NCBI GenBank assembly: GCA_015099395.1
Contig: AP024096.1
Location: 5,394,001-5,458,000, forward strand
Reading direction: 5' to 3'
DNA length: 64,000 nt
DNA from: Ktedonobacteria bacterium brp13
Lineage (GTDB): Bacteria; Chloroflexota; Ktedonobacteria; Ktedonobacterales; Ktedonobacteraceae
Shown here: positions 1-64,000 of the stretch, in pieces
Position numbering within the stretch: the stretch's first letter is position 1
Layout: every line of letters starts with the position of its first letter
Translations under genes and position numbers: made by a program
The notes under the pieces: generated by a model
The model's database searches: none
What the model saw: the letters and a program-made list of their open reading frames with translations, nothing else
Told to the model about the DNA's origin: nothing

Positions 1-2
1 CA

Positions 3-458
3 CAACTGGGCAAACAGCAGGTGATTCATAATCTCCAGGCCACACCTGGCACGAACAACGGACTAAAGATCACCTTCTCGCTCCACATCGACTTTGGCTC
101 TATACACCGTGTTATGCCAATTGAGCTGGACAGCACTATTCGCATGGATAAACAGCAAAATCTGCAGCTGGTCATCCAGCATGTCAAACGCGACGGCATC
201 GAAGGTACACCTGCAGTCGCTCATGGCATGCAGGGAGCGCTCAATCAATTGATGCTCCAGAATATCATGCCAACCATCCATCAAAAGCTCAAAAGCATGC
301 AGATTATCGCCGTTACTACCAGTCAAACAATCTCCTGTGGTAAAAACAGCACTATGCTCGTCTTTAAAGTAGCAATCTCTTCACTGCAAGGGATACCAGT
401 CGATGCGATACCGTCCCCGATCTGTTTCCATGATGCACTAAATTTGAATGGTTTGTAA
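3..458 (+). CDS. Hypothetical protein, 5' end outside the window
   Basis: The reading frame is open from the first bases of the window and ends at TAA 456-458, so only the C-terminal ~151 residues are seen. The visible part alternates short beta-like stretches (LKITFSLHIDFGSI) with an amphipathic segment (ALNQLMLQNIMPTI) and has one Cys near the end. Its style resembles the next gene, which has a comparable LRADLQLSLYNG strand and C-terminal helix, so the two may be diverged neighbours of one secreted family. The gap to the next gene is 76 bp on the same strand, so co-transcription is possible. I do not recognise a named domain. Confidence 0.55.
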   Translation, partial: QLGKQQVIHNLQATPGTNNGLKITFSLHIDFGSIHRVMPIELDSTIRMDKQQNLQLVIQHVKRDGIEGTPAVAHGMQGALNQLMLQNIMPTIHQKLKSMQIIAVTTSQTISCGKNSTMLVFKVAISSLQGIPVDAIPSPICFHDALNLNGL

Positions 459-534
459 TAATAACCATCGTGCCCTACACTAATGTGAAAAGAAGAGACG
501 GGAGAGCCTTGATCTCCCCAACGAGGAAAAATCG

Positions 535-1677
535 ATGAGAAGATTAGTCTCACGCCTGATACGCTTGTGCTGGATATTGATCGTTGTATTTCTATGCGTT
601 GGGATTACCGCCTCTGTCACTGGAGTCATCACACCAGCGGATGCTCAACCGGCACCACGGCAGAACACAGTAACGCTCAACGGCATGATTTACCTGTCAC
701 GCACGACGCTACAACAACGTTTCCAGGCCAGTATCAATCAGCAGTTGCCAAAGCTAAAGGATACCGCCATCAAAAATATTGTCAGCGGCCTCCCAGGCTG
801 GGCGGGTGATTTCGCCAACAGCTTGATCCAACCATCTGTCAAACTACTGGCTCTAACACCACAGCAGGCGGGACTGCGCGCCGATCTTCAACTCAGCCTC
901 TACAATGGAGATCCTGATCCGACCGCTATCAGTATGCTCGTTACCTTCCAGGTACTCAACAGCACCACGGTCCAGGTCAGCGGTCAACCAATCGACGGTC
1001 AGCCAACCCTGATCAGTGGTCCCATCACCACCATCACATTACCCATTGGACAGATCAGCAGCGTTACACCTACGCCCACCTGCGGCACCTCTGGTCTCCA
1101 GGTCGGCCTACAGTTGCCCGTCAACCTTGCAGCCAACGCAACCAAAGCACAAAGCAACACGAGTGCAGCATATGTACCACTCAGCTTGCATAGTAGCCAA
1201 CGAGAGCAGAGGTCACAAACGCAGCAGGACTCTGTAGCAGCCAATATCGAGATACCAGTCAGTTCGCTCTCAACCCTGGCACAGGGGCTGGGTACCATCA
1301 CCATTAACTCTAGCCTGCAGGCACAGAACCTGCAGATCACAGAGCAAAACGGCACCTATAGCGCCAGCGCCGACATCATTGGCAACGTCTTCGGCAATCC
1401 CACGCTCAAGCTAGGGACCGCCACGACGATCCTCGCGCCCAGCGCAGTCAACGGCCAGCTACAGATGAATGTCACCAACACCAACGTCCACATCCTCTTC
1501 CTGACGCTACCGGTCAATGACTATAACCAGCAGATCCAACAGTCATTAAACGCAGCCATCAGCAGCGCACTCAAAAATCAAGTTTACATCAACAGCGTCA
1601 CAGTTGGACCGAACTCCCAGATCCCCTGCGCCGCACCCAGCAGTCTCCTGCTTAGCGGAACAGCCTCGCTCAACTGA
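535..1677 (+). CDS. Secreted hypothetical protein with signal peptide
   Basis: A 380-residue protein. Residues 1-38 form a Sec signal peptide: RRLVSRLIR, a hydrophobic core (CWILIVVFLCVGITASV), then a likely cleavage after ADA. The mature part is rich in Gln, Thr, Ser and Leu and looks all-beta, with strands such as LRADLQLSLYNG and VTFQVLNSTTVQV. There are two Cys, in PTPTCGTSG and IPCAAPSS. The start at 535 is preceded by GAGGAAAAATCG. No catalytic motif is visible. A lipid-binding or envelope role would be a guess. A hairpin follows the stop directly, so the gene probably ends its transcription unit. Confidence 0.7.
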   Translation: MRRLVSRLIRLCWILIVVFLCVGITASVTGVITPADAQPAPRQNTVTLNGMIYLSRTTLQQRFQASINQQLPKLKDTAIKNIVSGLPGWAGDFANSLIQPSVKLLALTPQQAGLRADLQLSLYNGDPDPTAISMLVTFQVLNSTTVQVSGQPIDGQPTLISGPITTITLPIGQISSVTPTPTCGTSGLQVGLQLPVNLAANATKAQSNTSAAYVPLSLHSSQREQRSQTQQDSVAANIEIPVSSLSTLAQGLGTITINSSLQAQNLQITEQNGTYSASADIIGNVFGNPTLKLGTATTILAPSAVNGQLQMNVTNTNVHILFLTLPVNDYNQQIQQSLNAAISSALKNQVYINSVTVGPNSQIPCAAPSSLLLSGTASLN

Positions 1678-1683
1678 AACCGA

Positions 1684-1722
1684 ACCAGACCGACGGGCTT
1701 TAATGAGCCCGTCGGTTCTGGT
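1684..1722 (+). terminator. Hairpin after the secreted protein gene
   Basis: An inverted repeat begins 7 bases after the stop at 1677. The arm ACCGACGGGCT pairs with AGCCCGTCGGT around a TTAATG loop, then pairing continues past a single-base bulge. There is no strong T-run after it, so it may be a weak or factor-assisted terminator. Confidence 0.6.
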
Positions 1723-1879
1723 CTGAGCGTGGATCGAGAGAGCAATAGCTAACGCTAACACCGTTCGTTTCCTATTTTGCCCATTTACAAAGTACACTTC
1801 CATCATGTAATCTCTATTTATAAATCTAAGTTGCATAATGATGCCCGGTGAGCTTCTCTGTACAATATTAAAAAGAGAT

Positions 1880-2331
1880 TATTACGACGGATAGGGTCAG
1901 GTACCCTATCCCCTGAAGGGGATGGGCTTGTAAACTGTTCGTGGCTTTACACGAGGCTGTTGCAAGCCTGGACCTGACCAGACTCAGTTTCAGCGTTTTG
2001 TCTGGATAGAATCAGCCAAGCTGAAACTACAATATCGGGAAGGTTTCAGAACGTACCTTGGGATGCGTGCCAGTCCCAAGCTCTACAACTTTCAAGTTAA
2101 CCAGCAAGACGGGGTTCGATGCAGTGCTTGAAGGGCATGCGGCCCGATATTATTGTCGAGGCAAACATTACTTTGTGCGGAAAAGGGTACCAGCCATCTC
2201 TGGCAACGAAGGGCAGACCGCACTTCTGTTCTTCCCCCGCAAGGGGATGTATGCGAACTGAGAGTACGTCTGCGGACGCCTTTCTTTCCTTCCACTGCCT
2301 GAAGGCTGGTGGGCATCCAGAAAGGATTTTT
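1880..2331 (+). other. Hairpin-rich non-coding stretch upstream of radC
   Basis: About 450 bases with no convincing gene but several well-formed hairpins in series: GGATAGGGT with ACCCTATCC (from 1889), TCCCC-TGAA-GGGGA (about 1909-1922), AGTTTCAGC with GCTGAAACT (about 1986-2027), CTTGGGA with TCCCAAG (about 2057-2082), GTGCGG with CCGCAC (about 2177-2223) and CCCC-GCAA-GGGG (about 2236-2247). The radC frame is open through part of it from 2119, but that stretch lacks homology to RadC and a good ribosome site. It looks like a structured leader or small RNA. I could not match it to tmRNA, RNase P RNA, SRP RNA or a known riboswitch. Confidence 0.35.
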
Positions 2332-3243
2332 GTGGATAAAGTGGATAGAGCGGATACGACGGATATAGCAGCACAGGATACGCCATTGCATGAGCAGGCA
2401 TTAGAGGAGGAGGCCTTCAGCGATATCTTCCCAGAGATATTGCCAATCACGGTACGGATGCCAACTCCACTGACACTCCCAGCCTTGCCAGGCCAGGCAA
2501 AGAGGCGTGGTAAACTCGACACCACGACCAGTCCCCCCGATGCAGAGGAGATAGCCCCCAACTATCATGCGACTGTCCACGATATCCCTGCCGATGACCG
2601 ACCGCGTGAGCGGCTCCAACGCCAGGGAGCCGATATGTTGACGACATCAGATCTACTGGCCATCATTCTACGCACCGGCACGCACCGTGATAATGTCATT
2701 GAGCTATCAACCAATCTGCTCGCCAAATATGGCGGCCTATCGGGACTGATGGCAGCAGACTTCTATGACCTCTGTGCGACATATGGTCTGGGACCCGCCA
2801 AGACAGCCCAGCTCAAGGCCTCCCTGGAACTGGGAAAGCGGCTTAGTATGGTCCCGGCAGAGAAACGCTACCAGATTACATCAGCCGACGATGCTGCGCG
2901 TTTGATCCGTATGGAGATGATGTACCTGGACCACGAAGAGCTACACATTATGTTGCTGGACACCAGAAACCAGGTCATCGAATGCATTAAACGCTATAAA
3001 GGGACAGTGAATAGTTCCGTATTGCGGATCGCCGAGGTGTTGCGTCCAGCGATCACACGTAATAGTCCACGGATCATCATCTGTCATAACCATCCCAGTG
3101 GCGATCCCACACCATCAAATGAAGACATCGATGTCACAAGACAGCTCGCAGAAGCCGCCAAACTACTGGATATCGAACTACTCGATCACCTGATCATCGG
3201 CAATCCACGCTACCTCAGTCTCAAAGAACGCCTGGGTTGGTAG
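2332..3243 (+). CDS. radC: RadC family protein (JAB metalloprotease-like domain)
   Basis: The 303-residue product matches RadC end to end. It has an N-terminal helix-hairpin-helix-like part (RERLQRQGADMLTTSDLLAIILRTG, then GLGPAKTAQLKASLELGKRL) and a C-terminal JAB/MPN domain with the metal signature HNHPSGDPTPSNED. The GTG start at 2332 is chosen because AGAAAGGA lies 5 bases upstream. The frame stays open to 2119 but that extension is unlike RadC. RadC is widely called a DNA repair protein, though its biochemical role is not settled. The first ~75 residues are a low-complexity extension not found in short RadC proteins. Confidence 0.9.
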   Translation: MDKVDRADTTDIAAQDTPLHEQALEEEAFSDIFPEILPITVRMPTPLTLPALPGQAKRRGKLDTTTSPPDAEEIAPNYHATVHDIPADDRPRERLQRQGADMLTTSDLLAIILRTGTHRDNVIELSTNLLAKYGGLSGLMAADFYDLCATYGLGPAKTAQLKASLELGKRLSMVPAEKRYQITSADDAARLIRMEMMYLDHEELHIMLLDTRNQVIECIKRYKGTVNSSVLRIAEVLRPAITRNSPRIIICHNHPSGDPTPSNEDIDVTRQLAEAAKLLDIELLDHLIIGNPRYLSLKERLGW

Positions 3244-3523
3244 GAGTTTTCTGCATGAACGGAGAGAGGTTTTTGGACTCGGAACGAAAACGTGATACTA
3301 TTGAGGATGTCTATTCTATAGCTTAGCCAGCGAAGAGATAGGGGCGGCAAAAATTGCGTCAAGGGTATCTGGCATGCGGTGAAAAAGCACGACAAAAAAG
3401 TAAATACGAGCAAAGCAGAAGCGTTGCCAGGACCCTCCCCTCTGAGCGTATAATACAACAAGGCCGATTATTTCGCACCCGCACTAGATTATTTGCAAGG
3501 GTCTAATTTTCGAGGAGCAATCA

Positions 3524-4015
3524 ATGGATAATAACCAGACCATACGTAAATGGTCAGATCTGTATAAAATGAATGTTACTATTCCTAGCGAGGGCAAGAC
3601 ACTGGGACAGGTGGAAGACTTCTTCTTTAAAGAGGATAGCAACGCCATCTATGCACTTTGTGTACACACACGACTCCATGGCGATCTCGCGTTGCCAGTA
3701 ACGTATATCCAGTCCGTAGAGAAGGACTACGTTGCCATTCGTAATGAGCAAGCGCTCACCAGGGCGCTGCCACCACTGACACGTGGTCAGCAACTGCTCG
3801 CCCGCAATGTTGTCGACGACAAGCAGAATGACGGAATCGGCACGATTAAAGATGTATATATCGCGGTCGAGCCACCTGCGACCATGCGTATTGGCGGCTA
3901 CGATGTGCTGCACGGCTCATCCAATCGTACGTTGGGTGCAGACGGTGTTGCTCACTATAACAATGAAGATAATAGCATTGTCGTATACGACCAGACGGCG
4001 AAAAAATTACGCTAA
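3524..4015 (+). CDS. PRC-barrel domain protein
   Basis: A 163-residue protein preceded by a clear GAGGAG ribosome site. It shows two PRC-barrel-like halves: residues ~15-75 (MNVTIPSEGKTLGQVEDFFF) and ~85-135 (ARNVVDDKQNDGIGTIKDVYI). The pattern 'position, x-G-x-V/I-x-D-hydrophobic' is typical of the fold, also found in RimM and in some regulators of membrane proteins. There is no membrane segment, so it is probably cytoplasmic. Its function is unknown. The stop codon TAA lies inside a copy of the 75-bp interspersed repeat. Confidence 0.7.
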   Translation: MDNNQTIRKWSDLYKMNVTIPSEGKTLGQVEDFFFKEDSNAIYALCVHTRLHGDLALPVTYIQSVEKDYVAIRNEQALTRALPPLTRGQQLLARNVVDDKQNDGIGTIKDVYIAVEPPATMRIGGYDVLHGSSNRTLGADGVAHYNNEDNSIVVYDQTAKKLR

Positions 4016-4087
4016 GATCTTATTCCGAAACCCAACGCGACTGGCGTCGCTAGTGCTCGCACACGCAGGTTTTCGGATAAGTAGTAA
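4012..4087. repeat. 75-bp interspersed repeat, copy 1
   Basis: A REP-like element found three times in the window nearly unchanged (also 11447 and 38876) plus a decayed copy at 27757. The ends pair: TTATTCCGAAACC with GGTTTTCGGATAA. An inner hairpin is GCGAC-TGGC-GTCGC. The stop codon of the preceding gene is part of the repeat. It could act as a terminator or mRNA stabiliser. Confidence 0.8.
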
Positions 4088-4263
4088 GCACTATTCAATC
4101 GTCTCAACTATCCCTCATCAGTGGAGACTCCAGGCAATAATGCAGGCGTACATCATCAGATGCTACGCCGCACGTCGGCCGGTCGGCAACCCGCGTTCTC
4201 AACCTGCATAGTTACGGTGTTGCCGATCGGAATTGGAGTAGTCAGAAGCAGTGAGCATTGCTA

Positions 4264-6486
4264 TTATGCCCCACTATTCAGCCGCACGATCTCAGCCTCC
4301 GCAGCACGCGCCTCACGTCCACGCCGCAATTTCTTCAATGCCTCAGCTTTACGCCGCCAGTTATCGGGATCAGTAGGCGCGAGCATGATCGCATCGTTCG
4401 CAGCAGCCAACGCCTCTTCATAGCGCTGAAGATGCTTCAGCACCAGCGATTTGTTATGCTGCGCCGAGGCCATGCGTGGATTGAGACGGAGCGCCTGCTC
4501 ATACGAATTTAATGCCTGCTCATAGTTGCTCAGGAAGTAGTAAGCATTTCCCTGTCCATTCCAGGCCTGCGGAATAGCCGCGTTGTACTGTAAAGCACGG
4601 CTATAAGCATCCAGGGCTTGCTCATAACGTTCAAGCTGGAAGAGGACACTGGCTTTACCGTTCCAGGCCGAGGATGAACGCGGATCCAGACGCAGCGCAT
4701 CATCGTAAGATTTCAGAGCTTCAGTCAGGTTACCAAGATCAGTCATCACAATCGCTCGGCGCTCCCAGGCTTTAGCGAAGCGTGGATCGCAGGCCAGCGC
4801 TTGCTCATAGCGATCCTTAGCACCGCGTAGCTTACGCTGGTTATAAAGGATATCGCCAATACCACATAACGCCGGAGCGTACTTGGGGTCACGCTTCAAT
4901 ACCTCTTCATAAGCCAGAAGCGCCTCTTTATCCTGTCCCATCTCACCCAGTACGAGACCTTTACCATTCCATGAACTGACGACATCACGATCCAGAGAGA
5001 GCGCCTGATCGAACGCACGCAGAGCCTCTTCATAACGCCGCTGCTGCCGCAAGACCAGTCCTTTGTTACTCCAGGCCTGAGCCATATAACGATCGAAATG
5101 TAGCGCCGTCTCAAAGGCTTTCAGCGCATTATCAGGCTGACGGAGAGCACTCAGGACAGCCCCTTTGCCATTCCAGGCAATCGCATTATCCTGCTCCAGC
5201 AGGATCGCACGATCGAAGGCATCCAAAGCCTCCTGGTTGCGATGCAGCATATTCAATGCAGTCCCTTTGCCATTCAAAGCGGTGATCAGATTGGCATCGA
5301 TCTTTAATGCCTGCTCAAACGAGGCCAGTGCCTCCCGGTGCTGTCCACTGAGAGCCAGCGTCAGACCACGTCCCTGCCAGGCGACAGGATTCTGCGCATC
5401 GTCTTTCAGAGCACGATCATAGAGGACCAGTGCCTCTTTCAGGTGCCGCTGGGAGTACTGCTGATAGGCCTCTTGTAGATACTGGTTGGTATTGCGGCCC
5501 GGTGTCAGAGGCGGTACAACGCTATAAGGGCGCGCCTGTGAAGGAAGCGAAAGGGTTCCACTAATACGCTGCTGATCGATATGGTGCAAGACCTTATCGA
5601 CCTCCTGTACGTTCGCAGGACGATCTTCAACGGTCATGGCAAGCATCTTTGTCAGCAATACATCGAGTTCAGCAGGTACCTCTGGATTCAGGCTTGAAGC
5701 GCGTTGGAAGAAGAAAGGTTGCTCACTGGGATCAACACCAGTCAGCAGACAGTGCAACAGAGCACCCAGACTGTAGATATCGGAGCGCGGAGTACTCTGT
5801 GCCTTGCCATACTGCTCAGGCGCAGCAAAACCAGGCGAGCCAAGCGCAACGGTATCATGAGATTGACCTGGCTTAAAGATACGAGCAATCCCAAAGTCAA
5901 TCAGATAAAGATGTCCATTCTCGCTGATCATCACATTTTGCGGCTTAAGATCGCGAAAAACGATGGGTGGCTGATGATTATGCAAATACGCCAACACATC
6001 ACAGAGTTGCTCACCCCAGAGTAACACCTGCTCTAAGGAGACCAGACTCCCTCCGGACTTCTCAAGATACTCATCCAGCGTCTGACCCTCAATAAAGTCC
6101 ATTACCAGATAAGAGCGCTCTTCTTCGTTAAAGTGATCATAGATGCGCGGTAGATTGGGGTGCAACAGATCAGCAAGCAGATGTGACTCACGCTCAAACG
6201 CTGCCTCGGCCTCTTGAATTTGAGGCTGGGTCAGGCCCACGCGGCTCATCTCTTTGACAGCAATTGTGCGATTATTAAAGCGAGTATCAATGGCCTTGTA
6301 GACCGCACCCATCCCCCCTTGCCCAATACGCATCACAAGCTCATAGCGATTGCTCAACATTGTCTGTTCGGGCAGATCGCCGGTTAAATGATTGAAGGGT
6401 AACGGGGTAGCGCAGTTCTGACAGAAGCGCGCCGTCATTACGTTGGCTGCCCCACAATGCTCACAGAATTGTTCCTGCGTTGCCAT
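4264..6486 (-). CDS. Ser/Thr protein kinase with zinc ribbon and TPR tail
   Basis: A 740-residue soluble kinase. A zinc ribbon opens the protein (Cys 8, 11, 22, 25). The kinase domain spans about residues 47-305: glycine loop IGQGGMGAVYK, ATP-binding Lys 78 (IAVKEM), catalytic Asp 179 in FRDLKPQN, and DFG at 197-199. About twelve tetratricopeptide repeats fill residues ~335-735. No transmembrane segment is seen, unlike PknB. The TPRs probably bind partners or substrates. The start ATG at 6486 opens directly into the zinc ribbon. It stands alone between convergent and divergent neighbours, with the stop about 175 bp from the repeat at 4012. Confidence 0.9.
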   Translation of the reverse strand: MATQEQFCEHCGAANVMTARFCQNCATPLPFNHLTGDLPEQTMLSNRYELVMRIGQGGMGAVYKAIDTRFNNRTIAVKEMSRVGLTQPQIQEAEAAFERESHLLADLLHPNLPRIYDHFNEEERSYLVMDFIEGQTLDEYLEKSGGSLVSLEQVLLWGEQLCDVLAYLHNHQPPIVFRDLKPQNVMISENGHLYLIDFGIARIFKPGQSHDTVALGSPGFAAPEQYGKAQSTPRSDIYSLGALLHCLLTGVDPSEQPFFFQRASSLNPEVPAELDVLLTKMLAMTVEDRPANVQEVDKVLHHIDQQRISGTLSLPSQARPYSVVPPLTPGRNTNQYLQEAYQQYSQRHLKEALVLYDRALKDDAQNPVAWQGRGLTLALSGQHREALASFEQALKIDANLITALNGKGTALNMLHRNQEALDAFDRAILLEQDNAIAWNGKGAVLSALRQPDNALKAFETALHFDRYMAQAWSNKGLVLRQQRRYEEALRAFDQALSLDRDVVSSWNGKGLVLGEMGQDKEALLAYEEVLKRDPKYAPALCGIGDILYNQRKLRGAKDRYEQALACDPRFAKAWERRAIVMTDLGNLTEALKSYDDALRLDPRSSSAWNGKASVLFQLERYEQALDAYSRALQYNAAIPQAWNGQGNAYYFLSNYEQALNSYEQALRLNPRMASAQHNKSLVLKHLQRYEEALAAANDAIMLAPTDPDNWRRKAEALKKLRRGREARAAEAEIVRLNSGA

Positions 6487-6831
6487 ATGTCGTATGGTTC
6501 CCTGTTTATTACTTTCTCAGTTTCTTCAAGAGGGCGCCATATGTCCCTCCATATTTCGAATAGTACATCCTTGTGTTTATAGATATACAATAAATAATCG
6601 TGATGAATCAGGAGATAGGGATATTCTGGGTAGTGTGCAGTACATTTCCGTACTCATGCAACAACCCAGATCCGAACCTGAGTGCATCGCATTAGCGATA
6701 GCAGCTATTGCATATGCATAAACTCTCTGTTTGATCGACTCAGGTAAAGCTATACACATGATAGCATATGCCATGCCGTTTTGCGAATAACAGCCTGTAA
6801 TGACAGCCTCTATAGCACGACGACATAGACA
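6487..6831. other. Intergenic region, no gene seen
   Basis: 345 bp between rsmA (ends 6832) and the kinase start, both on the minus strand. It probably holds the kinase promoter. It contains short imperfect repeats around GCATATGC and AGCGATAGCAGCTATTGC (6700-6775) but no convincing gene, tRNA or terminator. Confidence 0.4.
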
Positions 6832-7728
6832 TTATGCCTGAGGGTCGTGCTCGATACAGCGCCAGAGCGTGAGCCATTCAGGAATGCTTACCGTTTCGGC
6901 ACGTCGACTGGCATCGATATTGGCAGCAGCCAGCCAGCCACGGACCTCTTCATTTTTATGGTGCATGCCATGAGTCAGTGAATTATGCAACTGTTTGCGC
7001 CGCATCGAGAAACCCGCCTGCACGACCCGGAAGAAACGATCACGCTCCTCTTTGGTCAGGTTCGCCTGTGGCTGTACGTCGATACGCAAAATTGCAGAAT
7101 CAACTTTGGGTGCCGGATAGAACGATCTGGCTGGTACAGTGGCGACGATACGCGGCTGACCATAGAACTGGACGCTCACACCGAGCAGGCTGAGATCACC
7201 TGGCTTAGCAACGATACGTTGCGCAACTTCAAGCTGCACCATCACGACCAGCAATTCAGGTGTATTCTCGGTCTCTAAAAAGTGTCGGAACGTCGGTGCC
7301 GTAATATAGTACGGCAGGTTCGCTACAAGCTTGTAGGGGTGTTGCCCAAAGACATCCGCGGGATTAAGATAGAGCAGGTTTGTAGCGATTAGCTCAACAT
7401 TATTGTACGTACTCGTGGTCGTGCCAAGTAACGTAAGCATATCACGCTCGATCTCGACCGCCACAACGCGTTTAGCCACCGCAGCCAGCTCACGTGTCAG
7501 AACTCCTGTACCCGCACCAACCTCCAGTATCTCATCGTCCGGGCCAATCGCAGCAGCCGCAACGATATGCTCCAAAACGGCACGATCGATCAGAAAGTTC
7601 TGACCAAAGGACTTATTGGGGCGCATACCATGAGCGAGCAGCAGGTTACGTAAGGCATGAATATCTGTAAGGTCGACATCACTCAGCAGTTTGGCGACGC
7701 TCGGCATATCTGGTGTATTCTCAGTCAA
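6832..7728 (-). CDS. rsmA: 16S rRNA adenine dimethyltransferase RsmA (KsgA)
   Basis: 298 residues. It dimethylates two adjacent adenines (A1518 and A1519 in E. coli numbering) near the 3' end of 16S rRNA during small-subunit assembly. Visible family motifs are NKSFGQNFLID near residue 39, the SAM-binding EVGAGTGVLT near 70, the acidic end of strand 2 (VAVEIE), and catalytic motif IV NLPYYIT, followed by the FYPAPKVDSAIL region. A TTG start at 7728 is used; GAGAGTGAAATA lies upstream. An internal ATG seven codons in has no visible ribosome site. Length fits the family. Confidence 0.95.
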   Translation of the reverse strand: MTENTPDMPSVAKLLSDVDLTDIHALRNLLLAHGMRPNKSFGQNFLIDRAVLEHIVAAAAIGPDDEILEVGAGTGVLTRELAAVAKRVVAVEIERDMLTLLGTTTSTYNNVELIATNLLYLNPADVFGQHPYKLVANLPYYITAPTFRHFLETENTPELLVVMVQLEVAQRIVAKPGDLSLLGVSVQFYGQPRIVATVPARSFYPAPKVDSAILRIDVQPQANLTKEERDRFFRVVQAGFSMRRKQLHNSLTHGMHHKNEEVRGWLAAANIDASRRAETVSIPEWLTLWRCIEHDPQA

Positions 7729-7912
7729 TATTTCACTCTCTTGTTAGCTATGAAGTAGCAGAATTCTTTTCTGTCTCAACATCAACACCCGCTGGCGCGA
7801 TGTAACCAATGCATGTTATCTCTATTTTACCATGCCAGACGCCGACTGCCATGACCAAAGAATGGAAAAGGTAAGAGATATGAGATATGGAAGCATGAGC
7901 CATCTAAAGAGC

Positions 7913-8503
7913 TTAACGACGCAGATGCCCAAGCTTCCAGAGGAGGAAGAGCGCACCGACCACAATGGCAATGAAAAATAGCCCGGACAGCAGAGCAAAA
8001 GCCAGCGCAAGGAAGATAAACAAGATACGCAAGATAATCGGTAAGACAATGAATATAAACAAGATCACCAGGATAATCTTCAAGGCCGGATTTGCACCAC
8101 GATAGGAATACGAATACCGCTGCCATGTAGAGCGACCACGATTATACATCGTCCCCGGTCTTCCCTGCTGAGAATAACGGCCCGCATTCCCATAGTTGCC
8201 CGTCGTCCGTCCATTCGTATACATTTGCTGTTGTTGTTGCTGTTTTTGCTGCTGCTGTCCACCACGAACTGAAGACGTGGCAGGACCATCGCCAGGCACA
8301 GCTCGCGCATATTCTGAAGATTGTGGACGCTGCGGGCGAACAGTATCCTGAGCACGGTAGCTATATGGTGGTACAGTATCTTCATCATACGTCGGTAGCT
8401 GTTCATGCTTTGGCATATCGCTCGTGCGGCGTGCGTTATAGGGCTGTTGCTCTTGATATCCTGAGCCTTCTTCGGACTCAGGATGAGATTCTTGCTGGCT
8501 CAT
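7913..8503 (-). CDS. Hypothetical membrane protein with disordered N-terminus
   Basis: 196 residues from the ATG at 8503, which has GAGAGG upstream. The first ~130 residues are polar and low complexity, rich in Gln, Ser, Arg, Tyr and Gly, with a run of glutamines (KQQQQQQ). The C-terminal ~55 residues hold two long hydrophobic segments (IILVILFIFIVLPIILRIL and FALLSGLFFIAIVVGALFLL) and end in LGHLRR. This suggests a small membrane protein with a flexible cytoplasmic N-terminal tail. No family is recognised. It lies between rsmA and the divergent PBP gene. Confidence 0.65.
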   Translation of the reverse strand: MSQQESHPESEEGSGYQEQQPYNARRTSDMPKHEQLPTYDEDTVPPYSYRAQDTVRPQRPQSSEYARAVPGDGPATSSVRGGQQQQKQQQQQQMYTNGRTTGNYGNAGRYSQQGRPGTMYNRGRSTWQRYSYSYRGANPALKIILVILFIFIVLPIILRILFIFLALAFALLSGLFFIAIVVGALFLLWKLGHLRR

Positions 8504-8871
8504 GGGCCTCTCTCTTCTCTCCCAGTAAAGGACATCCTTCTCTATTATAATTACGATAGCGACAAAAAGGAGTTGCAACTAGCAGCACATAGTAAGCAAC
8601 AGAGCCTGGCAGGAGACAATCGACAGAACGTAGTAAAGAAGATACAGCGAAGTACGTTAATTTGCATCTATGAAAAAATATGCTCCAAATAGGCCATATA
8701 TACATATATACCCGCTCTCTGTGGTATTATTTAAAATGAGTATAGATAGGTATAACTATGTTTGCATGCACAATAAGAAATGTAAACAGGTGGAATGTAA
8801 AACCAGAGAGATAATCAGTAATATAGTAATACTAAAAAAGCCAATTAGCATTGCGCCAGGAAGGATACGGC
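8504..8871. other. AT-rich divergent intergenic region
   Basis: 368 bp between two divergent genes. It is markedly AT-rich (for example TATATACATATATA near 8698-8711) and must carry promoters for the membrane protein gene on the left and the PBP gene on the right. No hairpin terminator or gene is seen. Confidence 0.4.
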
Positions 8872-11310
8872 ATGCCTATAGACGATCAAAAAGATCTGCA
8901 GAATGGATTTTATGCGCAATCATCTGAAAATAATAATCGAGCTGCCTATCTATCCACTCGCGCTACATACGACGCGCAGAGAACTCCCGAAGCGTCTGGC
9001 AACCGCGCAATCGGTGAACGTCACAGACCAACGACAACTAGAGACATCGATAAACGGCTGCTATTCCAGCAGCGCCGCAAGCGCGTCAACCGCGTGCTGA
9101 TGCGTAAGCGATACAATAATCGCAACCAGAATCACACACTGAGCCGAGTTGCAACAACATTAGTCATACTCCTGGCCGTCCTGGTGGTCATCTTATCAGG
9201 TAGTGGCGGAGGCGCATTTGCCTACTATCAATCCCAGCTACCAATCCTGAATAAGATCGCATCACACTCATTATTTCAGACTACCCGTATTTATGATCGC
9301 AATGGAAAGCTACTCTACCAACTCTATGATCATAGTGATGGTCATGGACGGCGTACCTATGTAGACTTTGCCAACATTCCCAACAACTTGATTAACGCAA
9401 CGATTGCCATTGAAGACCATTCTTTCTGGCAGAACTCCGGCATCGACTACACAGGTATCGCACGGGCAGTCATCGCGAACGCCAACGGAGTCCGTGAAGG
9501 TGGTAGTACAATCACCCAGGAGTTGATCAAGATCCAGTTCTTCTCTAACACGTTGAATGATCGTACACCGCAACTGAAAGCACAGGAGGCGGTACTGGCA
9601 ATAGGTCTCACACGGCAATACTCCAAAGCGAAGATTATGGAGATGTACCTCAATACTGTCTTCTATGGGGATAACAACTATGGTGTTGAGGCTGCGGCTC
9701 AAGACTACTTCAACCTGAAACCAAAGTGCAATAGTAAAGGGCAATGCATCCCAGCCATCGCCCAACTTGACCTGGCACAGGCCTCCCTGATCGCAGGACT
9801 ACCACAGAGTCCATCGCTCTACATGCCCTTTGCGAACAAAGAGGAAGCGTTGAAACGCCAGACAGAGGTCCTGGACAATATGGTCAGTCAGCATATGATT
9901 ACGTCCGTCCAGGAGAATCAGGCGGAAAAAGAGATGCAGAACTATAAGTTCAAGCCCTCGCCAGTCGTCCTCAACGCACCACACTTTGTCAACTACCTCA
10001 TCGACACTATCTTAATCCCACTCTTTGGTGCCGCAAACCTGGAGAACGGTGGCTATAGCATCTATACGACACTCGACCTGGATCTAGAGCGGGAAGTCGA
10101 AGCGATCTCCAAAAAGTGGATTGAGACCAACGCCATGGATTCATATGGCGAGTCGAATCTCAGGGTCAACTATAATCTGAATAACGCGGCGGTTGTGGTA
10201 CAAGATCCTAAAACCGGTGAGATATTAGCTATGGATGGGAGTGTCGACTATAATAGTATCGATCTCAAAGTAAATGGTCAGTTTAACTCGGCTGTCGATG
10301 CTATACGCCAGCCAGGTTCATCGTTTAAACCATTCGTGTACGCAACCGCCTTCGAGAAAGGCTGGTATCCAGGGATGGTTATCCCTGATGTGCAAACGAC
10401 GTTCCCAAATGGGCAGACACCATACGCCCCACCCAACTATGATGGCAGATTCCATGGGGCAACCTTAACAGCACGCTATGCGATCGCAAACTCGTACAAT
10501 ATCCCAGCCATCGATGCCCTTGAGTTCGCAGGCATCCCTGATGTACTCACCACTGCCGGTCGTATGGGCCTTCCCAACGTCGCCGCAACACCGAAAAGTA
10601 AGCAGGGTCCCGCTATGGCGCTGGGTACCTCTGGAGAGTCACTCCTCAATATGACCGGAGCCTATTCGGTATTCGCAGACGGCGGAGTGCGTATGCCACA
10701 AACATCGGTGTTGCGTATCGATGATAATCAGGGTAATACAATCTATCAATTACCTCCTCCGGGCAAACGCGGAGAGCGAGTGCTACGCGCGGATGTCGCG
10801 TATCTGGTCACCAGTATGATTTCAGATGTGAATGCGCGTCACCAGGAGTTCGCGCCCGGTAACCCGTTAGAGTTGGATCGGCCAGTCGCAGCAAAAACAG
10901 GTACAACAGATAACTTTGTCGACAACTGGACCATGGGCTATACACCCAATATTACCGTTGGCGTCTGGGCTGGCAATAGCGACAACTCGCCAATGGCGAA
11001 TAATTCCATTGGTATCACAGGCGCAGGCCCGATCTGGCACGATGTTATGACCTGGGCCGATCAGCACTACCACTTTCCAATCGAGGATTTCGCCAAACCG
11101 GCAGACGTTGTCCAGGCAGCGCTCTCCAAGACGACTGGTCTCGCTCCTGCAGCCGGTGATGGCATCAACTACGATTGGGTCATCAACGGTCAGCAACCGA
11201 CAATCGTAGGCAGCAACTCCTACACAACACCAACGCAACCCAAAAGACTGGGGCTACCCGTGACACCTCCAGGCCAAAATGGAGGTCCACCACTGACCCC
11301 TACACAATAA
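8872..11310 (+). CDS. Class A penicillin-binding protein (glycosyltransferase and transpeptidase)
   Basis: A bifunctional peptidoglycan synthase of 812 residues. The order is a basic cytoplasmic tail, one membrane anchor (TTLVILLAVLVVILSGSGGGAFAYY, about residues 92-117), a glycosyltransferase 51 domain with the catalytic EDHSFWQNSGID motif and the GGSTITQEL motif, then a transpeptidase domain with SxxK (GSSFKPF), SxN (NSYNIPA) and KTG (AKTGTTDNF). The tail after ~760 is Pro/Gly/Thr-rich. The ATG at 8872 is chosen because AGGAAGG lies 8 bases upstream. All catalytic residues are present. It probably builds cell wall at the outer face of the membrane. Confidence 0.93.
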   Translation: MPIDDQKDLQNGFYAQSSENNNRAAYLSTRATYDAQRTPEASGNRAIGERHRPTTTRDIDKRLLFQQRRKRVNRVLMRKRYNNRNQNHTLSRVATTLVILLAVLVVILSGSGGGAFAYYQSQLPILNKIASHSLFQTTRIYDRNGKLLYQLYDHSDGHGRRTYVDFANIPNNLINATIAIEDHSFWQNSGIDYTGIARAVIANANGVREGGSTITQELIKIQFFSNTLNDRTPQLKAQEAVLAIGLTRQYSKAKIMEMYLNTVFYGDNNYGVEAAAQDYFNLKPKCNSKGQCIPAIAQLDLAQASLIAGLPQSPSLYMPFANKEEALKRQTEVLDNMVSQHMITSVQENQAEKEMQNYKFKPSPVVLNAPHFVNYLIDTILIPLFGAANLENGGYSIYTTLDLDLEREVEAISKKWIETNAMDSYGESNLRVNYNLNNAAVVVQDPKTGEILAMDGSVDYNSIDLKVNGQFNSAVDAIRQPGSSFKPFVYATAFEKGWYPGMVIPDVQTTFPNGQTPYAPPNYDGRFHGATLTARYAIANSYNIPAIDALEFAGIPDVLTTAGRMGLPNVAATPKSKQGPAMALGTSGESLLNMTGAYSVFADGGVRMPQTSVLRIDDNQGNTIYQLPPPGKRGERVLRADVAYLVTSMISDVNARHQEFAPGNPLELDRPVAAKTGTTDNFVDNWTMGYTPNITVGVWAGNSDNSPMANNSIGITGAGPIWHDVMTWADQHYHFPIEDFAKPADVVQAALSKTTGLAPAAGDGINYDWVINGQQPTIVGSNSYTTPTQPKRLGLPVTPPGQNGGPPLTPTQ

Positions 11311-11328
11311 CAGCAAGCATCGATGCCC

Positions 11329-11376
11329 ACCCCCGGGTTACCTTGTTCTCATTTTGCAGCAAGATGACCCGGGGGT
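11329..11376 (+). terminator. Terminator after the PBP gene
   Basis: ACCCCCGGGT (11329-11338) pairs with ACCCGGGGGT (11367-11376) around a 28-base loop, followed by the T-rich CTTGTATTATAT. It lies 19 bases after the stop codon. Confidence 0.65.
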
Positions 11377-11446
11377 CTTGTATTATATGGGAGAAAGCAA
11401 GTTTGCTACCATTCAGATAAGCTAGCCCAGAGCTACATAGTAAAGA

Positions 11447-11522
11447 CTAAGATCTTATTCCGAACACCAACGCGACTGGCGTCGCTAGTGCTCGCACACG
11501 CAGGTTTTCGGATAAGTAGTAA
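11447..11522. repeat. 75-bp interspersed repeat, copy 2
   Basis: Almost identical to the copy at 4012. It differs mainly near the left arm (CCGAACACC for CCGAAACCC). Its right end runs directly into the AAAGGAG ribosome site of the gene at 11534, so it forms that gene's leader. Confidence 0.8.
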
Positions 11523-11533
11523 AGGAGACCCTG

Positions 11534-12037
11534 ATGGGAGATCTATCCGAGCAGCAAAAAGAACAACTGCAACAAACATTCACCGATTCAGGCTTTCGCC
11601 CGCTGACTCGCACAGAACGGCGCAACATCTGGCTGCATGACTACGAGCAGCAGGATATTGCCCTGCAATCGTGGGCCAGATTGGTAGAGCAACAGGGAAT
11701 GGAGATCGAAGTTATGCTGCAGATGGAAGGACTCCTCATTTTCGGAACGATGGTCAGTACACGCTCGTACGCACAATTTTATATCAATCTGCACGAACAG
11801 ATGTACCGCAAACAGGAACCCGAGACAGCTGATTTCCTCCAGGAGTACTACACCGCCCTGATCCCACCCGATGATCAACCCGAGATCGGTCCTGAAGGGC
11901 TACCACTCATGATTCGCTACATCCATCTGCGCGATAGCACCATTATGAGCGCCGGTCACAAAGTCAAAGTCCCCTACTGGCGTGGCAAGATCAACCAGGT
12001 AGACGGTTTTGTCGTAGGTGCATCAGCCGAAGAGTAG
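11534..12037 (+). CDS. Hypothetical protein, 167 residues
   Basis: It starts at ATG 11534 after a strong AAAGGAG site placed directly after the 75-bp repeat. The product is soluble and acidic, with a helical N-terminal half (LSEQQKEQLQQTFTDSGF) and a more beta-rich end (VKVPYWRGKINQVDGFVVG). It has no Cys, signal peptide or membrane segment. I do not recognise the family. The PBP terminator and the repeat separate it from the PBP gene, so it is likely transcribed on its own. Confidence 0.7.
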   Translation: MGDLSEQQKEQLQQTFTDSGFRPLTRTERRNIWLHDYEQQDIALQSWARLVEQQGMEIEVMLQMEGLLIFGTMVSTRSYAQFYINLHEQMYRKQEPETADFLQEYYTALIPPDDQPEIGPEGLPLMIRYIHLRDSTIMSAGHKVKVPYWRGKINQVDGFVVGASAEE

Positions 12038-12319
12038 AAAAGTAAGCATAGATCAATGGGGGTACTTGTAGCCGTTTTCAATCTCATTCGTTACATTCCA
12101 CGAATGAGATTCGTCTGATTATGCGTATAGGTTAAAATGATGGTGTACGTGTAGTGTTGGCGCGGAATGGTACAGACTAGCATGGGTCAATATGATGATG
12201 TGGCGGGATGGTAATGGTAGTAATAGCAGTTTGACGAAAAAAATAAATGCGGACCGGGGAACGCACAGTCATCCCCCTCAAATAATGAATTTATAAGAAA
12301 ACGGAGCACACTCAATACT
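12038..12319. other. Intergenic region before gtrA
   Basis: About 280 bp. The arm TCTCATTCGT near 12089 faces ACGAATGAGA near 12101, giving a hairpin that may terminate the preceding gene. The rest is AT-rich and probably holds the promoter of the GtrA-like gene. Confidence 0.4.
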
Positions 12320-12943
12320 ATGGATCAATCTTTCGTACAAAGTAATGTTACTGAAATCCTTGATCCTTCACAAGAGATCGTGGAGGAGATAGTAGAGATC
12401 GTTGAGCAGGTTGCTCCGGCAAGCCCGACCCTGCCCAGCTATCATCCAACTTCGTGGGCCCTACTGAACACCGTGTTGGACCGCGTCGACGTTATTACAA
12501 ATGGGCGCGCAGGCTCACTCTACCAGTTCGCAACCTTCCTGGTATTTGGCGGCAGTACCGCTCTGGTAAATATGGCGATTGTCTATGTGGTCTTCTACCG
12601 CATGCAGATGCCGGCACTCACATCTGAAATACATAATTTAATCGCAATCGCCCTGGGCTGTGAAATTTCACTCACCTGCAACTTTTTCTTAAATGACAAT
12701 GTCACCTTCAAGCATATGCCGGGACGCTCACGTTCCCTGCTTGGTCGCTTCTGGCGTTTCCAGACAACTGGCATCGTTGGCACAATCCTCACTATTTTGA
12801 TTGAGTCAGGCTTAAGCGACTTCCTCCACCTGCCAGCCCTGGTTAGCACCGCAATAGCCATCGTCATGGTGCTATTCTATAATTTCTTTATGCAGTCCTT
12901 CTTCACCTACAGCAAAAATAAACAGGTCAAAGTCGCCGCCTAG
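12320..12943 (+). CDS. GtrA-like membrane protein
   Basis: 207 residues. An acidic N-terminal tail of ~65 residues precedes four membrane segments typical of the GtrA/DPMS family: FATFLVFGGSTALVNMAIVYVVFY, then a second around IHNLIAIALGCEISLTCNFFLND, a third in the IVGTILTILI region and a fourth in AIAIVMVLFYNFFM. The motif NFFLNDNVTF is characteristic. Family members help move lipid-linked sugars across the membrane or assist cell-surface polysaccharide synthesis. No glycosyltransferase partner is adjacent, so the substrate is unknown. The start has an ACGGAG site 14 bases upstream. Confidence 0.85.
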   Translation: MDQSFVQSNVTEILDPSQEIVEEIVEIVEQVAPASPTLPSYHPTSWALLNTVLDRVDVITNGRAGSLYQFATFLVFGGSTALVNMAIVYVVFYRMQMPALTSEIHNLIAIALGCEISLTCNFFLNDNVTFKHMPGRSRSLLGRFWRFQTTGIVGTILTILIESGLSDFLHLPALVSTAIAIVMVLFYNFFMQSFFTYSKNKQVKVAA

Positions 12944-12952
12944 TCAGATAAT

Positions 12953-13004
12953 AGAAAAGAGAGGGCGTGAGTAGCATATCTGCTAACGACGCTCTCTCTT
13001 TTCT
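12953..13004. terminator. Strong hairpin between gtrA and udg
   Basis: A 16-base arm AGAAAAGAGAGGGCGT (12953-12968) pairs with ACGCTCTCTCTTTTCT (12989-13004) with one mismatch, followed by ATTTTG. It is A-rich on the left and T-rich on the right, so it can terminate both convergent genes. Confidence 0.8.
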
Positions 13005-13047
13005 ATTTTGTGCTGGAATCGTGGGAATACCTATCTCTTCAGTAGAA

Positions 13048-13707
13048 TCAGAAGAGTGAAAGTTGCTGTGGTGGTTCCTCATGCTTCTGAGCAGGCTTTG
13101 CTGGCTTCGGCTGATTGCCACTACGCGTGGAGGCCTCAGCAGCCATACGATCAGCCTCAGCGACAATGAGAGGGATCTTTTTGAAGTCTTGCCGGATGGC
13201 ATCTTTCAGGCTCGCTTGATGCAGACCAGCGGCAGGATGGTACATAGCGATGCAGATATAGCCATCTTTTTTGCGCGCACGGCCATGAATAACGCTGATA
13301 CGTTCGTTACCAAAGAACTTCGTCATCGAGAAGCGACCGAGCGTGACAATCACCTGGGGTTGGATTGCTGCGATCTGTCGATCCAGATAATCATCACAGG
13401 CTGCTATCTCATCCTGCTCAGGATCGCGGTTATTGGGGGGACGACACTTTACAACATTGGTAATGAAGACATCTGAGCGTTTCAGACTGATACTTGCCAG
13501 CAATTCATCAAGAAACTGGCCAGCCGGCCCAACAAACGGGCGGCCTTGTTTATCCTCATGATAGCCAGGACCTTCGCCAATAAATAAGATCTTCGCGGTT
13601 GGCGTTCCTTCACCCGGCACAGCCCTGGTCCGACCATTACAGAGTTTACACTTCGCGCAGGTAGAGACTTCGAGCGCTACCTCTTTTAGTATCTCCTCTG
13701 ACGACAT
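13048..13707 (-). CDS. Uracil-DNA glycosylase, Fe-S type (family 4 or 5-like)
   Basis: 219 residues. It removes uracil from DNA to start base excision repair. Family signs are the N-terminal CxxCxxC cluster (CAKCKLC), the active-site region GEGPGYHEDKQGRPFVGPAG, a third cluster Cys in NVVKCRPPNNRDP, a fourth in AACDDYL, and the C-terminal motif YHPAAGLH. These match the [4Fe-4S] family-4 type. The last ~30 residues are a Lys/Pro/Gln-rich tail ending in QQLSLF. That ending resembles clamp-binding peptides (Q-x-x-L-x-L-F), which is an inference. The gene is alone between convergent and upstream terminators. Confidence 0.9.
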   Translation of the reverse strand: MSSEEILKEVALEVSTCAKCKLCNGRTRAVPGEGTPTAKILFIGEGPGYHEDKQGRPFVGPAGQFLDELLASISLKRSDVFITNVVKCRPPNNRDPEQDEIAACDDYLDRQIAAIQPQVIVTLGRFSMTKFFGNERISVIHGRARKKDGYICIAMYHPAAGLHQASLKDAIRQDFKKIPLIVAEADRMAAEASTRSGNQPKPAKPAQKHEEPPQQLSLF

Positions 13708-13756
13708 TGCACATTACCCCTTTTCCATACCGTTGACAAAAATGAGGCTCCTAAAA

Positions 13757-13784
13757 GTTAAGGCGACCATATGGTCGCCTTAAC
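13757..13784 (-). terminator. Perfect 28-bp palindrome ending the pnp unit
   Basis: GTTAAGGCGACCAT followed by its exact complement ATGGTCGCCTTAAC. On the minus strand it lies 27 bases after the pnp stop and is followed by TTTTAGG, so it is a factor-independent terminator for pnp, upstream of udg. Confidence 0.8.
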
Positions 13785-13810
13785 CTATTATGCATCTATA
13801 ATACTACTTT

Positions 13811-16267
13811 TTACCAGCGACGGTCAGGACGCTGCCCATAATTCCCATCACGACGAGGAGCATTATTCGGGCGTCCACCAGGGCCACCGGGGCCGCCAGT
13901 CATGGGACGGCGCTGACCGAAACTGCTACCGCCGCGGTCACCACCACCATAGCTGCCGCCGCGATCTCGGTCGCCGCCGTAGCCGCCACGATCTCGACCA
14001 CCGCCCATACCACCGCGGTCGCCATAGCCACCACGGTCGCCGCCGTAGCCGCCACGATCTCGACCACCACCCATACCTCCACGGTCACGATCACCATAGC
14101 CGCCGGGTCCACGACCGGGACCACCACGACCACCACGACTGTTACGCTCGCTCTCCAACTCTGCCGGCGAAGGCATCTCACCACTCAACGCAGCACGGCG
14201 GGAGAGATTGACACGTCCCTGACCATCAACCTCGATCACCATCACAGTGATCTCGTCTCCAATTGAGACAACATCCTCAGGACGCGTAACCTGGTAGTCA
14301 GCCAGTTGTGACGTACGCACAAGACCCTCTTTACCTGGCAGGATCTCAACAAAACAACCAAACTCAACAATACGGCGTACCGTACCGGTATAGATGTGAC
14401 CAACCTCGACCTCTTCGGTCAGAGCACGCACAGCATCCATCGCACGTTGCATCGACTCGCCAGAAGTAGCTGAGATATTCACTGAGCCATCATCCTCGAT
14501 ATCGAGCTTGGCACCACTATCATCCTGGATCTTACGGATCGTCTTACCGCCTGGGCCGATGACAGCACCGATCTTGTCTGGATTAATTTTCAATGTCTGG
14601 ATACGGGGGGCAAAACCAGAGAGCTCCTCACGAGGCGCATCAATGGCATCCAGCATCTTCTCCATAATGAACATACGACCCTCATGAGCCTGCTCAAGAG
14701 CCTGCTCCATGATCTCGTATGTGATGCCCTTCACCTTAATATCCATCTGGAGCGCAGTCACGCCATCAGCGGTACCAGCGACCTTGAAGTCCATATCACC
14801 CAGCGCATCTTCGATACCCTGAATATCAGACATCACAGCCCACTTGCCTGCACGCTCACCCTCACCAGTGATCAGCCCCATCGCCACACCAGCAACAGGA
14901 GCATGGATCGGCACACCAGCATCCATCAGAGCCAGCGTCGTACCACAGACGGAACCCATCGAGGTCGAACCATTGGACGACAGAATATCAGAGACCGCAC
15001 GAATGGTATAAGGGAACTCGCCCTGTGAAGGAAGAACCGCGGAGACCGCACGCTCAGCCAGAGCACCATGACCGATCTCACGACGGCCTGGACCACGCAT
15101 CGGGCGACTCTCACCGGTTGAATAAGGAGGGAAGTTATAGTGGTGCATAAAACGCTTGTTCTCGTTAGCACCCAGGCCATCCAGAATCTGCTCATCACCG
15201 GGAGAACCCAGCGTCACAGTACTCAATACCTGCGTCTGACCTCGTGTAAAGAGAGCAGAACCATGTGCACGCGGCAACAGACCAACCTCACAACTGATAG
15301 GGCGAATGGTCTTCAGATCACGACCATCGACACGTATACCATTGTCAAGGATATTGCTGCGCACATACGACTTCAGTTCTTTCTCATAGAAGCCGATAAT
15401 CTCTTTCAAGCGCTCAGGATATTCCTCACTGAACTGCGCAACCAGAGCCTCTTGCACCTGACTTAGAGCCTCAGCACGCGACGCCTTATCGCTGTTCGTG
15501 ACAGCCGCATCAAAGCGAGGGAACACGAACGCACGTACCTTCGCATGCAGTTCCTCATCGGCCTGAGCCGGAACGAACTCACGCTTGGCACGGTTCACAG
15601 ACTGAACCAGCCGCTCCTGCATCTTAATAATATCTTGCAGGGCCTCATGACCAAAGCGGACGGACTCCAGCATCAGAGCCTCTGGCAGCTCTTTCGCACC
15701 GGCCTCAACCATCATCACAGCATCGGAAGTACCAGCGATCGCCAGGTCCAAGCGGCTCTGTCCAGTCTGAGACTCAAGTGGATTAATGACCAGTTGATCA
15801 TCAACATAGCCAACGCGTACAGCACCGACAGGGCCAGCGAAGGGAATGTCAGAGATGCTCAACGCAGCTGACGCACCAACGATACCGAGGATATCATAGT
15901 CATTTTCCTGATCAGAAGAGAGGACAGTGATAACGACCTGAACGTCGTTGCGGTAACCTTTGGGGAAGAGAGGGCGTAAAGGACGATCAACAAGACGGCA
16001 GGTAAGGATCGCATGCTCTGTAGCGCGACCTTCGCGTTTGATAAAACCGCCAGGAATCTTACCAGCGGCATACATACGCTCTTCAACATCAACGGTAAGG
16101 GGAAAAAAATCGATACCCTCACGAGGCTCATTACTTCCAACAACAGTGGCAAGGATAACAGTGTCGCCATAACGCACAATCACTGCGCCACTAGCCTGTT
16201 CTGCTACTCGGCCAGCCTCAATACTCAATACTCGACCGCCGATAACAGCTTCTTGACGGTGAATCAT
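13811..16267 (-). CDS. pnp: Polynucleotide phosphorylase with RGG-rich tail
   Basis: 818 residues from ATG 16267, which follows GGAGGAATT. PNPase degrades RNA 3' to 5' using phosphate. Two RNase PH-like domains flank an all-helical linker; the second carries [10 protein letters not shown]-type sequence ([11 protein letters not shown]) and the catalytic [19 protein letters not shown] region. A KH domain ([16 protein letters not shown]) and an S1 domain ([20 protein letters not shown]) follow. The final ~105 residues are an unusual low-complexity tail of [10 protein letters not shown]-like repeats ending in RPDRRW. It lies just after rpsO, the common bacterial order. Confidence 0.97.
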
Positions 16268-16761
16268 AATTCCTCCGAAAAACCGCACCCTATGGTATCA
16301 CAACCATCTACCCTGGAATCTTCACTAAGAGCCACAGCAAACTCAAACCTCTGTGCTCTTGATCTCAAAATTGGGTGCAACTACTTACTCTTGTTCTTAT
16401 ACATATAAAGGTACTACGGCAATGTGTGTTTGTGAACAAACCTCAAATGTGTGTGTGAGTACGCTACAACAATCAGCCTCGTCTGCCTGCCTTGTCCTGT
16501 CGACCTATCTTGTTTACCCGTAGCTTTGCATGCCCGTGTGTGATCATGTACTTTTGTGTACGTTCCCTTGCGTCTGTGTGTGGAGAATACCCTCTGTCCT
16601 GGTTACGTCTCTCGTTCTTCTCGTTCTCAGTAACAACCAACAGTCTGTATAATGATCAAAGTGGAGAAAAATGGAGCAGCGGTCGGGCAATACGTACGGC
16701 GCTTGCCATGCTGCGCCGACCGCATCCACAGTATCTTTCGACACTGGACGGGAATGGACTA
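16268..16761 (-). promoter_or_regulatory. rpsO-pnp intergenic region with hairpin
   Basis: About 490 bp between rpsO and pnp without a gene. Close to rpsO, GCGGTCGG (16679-16686) pairs with CCGACCGC (16715-16722) around an inner GGCGC/GCGCC stem. In many bacteria a hairpin at this place is the RNase III processing and pnp autoregulation site; that role here is inferred. The part near pnp is T/G-rich on the plus strand and probably includes a second promoter. Confidence 0.5.
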
Positions 16762-17049
16762 CTATCGGCGTGAGCCAATTCTTGAGCGCAGTCCAAGTTT
16801 CGCAATCAGAGCGCGGTAACGCTCCGGGCTTTTCGTGCTAAGATATGTAAGCAGGCGTCGGCGTTGCCCAACTAACATCAACAAACCCCGACGTGAATGG
16901 AGGTCGTGCTTATGAATCTTAAGATGCTCTGTGAGCTGATTAATACGGCTTGTCAGAATAGTGATCTGAACTTCAGGAGAACCGGTATCGGTCTCGTGCA
17001 CGCGGGAATCAGCAATAAGTTCTGCTTTTTCTTCTACTGTTAATGCCAC
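16762..17049 (-). CDS. rpsO: 30S ribosomal protein S15
   Basis: 95 residues, the usual size being 88-90. S15 binds 16S rRNA early in small-subunit assembly. The family signature is clear: [54 protein letters not shown] start is used at 17049, with GGAGGTG upstream at rather long spacing. The C-terminus is extended by a few basic residues (GSRR). It is followed by pnp. Confidence 0.97.
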
Positions 17050-17200
17050 GCTTCTAATTCACCTCCAGTATAGGGTAAAAATCGTTCTATACCACGCTGC
17101 CACATGTTGTGCAACGGCGTAGATGTATGCCAGGTAGTTTATTTACCACCGCATTATAACATGGATACTTCGGGGGCGCAATGAATCAACGCCACTACAG

Positions 17201-17240
17201 AAAAGGGGACATCGGGAGTCGAAGACCCCCGGATGTCCCC
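17201..17240 (-). terminator. Terminator of the rplJ-rplL unit
   Basis: Read on the minus strand, GGGGACATCCGGGGG pairs with the arm CTCCCGATGTCCCC, followed by TTTTCTG. It lies 56 bases after the rplL stop. Confidence 0.8.
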
Positions 17241-17295
17241 GATATCTCCTGCTTGCGTATGCCATGCACGTGCAAGGTAAGGCAATTGGACCGTC

Positions 17296-17673
17296 TTACT
17301 TAACGGTAACTTTAGCACCGACCTCGGCCAACTTCGCTGCAATCTTGTCTGCCTCTTCCTTCGAGACAGCCTCTTTGATAGCTTTAGGGGCCTCGTCGAC
17401 GACTGCCTTTGCCTCTTTCAGGCCAAGACCGGTCAACTCACGAACAACTTTGATGACGTTGATCTTGTTAGGGCCAACCTCGGTCAGGACGGCGTCGAAC
17501 TCTGTCTTCTCTTCAACGACAGGAGCAGCAGCAGCCTCTGTAGGAGCAGCAACGGTAGCAACAGCAGCGGGAGCAGCGCTAACGCCCCACTTCTCTTGCA
17601 GGGTCTTGGTGAGCTCTACGAGCTCCAGAACGTTCAATTTCTCAATTTCGGCGATGATTGTGTCTAAAGCCAT
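17296..17673 (-). CDS. rplL: 50S ribosomal protein L7/L12
   Basis: 125 residues. The stalk protein recruits translation GTPases such as EF-Tu, encoded nearby at 29341. An N-terminal dimerisation helix pair ([25 protein letters not shown]) is followed by an Ala-rich hinge (~residues 33-52) and the conserved C-terminal domain with the GTPase-binding stretch [26 protein letters not shown]. The start has a GAGGAGG site. It follows rplJ by 22 bases in the same operon. Confidence 0.97.
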
Positions 17674-17695
17674 GATGGAGTCCTCCTCAGTATTT

Positions 17696-18235
17696 TTATT
17701 CAGCGGTAGCTCCGCTATTTAATTGTTCTGCACGGGCCTGGAAAATGTAAACCAGATCGCGTAATGGCGCGGAAAGTAAGCCATACGTCTGCGCGAGTGG
17801 TCCCTGAACGGTCCCCACGAGCTCGGCTTTAGACTGGTCTTTCCCACCTTTAATTTTGCTGATGTTCTCAACTTGTTCTGCGCTCAATGAGCGGCCACCA
17901 AGGATGGCGGACTTGAGAACAACAACTTTGGAAGTATTGACGTAATCAGCGACAGCTTTTGCAGCCGCGACCTCGTCATCATAACTAAAAGCGACAGCAG
18001 TCTGACCATTGAAGATTGCTTTGTCCACGTTAGCCATGTTATTACGCTCAGATGCTATACGCAGCAGCGTGTTCTTGGCAACATGAAACTCGATCTTAGC
18101 AGTACGCATTTTCTGGCGCAGATCATTCATGTCCTTAACGGACAGACCCTGAGTCTGCACAAGAATGGCAATGGTAGCACGGCCAAGCTTCTCTGTTAAC
18201 TCGTCGATTTTTTTGGCTTTTGCCTCTGTTGGCAT
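17696..18235 (-). CDS. rplJ: 50S ribosomal protein L10
   Basis: 179 residues. L10 anchors L7/L12 dimers on the 50S stalk. The N-terminal rRNA-binding domain is recognisable ([25 protein letters not shown], then [11 protein letters not shown]), as is the C-terminal helix that binds L7/L12 ([19 protein letters not shown]). It starts at ATG 18235 after AGGAGGAGAG. In most bacteria rplA lies directly upstream; here about 8.2 kb of foreign-looking DNA separates them, so rplJL must have its own promoter. Confidence 0.97.
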
Positions 18236-18239
18236 AAGG

Positions 18240-18430
18240 TGCTCTCCTCCTTTCCTGCTTTCTTCCCATTATTGCGTTAGCAAACATGCTTGCCCTTCCT
18301 AAAAAGGGCAATAAAAATACCCTCGATGCAGGCATCGAAGGCCGAAGAAAACCGCTATCGACCGAGCACAGCCACTTGTTTCACACATATCTACAGCCTG
18401 AGCCGATAGAACCGCATTGAAACGGACACG
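18240..18430 (-). promoter_or_regulatory. Probable L10 leader
   Basis: The leader upstream of rplJ is rich in paired segments. On the minus strand CCTTCGATGC pairs with GCATCGAGGG (around 18320-18340) and TTGCCCT pairs with AGGGCAA (around 18287-18312). In many bacteria the L10-L12 complex binds such a leader to repress its own translation. The placement fits; I did not verify the consensus kink-turn, so identity is inferred. Confidence 0.5.
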
Positions 18431-18680
18431 CACCATGGTCTAATAGTCATCTCCTCGGCAAGTTGCCCCATTGGGATGAGACACTTAGATGCCTGCTGGC
18501 ATGCTTGCTATCTTCGGTGATATATAAGATATCGCCTTTTTATTGGGCAGATCGCGTGCGCTTCCAATGATACAGTATCAAAGGAGGCAAACGATTCAGG
18601 AGTTTTCTATTTCTCAAAGAGGTTGCTTTTTACAACTTGTCTATCTTAACACAGGTTCAGCCATTTGTAAATAGCTGCAA

Positions 18681-18770
18681 CAGATAAGACAATAGTCCTT
18701 TGTTCAAGACAATGCAGCCTGATTACGCTCGCTATTTGTCCTACGTATGCTCATCAGGAAGTCTATTTTA
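18681..18770. repeat. Spacer module of the secreted-protein array, copy 1
   Basis: A sequence beginning AGATAAGACAATAGTCC and ending ATCAGGAAGTCTATTT. Versions recur before the genes at 20969, 22800 and 24459. This copy is shortest. It lies between the rplJ leader and the first array promoter, so it may be the ancestral flank. Confidence 0.75.
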
Positions 18771-18850
18771 AATGCAAATATGCATAAAAAAATATGCATT
18801 TCATTTATTTCACTTTCTACTATATATAAATATACTTATTAGCGGTTATT

Positions 18851-18886
18851 TATAATAATGTTACCGAGACGAAATAAATATTGCGT
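18851..18886 (+). promoter_or_regulatory. Array promoter 1: TATAAT plus palindrome
   Basis: TATAAT at 18851-18856 sits in a strongly AT-rich stretch. The near-palindrome ACGAAATAAATATTGCGT follows at 18869-18886, with one mismatch compared with the perfect versions upstream of the later genes. No good -35 box is seen. The 5' UTR would be about 130 nt and contains a second inverted repeat (GTAAACCAGTT and AACTGATTTAC). Confidence 0.55.
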
Positions 18887-18993
18887 ACGGAACGTTAGCA
18901 GTAAACCAGTTTTTTTATCGTAAGAAAATCAACTGATTTACGCATAAAGTGAAATAAAATGCATAGCACAAATTTAGTTACGAAAGGTACAAA

Positions 18994-19488
18994 ATGATAA
19001 TGAAAAAGACCATGAAACCATTGCTGGGCGCAGTGGGTGTGACTGTTCTGAGTTTTGGAGCAATGTTAGGAATCACCGCGCCAGCTTTCGCTGCTACCGA
19101 TGCTCCAGTAGCTCCGGTTGCCTCTGTAACAACTGCGAGCCCTGCTGAGGTTACACCTCTCTATGATCCTCATGATATTGATCAAGATATTACGAACACT
19201 CCCTCTTTTAGAGTTTCCGTTACCTCTGGTAATGTTACCAGTGGTGGTGGTGGTGGTGGTGGTGGTGGTGGTGGTGCTAATATTACTGGTAGTTGCAGTA
19301 GTGCAGGTACTATAACTCAAACAGCTAGTGGTACATCTAGTACAGCTAATGCAACTTTTACAAGTTCTACCTCTTGTGTCGCTGGTGGTGGTAACGGTGG
19401 TGCCGGTGGTAGCAGTGGTGCCGCTAACGGTGGTGATACAAGCATCAACTTCACGAGCGATATAAAAAACAGCAATAAGATTAAATGA
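18994..19488 (+). CDS. Array gene A: secreted Gly-rich protein
   Basis: 164 residues. The signal peptide MKPLLGAVGVTVLSFGAMLG ends at APAFA, shared with four paralogues downstream. The mature protein has an Ala/Pro/Val segment, the motif PLYDPHDIDQDITNTPSF, a run of 11 glycines, a region with two Cys (GSCSSAG and SSTSCVAGG), then GGNGGAGGSSGAANGG and the family ending DIKNSNKIK. It is translated from ACGAAAGGTACAAAATG. It lacks the acidic C-terminal tail of paralogues C and E; its stop leads straight into the leader of gene B, 36 bases away, with no terminator between them. Confidence 0.85.
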   Translation: MIMKKTMKPLLGAVGVTVLSFGAMLGITAPAFAATDAPVAPVASVTTASPAEVTPLYDPHDIDQDITNTPSFRVSVTSGNVTSGGGGGGGGGGGANITGSCSSAGTITQTASGTSSTANATFTSSTSCVAGGGNGGAGGSSGAANGGDTSINFTSDIKNSNKIK

Positions 19489-19524
19489 AATGCATAGCAC
19501 AAATTTGATTACGAAAGGTACAAA

Positions 19525-20019
19525 ATGATGATGAAGAAGATAATGAAACCATTGCTGAGCGCAGTGGGTGTGACTGCTCTGAGTTTTGGGGCCATGTTAG
19601 GAATCACCGCACCAGCTTTCGCTGCTACCGATGCTCCAGTAGCTCCGGTTGCCGCTATAACAACAGCGAGCCCTGCTGAGTTTACACCTCTCTATGATCC
19701 CCATGATATTGATCAAGATATTACGAACACTCCCTCTTTTAGCGTTTCCGTTACCTCTGGTAATGTTACCAGTGGTACTGGTGGTAGTGGTGGTAGTGGT
19801 GGTAGTGGTGGTATTACTAATAGTTGCAGTAGTGCAGGTACTATAACTCAAACAGCTAGTGGTGCAGGCAGTGCAGCTGCTGCAGTTTTTACAATTTCTA
19901 CATCTTGTGCCGCTGCTGGTGGTAACGGTGGTGCCGGTGGTTCCAGTGGTCCCGCTACCGGCGGTAATACAAGCATCAACTTCGCGAGTGATATAAAAAA
20001 CAGCAATAAGATTCAATGA
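19525..20019 (+). CDS. Array gene B: secreted Gly-rich protein, tail cut by TGA
   Basis: 164 residues and the closest relative of gene A: the same signal peptide, PLYDPHDIDQDITNTPSF, the two-Cys region and the ending DIKNSNKIQ. The poly-Gly stretch of A is replaced by GGSGGSGGSGG. After KIQ the frame meets TGA, but the next 25 codons still match the acidic tail of paralogues C and E (HSYDDSS then SDTDAN). Gene B therefore looks truncated by a recent stop, unless the stop is read through. It is probably co-transcribed with gene A, since only the short 36-base leader precedes it. Confidence 0.85.
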   Translation: MMMKKIMKPLLSAVGVTALSFGAMLGITAPAFAATDAPVAPVAAITTASPAEFTPLYDPHDIDQDITNTPSFSVSVTSGNVTSGTGGSGGSGGSGGITNSCSSAGTITQTASGAGSAAAAVFTISTSCAAAGGNGGAGGSSGPATGGNTSINFASDIKNSNKIQ

Positions 20020-20097
20020 CCTAAGCATCATAGTTACGATGATAGCAGTGCTAGCAGCGATACCGATGCTAACAGCGATGACACCGATGACTTCTAG
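20020..20097 (+). pseudogene. Untranslated remnant of the gene B tail
   Basis: In frame with gene B after its TGA, 25 sense codons run to TAG at 20095-20097 and encode HHSYDDSSASSDTDAN-like acidic sequence ending in DDTDDF. Paralogue C has CTA at the position of the TGA, so two bases differ. It is still well conserved, so either the stop is recent or readthrough gives a longer product. Confidence 0.6.
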
Positions 20098-20108
20098 TCG
20101 GTAATCGT

Positions 20109-20151
20109 AAAGGCTCATGCTTACGCCACCCTGGCATAAGCATGAGCCTTT
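20109..20151 (+). terminator. Array terminator 1
   Basis: AAAGGCTCATGCTTA pairs with TAAGCATGAGCCTTT around a short loop. Nearly the same hairpin ends genes C, D and E. It follows the TAG of the gene B tail, not the TGA, which suggests the longer frame was the original gene. Confidence 0.85.
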
Positions 20152-20164
20152 GAAGACCATTGAA

Positions 20165-20197
20165 GAGAGCGCGCCACCGTTATGGTAGCGCGCTCTC
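20165..20197. terminator. GC-rich hairpin duplicated with the array
   Basis: GAGAGCGCGC and GCGCGCTCTC face each other around ACCGTTATGGT. A copy also follows gene C, and a weaker one gene D. After gene E an IS-like element occupies its place. On the minus strand it would lie just after the rplA stop, so it was probably the terminator of the rplK-rplA unit. Confidence 0.65.
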
Positions 20198-20211
20198 GCT
20201 GGTGTATCGTG

Positions 20212-20321
20212 TATTCTTAGCTCAGAGGCTGCAAAGCAGTCGCGGTAACCACGGCATCTCCCCTTATGCTATCCAGGTGACGAAGCTACTTACCACCGAT
20301 AATAAGAACAACGAGTCGGTG
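20212..20321 (-). pseudogene. Fused remnants of rplA, nusG and secE
   Basis: Bases 20212-20245 match the 3' end of rplA, including its stop (native 26475-26502). From 20243 to 20321 the sequence matches the nusG start, the nusG-secE gap and the secE 3' end (native 28389-28470), for example CCAGGTGACGAAGCTACTTA. The join lies at a shared CGG. Everything between the two parts, about 1.9 kb in the native locus, is missing. This is a duplicated block that later lost its middle. Confidence 0.85.
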
Positions 20322-20410
20322 AAGAACTTTCTCCCATGATCCTGCCATGGCTTTTGCCCTTTTGTTTCGTTACTGGTCTCCCCAGCAATAATTTTCAGAC
20401 CCTGCTCCCC

Positions 20411-20570
20411 CAGCAAAAGATAAGACAATAGTCCTTTGTTCAAGACAATGAAGTCCCAATTACGCTCGCTAATTGTCCCGCGTATGCTCATCAGGAAGTC
20501 TATTTGGCCGAGTCTCGTGTCGCCTGGTTGGTCTCTCTCCTCTCGCCTACCCATAGGTATAAAGAATTAG
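20411..20570. repeat. Spacer module of the array, copy 2
   Basis: Starts CAGCAAAAGATAAGACAATAG and continues through ATCAGGAAGTCTATTTGG to TAAAGAATTAGCTATTCAC. It is longer than copy 1 and close to the copies at 22247 and 23818. It has no coding capacity that I trust. Confidence 0.75.
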
Positions 20571-20827
20571 CTATTCACTACGTACGGGTCTATGTTGTTC
20601 CGTGCGCAAAACTGCGTTGGCAATTCTTCGCGAGCGCAGTGCTTCGCTCTTATTTTTAGCCATACAACCGTTTTCCTTGTGTTTTCTGAGGAGCGCTCTC
20701 TCTTGCGGTTAAGCATGCATACATATCCCAACGTATTCTTTTCTATTTTTAAAAGCAAATACGCATAAAATAGTATTTCATTTATTTTACTTCATACTAT
20801 GTGTACATATACTTATTGGCGGCTATT

Positions 20828-20864
20828 TATAATAATTTTACCAAGACGAAATATTTATTTCGTC
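20828..20864 (+). promoter_or_regulatory. Array promoter 2: TATAAT plus perfect palindrome
   Basis: TATAAT at 20828-20833 is followed 12 bases later by the perfect 20-base palindrome GACGAAATATTTATTTCGTC (20845-20864). The central bases differ from those in promoters 3 and 4, but the dyad is kept, which suggests selection for the symmetry. Confidence 0.6.
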
Positions 20865-20968
20865 TGGAACGTTAGCAGTAAACCAGTTATTTATAGCAAA
20901 AAATTAACTGATTTACGCATAAAATTGAATGAAATGCATAGCACAAATTTAGTTACGAAAGGTACAAA

Positions 20969-22054
20969 ATGATGACGAAGAAGATAATGAAACCATTGCT
21001 GGGTGCAGTGGGTGTGACTGCTCTGAGTTGTGGGGCCATATTAGGAATCACCGCGCCAGCTTTCGCTGATGCTGGCACTCCGGTATTTACGGTATTTCCG
21101 GTATATATGGTAGATTTTGTAAAAACAGCCAGACCTGCTGTTTCCGGTGCTCCGGTTGCTATAGTAGCCTTTGCAACAACAGCCAGACCTGCTGTTTCCG
21201 ATGCTCCGGTTGCTCCGGTTGCCTTTGTAACAACAGCCAGACCTGCTGTTTCCGGTGCTCCGGTTGCCGCTGTAACAACAGCCAGACCTGCTGTTTCCGG
21301 TGCTCCGGTTGCCCCGGTTGCCGCTGTAACAACAGCCAGACCTGCTGTTTCCGGTGCTCCGGTTGCCCCGGTTGCCGCTGTGACAACAGCCAGACCTGCT
21401 GTTTCCGGTGCTCCGGTTGCCCCGGTTGCCGCTGTAACAACAGCCAGACCTGCTGTTTCCGGTGCTCCGGTTGCTCCGGTTGCCGCTGTAACAACAGCCA
21501 GACCTGCTGTTTCCGGTGCTCCGGTTGCTCCGGTTGCCGCTGTAACAACAGCCAGACCTGCTGTTTCCGGTGCTCCGGTTGCTCCAGTTGCCGCTGTAAC
21601 AACAGCCAGACCTGCTGTTTCCGGTGCTCCGGCTGCTCCGGTTGCCGCTGTGACAACAGCGAGCCCTGCTGTTGTTACACCTCTCCATGATCGTGATTTT
21701 GATATTACTAGCAAGGCAAAGAACAATCTCTCTTCTACCGCTTCCGCTACCGCTGGTGCCGCTGCCAGTGGTACTGGTGGTAATGGTGGTAATGGTGGTA
21801 CTGGTGGTAATGGTGGTAATAGTGGTGTCGCTTGTGCCGCCAATAGCAGTATGATCCTTTGTATCGCTATTCCCGGTGGTAACGGCGGTAACGCTAACGG
21901 TGGTGCTGGTGGTGCCAGTGGTGCCGCTAGAGGTGGTGATGCGACAAACACCATCAAGACTGATGCAAAAAACAGCAATAAGATTCAACTACCTGAGTAT
22001 CATAGTTACGAAGATAGCAGCGATACCGATGCTAACAACGATGACAACTGGTAA
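20969..22054 (+). CDS. Array gene C: secreted protein with 18-residue repeats
   Basis: 361 residues. Shared signal peptide (MKPLLGAVGVTALSCGAILG) ending APAFA. Residues ~54-230 are ten tandem copies of an 18-residue unit, TARPAVSGAPVAPVAAVT; one copy is three residues short and the first ones are diverged. A Gly-rich part follows (GTGGNGGNGGTGGNGGNSG) with two Cys, then the family segment GGDATNTIKTDAKNSNKIQ and the intact acidic tail YHSYEDSSDTDANNDDNW. No membrane anchor or sorting signal is seen. The repeat looks able to form an extended Pro-rich rod. A role in the cell surface or spore coat is inference only. Confidence 0.85.
   Translation: MMTKKIMKPLLGAVGVTALSCGAILGITAPAFADAGTPVFTVFPVYMVDFVKTARPAVSGAPVAIVAFATTARPAVSDAPVAPVAFVTTARPAVSGAPVAAVTTARPAVSGAPVAPVAAVTTARPAVSGAPVAPVAAVTTARPAVSGAPVAPVAAVTTARPAVSGAPVAPVAAVTTARPAVSGAPVAPVAAVTTARPAVSGAPVAPVAAVTTARPAVSGAPAAPVAAVTTASPAVVTPLHDRDFDITSKAKNNLSSTASATAGAAASGTGGNGGNGGTGGNGGNSGVACAANSSMILCIAIPGGNGGNANGGAGGASGAARGGDATNTIKTDAKNSNKIQLPEYHSYEDSSDTDANNDDNW
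21127..21660 (+). repeat. 54-bp tandem repeat inside gene C
   Basis: Ten units of 54 bp (one of 45 bp) encode TARPAVSGAPVAPVAAVT. The central units differ by only one or two bases (GCCCCGG or GCTCCGG, GTAAC or GTGAC), so the array is young or being homogenised. Length variation between strains is likely. Confidence 0.9.
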
Positions 22055-22058
22055 TCGT

Positions 22059-22101
22059 AAAGGCTCATGCTTACGCCAAGGTGGTGTAAGCATGAGCCTT
22101 T
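22059..22101 (+). terminator. Array terminator 2
   Basis: AAAGGCTCATGCTTAC pairs with GTAAGCATGAGCCTTT immediately after the gene C stop. A GCGCGCC..GGTAGCGCGC hairpin follows at 22118-22143, a copy of the one at 20165. Confidence 0.85.
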
Positions 22102-22160
22102 GAAGACTATTGAAGAGGGCGCGCCACCGTTATGGTAGCGCGCTTCGCTGGTGTATCGTG

Positions 22161-22192
22161 TATTCTTAGCTCAGAGGCTGCAAAGCAGTCGC
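22161..22192 (-). pseudogene. Remnant of the rplA 3' end
   Basis: The stretch from ATTCTTAGCTCAGAGGCTGC to CAGTCGCAGCCGA matches the last ~10 codons and the stop of rplA (native 26478-26508). The following 55 bp up to the spacer module match nothing I recognise. It is the shortest of the three ribosomal remnants. Confidence 0.7.
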
Positions 22193-22246
22193 AGCCGACT
22201 GGCCCCATATTCATCAGGTGGCTCAAGTGACTCGTGTTGTTACCAG

Positions 22247-22405
22247 CAAGAGAAGACAATAGCCCTTTGTTCAAGACAATGAAGCCCCAATTACGCTCGC
22301 TAATTGTCCTACGTATGATCATCAGGAAGTCTATTTGGACGGGTCTCGTGTAGCCTGATTGGTCTCTCTCCTCTCTCCTACCCATAGGTATAAAGGATTA
22401 GCTAT
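22247..22405. repeat. Spacer module of the array, copy 3
   Basis: Starts AGAGAAGACAATAGCCC, includes ATCAGGAAGTCTATTTGG and ends near the TAAAGGATTAGCTATTCAC block. It is about 90% alike with copy 2 by eye. Confidence 0.75.
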
Positions 22406-22658
22406 TCACTACGTACGGGTCTCTGTTGTTCCGTACGCAAAACGTCGTTGGTAATTCTTCGCGAGCGCATTGCTTCGCTCTTATTTTTAGCCATACAACC
22501 GTTTTCCTTTTGTTTTCTGAGGAGCTCTCTCTCTTGCTGTTCAGCGTGTATGCATGTCCCAACGTATTCTTGTCTATTTTTAAATGCAAATATGCATAAA
22601 ATAATATTTCATTTATTTTACTTCCGACCATGTGTAAATATACTTATTGGCAGTTATT

Positions 22659-22693
22659 TATAATGATTTTACGAGACGAAATAAATATTTCGT
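22659..22693 (+). promoter_or_regulatory. Array promoter 3: TATAAT plus palindrome
   Basis: TATAAT at 22659-22664 and the perfect palindrome ACGAAATAAATATTTCGT at 22676-22693. The 5' UTR also keeps the GTAAACCAGTT / AACTGATTTAC pair and ends in ACGAAAGGTACAAAATG. Confidence 0.6.
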
Positions 22694-22799
22694 ACGGAAA
22701 TTTAGTAGTAAACCAGTTATTTTATAGCAAGAAAATTAACTGATTTACGTATAAAGTGAACGAAGTGCATAGCACAAATTTGGTTACGAAAGGTACAAA

Positions 22800-23450
22800 A
22801 TGATGATGAAGAAAACAATGAAACCATTGCTGGGTGCAGTGGGTGCGACTGCTCTGAGTTTTGGGGCAATATTAGGAATCACCGTGCCAGCTTTCGCTGA
22901 TGCCGTTGCTCCGGTAGTCTCTGTATACGGACCAACCCACGTTTGCGGTACAGGAACGGCACCCGTCCTCCTCGCGACGTTAGCACCTGGTCAAGCATTG
23001 CAGGGATATGTAGTGACCTCGGGGGTTCCGGGTGCCTATGCCCTCATTATGGATAACGCTGGTTTCTCAGAAGGGTTCTCTGATGCTACTTCTGACTCTA
23101 ATCCATTCACAATTCCAGAGAATACCTCTACCACAAATGTTGTTGTATCTGCTTGTGTTTCTCACGTGGGTACAGTAGGTGCCGTTACTCTTCAGATTTT
23201 GGATGCGACAGAGAGCCCTGTGGATGGAAGACCTCTCTATCATGAGCATGAGCCTAATATTACTATCAATGTAACTCCCCATGCTACCGCTACCGTTGGT
23301 AATGTTACCGCTAACGCTACCGGTAACGGTGGTGACGTTAGCAATAGCGGTAATGCGACAAGCACCAACACGAATAATCTAAAAAATATCAACAAGCTTC
23401 GACTATCGTCTCGTAGTAAGTCCTATCATAGTTACAAGGGTAACAACTAG
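22800..23450 (+). CDS. Array gene D: secreted protein with an extra globular part
   Basis: 216 residues. Same signal peptide ending VPAFA. Unlike its paralogues, residues ~40-145 look like a folded beta-rich domain with two Cys (THVCGTG and VSACVSH), which may form a disulphide after export. The end returns to family style: HEHEPNITINVTPHATATVGNV, GNGGDVSNSGNATSTN, then LKNINKLR and a YHSYKGNN tail shorter than in C and E. The start has the shared ACGAAAGG site. No known domain is recognised. It shows that the array exchanges the middle of the protein while keeping both ends. Confidence 0.85.
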   Translation: MMMKKTMKPLLGAVGATALSFGAILGITVPAFADAVAPVVSVYGPTHVCGTGTAPVLLATLAPGQALQGYVVTSGVPGAYALIMDNAGFSEGFSDATSDSNPFTIPENTSTTNVVVSACVSHVGTVGAVTLQILDATESPVDGRPLYHEHEPNITINVTPHATATVGNVTANATGNGGDVSNSGNATSTNTNNLKNINKLRLSSRSKSYHSYKGNN

Positions 23451-23461
23451 TCGGTAATCGT

Positions 23462-23502
23462 AAAGACTCATGCTTACGCTACACTGGCGTAAGCATGAGC
23501 CA
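23462..23502 (+). terminator. Array terminator 3
   Basis: AAAGACTCATGCTTACGC faces GCGTAAGCATGAGCCATT. It is the same hairpin as after genes B, C and E but with two mismatches at the base. Confidence 0.75.
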
Positions 23503-23568
23503 TTGAAGACCATTGAAGAGAGCACGCCGCCGTTATGGGAGCGCGCTCTCTTTGATGTGTATTGTATT

Positions 23569-23805
23569 ATTAGCGCAGAGACTTCAAAGTAGTCGCGGCC
23601 GAAACATCCAGATGGATGCGCCAAGGGACATCGTGCTTGTCAATGTAATACTCTTAATATCAGATCATCAAGACCAACAAAGTCTGCGCCTGCGCTCTCG
23701 GCCTTCACGGTGGGCAGCAGCTTTGCTACTTGACTTAGCAGGTTCGCGGCACTCGTCACGGGCCATAGCTTTCACTGCCTCATCGGTTGTCTGAACACTG
23801 TCCAT
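23569..23805 (-). pseudogene. Composite remnant of rplA and secE
   Basis: Bases ~23569-23657 match the rplA 3' end (native 26481-26570, for example GCGGCCGAAACATCCAGATG). About 23661-23705 matches an internal rplA part (native ~26889-26935, ATCATCAAGACCAAC). From ~23708 to 23805 it matches the N-terminal half of secE (native 28665-28765, CTTGACTTAGCAGGTTCGCGG). Internal parts of rplA and all of rplK and nusG are missing. Several frame-breaking differences show it is dead. Confidence 0.85.
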
Positions 23806-23817
23806 TGCCCTGCTCCC

Positions 23818-23985
23818 CTAGCAAAAGATAAGACCATAGTCCTTTGTTCGTGACAATGCAGCCCCAATTACGCTCGCTAGTTGTCCTACGTATGCTCATC
23901 AGGAAGTCTATTTGGCCTGGTCTCGTGTAATCTGGTTGGTCTCTCTCCTCTATTCTACCCATAGTTATAAAGAATTGGCTATTCA
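23818..23985. repeat. Spacer module of the array, copy 4
   Basis: Starts TAGCAAAAGATAAGACCATAG, includes ATCAGGAAGTCTATTTGG and ends TAAAGAATTGGCTATTCAC. About 120 bp of unrelated sequence (23990-24115) follows before similarity to the other units resumes. Confidence 0.75.
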
Positions 23986-24313
23986 CTACTTACTTTAGTG
24001 CTTAGTCTAAATTCTTATGAAGCCAGATAGGAAGGGGCTTGAGCACTATTCTTATGGAAATGGTCTCGGCCTGCTCCACAAGCCACTTCACACGAAATTA
24101 GTCTAAACATCAAACTTACTGGTCTATGTTGTTCCTTACGTAAAACTTCGTTTGTAATTCTTCGCTCGAGCATTGCTTCGCTCTTATTTTTAGCAATACA
24201 ACAGTTTTCCTTTTATTTTCTGAAGAGCTCTCTCTATTGCGATTCAGCGTGTATACATGTTCCAAAGTATTCTTTTCTATTTTTAAATGCCAATATACTT
24301 GTTAGCGGTTATT

Positions 24314-24349
24314 TATAATGATTTTACCGAGACGAAATAAATATTTCGT
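24314..24349 (+). promoter_or_regulatory. Array promoter 4: TATAAT plus palindrome
   Basis: TATAAT at 24314-24319 and the perfect palindrome ACGAAATAAATATTTCGT at 24332-24349, the same as promoter 3. Confidence 0.6.
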
Positions 24350-24458
24350 ACGGAACATTAGCAGTAAACCAGTTATTTTATAGCAAGAAAACTAACTGAT
24401 TTACGCATAAAGTGAAAGAAGTGCATAGCACAAATTTAGTTACGAAAGGTACAAAATA

Positions 24459-25853
24459 ATGGCGAAGAAAACAAGGAAACCATTGCTGAACGCAGTGGGT
24501 GTGACCGCTCTGAGTTTTGGGGCGATGTTAGGAATGGCCGCGCCAGCTTTCGCTGATGCCGTTGCTCCAGTTGCTCCTACAGATGCTGTAACAACAGCGA
24601 GCCCTGCTGATGCCGCTGCTCCTACAGATGCTGTAACAACAGCGATCCCTGCTGATGCCGCTGCTCCTACAGATGCTGTAACAACAGCGAGCCCTGCTGA
24701 TGCCGCTGCTCCGGCAGACGCTGTAACAACAGCGAGCCCTATGGATAGTGGATCTCCCTGGGATGAGCCTAAGCATGAGCCTAAGCATGAGCCTAAGCAT
24801 GAGATCACTTTCAAGGTAAAGTCGAAGAACGACAACGATAATAAGCTTAAGAGCGACATCGATAATAAGCTTAAGAGCGACATCGATAATAAGGTTAAGT
24901 CGAAAAACGACAACGATCTTAAGTCGAAAAACGACAACGATAATAAGGTTAAGTCGAAAAACGACAACGATAATAAGGTTAAGTCGAAAAACGACAACGA
25001 TCTTAAGTCGAAAAACGACAACGATCTTAAGTCGAAAAACGACAACGATAATAAGCTTAAGAGCGACATCGATAATAAGGTTAAGTCGAAAAACGACAAC
25101 GATAATAAGGCGAAGAGCGATGCCGATGCTAGTAATAGCGTTACCGTTAGCGCTACCGGTGGTTCCGTTAGCAATAGCGGTAACTCGACGAACGACATCG
25201 ATAATAAGGTTGAGACCAAGAACGACAACGATCTTAAGACCAAGAACGACAACGATCTTAAGACCAAGAACGACAACGATCTTAAGGCCAAGAACGATGC
25301 CGATCTTAAGTCGAAGAACGACAACGATCTTAAGACCAAGAACGACAACGATAATAAGGCCAAGAACGATGCCGATCTTAAGTCGAAGAACGACAACGAT
25401 AATAAGGCCAAGAACGATGCCGATCTTAAGTCGAAGAACGACAACGATCTTAAGACCAAGAACGACAACGATCTTAAAAACACTGTCAAGGCTCAAAAAC
25501 ATAAGTATCATAGCTACGATGATAGCAATGCTAGCACCGACGCTGTAACAACAGCGAGCCCTGATTCTTCCGCTGCTCCAGCTGCTCCAGCTGCTCCGGC
25601 AGACGCTGTAACAACAGCAATGCCTGATTCTTCCGCTGCTCCAGCTGCTCCAGCTGCTCCGGCAGACGCTGTAACAACAGCGAGCCCTGCTGATGTCGCT
25701 GCCCCAGCTGCTCCGGCAGAAGCTGCAACAACAGCGATGCCTGCTGATTCCGCTGCCCCAGCTGCTCCAGCAGAAGCTGTAACAACAGCGATGCCTACTT
25801 CTTCCGCAGACGCTGTAACAACAGCGAGCCCTGCTGACACCGATGACTTCTAG
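24459..25853 (+). CDS. Array gene E: secreted Lys-Asn-Asp repeat protein
   Basis: 464 residues. Shared signal peptide (KPLLNAVGVTALSFGAMLGM) ending APAFA. After four Ala/Pro units of the DAVTTASPADAAAPT type and EPKHEPKHEPKHE, residues ~125-350 are built of 8- and 10-residue units such as SKNDNDLK and SKNDNDNKVK. They are interrupted once by the family motif SATGGSVSNSGNSTNDIDNK. The YHSYDDSNAS motif follows, then a second Ala/Pro repeat block ending in DTDDF. The charged repeat is almost free of hydrophobic residues, so it is probably disordered or metal-binding; no function is known. The start follows ACGAAAGGTACAAAATAATG. Confidence 0.85.
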   Translation: MAKKTRKPLLNAVGVTALSFGAMLGMAAPAFADAVAPVAPTDAVTTASPADAAAPTDAVTTAIPADAAAPTDAVTTASPADAAAPADAVTTASPMDSGSPWDEPKHEPKHEPKHEITFKVKSKNDNDNKLKSDIDNKLKSDIDNKVKSKNDNDLKSKNDNDNKVKSKNDNDNKVKSKNDNDLKSKNDNDLKSKNDNDNKLKSDIDNKVKSKNDNDNKAKSDADASNSVTVSATGGSVSNSGNSTNDIDNKVETKNDNDLKTKNDNDLKTKNDNDLKAKNDADLKSKNDNDLKTKNDNDNKAKNDADLKSKNDNDNKAKNDADLKSKNDNDLKTKNDNDLKNTVKAQKHKYHSYDDSNASTDAVTTASPDSSAAPAAPAAPADAVTTAMPDSSAAPAAPAAPADAVTTASPADVAAPAAPAEAATTAMPADSAAPAAPAEAVTTAMPTSSADAVTTASPADTDDF

Positions 25854-25864
25854 TCGGTAATCGT

Positions 25865-25907
25865 AAAGGCTCATGCTTATGCTAGGGTAGCATAAGCATG
25901 AGCCTTT
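25865..25907 (+). terminator. Array terminator 4
   Basis: AAAGGCTCATGCTTATGC pairs with GCATAAGCATGAGCCTTT. The loop bases differ from the other copies but the stem is complete, with compensating changes (TATGC with GCATA). Confidence 0.85.
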
Positions 25908-25922
25908 GAAGACCATTGAAGA

Positions 25923-26459
25923 GACATGAAACACCTCAAATTTTAGGGGCAGAGCTTTATGGAGGGTAGAGCTCGCCAAAAAGAAGCCTCCTGCGATAGA
26001 GTACAAGCAGACGAGAAACACATGCTTCAGTCTATCGAGGAGGTTTTCTTATGTCTTCACAATATCCCATCCCCTACGAACATGTGCAAGCCCCACCTTA
26101 TCAGGATATGGAGGTCGCACAAGGAGCGGGAAGAGCCTTAGCAGTGTACCGTACGCTCCAGTAAAGAGTATCGCCTCACCCCGATCCACAAAGGGTTTTA
26201 CACGCCTCGGCGACATACCACCTTTGGTCCCCGGCTTGCATGGCTCGGGCTCTTACTGGTTGGGTCTATGGCGACTTCAGGACCGCCCCTGCTAGCAGCG
26301 ACCCAGTGGTGAGGACGAGGAGAGCGTATTTCTCTGCTGCTGCTTTCAAACATGCGAAAGGACAAAAAAGGAAGCATGCTTATCCCTGTCTTTGCAGGTT
26401 GTGCATGCTTCCTTCTCGTCCATTATTACCCCAACTTTAAAATCGGGGTGTTTCATGTC
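25923..26459. mobile_element. IS-like or MITE-like element, 537 bp
   Basis: The ends are inverted: GACATGAAACACC (25923-25935) and GGTGTTTCATGTC (26447-26459), with weaker pairing further in (ATTTTA with TAAAAT). In the other array units this place holds the GC-rich hairpin GAGAGCGCGC..GCGCGCTCTC; here the element lies exactly between its outer GAGA and TCTC. Inside are a short ORF with a strong ribosome site and a hairpin GGAAGCATGC..GCATGCTTCC (26371-26412). No transposase is present, so it would need one supplied in trans. Confidence 0.65.
26051..26164 (+). CDS. Short ORF inside the IS-like element, 37 residues
   Basis: MSSQYPIPYEHVQAPPYQDM and 17 further residues end at TAA 26164. It has a good ribosome site (GAGGAGG, 8 bases upstream), and a hairpin CGATAGA..TCTATCG lies just before that site. 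No relatives are recognised. The tidy translation start argues for real expression, the small size against. Confidence 0.4.
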   Translation: MSSQYPIPYEHVQAPPYQDMEVAQGAGRALAVYRTLQ

Positions 26460-26480
26460 TCGCTGGTGTGTATCGTATTC

Positions 26481-27197
26481 TTAGCTCAGGGGCTTCAAAG
26501 CAGTCGCGGCCGAAACATCCAGATGGATGCTGGGGGACATCGTGCTTGTCAGCGTAATGCTCTTAATATAGGTGCCTTTCGCGCCCGAAGGACGGGCGGA
26601 AGTGACAGCATTGATAACAGACGTCACATTCTGCATCAAGAGATCCTCGCTGAACGAGATCTTGCCAGCAGGGATATGCAGCAGAGCAGTACGGTCGACT
26701 TTGAACTCGACACGACCGGCTTTGACGTCACGGATGGTCTTTGCCAGATCGAAGGTAATCGTACCGGCTTTTGGGCTGGGCATCAAGCCACGGGGGCCAA
26801 GCTTCTTACCGAGGCGGCCAACTTTACCCATAACATCAGGTGTGGCGATGGCGACATCAAAACCCAACCAGTCGCCCTCGATCTGTTTGATCAGATCATC
26901 AAGACCAACGAAGTCCGCGCCCGCGCTCTCGGCTTCAGAGACCTTTTCGCCTTGAGCGAAGACCAGGACCTTCACTTCTTTACCGGTACCAGCCGGCAGC
27001 ATTGCGACACCGCGAACCATCTGATCAGCGTGGCGTGGATCGACACCAAGCTTCATATGGATCTCCAGTGTTGAATCAAACTTTGTGAAGCTCATCTTTT
27101 TGAGGAGTGAAACAGCTTCTTGTGGAAGGTAGAGCTTATCTGCATCGACGAGTTTCGCCGCTTCCAGATACTTCTTACCGTGTGTTTTTGTTGCCAT
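26481..27197 (-). CDS. rplA: 50S ribosomal protein L1
   Basis: 238 residues from ATG 27197, with GGAGGGCAAC upstream. L1 forms the mobile stalk at the tRNA exit side and represses its own operon in many bacteria. Family signs: MATKTHGKKYLEAAKLVD, LGVDPRHADQMVRG, VAIATPDVMGKVGRLGKKLGPRG and MPSPKAGTIT. The C-terminus SAATALKPLS is the part found in decayed copies downstream. Normally rplJ follows; here the secreted-protein array does. Confidence 0.97.
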   Translation of the reverse strand: MATKTHGKKYLEAAKLVDADKLYLPQEAVSLLKKMSFTKFDSTLEIHMKLGVDPRHADQMVRGVAMLPAGTGKEVKVLVFAQGEKVSEAESAGADFVGLDDLIKQIEGDWLGFDVAIATPDVMGKVGRLGKKLGPRGLMPSPKAGTITFDLAKTIRDVKAGRVEFKVDRTALLHIPAGKISFSEDLLMQNVTSVINAVTSARPSGAKGTYIKSITLTSTMSPSIHLDVSAATALKPLS

Positions 27198-27247
27198 TCT
27201 ATGTTGCCCTCCTTGAGGCAATAACCGCAGTGACTTTCGGGCAGGGA

Positions 27248-27670
27248 TTACTCGATGGTGACACCCATGCTGCGCGCGGTACCTTCAATCGTACGCTCGG
27301 CGGCCTCAATGCTATTCACATTGAGATCTTTCAACTTCAGTTCCGCGATCTCGCGCAGTTTGGCGCGGCTGATCGAACCAACTTTTGTTTTATTCGGGGT
27401 AGCAGAACCAGACGGAACGCCCAGAGCTGACTTCAACAGGTCGGGCACCGGAGGTGTCTTTGTAATGAATGTGAATGAACGATCTTCAAAGATCGTAATT
27501 TCAGCAGGGATAACCATGCCAGCCTGATCGGCGGTGCGTGCATTGTATTCCTTACAGAACATCATCAAATTGATGCCGTGAGGACCAAGCGCAGTACCAA
27601 TCGGGGGTGCCGGTGTAGCTTTGCCCGCTGGAATCTGGAGCTTTACTACTGTTTTAATACGCTTTGCCAT
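27248..27670 (-). CDS. rplK: 50S ribosomal protein L11
   Basis: 140 residues, typical length. L11 binds the GTPase-associated region of 23S rRNA. The conserved N-terminus [29 protein letters not shown] and the C-terminal domain [31 protein letters not shown] are unmistakable. The start at ATG 27670 has GAGGAG upstream. The gap to rplA is 50 bases, in one operon with nusG and secE. Confidence 0.98.
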
Positions 27671-27756
27671 ATCGTTTCAACTCCTCAGAAACGGGTCAAT
27701 TGGAACTGAAACCAGCCAACTGACATCCGTAGTGCTTCTCTATGTGTTTTTCTCAA

Positions 27757-27803
27757 GTCTTATCTTGAAAATCAACGCCAGGCGCAGATTCTCGGATAAG
27801 CAG
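27757..27803. repeat. Decayed, shortened 75-bp repeat
   Basis: Between nusG and rplK. TCTTATCTTGAAAATCAACGCC matches the left part of the 75-bp repeat with changes, and GCAGATTCTCGGATAAG its right part; the middle is missing. The outer stem still pairs (CTTATC with GATAAG, AATC with GATT), so the hairpin was kept. Confidence 0.55.
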
Positions 27804-27829
27804 TTTATTATGCTTGAAACAAGTGATCG

Positions 27830-28399
27830 CTAGATCTTCTCCACCTGAAGGAAATCCAGGAGTACAGGGGTCTCACGACCAAAGAATGAGACGAGCACAG
27901 TCACTTTATTACGATCCATATTAATATCACTGACTGAGCCGATAAATCCGGTAAACGGGCCATCAATCACACGAACACTCTGTCCGACGCTGAAACTGAC
28001 CTTCGCCTTCGGTTTCTCAGTCTCATGTGTAACTTGCTTCAAGATAGTCCGGACCTCGTGCTCCTGTAAAGGAACGGGGCGCGTGCCGGAACCTACAAAG
28101 CTCGTGACACCAGGCGTGTTACGCACAACATACCAGGCTTCATCACTCATTATCATCTCGACCAGTACATAGCCAGGAAACACTTTGCGCTGTACTGTTC
28201 GACGCTGACCCTGCCGGATCTCCACCTCTTCCTCCATCGGAACAATGATGCGAAAGATCTTGTTTCGCATGTCCATCGAGGCGATACGGGCTTCGAGGTG
28301 ACTTTTCACCTTATTCTCATAACCCGAATACGTGTGGATCGCAAACCACTCGCGTTTCTCTTCGGATCGTTCTTTTTCACTGGTACGTTCGGTAACCAC
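27830..28399 (-). CDS. nusG: Transcription antitermination factor NusG
   Basis: 189 residues. NusG binds RNA polymerase and links it to Rho or the ribosome. The NGN domain is clear (EWFAIHTYSGYENKVKSHLEARI, KVFPGYVLVEMIMSDEAWYVVRNTPGVTSFVG), as is the C-terminal KOW motif (GQSVRVIDGPFTGFIGSV). A GTG start at 28399 follows AAGGGG. It lies 33 bases after secE, the universal pairing. Confidence 0.97.
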   Translation of the reverse strand: MVTERTSEKERSEEKREWFAIHTYSGYENKVKSHLEARIASMDMRNKIFRIIVPMEEEVEIRQGQRRTVQRKVFPGYVLVEMIMSDEAWYVVRNTPGVTSFVGSGTRPVPLQEHEVRTILKQVTHETEKPKAKVSFSVGQSVRVIDGPFTGFIGSVSDINMDRNKVTVLVSFFGRETPVLLDFLQVEKI

Positions 28400-28432
28400 G
28401 GCATTTCCCCTTATGATATCCAGGTGACGAAG

Positions 28433-28828
28433 CTACTTACCACCGATAATAAGAACAACGAGTCGATAAAGTCCAAAATCAACCAGGGATAAGATAGCGC
28501 CAAGGACGGCACAGAGTAAAACTACTGCGATAGTCATATTCCGAGCTTCCAAGAACGTAGGCCACGTCACTTTATAACGTAACTCATAATATGAGTCATA
28601 GATAAAGCGACCGACCTTCGTTTTGCGCACGCGCGCGAAAATTGATGGTTTGGTTTCACGGCGGGCGGCAACTTTGCTGCTTGACTTAGCAGGTTCGCGG
28701 CGCTCGTCACGGGCCGAAGCTTTCACTGCCTTATCGGTTGTCTGAACACTGTCCAGTGCTCTGACTTCGGTGGCCTGAGCCTGACTCCGGCTGACATTTT
28801 TCTTTCTGTCGGTCATGTTCTTTGCCAC
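28433..28828 (-). CDS. secE: Preprotein translocase subunit SecE
   Basis: 131 residues. SecE clamps SecY in the Sec channel. The conserved part is C-terminal: ELRYKVTWPTFLEARNMTIAVVLLCAVLGAILSLVDFGLYRLV, with one membrane segment. The first ~70 residues are a polar Lys/Arg/Ala extension, longer than in short SecE proteins. GTG at 28828 is preferred, with GAAAGG six bases upstream; an ATG at 28816 is possible. Fragments of both ends recur inside the array. Confidence 0.93.
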   Translation of the reverse strand: MAKNMTDRKKNVSRSQAQATEVRALDSVQTTDKAVKASARDERREPAKSSSKVAARRETKPSIFARVRKTKVGRFIYDSYYELRYKVTWPTFLEARNMTIAVVLLCAVLGAILSLVDFGLYRLVVLIIGGK

Positions 28829-29050
28829 GTTCAACCTTTCTGATCAGTAGCGATCGCACCTGACTCACTGCCTGTGGATTCTCAGCGACGCTACGGAAGA
28901 TGTTTTAATAGTTCCTTCTATTATACAGGAATATGTCAGGGGGGTCATTAGGAAATGAGACAGAAATCTATTCCACCCATTCTCCACTTTCCTCTATCCC
29001 TCTATATAGCTTATAGCGTTGCTGAATACGGGCAAACCAGGTTCTACTTC

Positions 29051-29221
29051 TTACTTGGTCTCACGATGGGCAGCCGGCTGCCGACAGGTGTTGCAGAACT
29101 TACGCAATTCCATGCGCTCGGGATTGTTCTTCTTGTTTTTAGAGGTGGTATAATTGCGGCTCTTGCAGGTTGTGCAAGCCAATGTTACCACAATGCGACT
29201 TTCTTTGCTCTTACTTGCCAT
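29051..29221 (-). CDS. rpmG: 50S ribosomal protein L33
   Basis: A 56-residue gene between tuf and secE. The sequence ([19 protein letters not shown] at the start) has four Cys in two CxxC pairs (16/19 and 43/46), a zinc ribbon, and [21 protein letters not shown] between them, typical of zinc-type L33. GGAG lies 10 bases before ATG 29221. rpmG before secE is a common bacterial order. Confidence 0.95.
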
Positions 29222-29293
29222 CTTTTACTCCGTTTAGATGTGAATCTTTGGCTTGCTGCTTATTAAGGTCGGTGATGGTTAAGGTTCAGATAC

Positions 29294-29332
29294 ACAGATG
29301 AGTGGACGCAAAAATTTGCGCCCACCCGTGTG
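29294..29332 (-). terminator. Hairpin after tuf
   Basis: GTGGGCGCAAA pairs with TTTGCGTCCAC on the minus strand around a short T-rich loop, extended by weaker CACGGG/CTCATCTGTG pairing. It lies directly after the tuf stop; expression of rpmG-secE downstream needs readthrough or another promoter. Confidence 0.65.
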
Positions 29333-29340
29333 TTATCACT

Positions 29341-30546
29341 CTACTGAATTACCTGGGTGCAGTTACCAGCACCAACGGTACGGCCACCTTCGCGGATGGC
29401 GAATTTGACGCCAACTTCCATGGCAACCGCCTGATGCAGTTCAACTGTCATCTCGATGTTATCGCCAGGCATGACCATCTCTACACCTTCAGGCAGCTTG
29501 ATCGAGCCAGTCACGTCCGTTGTGCGGACGTAGAACTGAGGACGATAGCCATTGAAGAAGGGGGTATGACGACCGCCCTCTTCCTTCGAGAGCACATAGA
29601 CCTGTGCCTTGAAGGTTTTGTGCGGTTTGATCGATCCGGGCTTCGCCAGCACCTGACCGCGCTCGATATCGGCACGCTCAATACCACGCAACAGACAACC
29701 AACGTTGTCGCCAGCTTCACCACTATCCAGCGTCTTCTGGAACATCTCTACACCAGTGACGACGACGGTACGGATGTCGTCACGCATACCAACGATCTCG
29801 ACGTTATCACCAACTTTGACGACGCCGCGCTCGATACGTCCGGTAGCGACAGTACCACGACCTTTAATACCGAAGACGTCCTCTACGGGCATCAGGAACG
29901 GCTGGTCAATAGCACGTGGTGGCGTTGGGATGTATTCGTCAACCTGGTCCATCAGATCCCAGATTGCTTTGGCATCGGGATCATTACGGGACAGGTCGCC
30001 TTTGCTCTCCAGAGCCTGTAGCGCGGAACCACGAACAACAGGAACGTCATCGCCTGGGAAGTTGTACTTCGAAAGCAACTCACGAACCTCAAGTTCGACG
30101 AGTTCCAGCAGCTCCTCGTCTTCCATCATGTCGACTTTGTTCAAGAAGACGACGATGGCAGGTACTTCTACCTGACGAGCCAGCAGTACGTGCTCACGAG
30201 TCTGGGGCATCGGGCCGTCAGGAGCACTGACGACGAGGATGGCACCATCCATCTGAGCAGCACCGGTGATCATATTTTTAATGTAGTCAGCGTGACCAGG
30301 GCAGTCAACGTGAGCGTAGTGACGCTTTTCCGTCTCGTACTCCAGGTGGGCGATTGAGATCGTGATGCCACGCTCGCGCTCTTCTGGAGCTTTGTCAATC
30401 TGGTCAAAAGCCGTGTACTTCGCGAGCTGAGATGTCGCTAATACTTTGGTGATAGCGGCGGTCAGAGTGGTTTTACCATGGTCAATGTGCCCGATGGTAC
30501 CAACGTTCACGTGCGGCTTTGTTCGCTCAAACTTCTTCTTCGCCAT
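29341..30546 (-). CDS. tuf: Elongation factor Tu
   Basis: 401 residues. EF-Tu carries aminoacyl-tRNA to the ribosome. G1 is GHIDHGKTT, the switch I threonine lies in [10 protein letters not shown]3 is DCPGHADY, G4 NKVDM, and G5 is GSAL. Domains 2 and 3 follow, ending in [15 protein letters not shown]. The start follows AGGAGCCACTGTAGGAAATG. Two tRNA genes and a consensus promoter lie upstream. Confidence 0.98.
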
Positions 30547-30813
30547 TTCCTACAGTGGCTCCTTTTTGCAATCCTGCTTACGATCAGATTCAGATAGCAA
30601 TGGGTATACAGACATGCAGCAGCCGCCTCCCAAACCTGATCTTCTACCAATGAGAGAAACCTCCCCTACGGAAGGGTTACTCTAACGAACTGGAAGAGAC
30701 GATCAATTCAGAAGACGGCAGCAAGATCGTTTTTTGAATTATCTGCGCGGAATTCGTGACGATGGGGCTGGAACATGAAGATGCCTAGTCCGTACATCAT
30801 TCAGAAACCACGG

Positions 30814-30885
30814 AGCCCGTGATGGGAATTGAACCCATGACCTCATTCTTACCAAGAATGTGCGCTACCGCTGCGCCACACGGGC
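30814..30885 (-). tRNA. tRNA-Thr (GGT)
   Basis: 72 bases. Acceptor GCCCGTG pairs with CACGGGC; the anticodon stem CATTC/GAATG encloses TTGGTAA, giving anticodon GGT. The T loop is TTCAATT. No CCA is encoded. It lies between tRNA-Tyr and tuf. Confidence 0.95.
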
Positions 30886-30926
30886 CTCTGAACTATTTAC
30901 TACCGGTAACCGGGACGGTCTGGTAG

Positions 30927-31010
30927 TGGTGGGCAGTGGAGGATTCGAACCTCCGAAGCTCGCGCAACTGATTTACAGTCAGTCCCATTTGGCCACTTTG
31001 GTAACTGCCC
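30927..31010 (-). tRNA. tRNA-Tyr (GTA)
   Basis: 84 bases including an encoded CCA. Acceptor GGGCAGT pairs with ACTGCCC. The anticodon stem ACTGA/TCAGT encloses CTGTAAA, so the anticodon is GTA. A long variable arm (TGCGCGAGCTTC) marks the class II shape of tRNA-Tyr. Confidence 0.95.
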
Positions 31011-31066
31011 CAGTGTTAAGCACCCCCAGTTCGTCTGAGTGGTCGCTTTGAGTGATCAACGCGCTT

Positions 31067-31095
31067 ATTATAGCCCACCCTTTGTGGCATGTCAA
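31067..31095 (-). promoter_or_regulatory. Consensus promoter for tRNA-Tyr-Thr-tuf
   Basis: On the minus strand TTGACA (31090-31095) and TATAAT (31067-31072) are separated by exactly 17 bases, both perfect matches to the main sigma-factor consensus. It lies 56 bases before tRNA-Tyr. Confidence 0.9.
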
Positions 31096-31323
31096 GTACT
31101 TTTTTTATACAGTTTTAAAACTTGCTAAAAACTCTTGTATTGCCAGCATCTGGTCGATAAGATAGGAAGAATCCTGCTGATTCTAGCGCTAGCATAGCAG
31201 GAGACAAGCAGTCATACATAGCTAACCTTACGACCAGCGGAAGTTTCTTCAGACGGCGGCACTATTTCCATTGATATATCCATATGGATTCACTATACTA
31301 GAAGAAAGTCATCGGCAAAAGCA

Positions 31324-31352
31324 TTGCGTCTTGCCCAAATTGCTGGTATAAT
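31324..31352 (+). promoter_or_regulatory. Promoter for the 31449 gene and MazF-like toxin
   Basis: TTGCGT (31324-31329), 17-base spacer, TATAAT (31347-31352). It lies 97 bases before the ATG at 31449. Confidence 0.65.
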
Positions 31353-31448
31353 CTCCATCGTTGGATTAATTTATCAAACCTCATGCGGTTTTTCCGCTAC
31401 CTGATTTGTAAATTTGCTGTTTGGATTCTGGATTAAGAGGTAGCTTTT

Positions 31449-31673
31449 ATGGCCACGAATTGTGACTACAATCGTTCTTCCTTGCTTAGTGAGCAGTACC
31501 AGCGTGAAATGGAACTCATAGCTGTTGCGTTACAAGAAGAAAGTCAGGACGAACGTGAAGACCGTCTTGGTCTCGCTGCTCGTTCGTGGACGCTGACTTC
31601 TGCCTGTTTCCATTCGCAACTTGAAACCGGCGATGTGCCTTCATATTCGCCAGTCGCTCTGGCTCGACCGTAG
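31449..31673 (+). CDS. Small protein, possible antitoxin
   Basis: 74 residues with an N-terminal helical, acidic part (LLSEQYQREMELIAVALQEESQDEREDRLG) and a less structured end. The AAGAGG ribosome site is 9 bases from the ATG. It ends 31 bases before a MazF/PemK-like gene on the same strand. Antitoxins are usually small, acidic and upstream of the toxin, so the pairing is plausible; the sequence matches no antitoxin family I know. Confidence 0.5.
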   Translation: MATNCDYNRSSLLSEQYQREMELIAVALQEESQDEREDRLGLAARSWTLTSACFHSQLETGDVPSYSPVALARP

Positions 31674-31704
31674 TTTGCTAGTAAGAATGTACTTGTTGTA
31701 AGCC

Positions 31705-32136
31705 ATGCCTCATCCTCCTGACATTGCACCGGACGCTCTCACCTATCAAACACCTGTGCAGTTCGGCATGGTGTATTGGGTGAACTTTGGCTATCCCTCT
31801 CTTCCACCAGGAATAGAGGAAAAACGTATACTCGATTGGCACCCGGCCCTGGTTGTTTCCGGTGAGCCATTCTGCCGCCATGCCGGTGCGGTGAATGTGG
31901 TTGCACTGACTTCATACCGCGGCAAGCTGCGCCCCTATCACCACCTGCTCCTGAAACGCGATTATCCTCTCCTCGATACTGATAGTCTGGTCAAAACAGA
32001 GCTGATGTATCCAATCCTACGTACTCTGCTGGCCGATCAGTTCGCTATCTGTCGCTTAAATGAGGCCGATCTACGCGCTGTCATGAGCAAGGTAGCCAAT
32101 AGTCTGGCAATCACTATGTTCTACTCTTTACACTAA
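31705..32136 (+). CDS. MazF/PemK-like toxin candidate
   Basis: 143 residues. The core fits the PemK/MazF fold: FGMVYWVNFGYP at the first strand, WHPALVVSGEPFCRH, then NVVALTSYRGK and the later KTELMYPILR. MazF proteins cut mRNA at short sequence motifs. The conserved Arg of MazF is not certain here, so activity cannot be assumed. It has an N-terminal extension of about 20 residues. selA follows 54 bases later on the same strand. Confidence 0.6.
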   Translation: MPHPPDIAPDALTYQTPVQFGMVYWVNFGYPSLPPGIEEKRILDWHPALVVSGEPFCRHAGAVNVVALTSYRGKLRPYHHLLLKRDYPLLDTDSLVKTELMYPILRTLLADQFAICRLNEADLRAVMSKVANSLAITMFYSLH

Positions 32137-32190
32137 ACTCTTGCTTTGCAGATAGAGCTCTATTCGTGTTGTAGGGGGATTGTTACTGTT

Positions 32191-33621
32191 ATGACTCTGG
32201 AACAAAACCAATTGCGCTCGCTACCTTCCGTGAATGACCTTCTCTCTACTTCGCAGGGCCAGTCGCTCATCCTTGCCTCCTCTCATGAAATGGCGGTGGC
32301 GGTGTTACGCGCAGCTCTGGCTCAGGCACGTGCGGATATCCGCGCGGGTACGCACGGTCCCACAAAAGAGTCGCTCCTTCTTACTGCTGAGATACTGCTG
32401 CAACAACGCCAACAACCACGTCTACGTCCTGTGATTAATGCCACTGGTGTTATCGTCAATACGAATCTGGGACGCGCTCCCTTAAGTACTGAGGCACTGC
32501 TAGCGGTACAGCGAGTGGCCAGCGGCTACTCGAATCTGGAGTATGCTCTGGAACAGGGGGAACGCGGTTCGCGCAATGCTCATATCACTGATCTACTCCG
32601 TGAGCTAACCGGGGCTGAAGCAGCTCTGGTCACGAATAATAATGCGGCGGCGGTCCTGTTAGGACTGAGTGCTCTGGCTCAGGGACGCGAGGTGATAATC
32701 TCGCGTGGTCAACTCGTAGAGATTGGTGGTGGCTTTCGTGTTCCCGATGTCATGCTACAGAGCGGTTGCCAGCTGGTTGAAGTTGGTACGACGAATCGCA
32801 CACGCATAGCCGACTATACGGCAGCAATCTCTGAACGCACGGCGGTCCTGTTAGCGGTTCATCCCAGTAATTTCTTAATCACAGGTTTTACAGAGTCTAC
32901 GTCTCTCAAAGAGCTGGCAACGCTGGCTCATCAGCACAATCTGCTGGTGATGGAGGATCTGGGTAGTGGCTGCCTGCTGGATTGTTCACGCTATGGTCTG
33001 GCACATGAACCAACGCCGCAAGAAAGTATAGCGGCTGGAGCTGATCTGGTCTGCTTCTCTGGTGACAAGTTACTGGGTGGTCCACAGGCTGGCATTATAG
33101 TCGGCAAGCAAGAGATTATTGCACGCCTGGCGAAACATCCATTGATGCGCGCTGTACGTATCGATAAGATGACGCTGGCAGCCCTGGAGACGACGCTACG
33201 GCATTATCTACGTAACGAGGCTGAGAGCCATATACCCGTCTGGCGCATGATTAGCTACACATCTGAACAACTGGTCAGGCGCGTCTCTGGCTGGGTGACC
33301 CAACTTCGCGAACAGGGTATCACGACACATCTACAAAGTGGTGAATCGACGATTGGTGGCGGCTCGCTGCCCGATGAGACGCTGCCAACGACGCTGCTTG
33401 CTCTGGCTGAGTCGGATCTGGCAGCGCTGGGGAAAGCGAAAGGGCACAGGTCTACTTCACTAGCAGAGATCGCCACCCGTCTGCGCCAATGGCCAACACC
33501 TGTCATCCCTCGTATCTCACGCGATATGTTGCTGCTCGATCCGCGTACAGTGCTTGTAGAGCAGGATCAGGAACTTATACGGGCAATGAAAGAGTGTATC
33601 ATTACGCAGAATCTTGGATAA
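32191..33621 (+). CDS. selA: L-seryl-tRNA(Sec) selenium transferase
   Basis: 476 residues. SelA converts Ser-tRNA(Sec) to Sec-tRNA(Sec) with selenophosphate, using PLP. The PLP lysine lies in FSGDKLLGGPQAGIIVG; other signs are RPVINATGVIVNTNLGRAPL, the Gly-rich EQGERGSRNAH and VTNNNAAAVLL. ATG 32191 is preferred; earlier starts in the frame lack ribosome sites. No selB, selD or tRNA-Sec lies in this window, so the rest of the pathway must be elsewhere. Confidence 0.95.
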   Translation: MTLEQNQLRSLPSVNDLLSTSQGQSLILASSHEMAVAVLRAALAQARADIRAGTHGPTKESLLLTAEILLQQRQQPRLRPVINATGVIVNTNLGRAPLSTEALLAVQRVASGYSNLEYALEQGERGSRNAHITDLLRELTGAEAALVTNNNAAAVLLGLSALAQGREVIISRGQLVEIGGGFRVPDVMLQSGCQLVEVGTTNRTRIADYTAAISERTAVLLAVHPSNFLITGFTESTSLKELATLAHQHNLLVMEDLGSGCLLDCSRYGLAHEPTPQESIAAGADLVCFSGDKLLGGPQAGIIVGKQEIIARLAKHPLMRAVRIDKMTLAALETTLRHYLRNEAESHIPVWRMISYTSEQLVRRVSGWVTQLREQGITTHLQSGESTIGGGSLPDETLPTTLLALAESDLAALGKAKGHRSTSLAEIATRLRQWPTPVIPRISRDMLLLDPRTVLVEQDQELIRAMKECIITQNLG

Positions 33622-33704
33622 AACAGCCATATATACGTCTATATCTTCTGTATGGTAGCTAAAACTTTTACATAAAAGAACTTTACAATACAGGAGAAAT
33701 TTCT

Positions 33705-33932
33705 ATGGGTATTCATATGGCAGAGCTTTACGGCCTGGGTTTCAGCTGTATCTTGCCATTAGTTTTTGCTACAATCTGGATCTGGTCGCTCATCGATGTA
33801 ACAAAGAACGAGCCTGCTGATAATAAGGATAAGCTTATCTGGTTCCTGATGGTCCTGTTCCTGCCAGGTTTGGGGGGCATCATCTACTATTTCGTACGAC
33901 GCGGGGAACGTATACAGACACTGGGGCATTAA
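33705..33932 (+). CDS. Small membrane protein, PLDc_N-like
   Basis: 75 residues with two hydrophobic segments (CILPLVFATIWIWSLIDV and LIWFLMVLFLPGLGGIIYYFV) separated by TKNEPADNKDK, the pattern of the phospholipase D N-terminal (PLDc_N) domain as found in many free-standing small proteins. A clear AGGAGAAATTTCTATG start. Function unknown; it is probably a membrane stress or regulatory peptide. Confidence 0.75.
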   Translation: MGIHMAELYGLGFSCILPLVFATIWIWSLIDVTKNEPADNKDKLIWFLMVLFLPGLGGIIYYFVRRGERIQTLGH

Positions 33933-34532
33933 TATAGCGCACGCATTCCTGCTAGTCCGCATCTCAGGCAGATGGAGACAGATGGGATACCATGACAACT
34001 ACATCACGTCGCTTGTCAATACTGTTCACTATCGCCTGTAAGGATGCTAAAGCCCCTGCCTCCCTCTTTGAGGGGGGATGTCGCCGCAGCGACAGGGGGG
34101 AGTAGATTCTCGAATTACGTTGTAATGTACCATTAAATGCTCTTTATCATTTTTGCCTTCATCGTCTGTCATCCTCGACGACAAAATCCACATCCGGAAG
34201 AGAGAGCTGGCGTAGAATAGTCATCGAGAGCAGCAGTGGAGGATGGCTTCCCCCGATAGCTAAAGCTATCTCCCCCCTCCGAGAGGGGGACGAGTTTTTG
34301 GCAAGATTACAGACGATATCGATATATATATTTAATCCATGCGATACATATAATAATGCATGTTAGTATATATTTACTTCTCTGAGGCTCACCGGGATAG
34401 GCCAAAAAACCTACATCGGTGAGCCTCAGAGAGGGAGGCATGGGCGTCATTTCCTGTATAGCGTGCACTATCTCTCGCAGAGATAAAGTTCGCTATCGCC
34501 TTTAGCATCAAATATCTACTTATCGCTCTCCC
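33933..34532. repeat. Intergenic region with two G/C-rich hairpins and a terminator
   Basis: 600 bp without a gene. Hairpin 1 (34051-34104) pairs CCCCTGCCTCCC with its inverse in GGGGGGAG around TTTGAGGGGGG and CGCCGCAGCG. Hairpin 2 (34249-34291) contains AGCTAAAGCT and CCCCCCTCCGAGAGGGGG. Both share the CCCTC..GAGGGG theme and look like the same kind of dispersed repeat in opposite states. A terminator is annotated separately at 34380. Confidence 0.5.
34380..34431. terminator. Long hairpin upstream of the PPOX gene end
   Basis: CTCTGAGGCTCACCG (34380-34394) pairs perfectly with CGGTGAGCCTCAGAG (34417-34431). There is no T-run on either side. It lies 100 bases beyond the stop of the minus-strand PPOX gene. 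Confidence 0.65.
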
Positions 34533-34928
34533 TTAGCCCTGGTGCGTCGTGTGCTCAGGCTTTACGACAATAATGACGCGCTCATCGCCAGGTTGATGCC
34601 AGGGGTATTTCTCAAGGCCAAGGTATTTATTAGCCATGGAGTTGATGAAATCCAGATTGGGGTCCTCGTCGATGCGCTCAACGGTACCACGAATCTCTAA
34701 ATAGCGATGAATCTCTTGCGGGTCCGTAATTGAGAGCGCGATCTGTGGATCGCGAAGCAGGTTGTGATACTTTTGACGGCCCTTCGTCAGGCTAAACAAA
34801 ATATGCTCACCATCCCAACCAAACCAGACCGGCGTAGACTGTGGCTCGCCCTTTGGTCCGATGGTGGCGATATGTGCAACAGACTTGGAATTCAGGATAT
34901 CTTTATATTGCTCTGGAACTGTGGTCAT
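34533..34928 (-). CDS. PPOX-class F420-dependent or FMN-binding protein
   Basis: 131 residues from ATG 34928, which follows AAGGAGCACTGTAGT. It belongs to the pyridoxamine-phosphate-oxidase-like split barrel family: VAHIATIGPKGEPQSTPVWFGWDGEHILFSLTKGRQKYHNLLRDPQIAL is the typical cofactor-binding half, and YLEIRGTVERIDED the second. Such proteins in Chloroflexota and Actinobacteria often use F420; the substrate cannot be told. The frame extends upstream but without a ribosome site. Confidence 0.85.
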   Translation of the reverse strand: MTTVPEQYKDILNSKSVAHIATIGPKGEPQSTPVWFGWDGEHILFSLTKGRQKYHNLLRDPQIALSITDPQEIHRYLEIRGTVERIDEDPNLDFINSMANKYLGLEKYPWHQPGDERVIIVVKPEHTTHQG

Positions 34929-35143
34929 ACTACAGTGCTCCTTATAAATAGTATACTTTTTGGCTATGCACATTGTACAGACATACCATACATACACAGC
35001 ATCTTCTCAAACCGAATAATCGTCAAATAACGATCTATATAGATGTATGCTGTACTTACAATCATCTACTACTATAACAAAAATAGCTTCATTTTATTCC
35101 GCATAGAACCTGACGTGCGATTTTTGCCAGGTAATAAGAGGAA

Positions 35144-35193
35144 AGAGAGAGCCGTGGGCATGGTATAAGTGAACCATGCCCACGGCTCTCTCT
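35144..35193. terminator. Terminator after rsgA
   Basis: A 21-base perfect stem: AGAGAGAGCCGTGGGCATGG pairs with CCATGCCCACGGCTCTCTCT around TATAAGTGAA. It lies 48 bases after the rsgA stop on the minus strand, with CTTTCCTCTT following. Confidence 0.8.
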
Positions 35194-35240
35194 GGTTAAG
35201 GTTAGCGCACAGTGTTTCAAAGCACGATCATTGAGAGCAT

Positions 35241-36293
35241 TTAACGCTCTTCTCCGGTATACATACGCACATAGCTACGATAGCGCTCGTCATTGATATG
35301 ACCATCCTCCACGGCCTGGACGATAGCGCAGCCCTCTTCATCGATATGCGCACAATCATCATATTCACATTCACCCAGATAGGGGCGGAACTCGATGAAA
35401 CACTGCGCAAGCTCTTCGGGAGCGATATTCCAGGCCGCGAGAGCGCGGATGCCAGCGGAGTCAGCCAGCCAGCCACCCTCTGAGAGAGGATACAGCTGTG
35501 AGCCAGTCGTCGTATGCCGCCCCTTGCCAGTGGCGTCGCTCACCAGTCCGGTGCGAACGGCCATACCCGGTTCAAGCGCATTCACCAGCGAAGATTTACC
35601 AACACCAGACGAGCCGGTAAACAGTGTGATATGGTCCTTAAGCAGGGTACGTAGTTCGTCGATGCCCTCACCGGTCTCGATACTGGTAAACAGGATACGA
35701 TAGCCCAGGCCGCTATACAGTGCACAATACTCTTCTATCTCGGGGCCATGAGGAAGATCGGCCTTATTTATACAGATGACCGGAGAGAGTTGGACCGCTT
35801 CACAGATCGTCAGATAGCGATCCAGTAATGCGAAACGCGGCTCAGGTTGCGCAGTAGCAAAGACAACCACAACCTGGGACAGATTTGCTAGCAGCGTCTG
35901 TTGGATCTGGCGTCGCTCATTAGAACCGGCATCCATACGTGAAAGTTCACTTTTACGAGGAAGGATCTCTTCGATCAAACCAGTCGTGTCATCAATCCTA
36001 CGAATCTTGACATAGTCGCCAACAGAGAGGCGGGTTGGCAGAGGGGTTTCGCTACTATCACGTCGCTCGATACGTTCGACACGGGTGGCATTACTACTAT
36101 CAAACTGGGGGGAACGTTGTTGTGAAAAGCGGGGTTTACCGGTAGTGGGACGACCTGAATTGGCCTGGGCGAATGCTTTTTTTAGTTTGCCGCGTAAAGT
36201 ACAGCGTAAGACACCATCTTCTGTATGAACATCGTAAATGCCATGTGTGCCATTGAGGACCATGCCGGTCAGTTGTGCCGGATCATTAATCAA
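35241..36293 (-). CDS. rsgA: Ribosome small subunit-dependent GTPase RsgA
   Basis: 350 residues. RsgA checks late 30S maturation. The order of GTPase motifs is permuted as in the family: NKAD (G4) first, then the P-loop TGSSGVGKSSLVN (G1) and DSAGI (G3). An OB-fold lies N-terminal and a zinc site C-terminal (CEYDDCAHIDEEGC). A Ser/Arg-rich insertion at residues ~40-85 enlarges the OB-fold part. The TTG start at 36293 follows AAGGAGGG. Confidence 0.95.
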   Translation of the reverse strand: MINDPAQLTGMVLNGTHGIYDVHTEDGVLRCTLRGKLKKAFAQANSGRPTTGKPRFSQQRSPQFDSSNATRVERIERRDSSETPLPTRLSVGDYVKIRRIDDTTGLIEEILPRKSELSRMDAGSNERRQIQQTLLANLSQVVVVFATAQPEPRFALLDRYLTICEAVQLSPVICINKADLPHGPEIEEYCALYSGLGYRILFTSIETGEGIDELRTLLKDHITLFTGSSGVGKSSLVNALEPGMAVRTGLVSDATGKGRHTTTGSQLYPLSEGGWLADSAGIRALAAWNIAPEELAQCFIEFRPYLGECEYDDCAHIDEEGCAIVQAVEDGHINDERYRSYVRMYTGEER

Positions 36294-36761
36294 AGCAGTA
36301 TTCCCTCCTTAGGAGAATAAAAAAACACGGTGCAAACAAGCAACAAACTGTACTGTCTACCGTGCCGGAGGGAGAAAAGCAAGCAAGTGCACCAGGTATT
36401 CAGGAACCCTAGCATGTATCAGGCGTTCGACGCGCAGCTGAGATACTGTAGGCCCTACTCCAAAGTGATTGCCCATTACCCTTCCTATGGGTAGACAAGG
36501 TGCATACAGGCCCAAACGGTGAGAAAGTGTGAGTGACCATAGGACTGCACCTCCTGGACTGGACGAGCCAGAATTTAAAAAAACAGTATTCAATTTTAGA
36601 GGATACTTGAATTCCTACACGTTTGTCAATAAACAAAAGGGCACAATTCTCAAGAAAGCCTCTCCATGCGTACAGAAGCCAGAAAACAACAGCGAAAGCC
36701 GACGTAACCGAGCTGCAACAACGCTATTATTTTAGCAGTAGAGGTATTTTGCGAAAACGAC
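36294..36761. other. Intergenic region, no gene seen
   Basis: About 470 bp between divergent rsgA and the tRNA cluster. Short reading frames here lack ribosome sites and known domains. The right end carries the tRNA promoter. Confidence 0.4.
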
Positions 36762-36790
36762 TTGACAAATTCTCGTCTCTGTAGTAGTAT
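36762..36790 (+). promoter_or_regulatory. Promoter of the initiator tRNA cluster
   Basis: TTGACA (36762-36767), 17-base spacer, TAGTAT (36785-36790). The first tRNA begins 13 bases later, as expected for a short tRNA leader. Confidence 0.8.
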
Positions 36791-36802
36791 AAACAACGTT
36801 GA

Positions 36803-36875
36803 CGCGGGGTGGAGCAGTGGTTAGCTCGTTGGGCTCATAACCCAAAGGTCGAAGGTTCAAATCCTTCCCCCGCTA
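36803..36875 (+). tRNA. Initiator tRNA-fMet (CAT), copy 1
   Basis: 73 bases. The anticodon loop CTCATAA is closed by GGG/CCC pairs, the mark of initiator tRNA. The first base C faces T at position 72, so the end is unpaired as in initiators, though C-A is usual. It differs from copies 2 and 3 in several stems. No CCA is encoded. Confidence 0.9.
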
Positions 36876-36923
36876 TCACGTAGCAGTTAGTTCCAATACT
36901 AATTTCTACGTAACAGCATACGT

Positions 36924-36996
36924 CGCGGGATAGAGCAGTGGTTAGCTCGTCGGGCTCATAACCCGGAGGTCATAGGTTCAAATCCTATTCCCGCAA
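36924..36996 (+). tRNA. Initiator tRNA-fMet (CAT), copy 2
   Basis: 73 bases with the classic C1-A72 mismatch, three G-C pairs (GGG/CCC) around CTCATAA, and T loop TTCAAAT. The T stem is ATAGG/CCTAT. Followed by CCC rather than CCA. Confidence 0.95.
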
Positions 36997-37063
36997 CCCG
37001 ATTCCCAATCAATTGAACGGTCTAAGAAACCGGCCAGGCTGGATCGAAAGAGACAGCTTCCGT

Positions 37064-37136
37064 CGCGGGATAGAGCAGTGGTTAGCTCGTCGGGCTCATA
37101 ACCCGGAGGTCATAGGTTCAAATCCTGTTCCCGCAA
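37064..37136 (+). tRNA. Initiator tRNA-fMet (CAT), copy 3
   Basis: Identical to copy 2 except for one T-stem base (CCTGT for CCTAT). The flanking CCGTCGCGGGA context is also shared with copy 2, so it is a recent duplication. Confidence 0.95.
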
Positions 37137-37143
37137 CCCACAA

Positions 37144-37174
37144 GCGCATGAAACTTTTGTTTCGTGCGTTTTTT
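37144..37174 (+). terminator. Terminator of the tRNA cluster
   Basis: CGCATGAAAC pairs with GTTTCGTGCG around a TTTT loop, followed by TTTTTTGTTG. A 20-base tandem duplication (CGTTGCCCGAACAACCATTC type) follows at 37176-37215. Confidence 0.9.
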
Positions 37175-37367
37175 GTTGCCCGAACAACCATTCCGTTGCC
37201 CGAACAACCATTCCAAGAATTCAAAGAATAGATTGATACGCCGAGCCATCGCACACCGACATCTTTTTGCAAGGGAGACAGAGCCTGGAGCGTCTCTTAA
37301 AACATACTCCCCATCTTGTCTCCCTATGTCTATTCACAAATAGAGTAGCACCGGGCAGACACAGCTG

Positions 37368-38492
37368 TTAATATTCGATCGGGCCATCCAATGTATCACG
37401 CAGGACTGCGCCGACCTGTCCAATTTCACGTGTGAGCTGTTCGAGGTAGTGCTGCACACCGTAGATACGTTCCATCAGGCGAATCGTGCCATGGTCGCGA
37501 CAGAGTTGGGCCGACTCCACGGCAAGGTTAACACCGCTTTTAAAATCGCCATCATGTACCAGAGCCATCGCACGAGCAGTCATAATTAAGATACGCCAGT
37601 GCATAGTGCGAGAGAGGTGGGCCTCAGCGAGGTCCAGATAATCGAGTGCCTGCTGCGTCTGACCAAGATGAATATAGCTGCGTCCATACTCCTCGTAGAC
37701 GGTCCCCAGACTGTACTGACCACGTGTACTACTCGACTGTGGATTGACCAGATACGATAGCTCCTCAGCCTGCTGCATCGCCTGCTCAAAATCGCTCAGG
37801 CGCTGGGCGCGCAGATAGGCACGTCCAAGTAGTTGAATCCCATTCCCACGGGCAGCACTGTCAGCATTGGGGGTCGTATCACGAGCCGCCTCCAGATAGG
37901 TAATCGCCTTGTCCAGCGCCCCGTTGCGACTATGCATATCGCCTTCATAGGTTAACGCAATATTCAGTAATGTATCATCCTGAAGGATACGTGCAACCTT
38001 CTCCATCTCTCGATAATAGTGCAAAGGAGCACTCGCTTCATTTGCACGCGTCACCATCGACTTCACATATCCCGCCAGATGCAACGTCTCCGCTAACTTA
38101 CGTAATATTGCAGGGTCCTCACAGGTAAGTTGCGTACCCAGATCGTTCACCAGGCGCTCGACCAGGGCAACCGCCTCATAGCCACGCGCAAGATCTATCA
38201 GATTCCATATATACTGCATCGTCTCATCAATATGTTCAATCGTCAACGCAGAATAGGCTGCATTCGCAATCCCCAACCGTTCAGGCGCTACGCCCAACAG
38301 CATAGCGATACGGCGTAGCTCACGCATATCGTTAAGTACCGTCTCACCGCTCTCCCAGCGGCGCAGTGTACGCACATCCACATTCAGATCGGCCGCCAAT
38401 TGCTCTTGCGTCAACGCAAATTTATCACGATGCTCTTTAACCACGAGCGCTAAAGGTGAACTTGTACGAATCCTTGGTACGTGTACTGACAT
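37368..38492 (-). CDS. XRE-family regulator with TPR-like C-terminus
   Basis: 374 residues from ATG 38492 (GGAGAGG upstream). Residues ~15-75 are a helix-turn-helix of the XRE type (LTQEQLAADLNVDVRTLRRWESGETV). The remaining ~300 residues are helical repeats of TPR type (DTLLNIALTYEGDMHSRNGALDKAITYLEAAR; YGRSYIHLGQTQQALDYLDLAEAHL). This layout is found in peptide-sensing RRNPP-like regulators and in many Ktedonobacteria proteins; no peptide gene is next to it apart from the small gene at 38655. Targets unknown. Confidence 0.85.
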   Translation of the reverse strand: MSVHVPRIRTSSPLALVVKEHRDKFALTQEQLAADLNVDVRTLRRWESGETVLNDMRELRRIAMLLGVAPERLGIANAAYSALTIEHIDETMQYIWNLIDLARGYEAVALVERLVNDLGTQLTCEDPAILRKLAETLHLAGYVKSMVTRANEASAPLHYYREMEKVARILQDDTLLNIALTYEGDMHSRNGALDKAITYLEAARDTTPNADSAARGNGIQLLGRAYLRAQRLSDFEQAMQQAEELSYLVNPQSSSTRGQYSLGTVYEEYGRSYIHLGQTQQALDYLDLAEAHLSRTMHWRILIMTARAMALVHDGDFKSGVNLAVESAQLCRDHGTIRLMERIYGVQHYLEQLTREIGQVGAVLRDTLDGPIEY

Positions 38493-38654
38493 CGCATGTC
38501 CTCTCCCTAACTTCAACCTTACCACAATCAAACGCGATAGATGTCCTGTAAATCCACAGCATTCGGAATAATACTGTATATGAAGGCTTTACCAGTATAG
38601 CAACCAAAGATATGTCTGACAATATATATAGGAAGAACGGGAGTTATTAAACAT

Positions 38655-38879
38655 ATGCGCGAAAGTAAAAGCGAAGTAGCACACCTGCGCCAACAGATTG
38701 AACTGACCTGTGGAGCGATGAATCAGCTCATGTCGGGCTACGCTATCACAGCCCGCCACGACATCATCAACCATAGATATAGTGTACTGAGCAACTATCA
38801 GGAGCAACTTGAACCGCTCGTCGGAGAACAGGAAGCCATGGAGATCATCATCGAGACGTACAACCGCGTCGTCCACTAA
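38655..38879 (+). CDS. Small helical protein, 74 residues
   Basis: MRESKSEVAHLRQQIELTCG starts a compact, all-helical protein with one Cys; the second half contains YSVLSNYQEQLEPLVGEQEAMEIIIETYN. It is divergent from the XRE-TPR regulator, 162 bp away. The ribosome site is weak (GGGAG, 15 bases upstream). The stop TAA lies inside the 75-bp repeat. The length and helix pattern would suit a small partner or regulator protein; no family is known to me. Confidence 0.6.
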   Translation: MRESKSEVAHLRQQIELTCGAMNQLMSGYAITARHDIINHRYSVLSNYQEQLEPLVGEQEAMEIIIETYNRVVH

Positions 38880-38950
38880 GATCTTATTCCGAAACCCAAC
38901 GCGACTGGCGTCGCTAGTGCTCTGCACTCAAGTTTTCGGATACGTAGTAA
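38876..38950. repeat. 75-bp interspersed repeat, copy 3
   Basis: As at 4012, again beginning in the stop codon of the previous gene. The right half is diverged (CTCTGCACTCAAGTTTTCGG), but the outer stem with TTATTCCGAAAC remains. Confidence 0.8.
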
Positions 38951-39178
38951 GTCGTCCGCTATAGTGTAGAGTATGTTCAACGTGTCAGACAACATACGAA
39001 TGCTATAAGGGTAAATTATAGAAAGGAAGGGGATAGACAGCGGAATAGCGCAAGTCAGGAGGATTTTTCTACGAGCAGCAAAAATTGTAGGCAAACCCCT
39101 TGCGTCAACCGAATGACCGTGTTATTATATAGCACGTAGCGCGAACAGCGCCAAAAACATAACAGGTCGGCTGTTCAT

Positions 39179-39254
39179 GGCGGCTTAGCTCAGGTGGTAG
39201 AGCAAGGGACTCATAAGCCCTGTGTCACTGGTTCGAGTCCAGTAGCCGCTACCA
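39179..39254 (+). tRNA. tRNA-Met (CAT), elongator
   Basis: 76 bases with encoded CCA. Acceptor GGCGGCT faces AGCCGCT; the anticodon loop is CTCATAA without the three G-C pairs of initiators. An Ile tRNA with modified CAT cannot be ruled out from sequence alone. The anticodon stem has an A-G mismatch next to the loop. The accessory block starts about 250 bp downstream. Confidence 0.9.
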
Positions 39255-39503
39255 ATAAACCCTCCATCGGCTCCAGAAGCAGGTGGGGGGATTTTTGTGT
39301 GCACAATACGCTAGCTTTTCCTGCAAAAAAACTTGAATGTATCAATAAACATCATGAATGTTTGAATAAGCTGAATGTGCGAGACCCACTATGCGGCACA
39401 TTGATTGTGTTACCATATGAATAAGGGATCGGACAATAACAAAACAGTCCTTTCTTTGATGTATAGCTATTGGATGCTTAAGGGTAGAGAGGAAAGACAT
39501 ACG

Positions 39504-40088
39504 ATGGCCGCTGACCCCCACCGTCATCATATGACGGTCAAAGAGTACCTGGAACTCGATCATAGCAGCCCAGATGCCAAATATGAGTACATTGATGGCA
39601 TCGTGTACAATGTGCGTGATCCCCAGTCACTGGCAGGCGGAACCCTGGCGCATGCGCGTATAGCACTTAATCTCGCAATCCTATGCGATCGGCTTTTAGC
39701 TAGCAGCCCCTGCCAGGTCTTCACATCAGATGTACGCGTACAGCTTTCCACATCACGTTATGTATATCCAGATCTCACCATCAGTTGTGAGCCTGCCGAC
39801 TGGCAAGAGGATACAATCTATAATCCTCGCGTGATCATGGAAGTGTTGTCACCATCTACAGAAGCCTATGACCGTGGTAAAAAGTTTGCCTACTATCAGC
39901 AACTCGCAAACCTGCAAGAGTACGTCCTGATCAGCACCCAGCAGCAGGCAATAGAAGTATTCACACGTGAGGGGAACGCCTGGCACTATCAACTATATCA
40001 AGCGGAAGAGTCTGCACTGCTGCATAGTTTAGCGATTGAGATCGCCCTGGTTGATGTGTACGCCCATGTGCCAATAGAACCCCTGTAA
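39504..40088 (+). CDS. Uma2 family nuclease-like protein (DUF820)
   Basis: 194 residues from ATG 39504, after GAGGAAAG. The Uma2 fold is clear: MTVKEYLELDHSSPDAKYEYIDGIVY, the metal-site region SSPCQVFTSDVRVQLSTSRYVYPDLTISCE, VIMEVLSPSTEAYDRGKKFAYYQQLANLQEYVLI. The PD-(D/E)xK core residues D (YPDL) and E (IMEVLS) are present. Members are numerous in Chloroflexota and cyanobacteria; their real substrate is unknown and links to mobile DNA are inferred. Confidence 0.9.
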   Translation: MAADPHRHHMTVKEYLELDHSSPDAKYEYIDGIVYNVRDPQSLAGGTLAHARIALNLAILCDRLLASSPCQVFTSDVRVQLSTSRYVYPDLTISCEPADWQEDTIYNPRVIMEVLSPSTEAYDRGKKFAYYQQLANLQEYVLISTQQQAIEVFTREGNAWHYQLYQAEESALLHSLAIEIALVDVYAHVPIEPL

Positions 40089-40097
40089 GGATAGAAA

Positions 40098-40166
40098 GTT
40101 TCAACGAGTCGCACTACGATTTTTTACGCGCCATACTAGCACACTGTACGCGGAGCGAGAAACATG
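40098..40166. repeat. 69-bp repeat, copy 1
   Basis: Identical over 69 bases to 44582-44650, in the same direction. It starts GTTTCAACGAGTCGCACTAC and ends GGAGCGAGAAACATG; GTTTC and GAAAC pair at the ends. The two copies bracket the HigA-ImmA, coiled-coil and IS21 genes. Confidence 0.9.
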
Positions 40167-40257
40167 GCATGAATTAGGAATTCATGTATTTGTAAAGTTA
40201 CCTCGCAAAATTCCCCCTCCCGCAAATTCGGGATGGCGCATGGATACTAAATGCTTC

Positions 40258-41358
40258 TTACATTTCGCTCCAAACAAGAGAACGTTTAAGATCATTACAG
40301 TGAGTGTATGGCAACAATGCTTCATGCTGAAGCCTTCCAACTATAATCCCTGGTGCAATCTTTAATTCACTTGCAAAATTTTTTATCCCTGCTTTTGAGC
40401 GGAAAAGTTTGGTTAAAGTGAACCTTTTCCACTGCTCTTTGTCAATTAAAGTGTTTTTAGAAAAACTGTCAGCTTCCTGCTCTGCTGCTTTACTTTCTGC
40501 ATTTTCTATTTCGAGAAAGATCTGCCGTTTTCCATGCAATAGTATATGACCAGCTTCATGAAAAAACGTAAACCAGAGTTGATCATCTGTTTTATAGCGC
40601 AAGCTAAGCTGTATCAATGCCTTAGCTTTATTTTGACCAATCCATTGTGTCGCACCACTTATACCAGTATTAGGCAATTCTGGAATAAAGACTACAGCGA
40701 CTCCAGCATTTGCACATAAATCTACCAATTCTCGCTGGAACATTTTCACTGGTTTCACAGTTAAAGCACGAATACTTACTATTGCAGCTTGGAATTTTGC
40801 TATATCATATGGGATACACTCAATTTCTTGTGCCTCAATCTCACCTTGACGCAACCATGCCGCGATAGAACCAAATTTCATATTAAGAATCTCAGACTTA
40901 CGATAGGCAACAACTTTATTGTCCCACACTTCATGCCAGGCATCAGGCGAGGCGACGCCGAAAAATTTTAGTAGTGCGACCACTTGCTGAACCTTGTTTG
41001 TGCAATCAGGAATCCAACCACGCTGAATTAACTGCTGCATCGGATATTCGTTTAACCATTCTTTCCAACTCTCAAGTTTTTGTTCTTCAGCTACCCTTGC
41101 TAGAGACTCACGATATAATTGCTCTCTCTTTAACCAGAATGATGCAGGTATACGTAAAACGTGTTCGAGTTGTAAAGCTGTTTCAGCTGTGATTGCAGCC
41201 TTTCCTTGAACTATCTCGTTAATTGTTTTGATTGGGCGCCCCGTACGCTTTGCAAGCTCCGTCTGAGACATACCAATAGTTTCTAATGTTTCTAGAAGAG
41301 TTTCTCCTGGAATGGAAACATAATCTGGTAGATACTCGTTTTGCAGAATACTAGTCAT
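40258..41358 (-). CDS. HigA-type HTH protein fused to ImmA/IrrE peptidase
   Basis: 366 residues. Residues ~15-85 form an XRE helix-turn-helix of HigA type (GMSQTELAKRTGRPIKTINEIVQGKAAITAETALQLEHVL). Residues ~190-310 carry an ImmA/IrrE zinc peptidase with FHEAGHILLHG and a downstream Glu (EQEADSFS). ATG 41358 follows GGAGG. Such fusions regulate toxin or mobile-element genes by self-cleavage or repressor cleavage. The gene is AT-richer than its neighbours, a sign of transfer. The upstream toxin seems lost (see 41351). Confidence 0.88.
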   Translation of the reverse strand: MTSILQNEYLPDYVSIPGETLLETLETIGMSQTELAKRTGRPIKTINEIVQGKAAITAETALQLEHVLRIPASFWLKREQLYRESLARVAEEQKLESWKEWLNEYPMQQLIQRGWIPDCTNKVQQVVALLKFFGVASPDAWHEVWDNKVVAYRKSEILNMKFGSIAAWLRQGEIEAQEIECIPYDIAKFQAAIVSIRALTVKPVKMFQRELVDLCANAGVAVVFIPELPNTGISGATQWIGQNKAKALIQLSLRYKTDDQLWFTFFHEAGHILLHGKRQIFLEIENAESKAAEQEADSFSKNTLIDKEQWKRFTLTKLFRSKAGIKNFASELKIAPGIIVGRLQHEALLPYTHCNDLKRSLVWSEM

Positions 41359-41464
41359 GATAATCCTCCACAGCAAGAACCCGGATCACTGTTACGATTG
41401 TCCAATCTAAACCCCCATCAAGCTTCTTTGGCATAGGAACATTCGCCGGTTCGAAAATTAATCT
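41351..41464 (-). pseudogene. Possible remnant of a HigB-like toxin
   Basis: Overlapping the HigA start, a short frame on the minus strand encodes EPANVPMPKKLDGGLDW and then VIRVLAVEDYHD before TAG at 41351. HigB proteins end in a similar way (WRxxFxxxxGDAYDVxxVDYH) and overlap the next gene. Upstream the frame meets TAA, and there is room for only ~190 bases before the promoter, too little for a whole toxin. The identity rests on a short match. Confidence 0.35.
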
Positions 41465-41535
41465 TTATTGCATAATTTCTCTAGCTTATGACTTTGAAAG
41501 AGAATATCCACCAACCTTACGCACCTTACTATTTA

Positions 41536-41583
41536 TTAACCCTAAGGGTTAATATAATTATATCATATAAACCAACCTATCAA
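41536..41583 (-). promoter_or_regulatory. Promoter and palindromic operator of HigA-ImmA
   Basis: On the minus strand TTGATA (41578-41583) and TATAAT (41557-41562) precede the 17-base palindrome TTAACCCTAAGGGTTAA (41536-41552), which would cover the start of transcription. This fits autorepression by the HTH domain. The -35/-10 spacing is short (15). Confidence 0.6.
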
Positions 41584-41883
41584 CCTATATTGAAGGTAAC
41601 ACTAAAGTGCAAACATTGTTATCTTTAGCATGGTTCAATAAGTAACATCACTCCATGCATATCATCATCAGTACATACCAAGCTACATGTTCAGGGTTTC
41701 AGCCAAATGAGGAAAAAGGAAGAGGGCATATCTAGACTGCAAGTGCACGATATGGTAGACTCTTCGAAAGAAGGTAGACAGCCAACAGGTCAATGCCCAT
41801 CTCGCCGCGTGGTTTGTGCGCCGGGGTGGTGCTTGAGCAGATCCCGATTTGATTTTAGAAAAGAATAGAGGGAGAGACACACA

Positions 41884-43011
41884 TTGACTTCCGAAGTAAG
41901 ACAACGTGAAATACAGCAAATAACAGACAAACCATACCAAAAGAAAGATGATATAACGCGTCGTAATGCGGAAGAGTTTGCATCGCAAGAAAAACCAGTA
42001 GTCTCCGACTCTTATCACTCTCCTGAATGGGCACGAGTGAAAAAGGCAAAGAGTAATCTCCATCGCAGCAACTACAAACCCTACGGGAGTGGGTCATCAA
42101 GATTCAATATACCTGAGCTAGAACACACTGGGGAATACAGAACGAGAGCAGATGCATACAAGGAAGAGCTAAGCAAATTTCATGAGACATCTCCAGGGAA
42201 GACATTGCATGGAATAACGTTGAAGCGAGAGAATGCATTGAAACAACTTGAGAGCACAACTGCAAAGCAAGATTTGGACGAGGCATTGAAGCAACAAAGT
42301 GATGCAAAACGTGCTTTTGAGAAAACAGAAGCATATCGCGATCTATCAAACCTAGAATATTCCCTGAAGTTACAAGCAAAATATGGAAACGAACTAGGAA
42401 ATCGGCAGCAGGTGATAAATGCTGAGAGCAAAGTTCAAAAAACGGAAGAATGGCGTAAATTGAAACAAGCAGATCAAACCGTTGAAGATGCAAAGAATGA
42501 GTACGAGAACACCGAGAACACTCCTGAATATAAACGGCACCAGAGCCTTTCGCAGTTTGAAGACAGAGCGAACAACGCCTGGGAGCGCCTGCAAATATGG
42601 GAATCTGCGGACCGAGTGCTACGTGCAGAAGATAAAATGATCAAGGCAGAAAAAACAAAGAGAGCAGCTGAAAGTGACGCAAGTGACGCAAAAAGCAAAA
42701 CCAAGCCCGGTTATATAAAAAGGCAAATGTATCAACTCTATGAGACCAAGAACCAAAAAAATAGGAAAGACAATGCAAATAAAATGGAAGATAAAAGGAC
42801 AAGTGCGGAAAATACATATAATAAATCGCTCAAAGAATGGCAGGAGGCTAACAATGACTTGCATTGGGTAACGACGGATACTATGTCGGAGGGCATGGAG
42901 GTTTCCTCTCGCAATAAGTACGGTGCGCACGGTAAGCCAAGGGTTTCCCGGGAGCTTAACGAGGCCAAGCAGGATTGGGAAAGAATCCTGCAAGAATTTC
43001 GAGAGATTTAG
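41884..43011 (+). CDS. Orphan coiled-coil protein, 375 residues
   Basis: Starts at TTG 41884 after GGGAGAG. The protein is extremely polar, rich in Lys, Glu, Asn, Gln and Ala, with long heptad-like helices from residue ~80 to ~330 (ENALKQLESTTAKQDLDEALKQQSDAKRAFEKTEAYRDL). A short basic, Gly/Ser-rich segment lies near 55-70 and a different C-terminal ending, WERILQEFREI. No membrane segment, signal peptide or enzyme motif is seen. GC content is lower than in nearby housekeeping genes. It lies in the accessory block between HigA-ImmA and the IS21 remnant. I do not recognise it. Confidence 0.65.
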   Translation: MTSEVRQREIQQITDKPYQKKDDITRRNAEEFASQEKPVVSDSYHSPEWARVKKAKSNLHRSNYKPYGSGSSRFNIPELEHTGEYRTRADAYKEELSKFHETSPGKTLHGITLKRENALKQLESTTAKQDLDEALKQQSDAKRAFEKTEAYRDLSNLEYSLKLQAKYGNELGNRQQVINAESKVQKTEEWRKLKQADQTVEDAKNEYENTENTPEYKRHQSLSQFEDRANNAWERLQIWESADRVLRAEDKMIKAEKTKRAAESDASDAKSKTKPGYIKRQMYQLYETKNQKNRKDNANKMEDKRTSAENTYNKSLKEWQEANNDLHWVTTDTMSEGMEVSSRNKYGAHGKPRVSRELNEAKQDWERILQEFREI

Positions 43012-43113
43012 CTTAATTCTGCGCCCAGATAAACTTGATCACCCGTTCTCATTTCATCCATACGTTGATAAAACCCTTGGAACTGTCCCTTCCCGGCGTT
43101 ATGTCATCTCCAC

Positions 43114-43224
43114 CTGGACCCTCTGTAGTCATTGGCTAGCGCCGAGACGAGCGAACGACGAATATACTGCAGAGCACAGTGTCCCCCCCCGTCTCGTCTG
43201 CCCAGCCTACCACAGAGGGTCCAG
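43114..43224. repeat. Long inverted repeat beside the IS21 remnant
   Basis: CTGGACCCTCTGT (43114-43126) pairs with ACAGAGGGTCCAG (43212-43224), and GAGACGAG within pairs with CTCGTCTC. It lies about 160 bp beyond istB and may mark the element's end or form a terminator. Confidence 0.6.
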
Positions 43225-43381
43225 GTCGTCTGACTTGCCGCCTTCCCATCCCCCCATGCCTCAACTCACTCACTCCAAATGCCTGCAGAGCTGAAGCTCT
43301 TCCCCTTCCCCACACGCGCGCATTCCAACGCCAGCGTGACTTCGCCAGCATCAGATGACCCCTACGCCAACACAATGCCGC

Positions 43382-44143
43382 TCAGACAACGTTGACCTCC
43401 TGATTCATCGGATGTTGCCCCGATGCCAGACGACGATCTTTCATGCGATAGCTCTGCCCATTAATGGCAATGACCTCAGCATGGTGCAACAGCCTGTCAA
43501 GCAGAGCCGTTGCCAGAATCTCATCCCCGAGCAGTGGCCCCCAATCAGTAAAACTTGTGTTTGAGGTGAGCAGGATCGATCCATGCTCATAGCGGGCCGT
43601 GGCAAGCTCGAAAAAGTGATGTGCTTGCTCTGTGGTGAGCTTGGTATATCCCACTTCGTCGATCACCAACACACTCGGTGTGATGTAGTGCCGGAGCCGC
43701 TGACGAGCCAAACCGGGATAGGACGCTGTCTCCAGCGCTTCTGCAAACCCCGACAGGGTGGTAAACAACACCGAATAGCCCGCTGCGAGTGCTTTGACCG
43801 AGAGGGCCAAGCTCAGGTGTGTCTTCCCTACCCCCAGGGGGGCGAGAAACACGATGTTGGTTGTGGTTTTGACGAAGGAGAGATTGGCCAGTTCCCGCAG
43901 CAGCCATTGGGAAAGGTTCGGCTGAAAGGAAAAGTCGAGCGCTTCCAACGTCTTGATCACGGGCAAGTGGGCGGCTTTGATCCGCCGCTCGGCTACCCGT
44001 CGATCTCGTCCTTCCACCTCCGTGGCAATGGCACGGCTCAGAAATTGTTCATAGGTCCATTGCTCGTGCCGCGCCATCTCAAAGAGCTCCGGGAGCGCCT
44101 GTTCGAGTTGTGTTAACCTCAACTGTTTGAGCTGGTGCCACAT
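43382..44143 (-). CDS. istB: IS21-family helper ATPase IstB
   Basis: 253 residues from ATG 44143, after GGAGGTGG. IstB is the AAA+ ATPase that helps the IstA transposase choose targets. Visible: Walker A in FLAPLGVGKTHLSLALSVKA (GVGKTH), Walker B VLVIDEVGY, then ILLTSN (sensor 1) and LLDRLLHHAEVIAINGQSYRMKDR, typical of IstB. It looks complete, but its partner istA is almost gone. GC content is higher than in the flanking accessory genes. Confidence 0.92.
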   Translation of the reverse strand: MWHQLKQLRLTQLEQALPELFEMARHEQWTYEQFLSRAIATEVEGRDRRVAERRIKAAHLPVIKTLEALDFSFQPNLSQWLLRELANLSFVKTTTNIVFLAPLGVGKTHLSLALSVKALAAGYSVLFTTLSGFAEALETASYPGLARQRLRHYITPSVLVIDEVGYTKLTTEQAHHFFELATARYEHGSILLTSNTSFTDWGPLLGDEILATALLDRLLHHAEVIAINGQSYRMKDRRLASGQHPMNQEVNVV

Positions 44144-44480
44144 GCGACCACCTCCTTTGCGAACCCAACGCCATACAACTGGTCGTACTCCTGCAGAGGA
44201 CGTTGACTGACCTGGGGAGCCGGACGCAGATGACCCAACGGAATCACTTGCTGCCGCATCGCCGAAGCGGCAGCCACCGTCCGAAATTGGTCGGGATGCG
44301 TCACACACTCCTGCGACCGGGAGCGTTTGGCCAGCTGTGCCATGAGCTCACCGCGTGACCACACGGAAAGCATCCCGTGTCGTTCGCAGACCTGGACCAT
44401 GGTTCCAGCTTCAACAACCGCCAATTGACTCGCGACTTGATTGTCCTCTGCCAACGCGTGAATGAGATGCAGCCACGATT
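44119..44480 (-). pseudogene. istA: C-terminal remnant of transposase IstA
   Basis: The frame that overlaps istB by 25 bases encodes RPLQEYDQLYGVGFAKEVVA, the usual end of IstA next to istB. Only about 110 residues survive; the DDE catalytic core and N-terminal HTH are absent. The sequence changes character near 44480, where the IS is cut off. Confidence 0.75.
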
Positions 44481-44581
44481 ACCCGATGGCAGAATTCTCA
44501 TTCTACATGCGCCTTCTTCACCATTTGGCTGAAACCCTGTTGTTAGAAAATCTTCCTCTATTTCTCATAAAAATCAGGCAC

Positions 44582-44650
44582 GTTTCAACGAGTCGCACTA
44601 CGATTTTTTACGCGCCATACTAGCACACTGTACGCGGAGCGAGAAACATG
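44582..44650. repeat. 69-bp repeat, copy 2
   Basis: Exact repeat of 40098-40166. It stands about 100 bases after the truncated istA and 88 before the response regulator gene. Confidence 0.9.
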
Positions 44651-44738
44651 CTACAATAAAGCTTAGAAACAGATGAGAATACCTTAAAATCAGGTAAGTC
44701 GCTACAGTGGTCAGCACTAGTCAGAATAAAGGGTTGCG

Positions 44739-45143
44739 ATGAACTACACTTCTTTCCATTCCACAAAACCACTGATTCTAATAGTAGAAGATGATGAATC
44801 TATCGCTGAGGTGATCAGCCTTCTCATTGCAGAAGAAACAAGCTACCAGCCAGCCATTGCAGATAGCGGCGAGGCGGCACTACAGGTGCTGCACGAGCTG
44901 CCACGCGTACCACAGTTGTTTATTCTGGATTATCGCCTGCCCGACACCACAGGCATTCAACTCTATGACTATTTTCAGAGCCAACCTCAGTATAAAGATA
45001 CTCCCACCCTGTTGATGAGTGCCAGTAAACCCGTTGAAGAAATTGAGCCACGCGACATTATAATGATCTGCAAGCCCTTTGATCTCGATGATTTTCTCGC
45101 CAAAATCTACCATTTGTTGAAGCACGATACCGTTACTGTATAA
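44739..45143 (+). CDS. Single-domain response regulator
   Basis: 134 residues, a lone CheY-like receiver. The acidic pair is in ILIVEDDES, the phosphorylated Asp in LFILDYRLPD, the conserved Ser in LLMSASK and the Lys in ICKPFD. No output domain. No kinase is next to it; the PAS kinase at 61758 could serve it but that is a guess. Confidence 0.9.
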   Translation: MNYTSFHSTKPLILIVEDDESIAEVISLLIAEETSYQPAIADSGEAALQVLHELPRVPQLFILDYRLPDTTGIQLYDYFQSQPQYKDTPTLLMSASKPVEEIEPRDIIMICKPFDLDDFLAKIYHLLKHDTVTV

Positions 45144-45519
45144 ACATGCTACGCACGCGCAAGCATCAGATAGCCACAACCACTCGCAACAACTCACGCT
45201 AACACATCTTCATCACAAGTGATTACAGCATAGCCAGGTGGACTATGCTGATAGGGGCGGAAGTAGTAGTGCGGGTCTCCTTACAAACTATGCAACCACG
45301 CAAGCCAGGAATAATGGAGCGATAACCGCTTTTAGGGCGTATTAAATATAGCAGCAGAAAAGAGTAGGGGCAGGCTTCGCCTGTTGTATGGACAGCGTGC
45401 TGTATTACAACGCTGACTGGTGCTAACGTCTTTATTATTATCTCATCACTGGATCACTCGATTACTTTAGACTGTATCGTATTGAGGGTATCTACTCATA
45501 CTGAAAAAGAGGTACCACG
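45144..45519. other. Intergenic region with a small hairpin
   Basis: 376 bp with no gene. CAGCATAG (45226-45233) pairs with CTATGCTG (45243-45250); it may end the response regulator transcript although it is about 80 bases from the stop. Confidence 0.4.
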
Positions 45520-45879
45520 ATGGAAGAACCGAATATCGATCCTGTGCTAAACATGGATCCGGCAATGCAGGTTGAGATCTTGGACCGCGCTGTATCACGC
45601 AAATGGAATAAGTTCACATGGAGTGGACTCATCGTTGTGGGCGTAGGCTGTCTCTGCATTGTAATTGGCCTCCTCTTCAGAAGTGGAGACTATTCCGCAG
45701 GTATTCTGCTGATTGGCTTCGGAGCTATCATTGTCCTGGTTGGTCTGATAAGAATAGCGATCGGCCTCATTAATCCATTGTTACCGAGCGACCTGCGTAC
45801 ACGCTATAGCTATCGTCATCATCATCATGACGAGCTTCATGATCAAGAGATAATTCTCAATACGCTACGCGACGAGTAA
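45520..45879 (+). CDS. Small two-helix membrane protein
   Basis: 119 residues; AAAGAGG lies 10 bases before ATG. Two membrane segments, SGLIVVGVGCLCIVIGLLF and AGILLIGFGAIIVLVGLIRIAIGLI, are separated by a short loop. The C-terminal tail has a His cluster (YRHHHHDELHDQE) and is acidic. It may bind metal; function unknown. Confidence 0.7.
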   Translation: MEEPNIDPVLNMDPAMQVEILDRAVSRKWNKFTWSGLIVVGVGCLCIVIGLLFRSGDYSAGILLIGFGAIIVLVGLIRIAIGLINPLLPSDLRTRYSYRHHHHDELHDQEIILNTLRDE

Positions 45880-46616
45880 TGGGATCAAATCCCTCGCGGG
45901 CGAGAAATGAGAAGAAAATTCCCGCCCACCTTACAAGCATCCATAAAGGATGTTGTAGAAAGAAGCATAACAGCACTGGCCGAGACCAGCACCATTATGT
46001 GGTGAGAGGTGCTTCAGGAGGTTGCCAGGAGAAAACGAAAATAATCTACCTATCTTCCCACTGGACCAGCATCTAAAGACCTGCTACCACCGACCGCTTT
46101 GACTTGACTATGCACTATCGCAATAGCAAGCTTTATCTATACGTAGGATAGCAGAAGCATGTTAAGGCATCTTTATATATCGGTTAACTTTTTGTTGTGA
46201 GTCTCTAACGAAAAAACAGCGTACAGAATTTTGCGTCTTGAAAGATAGGGGCGATGAAAAGATCGAAGCATTGTGATACTGCTACTATAATATCGATACA
46301 GATTCCACTGGCAATACCTAACATTATTCTATTTTCATATATATACATGCGCCAGTATATGCAGCACGCAAACTTCCTATTAATCGATAGATCATTCATA
46401 ACCATTTAGGCCATTTACAATGCTGAAGCACTGTGTTACACTTCGCGTGAGGTTTCAAGTTAACGGAAAGATGCTGAAATCACAGTCAGTTGTGTAGCCA
46501 TAACACAGCCGGGGAGCTACTATCATCTTTTTGTATAGATGAATGAAACCCACCGGACACACCTGAGATCCGGCTCAAATCACTGTTTGCGAGCGTTTCA
46601 CAAGGAGGTGCTCTCT
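45880..46616. other. Intergenic region, nothing recognised
   Basis: About 740 bp. A short frame starting at 45879 overlaps the previous stop but has no ribosome site of its own and no family, so I left it out. The area around 46090-46420 is AT-rich. The ribosome site of the next gene ends the region. Confidence 0.4.
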
Positions 46617-47063
46617 ATGGCTGGCTGGGAAGAAGAGTTATCCGTACTGCTAGGTGAGCTTGGAGTCAAACAAGAAGAGCCAAAGACGCAGCGACAACAA
46701 ACACAACAGAATCGCAAACCTATGCGCAGCGACGCCAGGCGACATGAGCAGCTGACAGATGCACTGCTCTGGGGAGAGGATGATGAGGCGATGGAAGATG
46801 ATGATGCCTGGATTGATGATCTAGATATCATGCGCCACGAAGTCGATGCCATCGTCAGCCAGGTGGTCTTGCTGTTGCAGCGTGGTGATCTCGATGCTAC
46901 TATGAAAGAAGATGTCATGGTCGTCTTACGAGCTCTCCGCCTGCGTATCCCTGCCCAACCAAACGCAACCAGCGACGAAGCCTATCTGGAATCTGCCTCC
47001 GCTACCCTCCATTTCTGTCGTCTCGTTCTTCAAATGAGCGAATTAGCTACTGAGGACTTTTAA
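46617..47063 (+). CDS. Acidic hypothetical protein, 148 residues
   Basis: It has a near-ideal AAGGAGGTG ribosome site. A helical N-terminus (MAGWEEELSVLLGELGVKQEEPK) leads to a Gln/Arg-rich linker, then an acidic patch (WGEDDEAMEDDDAWIDDLD) and two long helices (IMRHEVDAIVSQVVLLLQR; ESASATLHFCRLVLQMSEL). No known domain. It is probably the start of a small transcription unit with the next gene, though 284 bp separate them. Confidence 0.7.
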   Translation: MAGWEEELSVLLGELGVKQEEPKTQRQQTQQNRKPMRSDARRHEQLTDALLWGEDDEAMEDDDAWIDDLDIMRHEVDAIVSQVVLLLQRGDLDATMKEDVMVVLRALRLRIPAQPNATSDEAYLESASATLHFCRLVLQMSELATEDF

Positions 47064-47347
47064 CATCAGTGACATTGAAACACCACGACTCTTTTCCCCC
47101 AAATTGCCCTGTCACTACCAGCTCTTTTTGCCTTGACATACTTCGATCAAAACTGACATACTAAGGCATAGCCCCAGACCGCGGTACAAATGACGCGATA
47201 TTTCCCTCTATTACGCGCATAAAATAGCAGCAATGCAGGGGCATAAAAACAAAAAACGCAAAACAAGCGCAACGGTACTACGTCGAATAGAGGCCCTGAA
47301 ACGTATCCCCTGAGTAGACACTATTGCTCTGCAAGAGGAGGTGCATT

Positions 47348-48445
47348 ATGAGTTCCGATACAAGGAAAAGAATATTACAAGAAAGCGGTCGCTGGCTACG
47401 GGTCGGCTCGCTTTCGTTAAGCGTATTAGGTCCCGTCCTTTCATTCCTGACGAAGCGGCTCCGAGCCCAGGCTGAGGCTGATGAGGTCCTGCTCAAGCTC
47501 CATTACGACCAGAAGGCGGTCGATACCGACAGGCAAGCGCTCCAGGAGGATCTGCAAAATCGTTTGCAGGCGATCCGTGAAAACATCTCTGACACCTTAA
47601 CGGATCTAAGCACCCGGCCATACAGCCAGGAGCTGCTGAAACGTAGTGAGGCCCTGACCGATGAGTTAAAAGAGCGTGGGAGCAAGCTTTCACAGCTTAT
47701 AGTTGACCGTGGCGGTAAGTTCAATCAGGATCTTTTCGAGCACGGGAGCGATCTTTCACAGACCCTGCTTGAACGTGGTAGCCAATGGGGGAAAGGCCTC
47801 GCTGACCGCAGCAGTGACCTCTCTCACACGCTGGTTGAGCGCGGCAACGACTTCTCACAGAACCTGCTTGAACGCAGCAACGATTTCTCGCAGGAGTTGC
47901 TCAAGCGTACCCGCAGGGCGCAATTAGAGAAGATGCAACAGAAGAGAAACTTCTGGGTCGCTTTTGGCTTCGGACTTGGCCTGACCGGTGCTGGTATCGT
48001 CACATTTTTCTTGATCCAGCGTCGCCAGCAGGAGCGGGCACACGCAACGGATGAGTCAGCCATTGAACTGGCTCAAGATGAGAAAAAGCTTCCGGTATCC
48101 GCCAGTATCCCTCCGGTACAAGCACGTAGTGGACGCTACAAGGTAGAGCACGACAGTGATGATATGCTAGTCAACGGACACGGACCTTCTTCATACACCA
48201 CTGTAAAACCTCCCGTGATCGCCGATGCTCCCACCAAAGCGAGACCATTCAGTGAAGAGCACGCGAGCATACCAAAAGACGCCACATTCATAGGCATTCC
48301 CAGTACCAGGCACTACTATCCCGTAACGACGCCCCTGGAGCGCATCACCAATGATATAAGCGGAGATGCAGCCCAGACGGATGTGATCTACTTCGCAACG
48401 GAGCAAGAGGCCAGGCTGCAAGGCTTTAGCGCGGCTGAAGTCTAA
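47348..48445 (+). CDS. Membrane protein with 11-residue repeats
   Basis: 365 residues; GAGGAGGTG before ATG 47348. Residues ~95-185 are about eight copies of an 11-residue amphipathic helix unit such as LLERGSDLSQT. One membrane segment lies at ~205-225 (FWVAFGFGLGLTGAGIVTFFLI). The C-terminus, IGIPSTRHYYPVTTPLERI to VIYFATEQEARLQGFSAAEV, resembles small metal-binding-like domains (sunset/Ada-type) but lacks their Cys. 11-residue repeats often lie on membrane surfaces or form coiled coils. Function unknown. Confidence 0.7.
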   Translation: MSSDTRKRILQESGRWLRVGSLSLSVLGPVLSFLTKRLRAQAEADEVLLKLHYDQKAVDTDRQALQEDLQNRLQAIRENISDTLTDLSTRPYSQELLKRSEALTDELKERGSKLSQLIVDRGGKFNQDLFEHGSDLSQTLLERGSQWGKGLADRSSDLSHTLVERGNDFSQNLLERSNDFSQELLKRTRRAQLEKMQQKRNFWVAFGFGLGLTGAGIVTFFLIQRRQQERAHATDESAIELAQDEKKLPVSASIPPVQARSGRYKVEHDSDDMLVNGHGPSSYTTVKPPVIADAPTKARPFSEEHASIPKDATFIGIPSTRHYYPVTTPLERITNDISGDAAQTDVIYFATEQEARLQGFSAAEV

Positions 48446-48567
48446 TGTCACGAGAGTGTGTTATCGATCGTCACTGCTCATCGATGATCGCGCTCAGCAG
48501 ATAACCTCTTTCTCTTCACAACTATCATGCACGCGCGCCGCCCCTGGCGGCGTGCGAGTGGTAGTTA

Positions 48568-48975
48568 CTACGGTCTCCGATACTGCTCTGGCACATGATC
48601 GTAATCAAAGCCTTCATTGACAATCCCCCGTTTCACCAGGTACCGTAAAAACGTCAGGTGCGCTTCAGCTTGCGCTGGAGGAGCATGGGGGCTGGTATCA
48701 GAGTGCGTATCAGTTGACGGAAGATCAGGCATAGAGGATGAATGGATAGGGAACTCCTCCATCCCTTGTTCAACGGCGATCGAGAAGCTACCTTGCTGTG
48801 GATAGATGGGGTCGTGAGCAGCGTGTAACTCGCCCATTGTGTGCCACAGAGGTTCCTGCGCAGAGCTAGTACGGCTGGCATCAGCCGACCGTGTATACGT
48901 CACCCTGGCTGATCTCCGCCAGGGCCACCAGGCAAATATGTTGCTTAGCCAGCTTTTAAGCGTGTCCATCATCAT
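48568..48975 (-). CDS. Hypothetical protein, 135 residues
   Basis: Starts at one of three ATGs in a row (48975 chosen, GAGGGCGGA upstream). An amphipathic Trp-rich start (TLKSWLSNIFAWWPWRR) may touch the membrane. The middle is Ser/Pro/His-rich and disordered. The end, LTFLRYLVKRGIVNEGFDYDH, looks like a short folded helix. No family. It is convergent with the previous gene. Confidence 0.6.
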   Translation of the reverse strand: MMMDTLKSWLSNIFAWWPWRRSARVTYTRSADASRTSSAQEPLWHTMGELHAAHDPIYPQQGSFSIAVEQGMEEFPIHSSSMPDLPSTDTHSDTSPHAPPAQAEAHLTFLRYLVKRGIVNEGFDYDHVPEQYRRP

Positions 48976-49528
48976 GTAATCCGCCCTCATTGTGCAGAGA
49001 TGCCGCACAATATGGCTAATGTGCAAACCGCGCTACAAACATAACCATAGCTGACACACAGAGACGTCCAGTTACATAAATATAGACACATAGTAGCATA
49101 TCACCGTGTGCACGTCAAACATACCCTCAAAGCCGCTGCGCCCTTCTATCAACCTACCATTCCTGCACATTTAGTAGAGAAACTGCCCCCTATCATCTTG
49201 AAATTTCTCTGTGTGCGTGCCATAATCTGATGCACAGAGCTTCCGAGCAAACGGCTAGAAGCTAGACATTCATGCAAATCAATGCTATAAATGCTCTCTA
49301 TACCAGAGAACAAAGAATGTTCCTCATTAGTGCGCAACTCTCACTCACGGCATTCGCCAGAATAGAGACAATACAGCAGTCGCATACTTGCCCACTTCCT
49401 CGTTATAGTCTATATAGAGGATATGAGGAGAGGCGTGCCAGGACATTCTGTCCATCTAGCGAGATGATATGTTCTCTGTAACAGAGGGCCGTCGTAACAT
49501 CTCATGATTATGGTAGGGGTAATACACT
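48976..49528. other. Intergenic region, nothing recognised
   Basis: About 550 bp between divergent genes. Short frames on both strands have no ribosome site. The end should hold the hsp20 promoter; no CIRCE element or other heat-shock operator was seen. Confidence 0.4.
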
Positions 49529-50005
49529 ATGCGCATGCGCTATCGGTATGTAACCTATCGCTTCCGCGAAGGTTCGCAAGCACAACTGGAGCAACATTAC
49601 CGTCAGATTCTGGATGAGGCAGTACGTCAGAGCCAACAAGCAATGCTTCATCGCTCTATAACCTGGCGTCCTTTAGCTGATATCCTGGAGTCGCCAGAGA
49701 TGATCAGAGTAAAGATAGAGCTGTGCGGGATGAAAGAAGACGACATTGAGGTTACATTGTATGAGAATGCCCTGGTAGTGAGCGGAGAACGTCACGATGA
49801 TCATGATTATCAGGATGGTCTGAGCTATCAAGAGGCACAGATACGCTATGGACCTTTCCGTGTCGAGGTTTCTATACCAACACCTATCAATCGCGAGTCG
49901 GTTCTCGCTCGCTACGAGTGTGGCATGTTGTCTGTAGACTTGCCCAAGTTACCTGCTAGCACTGTCGAACGGATACCAGTCCAACGTTCGGTAAAACAAG
50001 AGTAG
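49529..50005 (+). CDS. Hsp20/alpha-crystallin family chaperone
   Basis: 158 residues. Small heat shock proteins hold unfolding proteins. The alpha-crystallin domain spans residues ~45-145: RPLADILESPEMIRVKIELCGMKEDDIEVTLYENALVVSGER, then YGPFRVEVSIPTPINRE, and YECGMLSVDLPK. The usual A-x-x-x-n-G-v-L motif appears as ARYECGMLSVDLPK. lon follows 103 bases downstream on the same strand, so the two proteostasis genes may be co-regulated. Confidence 0.9.
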   Translation: MRMRYRYVTYRFREGSQAQLEQHYRQILDEAVRQSQQAMLHRSITWRPLADILESPEMIRVKIELCGMKEDDIEVTLYENALVVSGERHDDHDYQDGLSYQEAQIRYGPFRVEVSIPTPINRESVLARYECGMLSVDLPKLPASTVERIPVQRSVKQE

Positions 50006-50108
50006 CCCGGTATAGCTCCGCTGGCTGCTTACCTTTGCTCTTTGCTCTTTGTACAGTAAAGACAGTGAAACAGCATACAACAATACAAATATATGTAGAG
50101 AAGATTCT

Positions 50109-53048
50109 ATGGAAAAAAAGACAGATCAGCACGCCGTCAATCCGCAAGAGGTTTTGGCGCAACCAGAACTGCTTGATGAAGAGGCCAGCGTAACGAACGA
50201 GCCACAGCAGGTCCCAGAACCTGCTAAAGAGCCTGCTGAAGCATCTGAACAGCCTGAAGACTCAACAGAAGCGGAGGTTGAGACTGTGGCAGACAAAACC
50301 GATCCAACAGCTGAGACCAATGACGCTACTGTAACAGAAAAGGCAGGCAAAACAAAAAAGACAGGCAAAACAAAAAAGACGGAAAAAACAGAAAAAACTA
50401 ACGGGACGGATGAGACCGCTACCGTTCATGTCACAGACAAGGATAAGGCCGACGAGACAGAACAAGCGGAAGAAGGACAGGCCGTGGCCGAAGAGGAAGA
50501 GGAGAAGCTCAGTATTCCTGAGATCTTGCCGATTCTTCCACTTAAAGATACTGTCATCTATCCCTTCTCTGTACAGCCCTTTGCCGTTGGACAGGAACGC
50601 TATATTCGTTTGATCGACGATGTCATGCACGGGAATCGCCTGGTGGTGCTGGTCGCACAGAAGTCACCAGACATTGACCACGCCGGCCCCGACGATATCT
50701 ATCGTGTGGGCACGGTATCTCGTGTCGGTCGCATGTTCCGCATGCCAGACGGGACCGTCCAGATCGCTGTTCAGGGTCTGGAGCGTGTCACGATTGATGA
50801 GTTTACAGAAGAGAAGCCTTATCTGAAAGCTCGTATCACAGCAAAGCCCGATACGCAGGAGAACGATACTGAGACGGAAGCGCTGAAACGCAACGTTATC
50901 AGCTACTTCCAGCGCCTGGTCGCTCTGGTCCAGAACGTGCCAGAAGGGGTGGCTGCGGCGACGCTGAACCTGGAAGAGCCACGCCAGGTCGTCTATGTGA
51001 TCGCTACCTTTGTGCAGATGGAGATGGAGCTGCGTCAGAAGCTGCTCGAACTGGATTCAGTTCGTGAGAAGCTGGTACAGCTAAGTACCTTCCTGAACCA
51101 TGAGTTAGAGGTCCTCGAACTGGGCAAGAAAATTCAGACGAGTGCTCAGGAAGAGATGGGCAAGGTACAGCGCGAATACCTGCTACGTGAACAACTCAAG
51201 GCGATCCAGCGCGAGTTGGGCGAGGAGAGCGAGGAGCAGGCAACCGTCAACGATCTGCGTCGCAAGATCGAAGAGTCCAAGATGCCTGAAGAGGCCTTTA
51301 AAGAGGCCCAGCGTGAGTTGTCACGCCTGGAGAAACTGCCAACGGTCTCCCCCGAGTACAGCATCATTCGCACCTATCTGGAACTGCTGGTCTCACTGCC
51401 ATGGACCAAAGGGACGGCAGAGAAGATCGATGTGACGCATGCGCATGAGGTATTGGACCAGGACCACTACGATCTACAGAAGATCAAAGAGCGCATCCTG
51501 GAATATCTGGCCGTACGCCGCCTGAAAGAGGATCGTCTGGCCGAGGAGCAGCAACGGGTACGTGAAGAGACCTCAACCGAAGAAGGGGTCGAGGTCGACA
51601 ATATTGATCCAAAACTGCCCTTGAATGAACAGGAGGCGAAACGCTCCATCAATCGCGAGCCGATCCTCTGCTTTGTTGGACCTCCGGGAGTCGGTAAGAC
51701 GTCGCTGGGTCAATCGATTGCACGCGCGCTGGGCCGTAAATTCGCGCGTATGTCACTGGGTGGTATCCGGGATGAGGCCGAGATCCGTGGTCATCGCCGT
51801 ACCTATATCGGTGCCATGCCTGGTCGCATTATCCAGACCCTGCGTCGTGTCGGAGCTAACGATCCAGTCATCATGCTCGACGAGGTCGATAAGGTAGGTG
51901 CGGACTGGCGTGGCGACCCCTCGTCAGCCCTGCTAGAGGTACTCGATCCAGAGCAGAACTACAACTTCCGCGACAACTACCTGGATCTCCCATTCGATCT
52001 CTCAAAGGTGATGTTTATCGCTACGGCGAACGCTCTGGAGCCGATCCCGGCCCCGTTGCGCGACCGCATGGAGATTCTGGAGCTCTCTGGTTACACTGAG
52101 GAGCAGAAGCTGCACATCGCACTCAACTACCTGCTACCCAAGCAGATAGAGTCCAATGGCCTCAAAAAGGCAGAGCTGAACGTCGATGATGCTGCGATAC
52201 GCCGTGTCATTCGGGATTATACCCGTGAGGCCGGTGTACGTAATCTCGAACGCCAGATCGGTTCGCTCTGTCGTAAGGCAGCGCGTCAGATCTCTGAGGG
52301 CCACGAGACACCCATCGATGTGACCAGCGAGAAGGTAACCGACTTCCTGGGTCGCCAGCGCTTCTTCGACGAGTCCGCGGAACGCATCGACCGTCCAGGT
52401 ATCGCAACCGGTCTGGCCTGGACAGCCGTTGGTGGCGAGATCATGTTTATCGAAGCCGCAACAATGCCCGGCAAAGAGGAGCGCCTGATCCTGACAGGTC
52501 AGCTTGGTGACGTCATGAAAGAGTCCGCTATGGCGGCCCTCAGCTATGTACGTTCTAACGCCAAAACGCTCGGTTTATCCGCCAATGTCTTCGAAGGTCA
52601 GAACGTCCATATCCACGTCCCGGCTGGAGCTATCCCTAAGGATGGACCGTCAGCGGGCGTCACGATGATTACAGTGCTGGTCTCACTGGCGAGCGGGCGT
52701 AAAGTGCGCTCAGACCTTGCAATGACCGGAGAGATCACGCTACGAGGAAAAGTCATGCCGATCGGCGGTATCAAAGAGAAGGTACTGGCAGCCTATCGTT
52801 CAGGTATTCGTACCATCATCCTGCCCGAAAAGAACCGGGCCGACCTGCTGGAGGATATCCCCAACGAACTGCGTGATCAGATGACGTTCCACTACGCCTC
52901 CGATATCAGCCAGGTGCTGGCCGCAGCCCTCGAAGAAGACCACAGCAATCACGACCATAAAGACAAAGATAAAGCGAAGGGATCAGAGGGTGAGGGCGAA
53001 GAGCGTCCTCGCAAACGCAAAGGCGAAAAGGCCGCAGCCAAGGCGTAA
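50109..53048 (+). CDS. lon: ATP-dependent protease Lon
   Basis: 979 residues, longer than the usual ~800. The extra part is N-terminal: about 130 residues of acidic and Lys/Thr repeats (KTKKTGKTKKTEKTEKT) before the LON domain (IPEILPILPLKDTVIYPF). Then come the coiled-coil region, AAA+ domain (GPPGVGKTSLGQ; VIMLDEVDKVG) and serine-lysine protease domain with PKDGPSAGVTM (Ser) and GGIKEKVLAA (Lys). The C-terminal ~45 residues are charged and disordered. ATG 50109 follows GAGAAGA. All catalytic residues are present. Confidence 0.96.
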   Translation: MEKKTDQHAVNPQEVLAQPELLDEEASVTNEPQQVPEPAKEPAEASEQPEDSTEAEVETVADKTDPTAETNDATVTEKAGKTKKTGKTKKTEKTEKTNGTDETATVHVTDKDKADETEQAEEGQAVAEEEEEKLSIPEILPILPLKDTVIYPFSVQPFAVGQERYIRLIDDVMHGNRLVVLVAQKSPDIDHAGPDDIYRVGTVSRVGRMFRMPDGTVQIAVQGLERVTIDEFTEEKPYLKARITAKPDTQENDTETEALKRNVISYFQRLVALVQNVPEGVAAATLNLEEPRQVVYVIATFVQMEMELRQKLLELDSVREKLVQLSTFLNHELEVLELGKKIQTSAQEEMGKVQREYLLREQLKAIQRELGEESEEQATVNDLRRKIEESKMPEEAFKEAQRELSRLEKLPTVSPEYSIIRTYLELLVSLPWTKGTAEKIDVTHAHEVLDQDHYDLQKIKERILEYLAVRRLKEDRLAEEQQRVREETSTEEGVEVDNIDPKLPLNEQEAKRSINREPILCFVGPPGVGKTSLGQSIARALGRKFARMSLGGIRDEAEIRGHRRTYIGAMPGRIIQTLRRVGANDPVIMLDEVDKVGADWRGDPSSALLEVLDPEQNYNFRDNYLDLPFDLSKVMFIATANALEPIPAPLRDRMEILELSGYTEEQKLHIALNYLLPKQIESNGLKKAELNVDDAAIRRVIRDYTREAGVRNLERQIGSLCRKAARQISEGHETPIDVTSEKVTDFLGRQRFFDESAERIDRPGIATGLAWTAVGGEIMFIEAATMPGKEERLILTGQLGDVMKESAMAALSYVRSNAKTLGLSANVFEGQNVHIHVPAGAIPKDGPSAGVTMITVLVSLASGRKVRSDLAMTGEITLRGKVMPIGGIKEKVLAAYRSGIRTIILPEKNRADLLEDIPNELRDQMTFHYASDISQVLAAALEEDHSNHDHKDKDKAKGSEGEGEERPRKRKGEKAAAKA

Positions 53049-53126
53049 CCGTAGCGCTAAAAGCGCAACCGTAGCGCTAAAGAGTAAAACGTACGGGGAG
53101 AGCGCAACCTCTCCCCTTTCCACAAC

Positions 53127-53167
53127 AAAAAAGGATAGGTCTCATACTATTTGAGCCTATCCTTTTT
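53127..53167. terminator. Two-way terminator between lon and the next gene
   Basis: AAAAAAGGATAGG pairs with CCTATCCTTTTT, with TCTCA/TTGAG extending the stem. A-rich on the left and T-rich on the right, it serves both convergent genes. A smaller GGGGAGAG..CTCTCCCC hairpin lies just before it. Confidence 0.85.
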
Positions 53168-53197
53168 GCTACTCGGTTGCTGTATTGGAGCCTGGGA

Positions 53198-54787
53198 TCA
53201 ATTACTGTACAGATACAGGTTTGTGAAGGCGGCATCGGTACCAGCCTGACTGGCACACATACCCAGTTCACCTCCGGTGAGTGTCGTGTCTTTAACGCTA
53301 CCAATCTTTACATTGTTGACACTCATGGTAAATGTACCGTTATGCTCTGTCACACTAAAGACATTTGGCGCGTGAGGACGGGTCAACTCTTTACCGTTCC
53401 CTTTACCGGTCCCTGGAGTGTTATTGGGGTCAGGAAACAACTGTTGCAATGGATTAGTATTACTACCATCATATTTGTCTAACTCATAGCTGATATTGGA
53501 TCCGTTGTTCACACGGAAGATATAGAATGACGGATGTCCTCCCTGGTTCGTGAGGTCCATGATCATACCATAAAAACTGAAGGAGCCATTATTCTGATCA
53601 TAGTTGACACTCTGCATGGTCAACGTATAGGTATAATTCTTCGGCAACTGCGGTGAACCCAGGAATGCATAGCCAAAATTCGGACCAGTAGGGTTGATAT
53701 GATAAGCGTTTCCTTTGAAAAAGTAGTTGCTGGCGTTAGACTGACCTGTGGGCCAGCTGTGACCATTATAGTTTAAAGGATCAAAGAGCATCAGCGAGGC
53801 TGCCTTAACCGCAGCGGCGGTAGCCTGAACGTTCGCAGCCGCTTGAGCAGTTGCAGTGGCGGCGCTATTCGCTTTGCTACCCGCTAATGTCGACGTCGTG
53901 GCCGGACTCGAACCACCACCTGAATGCAACAAGAGCACTGAGATGGAACCAACGACGATAAGCAAGATCAAAGCGGCAAACACAATCACCTTATTTTTAT
54001 TCTTTGGTCGCGGTGCAGCCATCGGTGGTGGTAGCGTACCAGAGCCAGGCTGCTGCACAACTGGCAGGATACCTGTCTTAAACTCGCCCGGTTTTCCTGG
54101 TACAGGCACACGCACGACCTTTACGGCCTGATTTAACGTCAGCATGCCAGTATCGCCACTATAATCACCAGGTATATTCTGCGCTGGCAGCATCCCCGTA
54201 CTCCCCAGCTGACGAGTAGGCGAACCTGTAGCACCGGCAGAGACTGTCGGCCCGGTTCCAGTACCAGTCGGAGGCCAGAGCTGTCCTGACCCGGCTGGAC
54301 GTCCGACCTGCGGACTGGACAGACCACCAGGTACGCCAAATTGTCCCGATGGCGTGGGACCAAACTGTCCGGTAGGACCCCCTATAGATGGTGAAAGTTG
54401 ATTATGTGGATTTGTTGTAGCGTTGGCATTGAACCTACCACCAGGCAAGAACTGCGCGGGACCAAAGGCACCGGGAGCGGTAGTTGCTGTAGTTGAGCCG
54501 GGCTGAAAGGGTCCTGTTGGCCCAAAGCCAGCCGCTCCAGGCTGCTGAAACGGTGCAGGCTGAAAAGCTTGCGTCGCATCTTCACTAAAAGCCGGATTGG
54601 GAGCTGGATTGAAGGGAGGGTTAGGAGCCAGGCTGTTCTGTGGGACACTTCTATAAGGGTTCGTTGTCGGGCCCTGCCCCATACGTAGCTGTGGGGGAAA
54701 TAACTGGCTGCTCTGATGATTTAGTGGTGGCCCCGTACGCTCTTGCTGATCATCATATAACGGGAATGGTGGTTTATTTGCTGACAT
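53198..54787 (-). CDS. Anchored surface protein with Pro-rich N-terminus
   Basis: 529 residues. The first ~245 are Pro/Gly/Gln-rich and disordered, then one membrane segment (KVIVFAALILLIVVGSISVLLL), a Ser/Thr/Ala-rich stalk, and a beta-rich C-terminal domain of ~220 residues (FGYAFLGSPQLPKNYTYTLTMQSVNYDQ; FTMSVNNVKIGSVKDTTLTGGELGMCASQ). That domain looks like the concanavalin-like jelly roll of DUF1080 or LamG type, suggesting sugar binding outside the cell. ATG 54787 follows AAGAAGGA. The substrate is unknown. Confidence 0.75.
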   Translation of the reverse strand: MSANKPPFPLYDDQQERTGPPLNHQSSQLFPPQLRMGQGPTTNPYRSVPQNSLAPNPPFNPAPNPAFSEDATQAFQPAPFQQPGAAGFGPTGPFQPGSTTATTAPGAFGPAQFLPGGRFNANATTNPHNQLSPSIGGPTGQFGPTPSGQFGVPGGLSSPQVGRPAGSGQLWPPTGTGTGPTVSAGATGSPTRQLGSTGMLPAQNIPGDYSGDTGMLTLNQAVKVVRVPVPGKPGEFKTGILPVVQQPGSGTLPPPMAAPRPKNKNKVIVFAALILLIVVGSISVLLLHSGGGSSPATTSTLAGSKANSAATATAQAAANVQATAAAVKAASLMLFDPLNYNGHSWPTGQSNASNYFFKGNAYHINPTGPNFGYAFLGSPQLPKNYTYTLTMQSVNYDQNNGSFSFYGMIMDLTNQGGHPSFYIFRVNNGSNISYELDKYDGSNTNPLQQLFPDPNNTPGTGKGNGKELTRPHAPNVFSVTEHNGTFTMSVNNVKIGSVKDTTLTGGELGMCASQAGTDAAFTNLYLYSN

Positions 54788-55193
54788 CAATAATCCTTCT
54801 TCTTATTTGTTCAATGCGTGCGCCAGGCGAGTCGTCATTGTCTGGCCACCGGAAACTTTTAAGAACCTTCCCAACGCAACCGTTTTGATCAGATGAGAAG
54901 AAAATGTGGTCACAAAATCTAGCTATTAAGTATAAACCGATACTCTTCTCGTCTTAACGCATCCTATTTGCGACATAATATACTTTATGTGAAATACAAT
55001 GGTATCCGCAATATTTATACAGTAATGACATGACTAAAGTAATGGAGGAACCCTGGAAAGGAGGAAAGCGTACAGTACTCTACTATTTACTTGGGCTTAT
55101 CTCTGAATTATCTTGCGCAGGTCCGACATAAGGGTGCTGCGAAGCAGGCGTGAGATCGACGGTAGTCACCCAGGAGAACGATATGGTCACCAC
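54788..55193. other. Intergenic region, nothing recognised
   Basis: About 400 bp with AT-rich parts (54940-55030) and an isolated GGAAAGGAGGAAAG near 55055 without a following frame. Probably holds the promoter of the 53198 gene. Confidence 0.35.
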
Positions 55194-55334
55194 TTAACCA
55201 GTACAGCCAGCAACAGGTGTCAGGTCCTCGTCCAGAGCGTATGTGGGGCACATAGAAAAGATCTTAGCGCCTGGAGCCAGATGCCCAGTGGCGGCTAGCG
55301 GCCTTGAAGGTACATCATTGACAATATCTGCCAT
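55194..55334 (-). CDS. Short ORF, 46 residues
   Basis: MADIVNDVPSRPLAATGHLA begins a 46-residue frame with two Cys in the second half (SMCPTYALDED; VAGCTG). The ribosome site is excellent (AAGGAGATTTATTCAATG). A short leader-like N-terminus and a Cys/Thr-containing end are features of modified peptide precursors, but no modifying enzyme is near. Might also be a free small protein. Confidence 0.5.
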   Translation of the reverse strand: MADIVNDVPSRPLAATGHLAPGAKIFSMCPTYALDEDLTPVAGCTG

Positions 55335-55512
55335 TGAATAAATCTCCTTACAGGGAGCATTATTCTCAGCGTATCACTCAATATGGTGACGGGCCATGTG
55401 GAACGGTTAGGATACTTACCGATGATTGCAGGCAACAAGTAAGCATCACTCATAGCCCGTCTGTATGAGACTATAGATGATGCACATCAACAAAGTCACA
55501 AACATTTGTAAA

Positions 55513-56157
55513 TTAACTATGAAATGTTCTCGCGAACTCAACGATCAAGGTCTGGACCTCTGGCAGGCGCTCTTGAAAGAAGTGATCCGCTCCCTGGATT
55601 GCGACAATCTGTTTAGGGGCCGGCACCTTCTCAAACCACTGCTGCGCAAGATCGTAAGGGGCAATCTCATCAGCTGTCCCATGCACAAAAAGCTTTGGCT
55701 TATGGCAATCCTGTAACGTATTACCGTCAAACATACGTGCAGGCACACCCAGACCAACCATCGCATGGACACGATCATCAGCAGCAGCTACACGCAAACC
55801 CACATAAGCCCCAAACGAGAAACCCACAACAATCGCCGGCACGCCTGGATAACGACGGCTCAGGAACTCCAGCGCAAAACGTACATCATCCAGTTCGCCA
55901 CGGCCCTCATCAAAAGCACCTGAGCTGCGACCAACACCCCGAAAATTGAAACGCAGAGCAGGGATATTGATACTTTGCAAAGCCTGGGCCGCCTTAAAAA
56001 CAACCTTGTTATGCATCGTTCCACCACCCAACGGATGAGGATGACAGATCACACTAACATAGCGAGGCCGCACCCCATCCTCCTCTGGTTTTAAGATACC
56101 TTCCAGATGACCGATCGGCAGCGGAATATCCACATGTAGAACCTGATTACTAACCAT
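55513..56157 (-). CDS. Alpha/beta hydrolase (COG2945-like)
   Basis: 214 residues. The nucleophile elbow is GFSFGAY, preceded by the VICHPHPLGGGTMHNKVV signature of COG2945-type hydrolases; Asp in HGTADEIAP and His in GADHFF complete the triad. Such enzymes are cytoplasmic esterases of unknown substrate. The gene is single, with the membrane protein gene upstream. Confidence 0.88.
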   Translation of the reverse strand: MVSNQVLHVDIPLPIGHLEGILKPEEDGVRPRYVSVICHPHPLGGGTMHNKVVFKAAQALQSINIPALRFNFRGVGRSSGAFDEGRGELDDVRFALEFLSRRYPGVPAIVVGFSFGAYVGLRVAAADDRVHAMVGLGVPARMFDGNTLQDCHKPKLFVHGTADEIAPYDLAQQWFEKVPAPKQIVAIQGADHFFQERLPEVQTLIVEFARTFHS

Positions 56158-56299
56158 ATATTTTCCTATTCCTTGTCTATTGCTTCTTGTTCTGAAAGCT
56201 TCTTTAAAACATGCACGTTACTACATTAAAATAATAATTCCAGGCTTTACCCGGCTCTCTACCTCCCTGTTCTTTTCTTTTCACCTTCATTGCCTATCC

Positions 56300-56749
56300 T
56301 TATTCCTCCTCAACTGCGCCCCCCTGCGTATCCTGATACCCCGAGTTCTCGCTGTTCTCATTCCTCTCACTCTCACGTGCACGACGCAATATCTGCTCGT
56401 TTATAGCCTCACGCGACGTCTGGAATGCAACAAGTATGCAGCGAACTGTCACCACGACACTGATCAGTAATAGCAGTACAATGATTGCTACTGAGATAGA
56501 GCGCGTACTCCGCGCCGTCGTTACAAAGAGCGGTATCACCGCAACAACCAGCGCCCCAAAGACAATATTGCTCAATCCGAACAAGATCAGAAACTGTTGA
56601 TGCCAGGCCTTACGCGGTCCAGTAGTTACAGCTGACCGCTGCTGGACCAGAGCCTGACTCCCCTTACGAATATTTAAAATGCCGACTGCGATCAGTAAAA
56701 GAGCCACAATCAAAGCAAAGATAGCACCAAGCAAAGCACCCGTACTCAT
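56300..56749 (-). CDS. Three-helix membrane protein
   Basis: 149 residues from ATG 56749, with GGAGGATTATAACG upstream. Three membrane segments: GALLGAIFALIVALLLIAVGIL, FLILFGLSNIVFGALVVAVIPLFV and ISVAIIVLLLLISVVVTVRCILV. The tail is polar and acidic (RRARESERNENSENSGYQDTQGG). No family known to me. It may be co-transcribed with the hydrolase. Confidence 0.65.
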   Translation of the reverse strand: MSTGALLGAIFALIVALLLIAVGILNIRKGSQALVQQRSAVTTGPRKAWHQQFLILFGLSNIVFGALVVAVIPLFVTTARSTRSISVAIIVLLLLISVVVTVRCILVAFQTSREAINEQILRRARESERNENSENSGYQDTQGGAVEEE

Positions 56750-57078
56750 CGTTATAATCCTCCAACGACATACAAATATGAGAGCGTCCACCAGAAGTCT
56801 GCCCGCGCCAGGGATCAATACCCCTGGCAGGCCAACACCCTCGTAGAACACCTCTATAGTATCATGCCTCAACCACTACAAACGCAGTCAACGGCAACAA
56901 GATCGCAAAAACTAGAGAGCACGCTTGTTTCGTTTTCTCGACCTCATTCTCAAACAAATAACTATACTATTACTTCTCGCCTGATACAATAGAAGTGAAT
57001 AGTATCAGACACAATAGTACATATTGGTACATAGATACAGGTCAAATAGACTGTGATGTATGCCATACAGGATATCAC
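56750..57078. other. Divergent intergenic region
   Basis: About 330 bp between the membrane protein gene and the kinase-like pair. The right part is AT-rich with short repeats (GTACATATTGGTACATAGATAC). No gene. Confidence 0.4.
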
Positions 57079-57108
57079 TTGACATACTGATATGGAACAT
57101 TGCATAAT
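57079..57108 (+). promoter_or_regulatory. Promoter of the thymidylate-kinase-like pair
   Basis: TTGACA (57079-57084) and CATAAT (57103-57108), 18-base spacer. It lies 44 bases before the ATG at 57152. Confidence 0.7.
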
Positions 57109-57151
57109 CAATTTTACAATTCCTTTGTTACACAACAAAAAAGGATCCAGC

Positions 57152-57967
57152 ATGGAGACATACGGTTTACATACATACCCCGGACGGCTCTTTGTCGTCG
57201 AAGGGGTCGATGGCTCTGGGAAGAGTACACAGATTGCGTTATTACGTCAGTGGTTGATCAGTGAAGGCTATACTGTTTTTTTTAGCGAGTGGAACTCGTC
57301 GCCGCTGGTCAAGAAGACAACTAGCCGAGCGAAGAAGAAACAATTGTTGACGCCCACAACCTTCAGCCTGATCCATGCAACCGACTTTGCTGACCGTACC
57401 GAACATGATATTATACCTCCACTCAAAGCCGGAGCGATCGTGCTCGCTGACCGCTATATCTATACAGCGTTCGCGCGCGATGTGGCTCGTAACGTCGATA
57501 GACAGTGGGTACGCGAACTCTATCAGTTCGCGGTCCAACCAACATGCGCCTTCTATTTCCGCGTCCCTCTGGAGGTCTCACTTACACGTATTCTGACAGG
57601 GCGCACCGAGCTTAAACATTATGAGGCGGGCATGGATCTCGGCCTGAGTAACGATCCTCGTGAGAGCTTCCGACTCTTTCAGCAACGTATCGTCAACGAA
57701 TATGAAGCGATGGCTGATGAATTCAAATTGACAGTGATGGATGCGACACTGCCAATCCCCGAACAACAACGCCAGATGCGTAAACTTGTCCTCCCTCACT
57801 TGCAAGGCGTACGCAAGCTGCGCCTCCCACTGCGCAAGCACGAGCTAGAGAATATCATACGTGGCGGAGATCAGTTACAGCCGCAACACATCGCTAGCAT
57901 AGCTGCCGACTATTCTGATGCCTATTCGGAGACCGATCCAGTCCTTCGTTATCCCTCATCCCACTAG
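57152..57967 (+). CDS. Thymidylate-kinase-like P-loop protein, first of a pair
   Basis: 271 residues from ATG 57152, after AAAAAAGGATCC. The P-loop is intact: FVVEGVDGSGKSTQ. The DRx motif is ADRYIYTAFARD, as in dTMP kinases. Unlike true Tmk, it lacks a clear Arg-rich lid and has a C-terminal extension of ~55 residues. The replaced acceptor-site residues (SEWNSSPLVKKTTS) suggest a different substrate. The end is directly followed by a paralogue, 31 bases on. Confidence 0.85.
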   Translation: METYGLHTYPGRLFVVEGVDGSGKSTQIALLRQWLISEGYTVFFSEWNSSPLVKKTTSRAKKKQLLTPTTFSLIHATDFADRTEHDIIPPLKAGAIVLADRYIYTAFARDVARNVDRQWVRELYQFAVQPTCAFYFRVPLEVSLTRILTGRTELKHYEAGMDLGLSNDPRESFRLFQQRIVNEYEAMADEFKLTVMDATLPIPEQQRQMRKLVLPHLQGVRKLRLPLRKHELENIIRGGDQLQPQHIASIAADYSDAYSETDPVLRYPSSH

Positions 57968-57998
57968 CATAGCAAAGAAAGCAAAGGGTACACAGGCT

Positions 57999-58694
57999 AT
58001 GACGACATTAGATTTTTATGATATCGATGCTATTGGCTTACGTCAAAAGGACGATTTCTTGCCCGGACGTCTGATCGTACTGGAGGGGACCGATGGTGTA
58101 GGGCGTACTACCCAGATCCAACTCTTACGCCCCTGGCTGGAGAGCAATGGCTATGCCGTGATAGATACAGAGATGACCAGCTCAACCCTGGCAGGCAGCG
58201 GACTCAAGAAGGCCAAGGAGGGCAATACGCTGGGTCCGATCACGCTCAATCTGTTCTATGCAACCGACTTTGTTGACCGCCTGGAGAGTCAGATCCTTCC
58301 TGCCCTGCGCGCAGGCTTTATCGTGCTCACCGATCGCTACATCTACTCGCTGATCGCACGAGCTCTCGTACGAGGAGCAGACGCCCGCTGGATACGCTCA
58401 ATCTATGGTCTGGCGATCAAGCCCGACGCCATCTTCTATCTGCGCGTCGGCCTCGCAGATCTCCTGCCACGCGTTATCCATGCCCATGGCTTCGACTTCT
58501 GGGAATCAGGAATGGATATGCGACTGGGTGACGACCTCTTCGAGAGCTTTGTTCGCTACCAGACCAGGATGATCGCCCAATATGACCACATGGTCAAAGA
58601 GTATCACTTCCAGGTCATCGAAGCCACACAAGAGGCCGAAGATATTACCACCCAGATCAAAGAACTGATCATCCCGCTACTGCCCCACAGTTGA
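57999..58694 (+). CDS. Thymidylate-kinase-like protein with altered P-loop
   Basis: 231 residues. It is similar throughout to its neighbour: LPGRLIVLEGTDGVGRTTQIQLLRPWLESNGY, TEMTSSTL, LTDRYIYSLIARA, and WESGMDMRLGDDLFESF. The P-loop reads GTDGVGRTT, so the Lys that holds the ATP phosphates is Arg. That suggests weak or lost catalysis, perhaps a regulatory partner of the first protein. ATG 57999 has AAAGGG upstream. Confidence 0.85.
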   Translation: MTTLDFYDIDAIGLRQKDDFLPGRLIVLEGTDGVGRTTQIQLLRPWLESNGYAVIDTEMTSSTLAGSGLKKAKEGNTLGPITLNLFYATDFVDRLESQILPALRAGFIVLTDRYIYSLIARALVRGADARWIRSIYGLAIKPDAIFYLRVGLADLLPRVIHAHGFDFWESGMDMRLGDDLFESFVRYQTRMIAQYDHMVKEYHFQVIEATQEAEDITTQIKELIIPLLPHS

Positions 58695-58950
58695 TGGGGT
58701 CAGAACGCAAGATTCTATTTCCTTTTATAACCTTCTCTCGCTATAGGCTGTACAATTCTTCTGAATGCCCCACATATCCCTTGATTAGCATCTAATGATA
58801 GTGATATACTGACAATAATAAAAATTTGCTCAATAAAATTTGTTTCATTCCCACAATTGCTCGTCGTCCAGCATTGGGTTGAGACGCTACAGCGATAGCG
58901 TCGCCCCTGGATCGCACGAGAATTGGTTCGGGTCAAAGGAGGTGAGGGAC

Positions 58951-59058
58951 ATGGACGCTGGCCCTAGTCATAGTAGGCATGCCACAAAGACAGTACTTGC
59001 GTGTCTACTTTTCCCAGGAATGTTCCTCTCCTCATCGGGTAGTGTGAACGGCCGCTAG
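58951..59058 (+). CDS. Short ORF in the mgtE leader, 35 residues
   Basis: MDAGPSHSRHATKTVLACLL and 15 more residues end at TAG 59058. A perfect AAAGGAGGTGA site lies 8 bases upstream. The hydrophobic stretch TVLACLLFPGMFL could cross a membrane. It may be a leader peptide for mgtE, nearly 400 bp downstream, or a small protein in its own right. Confidence 0.45.
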   Translation: MDAGPSHSRHATKTVLACLLFPGMFLSSSGSVNGR

Positions 59059-59448
59059 CAGGCCAGACCTCTCAATTCATCACCATCCTTACTCGATGAG
59101 TCGACATCTCCCCATTGATGCGAATGATGTCGAGTAAGGGCACTCCACCTTTGCCAGTAAGTCCTTTACTGTTATTGCAGGTTTCTTCTGCAATAGTATG
59201 CTCTAATGCCGTCAAGATGCAGGTTGCACTTGCATAGTGCCTGTGGTGCTTTTACGCACACTTCTGATTGCTTGCGGCTTAGCTCTGCGTACAGCTTTTC
59301 TTCAACGCAGAGACCAGGTAAATGCTATAAAGCCAGACCACCAACGAGTATGCTGACGACCATGTCAACACGCGCATGTACACGCAGCGAACATACACGT
59401 TCACCCACGTGTGTCTGCAACCAGTCTGATAATAAAGGTGGTGAGACT
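59059..59448 (+). promoter_or_regulatory. Structured region upstream of mgtE
   Basis: 390 bp without a convincing gene. Hairpins: CTTACTCGA with TCGAGTAAG (about 59087-59138), TGCAATA..TATTGCA-like pairing near 59175-59200, and CTCTGCGT with ACGCAGAG (about 59284-59312). Mg2+ transporters are often controlled by long leaders (M-box) or leader peptides. One stretch near 59319 (GGTAAATGCTATAAAGCC) recalls an M-box core, but the conserved 5' part was not found. Confidence 0.35.
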
Positions 59449-61428
59449 ATGATCTTTTTGAGCACACTGCTGAATCACGCAGTGTATGATGCCGAACACC
59501 GTCGCATCGGTTCTTTGCGCGATATCTGTGTAGAACTGAGCGAGACCTTTCCAATTGTTACAGCTCTAATTATTCATCCTTCAATCGGCACGAACGGACT
59601 GAACGGCAGTCAACAACTCATCGTTCCCTGGTACCAGGTTCAGAGTATCGAAGAGGAACAAGTCCTGCTCTCGGTCACTCAAAGCGCGATCAGCCGCTAT
59701 ACACCCGGCGATGATGAGATCCTACTGAAGCGCGATATCCTGGATACACAGATTGTGGATACCCAGGGCTTCCGCGTCGTCAAGGTCAATGATCTGAAAC
59801 TGGCACAGATCAAACATACGGCACGTCTGGTAGGCGTGGATATCGGTATGAGTGGCCTGTTCCGTCGTCTGGGCTGGCAGAAGGCGGTCGATATGGTTGG
59901 ACGCATCACGCCACTCCAGTTGACGGAGCGGACCATTACCTGGAACTATGTCGAGCCGATCCAGGTGGTTAGCCACAGTACCGGTCAATTGGTAGCCGTT
60001 GGAGCAAGTAGTAATACAGTAAGCTCTGTCGGTACCACCGGGATGATCCCGAAGGTGCAACTCAATGTTAGCCATAGTAAATTGACCGAGCTGCACCCTG
60101 CTGATATTGCCGACATTCTAGAACAATTGAATGTTGAAGATGCGGGCGCGATGCTGGAGCGCATGGATGACGAGATAGCCGCCGATACACTCAATGAGAT
60201 CGAGTTCCCACGGCAATCCGAGCTGCTGGGTGAGCTGAATCCAGAGCGCGCATCCGATCTACTGGAGCGCCTCTCACCAGACGATGCCGCCGATATCCTG
60301 GCGGAGATGCCGGTTGCCGAGGCCGAACGCCTGCTAAGCCTGATGCCACTCGACGAGTCACAGCCGATCCGCGATCTGTTGCGCTACCAGGCTCAGACCG
60401 CCGGTGGTATTATGACCAGCGAGGTCCTGGCACAACCAATGGATACAACCGTCGAACAGGTCCTGGTCTACCTGCGTCACCACTCTGAACATCTGGATAT
60501 GGTCTACTACCTGTATATCGTTGATGAGGAGCGCCGCTTGCTCGGTGTGGTCTCGCTGCGCCAGTTGATCACCAGCGAACCTGGTACACAGATGGGCGCT
60601 TTGATGGATAAAGATGTCATCAGTGTCCGCGTCGATACCGACCAGGAAGAGGTCGCACGGGTGATTGCAAAATATGACCTGCTGGGCGTACCGGTCGTCA
60701 ATGACGAAAATCATCTACTCGGGATCATCACGGTCGATGACGTGATCGATGTCATGCATGAAGAGCTGGCCGAGGATATCTCCGAGATTACCGGTACCGA
60801 TGTTGAGGCGAATGAAGAGCAAGAGGGCTCCTGGTGGAGCAGCACGCTGAGCCGCTCATCCTGGTTGCTCGTCAACGTCGCCGCTGGCTTTTTGATCGCA
60901 CTGATGCTGACCAACGTTTTCCATGACTTCTTCCGCACAAGAGTTGCACTGGCCTTCATAGGCGGCGCGCTCCCAACAGCCGTGGCGGGTCTCTCTTCGC
61001 AAGTCGCACTCAGTAGCTTGTTCTGTCTGATCCCTATGTTATTGATGACGTCAGGAACTGCCGGATCTCAGGCACTGGGCATAGTCGGTTGGGAACTGCG
61101 CAAAGAGCGTGGACGCAACCTCTACAAGGCAGTATGGCGTGAACTATTACACGGCACAATAGGCGGGATACTGACGACCATCATCGTCGGCCTCCTTACC
61201 TGGGCCTTTTTTGGCTCATTTACTCTGGGCCTCATCGTTGGCGTCGGCTTCGGCATCACCTTACTGATCGCAGCACTCTGTGGTATGGCTTTACCCAACC
61301 TCTTACAGCGCCTGCATCTGCGTGGTAGCCTGATCTCTTCGCCCATGCTTAGTCCGGTCATCGCTGTAATTAGCCTGGGTGTCTTTCTCAGTATCAGCGT
61401 CTCATTGCTCAACAATATTGTACACTAA
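59449..61428 (+). CDS. mgtE: Magnesium transporter MgtE with PRC-barrel N-terminus
   Basis: 659 residues from ATG 59449; GGTGGTGAG lies just upstream. Residues ~1-170 are a PRC-barrel-like region (VYDAEHRRIGSLRDICVE; DIGMSGLFRRLGWQK). The MgtE N domain follows (HPADIADILEQLNVEDA), then two CBS domains (MTSEVLAQPMDTTVEQVLVYL; VPVVNDENHLLGIITVDDVIDVMHEE) and five membrane segments with AGTAGSQALGI and PNLL. In MgtE the soluble part senses Mg2+ and closes the pore. The PRC fusion is seen in other environmental MgtE proteins. Confidence 0.95.
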   Translation: MIFLSTLLNHAVYDAEHRRIGSLRDICVELSETFPIVTALIIHPSIGTNGLNGSQQLIVPWYQVQSIEEEQVLLSVTQSAISRYTPGDDEILLKRDILDTQIVDTQGFRVVKVNDLKLAQIKHTARLVGVDIGMSGLFRRLGWQKAVDMVGRITPLQLTERTITWNYVEPIQVVSHSTGQLVAVGASSNTVSSVGTTGMIPKVQLNVSHSKLTELHPADIADILEQLNVEDAGAMLERMDDEIAADTLNEIEFPRQSELLGELNPERASDLLERLSPDDAADILAEMPVAEAERLLSLMPLDESQPIRDLLRYQAQTAGGIMTSEVLAQPMDTTVEQVLVYLRHHSEHLDMVYYLYIVDEERRLLGVVSLRQLITSEPGTQMGALMDKDVISVRVDTDQEEVARVIAKYDLLGVPVVNDENHLLGIITVDDVIDVMHEELAEDISEITGTDVEANEEQEGSWWSSTLSRSSWLLVNVAAGFLIALMLTNVFHDFFRTRVALAFIGGALPTAVAGLSSQVALSSLFCLIPMLLMTSGTAGSQALGIVGWELRKERGRNLYKAVWRELLHGTIGGILTTIIVGLLTWAFFGSFTLGLIVGVGFGITLLIAALCGMALPNLLQRLHLRGSLISSPMLSPVIAVISLGVFLSISVSLLNNIVH

Positions 61429-61476
61429 CGATTCTACGAGTTACAAAAAAAAAGTAAAAACTGGTCCACAAAGTGC

Positions 61477-61505
61477 TTGACGTAATCGGACTCGTGATGT
61501 ATAGT
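61477..61505 (+). promoter_or_regulatory. Promoter of tRNA-Asn
   Basis: TTGACG (61477-61482), 17-base spacer, TATAGT (61500-61505). The tRNA starts 31 bases later. Confidence 0.8.
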
Positions 61506-61535
61506 ATCAGTGTTCTTAACGAACAAGAGCAATCT

Positions 61536-61607
61536 TCCCCGATAGCTCAATGGTAGAGCAATCGGCTGTTAACCGATGTGTTATAGGTTCGAGTCCTGTT
61601 CGGGGAG
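61536..61607 (+). tRNA. tRNA-Asn (GTT)
   Basis: 72 bases. Acceptor TCCCCGA/TCGGGGA; anticodon stem ATCGG/CCGAT with loop CTGTTAA, so anticodon GTT; T loop TTCGAGT. No encoded CCA. Confidence 0.96.
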
Positions 61608-61613
61608 CTTCTT

Positions 61614-61648
61614 AAAAAAGGATCACCAATATGGTGGTCCTTTTTTTC
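61614..61648 (+). terminator. Terminator after tRNA-Asn
   Basis: AAAAAAGGATCACC pairs with GGTGGTCCTTTTTTT around AATAT. It directly follows the tRNA. Confidence 0.9.
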
Positions 61649-61757
61649 ATATGAAGGGCTTCGTGCCCTTGTGTCGCAGCCTTTTTTCATAGAGAAGGGA
61701 GGTCACTGCAGCATTGCATCCTCCCAAAGAATAGTTACCTTTCCAGGGAGAATTGTC

Positions 61758-62912
61758 GTGAGCAACACATCGATGCCGATCGACTTACGGATCGCCGCTA
61801 CAAGTCTGCTTGAGGCGGTCCCATTACCTGTCTTTGTCGTAGATCGACAGTGCGTTATTACGTATTTTAATAAACAGAGCCAGCGTCACTACGATCCCAT
61901 ACAGATACAAGAAGGGATGCCGCTGGGAGAGGTGTTGCGCTCATCCGCAATCCTCCAGCTGGTCGCGAATAGCATTGAGGTCAATGCGCCGCAGAAGGGT
62001 CAGTTTGAGGTCGGAACCTCCGATATCGCGTATAAGGTGACCGTGAACCCACTTATATACAATTACAATGCGCAACCATCGGCTCAAGCTGAACAACCAA
62101 CTGCCTCTCAGTATTTTGCTGTTGTGATTGAGGATATGACCGAGGCACGGCATATTGAGCGCGTGCAGCGAGACTTTATCGCCAATATCTCTCATGAACT
62201 ACGCACTCCACTGACCTCTGTCCGTCTGCTGACAGAGACACTAGAAGATGCCATCGATACCGATCCTGACCGCGCGCAGGAGTTTGTGGGGAAGATCGAG
62301 ACCGAGGTGCAGTATCTGAGCGAACTGGTCGCTGAGTTGCTTGAACTCTCGCGTATCGAGTCCGGGCAGACGATCATGACGATTGAGCCCATTGAGGCTG
62401 AACGCCTGGTGCGTGAGGTGATGGCTCGTATGCTCCCTCTGGCACAACGTCATCGTGTGCAGATCGGTACGGATATTCATCAGGGCGGAACACTCGTCGT
62501 TGCGGACCGCAAACAGATCACACGTGTACTTATCAACCTCGTCCACAATGCCATCAAGTTTACGCCTTCCGGCGGTAGTATCATCATTGGTACCCTGCTT
62601 CAGGAAGACCAGCATACACAGCGCTTCCATGTAGTAGACACAGGAGTCGGTATCCAGGCGGAAGAGCTCTCACGTATCTTCGAGCGCTTCTATAAAACCG
62701 ACCGCGCCCGCGCAAAAGCCGACTTTATTGGGCCAGGCGGCGGCGGCACTGGGCTGGGACTGGCGATTGCACGCCGCGTCATCGAGTCACATGGCGGTCG
62801 GATCTGGGCGCAGAGCAAAGTCGGTGAGGGTAGCACATTCGCCTTTACGCTCCCTGTCGCGGTCCGCAGTGAAGAGACAGATGGGGAGAGCATACACAGC
62901 ACTGGTTTGTAA
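61758..62912 (+). CDS. PAS-containing sensor histidine kinase
   Basis: 384 residues; GTG 61758 follows AGGGAGA and gives an N-terminus that fits a PAS domain (ATSLLEAVPLPVFVVDRQCVITYFN). The phosphorylated His lies in FIANISHELRTPLTSVRLL. The ATPase part has an N box (LVHNAIKFTP), G1 (VVDTGVGI), F box (FERFYKTDRA) and G2 (GGGTGLGLAI). It has no membrane segment, so it probably senses an internal signal. The layout resembles PhoR/ResE-type kinases. A response regulator follows 223 bp later. Confidence 0.93.
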   Translation: MSNTSMPIDLRIAATSLLEAVPLPVFVVDRQCVITYFNKQSQRHYDPIQIQEGMPLGEVLRSSAILQLVANSIEVNAPQKGQFEVGTSDIAYKVTVNPLIYNYNAQPSAQAEQPTASQYFAVVIEDMTEARHIERVQRDFIANISHELRTPLTSVRLLTETLEDAIDTDPDRAQEFVGKIETEVQYLSELVAELLELSRIESGQTIMTIEPIEAERLVREVMARMLPLAQRHRVQIGTDIHQGGTLVVADRKQITRVLINLVHNAIKFTPSGGSIIIGTLLQEDQHTQRFHVVDTGVGIQAEELSRIFERFYKTDRARAKADFIGPGGGGTGLGLAIARRVIESHGGRIWAQSKVGEGSTFAFTLPVAVRSEETDGESIHSTGL

Positions 62913-63135
62913 ATGAATGAACTTTAAGACAATCTTTACGTGCAATACATTGCAAGTTAGCTCATTTGTATGGTAACATACCGAAACAACGACGTAGAGT
63001 ACCAGTAGAATCTTTCAATGTAGTGGGAGCAATGCGCTCTGAATACCCGTGGATTATGGTAGTACTTGCTCTTGTGTATTGACACAATGTCAGGTACAAT
63101 GGGATGGTAGTGGGATGAGAGAGAGGACACAATTT

Positions 63136-63525
63136 ATGAGCAAACTCGTAATGGTTATTGATGACTCCGCAACGGTCCGGAAAATTATAGAGACGTGTCT
63201 CAAGCGCGAAGGCTTTGATGTACAGGTCTTTCCCGATGGTGTTGAAGCGTTACGGTGGTTCACGCAACCAAATGTACGTATACCTGACCTTGTTGTCCTT
63301 GACATCGGACTCCCGAAGATGGATGGCTATGAAGTTGCACGCCGTCTCAAATCAAAACCTCAACTGAGTCATACTGTGATCATCATGCTTTCCCGCCGCG
63401 ATGGCATGATCGACAAGCTGAAAGGCCGCCTCGCCGGTGCGAAAGACTATCTCACAAAACCATTTAAGACGCAGGAAATCATATCCGTTATCGAGTCACA
63501 TCTGGGTGCCCCTGCACCTCATTGA
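63136..63525 (+). CDS. CheY-like response regulator
   Basis: 129 residues from ATG 63136 (GAGAGGACAC upstream). Receiver domain only: VMVIDDSATVRKI, phospho-Asp in VVLDIGLPKMDGYE, Ser in IIMLSRRDG and Lys in YLTKPFK. The DDSATVRKI start resembles PilG/FrzZ-type regulators of surface movement. It is followed 15 bases later by a CheW-like gene, so it belongs to a chemosensory-type operon. Confidence 0.92.
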   Translation: MSKLVMVIDDSATVRKIIETCLKREGFDVQVFPDGVEALRWFTQPNVRIPDLVVLDIGLPKMDGYEVARRLKSKPQLSHTVIIMLSRRDGMIDKLKGRLAGAKDYLTKPFKTQEIISVIESHLGAPAPH

Positions 63526-63539
63526 TAGAAATATGTGTT

Positions 63540-64000
63540 ATGAGCCAACACCCGGTCCTGCCAGCAGCTCTACTCACTATCACACAAGCACACTATCTTG
63601 AGCAGCTCGACAACCAGCAATTCTGGCACTACGCTCAGGAACTAGCAAACACACGCCGTATAGAGATCGAGTCTCCTGGTCAACAACAAGAAGAACAACA
63701 CTATCTTGTTATAGAGAGCGAAAGCAATGATGCAGAGGGTCGTATCATCATCCCCCTGGCATCACTGCGTCAGATTCTCCCAGTGACACCGCATCTGACA
63801 CAGTTGCCGGCATCACCACCATGGATGTTAGGTCTGGCTGCCTGGCATGGAGAGACAATTGCAGTCATCGATCTGCCAGCCTATCTCGCACAACGCCAGC
63901 TGCGTCCCCCTCTACCCGGCACGCCACGGCTCCTTCTTATCGCGCAAGAGGCAGAGATTACGCTTGGATTGACAGTAGCGGTCACCGGCTCATTACCAGC
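63540..64000 (+). CDS. CheW-like adaptor, cut by the window end
   Basis: The frame opens at ATG 63540 and is open at the end, so 153 residues are seen. The CheW fold shows in GRIIIPLASLRQILPVTP, then LTQLPASPPWMLGLAAWHGETIAVIDLPAYL and RLLLIAQEAEITLGLTVAVTG; PAPPxxxxGLxxxxGxxxPVxDL is the usual family pattern. CheW couples receptors to CheA. The first ~70 residues are a polar extension. Its partners should lie just beyond the window. Confidence 0.8.
   Translation, partial: MSQHPVLPAALLTITQAHYLEQLDNQQFWHYAQELANTRRIEIESPGQQQEEQHYLVIESESNDAEGRIIIPLASLRQILPVTPHLTQLPASPPWMLGLAAWHGETIAVIDLPAYLAQRQLRPPLPGTPRLLLIAQEAEITLGLTVAVTGSLP

Follow-up and report, generated by a model that had tools for sequence, protein, structure and literature searches.

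Remnants of rplA, nusG and secE between secreted-protein genes of a Ktedonobacteria genome and the probable history of the array that contains them

Why should pieces of essential ribosomal and secretion genes lie scattered between the members of an array of secreted-protein genes, and what do they say about how that array grew? The question is raised by a locus in Ktedonobacteria bacterium brp13, a soil bacterium whose genome consists of a single contig of 8.88 Mb. Its nearest relatives are Dictyobacter aurantiacus, D. kobayashii, D. vulcani and D. arantiisoli, which makes it a Dictyobacter-level member of the Ktedonobacteria. We analyzed a stretch of 64,000 nucleotides of this genome (contig AP024096.1, positions 5,394,001 to 5,458,000), hereafter called the window; unless given in Mb or otherwise marked, coordinates are positions in it.

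Five secreted-protein genes between rplJ and rplA

The array sits inside the gap between rplJ (17696-18235) and rplA (26481-27221), both on the minus strand, and contains five plus-strand genes for secreted proteins. At its left edge, adjoining the region upstream of rplJ, the X/promoter block of unit 1 (18677-18993, plus strand), which has an internal deletion compared with the other units, leads into secreted gene 1 (18994-19488, plus strand), encoding a protein of 164 aa with a signal-peptide-like N terminus. Secreted gene 2 (19525-20019, plus strand, 164 aa) is a local tandem copy of gene 1. The two genes are 93% identical over 300 nt with no fossil spacer between them, and they arose later than the rest, by a small duplication that included no spacer. 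The terminator hairpins 3' of gene 2 (20098-20196, plus strand) are common to the gene-3 and gene-4 units. Three further plus-strand units follow: an X block (20405-20968) with gene 3 (20969-22054, 361 aa); an X block (22252-22799) that is 90.0% identical to that of the gene-3 unit, with gene 4 (22800-23450, 216 aa); and an X block (23813-24458) carrying a 120-bp insertion at 23994-24113, with the repeat-rich gene 5 (24459-25853, 464 aa). A later insertion with imperfect terminal inverted repeats (25923-26460) lies in the hairpin between gene 5 and native rplA, beyond which rplK (27248-27670), nusG (27830-28399) and secE (28433-28834) are all encoded on the minus strand.

All five secreted-gene reading frames are open. 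Their products have in common a signal-peptide-like start, MMKKTMKPLLGAVGVTALSFGAMLGITAPAFA, and have very different, repeat-rich bodies. No Pfam or NCBIfam model (for gene 2, Pfam only) scored above its cut-off for the secreted genes, and searches of 47 genomes of the order, GTDB contigs and viral contigs gave no relatives of the family. Elsewhere in the genome, the family has only one further copy, a frameshifted paralog at 4.646 Mb. By these comparisons, the secreted genes appear to be an orphan, lineage-specific family, present only in this genome among those searched. Gene 5 gave weak NCBIfam matches, which we set aside as low-complexity and far below the cut-offs.

Among relatives, the rplA-rplJ gap was measurable in 19, where it spans 221-1935 bp, and the array was absent from all 19. 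The gap tolerates insertions, since in D. arantiisoli an unrelated reading frame of 392 aa occupies it on the operon strand. A search of the gap for a curated leader RNA gave no Rfam match at E values up to 0.1.

Pieces of the neighboring genes in three spacers

A first-pass annotation made from the letters of the window had described remnants of rplA, nusG and secE in three of the spacers. We aligned the array with the native region at 26.46-29.3 kb by blastn and used 100 first-order shuffles of the array as the null. Six pieces of 49-109 bp were recovered in the three spacers, with identities of 86-95% to the native genes and scores of 62-152 bits, compared with a best score of 33.7 bits in the 100 shuffles. 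Chance similarity is excluded by the shuffles, and the alignment, which the annotation had itself proposed as a check, extends over far more than a few bases; the remnants it described are real.

In spacer 1, the 3' end of rplA (20197-20245, minus strand, 88% to 26461-26509) is joined to the start of nusG and the end of secE (20243-20324, minus strand, 95% to 28390-28471). Spacer 2 retains the 3' end of rplA (22146-22198, minus strand, 87% to 26461-26513), which has derived changes in common with spacer 1. Spacer 3 contains three minus-strand pieces: the 3' end of rplA (23553-23660, 86% to 26464-26569), which has a 2-bp insertion that shifts its frame, an inner part of rplA (23659-23707, 92% to 26890-26937) and the N-terminal coding part of secE (23704-23812, 91% to 28655-28763). 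The intervals first given for these remnants (20212-20321, 22161-22192 and 23569-23805) were correctly placed, but each edge fell 3-16 bases short. All six pieces are plus/plus and colinear with the native locus, so that native order and strand are kept in every spacer, as had been asserted. The rplA end is present in all three spacers, and the boundary between gene terminator and rplA is identical in all units. The genes rplK and rplJ and the rplJ upstream region left no piece in the spacers that blastn could detect, apart from the X blocks, which are shared with the left end of the array. No earlier account of the locus, or of fossils of this kind, turned up in the literature search.

To whom do the remnants belong? 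The four larger pieces were compared with the native genes, four Dictyobacter species and two other Ktedonobacteria. They are 88-95% identical to the native genes and, over the same sites, less similar to each Dictyobacter and other Ktedonobacteria genome compared, which rules out a foreign origin of the fossils relative to these six genomes. With the four Dictyobacter species as reference, 23 of the fossil-native differences could be placed on the fossil branch, compared with 2 on the native one, and 8 could not be assigned; the binomial estimate for 23:2 is about 2e-5, a value that partly reflects relaxed constraint on the fossils. Differences were distributed 12:4:14 over codon positions 1, 2 and 3, a weak bias of the kind left by constraint. 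The pieces are decaying copies of the genome's own genes, and one of them, the rplA fossil of spacer 3, is frameshifted. The annotation had also suggested dating by divergence. At four-fold sites, the native genes differ from those of other Dictyobacter at 51-53% of positions, and the duplications are therefore much younger than the Dictyobacter species splits.

These comparisons also bear on whether the extra units were acquired by horizontal transfer from a related strain that carried the gene beside its own rplA, in which case the divergence would be that between strains. The 5-14% difference between fossils and native genes would suit such a transfer, as would the abundance of ISAs1 elements in the clade. 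However, the native genes are the nearest to the fossils, the polarised changes and the frameshift lie toward the fossil side, and the secreted gene is absent from all other genomes searched. Moreover, the X blocks of the array are 87-90% identical to each other (about 10-13% difference among units) compared with 83-86% to the distant paralog at 4.646 Mb (14-17% difference). We therefore regard transfer as very improbable.

An ISAs1 remnant at the joint between units

Further examination of the spacers went beyond the first-pass annotation, with ISAs1 remnants in spacers 1 and 2 and a joint of IS terminus and promoter block in spacers 1 and 3. The remnant of spacer 1 (20321-20404, plus strand) covers the transposase C-terminal end (HDPAMAFALLF...) and the sequence up to and including the right terminal inverted repeat. 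Over 84 bp it matches an IS of D. arantiisoli with 88% identity, and its end coincides exactly with the IS terminus. It contains a perfect 22/22-bp terminal repeat at 20383-20404; with up to 3 mismatches allowed, the window has no second occurrence of this repeat. The remnant of spacer 2 (22200-22251, plus strand) is an internal piece of the transposase, 92% identical to the D. arantiisoli IS over 52 bp. Both pieces have the same orientation and lie between the ribosomal remnant and X, and tblastn agrees with this assignment. An ISAs1 relative at 4.65 Mb of the genome (L063 12062-13943) passes the family cut-off of NCBIfam NF033564 with 193 bits versus 70, and the relative in D. arantiisoli is bounded by perfect 22-bp terminal repeats, while its target shows a direct repeat of about 10 bp. 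Compared with the full element, only the 52- and 84-bp fragments are left in the array.

In spacer 3, the secE piece runs straight into CCCTG followed by CTCCCCTAGCAAAAGATAAG, which matches the IS terminus and the promoter-block start of spacer 1. The joint itself, CCCTG followed by CTCCCCYAGCAAAAGATAAG, is common to spacers 1 and 3, and the sequence after the secE fossil, CCCTG followed by CTCCCCTAGC, is as in spacer 1. Only about 5 bp of the possible IS terminus are retained at the spacer 3 joint. Because IS pieces or the IS terminus lie between the ribosomal remnant and the next X, the repeat unit reads as X, gene, terminator, rplA, rplK, nusG, secE' and IS, with secE'-IS-X as the apparent duplication joint. 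The identical terminator/rplA boundary in all units and the kinship of the fossils with this genome's own genes bear out the earlier proposal that the units spanned secE, rplA and the secreted gene. The reach to secE is a minimum, since the secE edge at 28763 adjoins a deletion joint, and the original unit may have extended beyond it.

The presence of an IS at the joint, together with the known ability of IS elements to stimulate tandem amplification (PMC11253626), suggests that the IS could have triggered the first duplication. We infer this role rather than observe it, because neither a second IS copy nor a target-site duplication remains: the sequences to the left of unit 1 and next to native secE contained no IS copy or remnant, although one may have been lost, and a target-site duplication of the joint IS was looked for and not found. 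Separately, we do not claim that a single IS insertion lies beside both the array X and the distant paralog; there is a difference of about 18 bp between the two joints, and their repeats are of different types.

The pieces are short and their joints show little homology, features expected if they were small fragments captured by template switching or as end-joining filler at breaks and had never been part of full duplicated genes. Capture does not predict, however, that the pieces should always keep native order and strand, nor that in three of three spacers they should directly follow the gene terminator, as in the native locus, and then give way to the same IS/X joint. Three independent repeats of the same arrangement would be required, and we consider this very improbable.

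Growth of the array and decay of the copied block

Tandem duplication, followed by decay of the co-amplified rplA-secE neighbors and of the joint IS, is very probably the best reading of the spacers. At the outset, rplJ and rplA would have flanked an orphan secreted gene and its promoter block, X. Head-to-tail duplication would then have copied the stretch that ran from X through the gene and its terminator, rplA, rplK and nusG into secE, most or all of which was included. The new joint (secE'-IS-X) would have held an ISAs1-family IS, and recombination at an IS copy, or between copies, is the presumed trigger. At least one further round would have multiplied the unit, probably by unequal crossing-over between units. 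Selection would have kept only the rightmost rplA-secE set, while the redundant sets and the joint IS drifted and were trimmed, differently in each spacer, by deletions mostly at short microhomologies. Meanwhile, the five secreted-gene frames would have been retained and would have diverged, and the array may have been maintained because a larger amount or a greater variety of secreted protein was favored. The secreted genes are likely the selected part because their five frames are open while the ribosomal blocks shrank. Some results count against tandem duplication: rplK lies inside the proposed unit and no rplK fossil survives in the spacers, and no intact duplicate or intermediate state was found among 47 genomes of the order, a set that does not include sister strains of the species.

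The order of events can be approached through shared differences. In the terminator and rplA tail, spacers 1 and 2 share 5 sites, and the other two groupings are supported by 1 site each. Among the promoter blocks, X2 and X3 share 11 sites and the other groupings 6 and 2. The two regions group alike, as expected if the joints were copied together. This pattern gives moderate support to an order in which joint J3 formed first and later copying gave rise to J1 and J2, at a time when most of the ribosomal block would have remained, because different parts of it were kept in spacers 1 and 2. Support for the branching order of the units is likewise moderate, and gene conversion between them could blur it.

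Of each copied ribosomal block, which measured at least 2.3 kb, about 53-260 bp are left. Deletion endpoints are different in each spacer, which agrees with the initial suggestion that the redundant copies were later deleted, each in its own way. At the deletion joints, alignments read by eye show short shared bases: CGG for spacer 1, and both AT and TTCA for spacer 3. Where the IS piece of spacer 2 meets X, the shared stretch is longer, CCAGCAA. That the remnants serve a present function, for instance by providing homology through which copy number is changed in a regulated way, or by acting as antisense or terminator elements, is extremely unlikely: the rplA tail and terminator region are kept in all units and the hairpins are conserved, but conservation is seen in the hairpins only, and the ribosomal pieces are short, spacer-specific and in one case frameshifted, with little codon-position bias.

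A close parallel to tandem duplication with later decay is the IS1-mediated amplification of the arn operon in E. coli B, in which an IS likewise lies at the joint, bystander genes are tandemly duplicated and copy number is raised by unequal exchange (PMC11253626). That case is recent and drug-selected, whereas the event in the array is old, its bystanders are essential ribosomal and secretion genes that now persist as remnants, and its joint IS is nearly gone. The process is already known, both as IS-associated amplification and as amplification followed by divergence, and the array is an unusually legible natural example rather than a new kind of system. The innovation-amplification-divergence model of new gene evolution, reportedly put forward by Bergthorsson, Andersson and Roth and by Nasvall et al., has the same order of events: amplification together with neighbors, then loss of the unneeded parts and divergence of the useful copies. 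The array differs in being a historical record rather than an experiment, and selection and an innovation step for the secreted gene can be inferred at most. On balance, we lean toward viewing it as a natural record of this model over several rounds, with co-duplication of an essential block at an IS joint, independent erasure of its copies and genes diverging in length and repeats.

Bacterial tandem amplifications are usually unstable, and their steps are normally visible only in laboratory evolution. At this locus, the joint and the bystander genes are preserved together with the deletion scars of three units, and the order of events, their relative age and the way in which copies were lost can be read from them. 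Duplication would have taken an essential ribosomal gene block along in at least two rounds, and the extra copies would then have been cleared, beside an orphan gene family.

C-terminal tails of genes 1 and 2

Genes 1 and 2 of the array look shortened at their C termini, because the sequence past the gene 2 stop codon (20020-20097) still codes for a tail resembling those of genes 3 and 5 (PKHHSYDDSS...DDF).

Insertion next to rplA and the corresponding gap of D. arantiisoli

Between gene 5 and rplA, a 538-bp insertion (25923-26460) takes the place of the hairpin stem. It is bounded by imperfect terminal inverted repeats, CATGAAACACC...GGTGTTTCATG, and partial copies are found at three sites elsewhere in the genome. 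In the sister species D. arantiisoli (locus L041), the rplA-rplJ gap is occupied by an unrelated 392-aa membrane-protein-like reading frame.

Insertion sequences around a distant copy of the secreted gene

Elsewhere in the same genome, the secreted gene occurs in a frameshifted copy that has IS sequences on both sides (L063 7575-13943, in G000:C1:4638000-4656000). One side is a 142-bp IS remnant that keeps both terminal repeats, and the other is a truncated ISAs1 element. The 10-bp GGATCAAGGG is present at each outer flank, an arrangement like that of a composite transposon. An ISAs1-family element of D. arantiisoli (L200 431-1722, on G001:C68) has perfect 22-bp terminal repeats, and its target shows a direct repeat (AATATACTACC) roughly 10 bp long; the transposase match of this element falls into two pieces, one of them with a TGA stop.

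Upstream regions of the array genes

The promoter block of the gene 5 unit contains a single-copy insertion of 120 bp (23994-24113). Four array units share a conserved inverted repeat, GTAAACCAGTT...AACTGATTTAC (18901-18941, 20878-20916, 22708-22748, and 24364-24404), with the start codon about 50-100 bases downstream. This repeat may be an operator or a leader hairpin common to these units.
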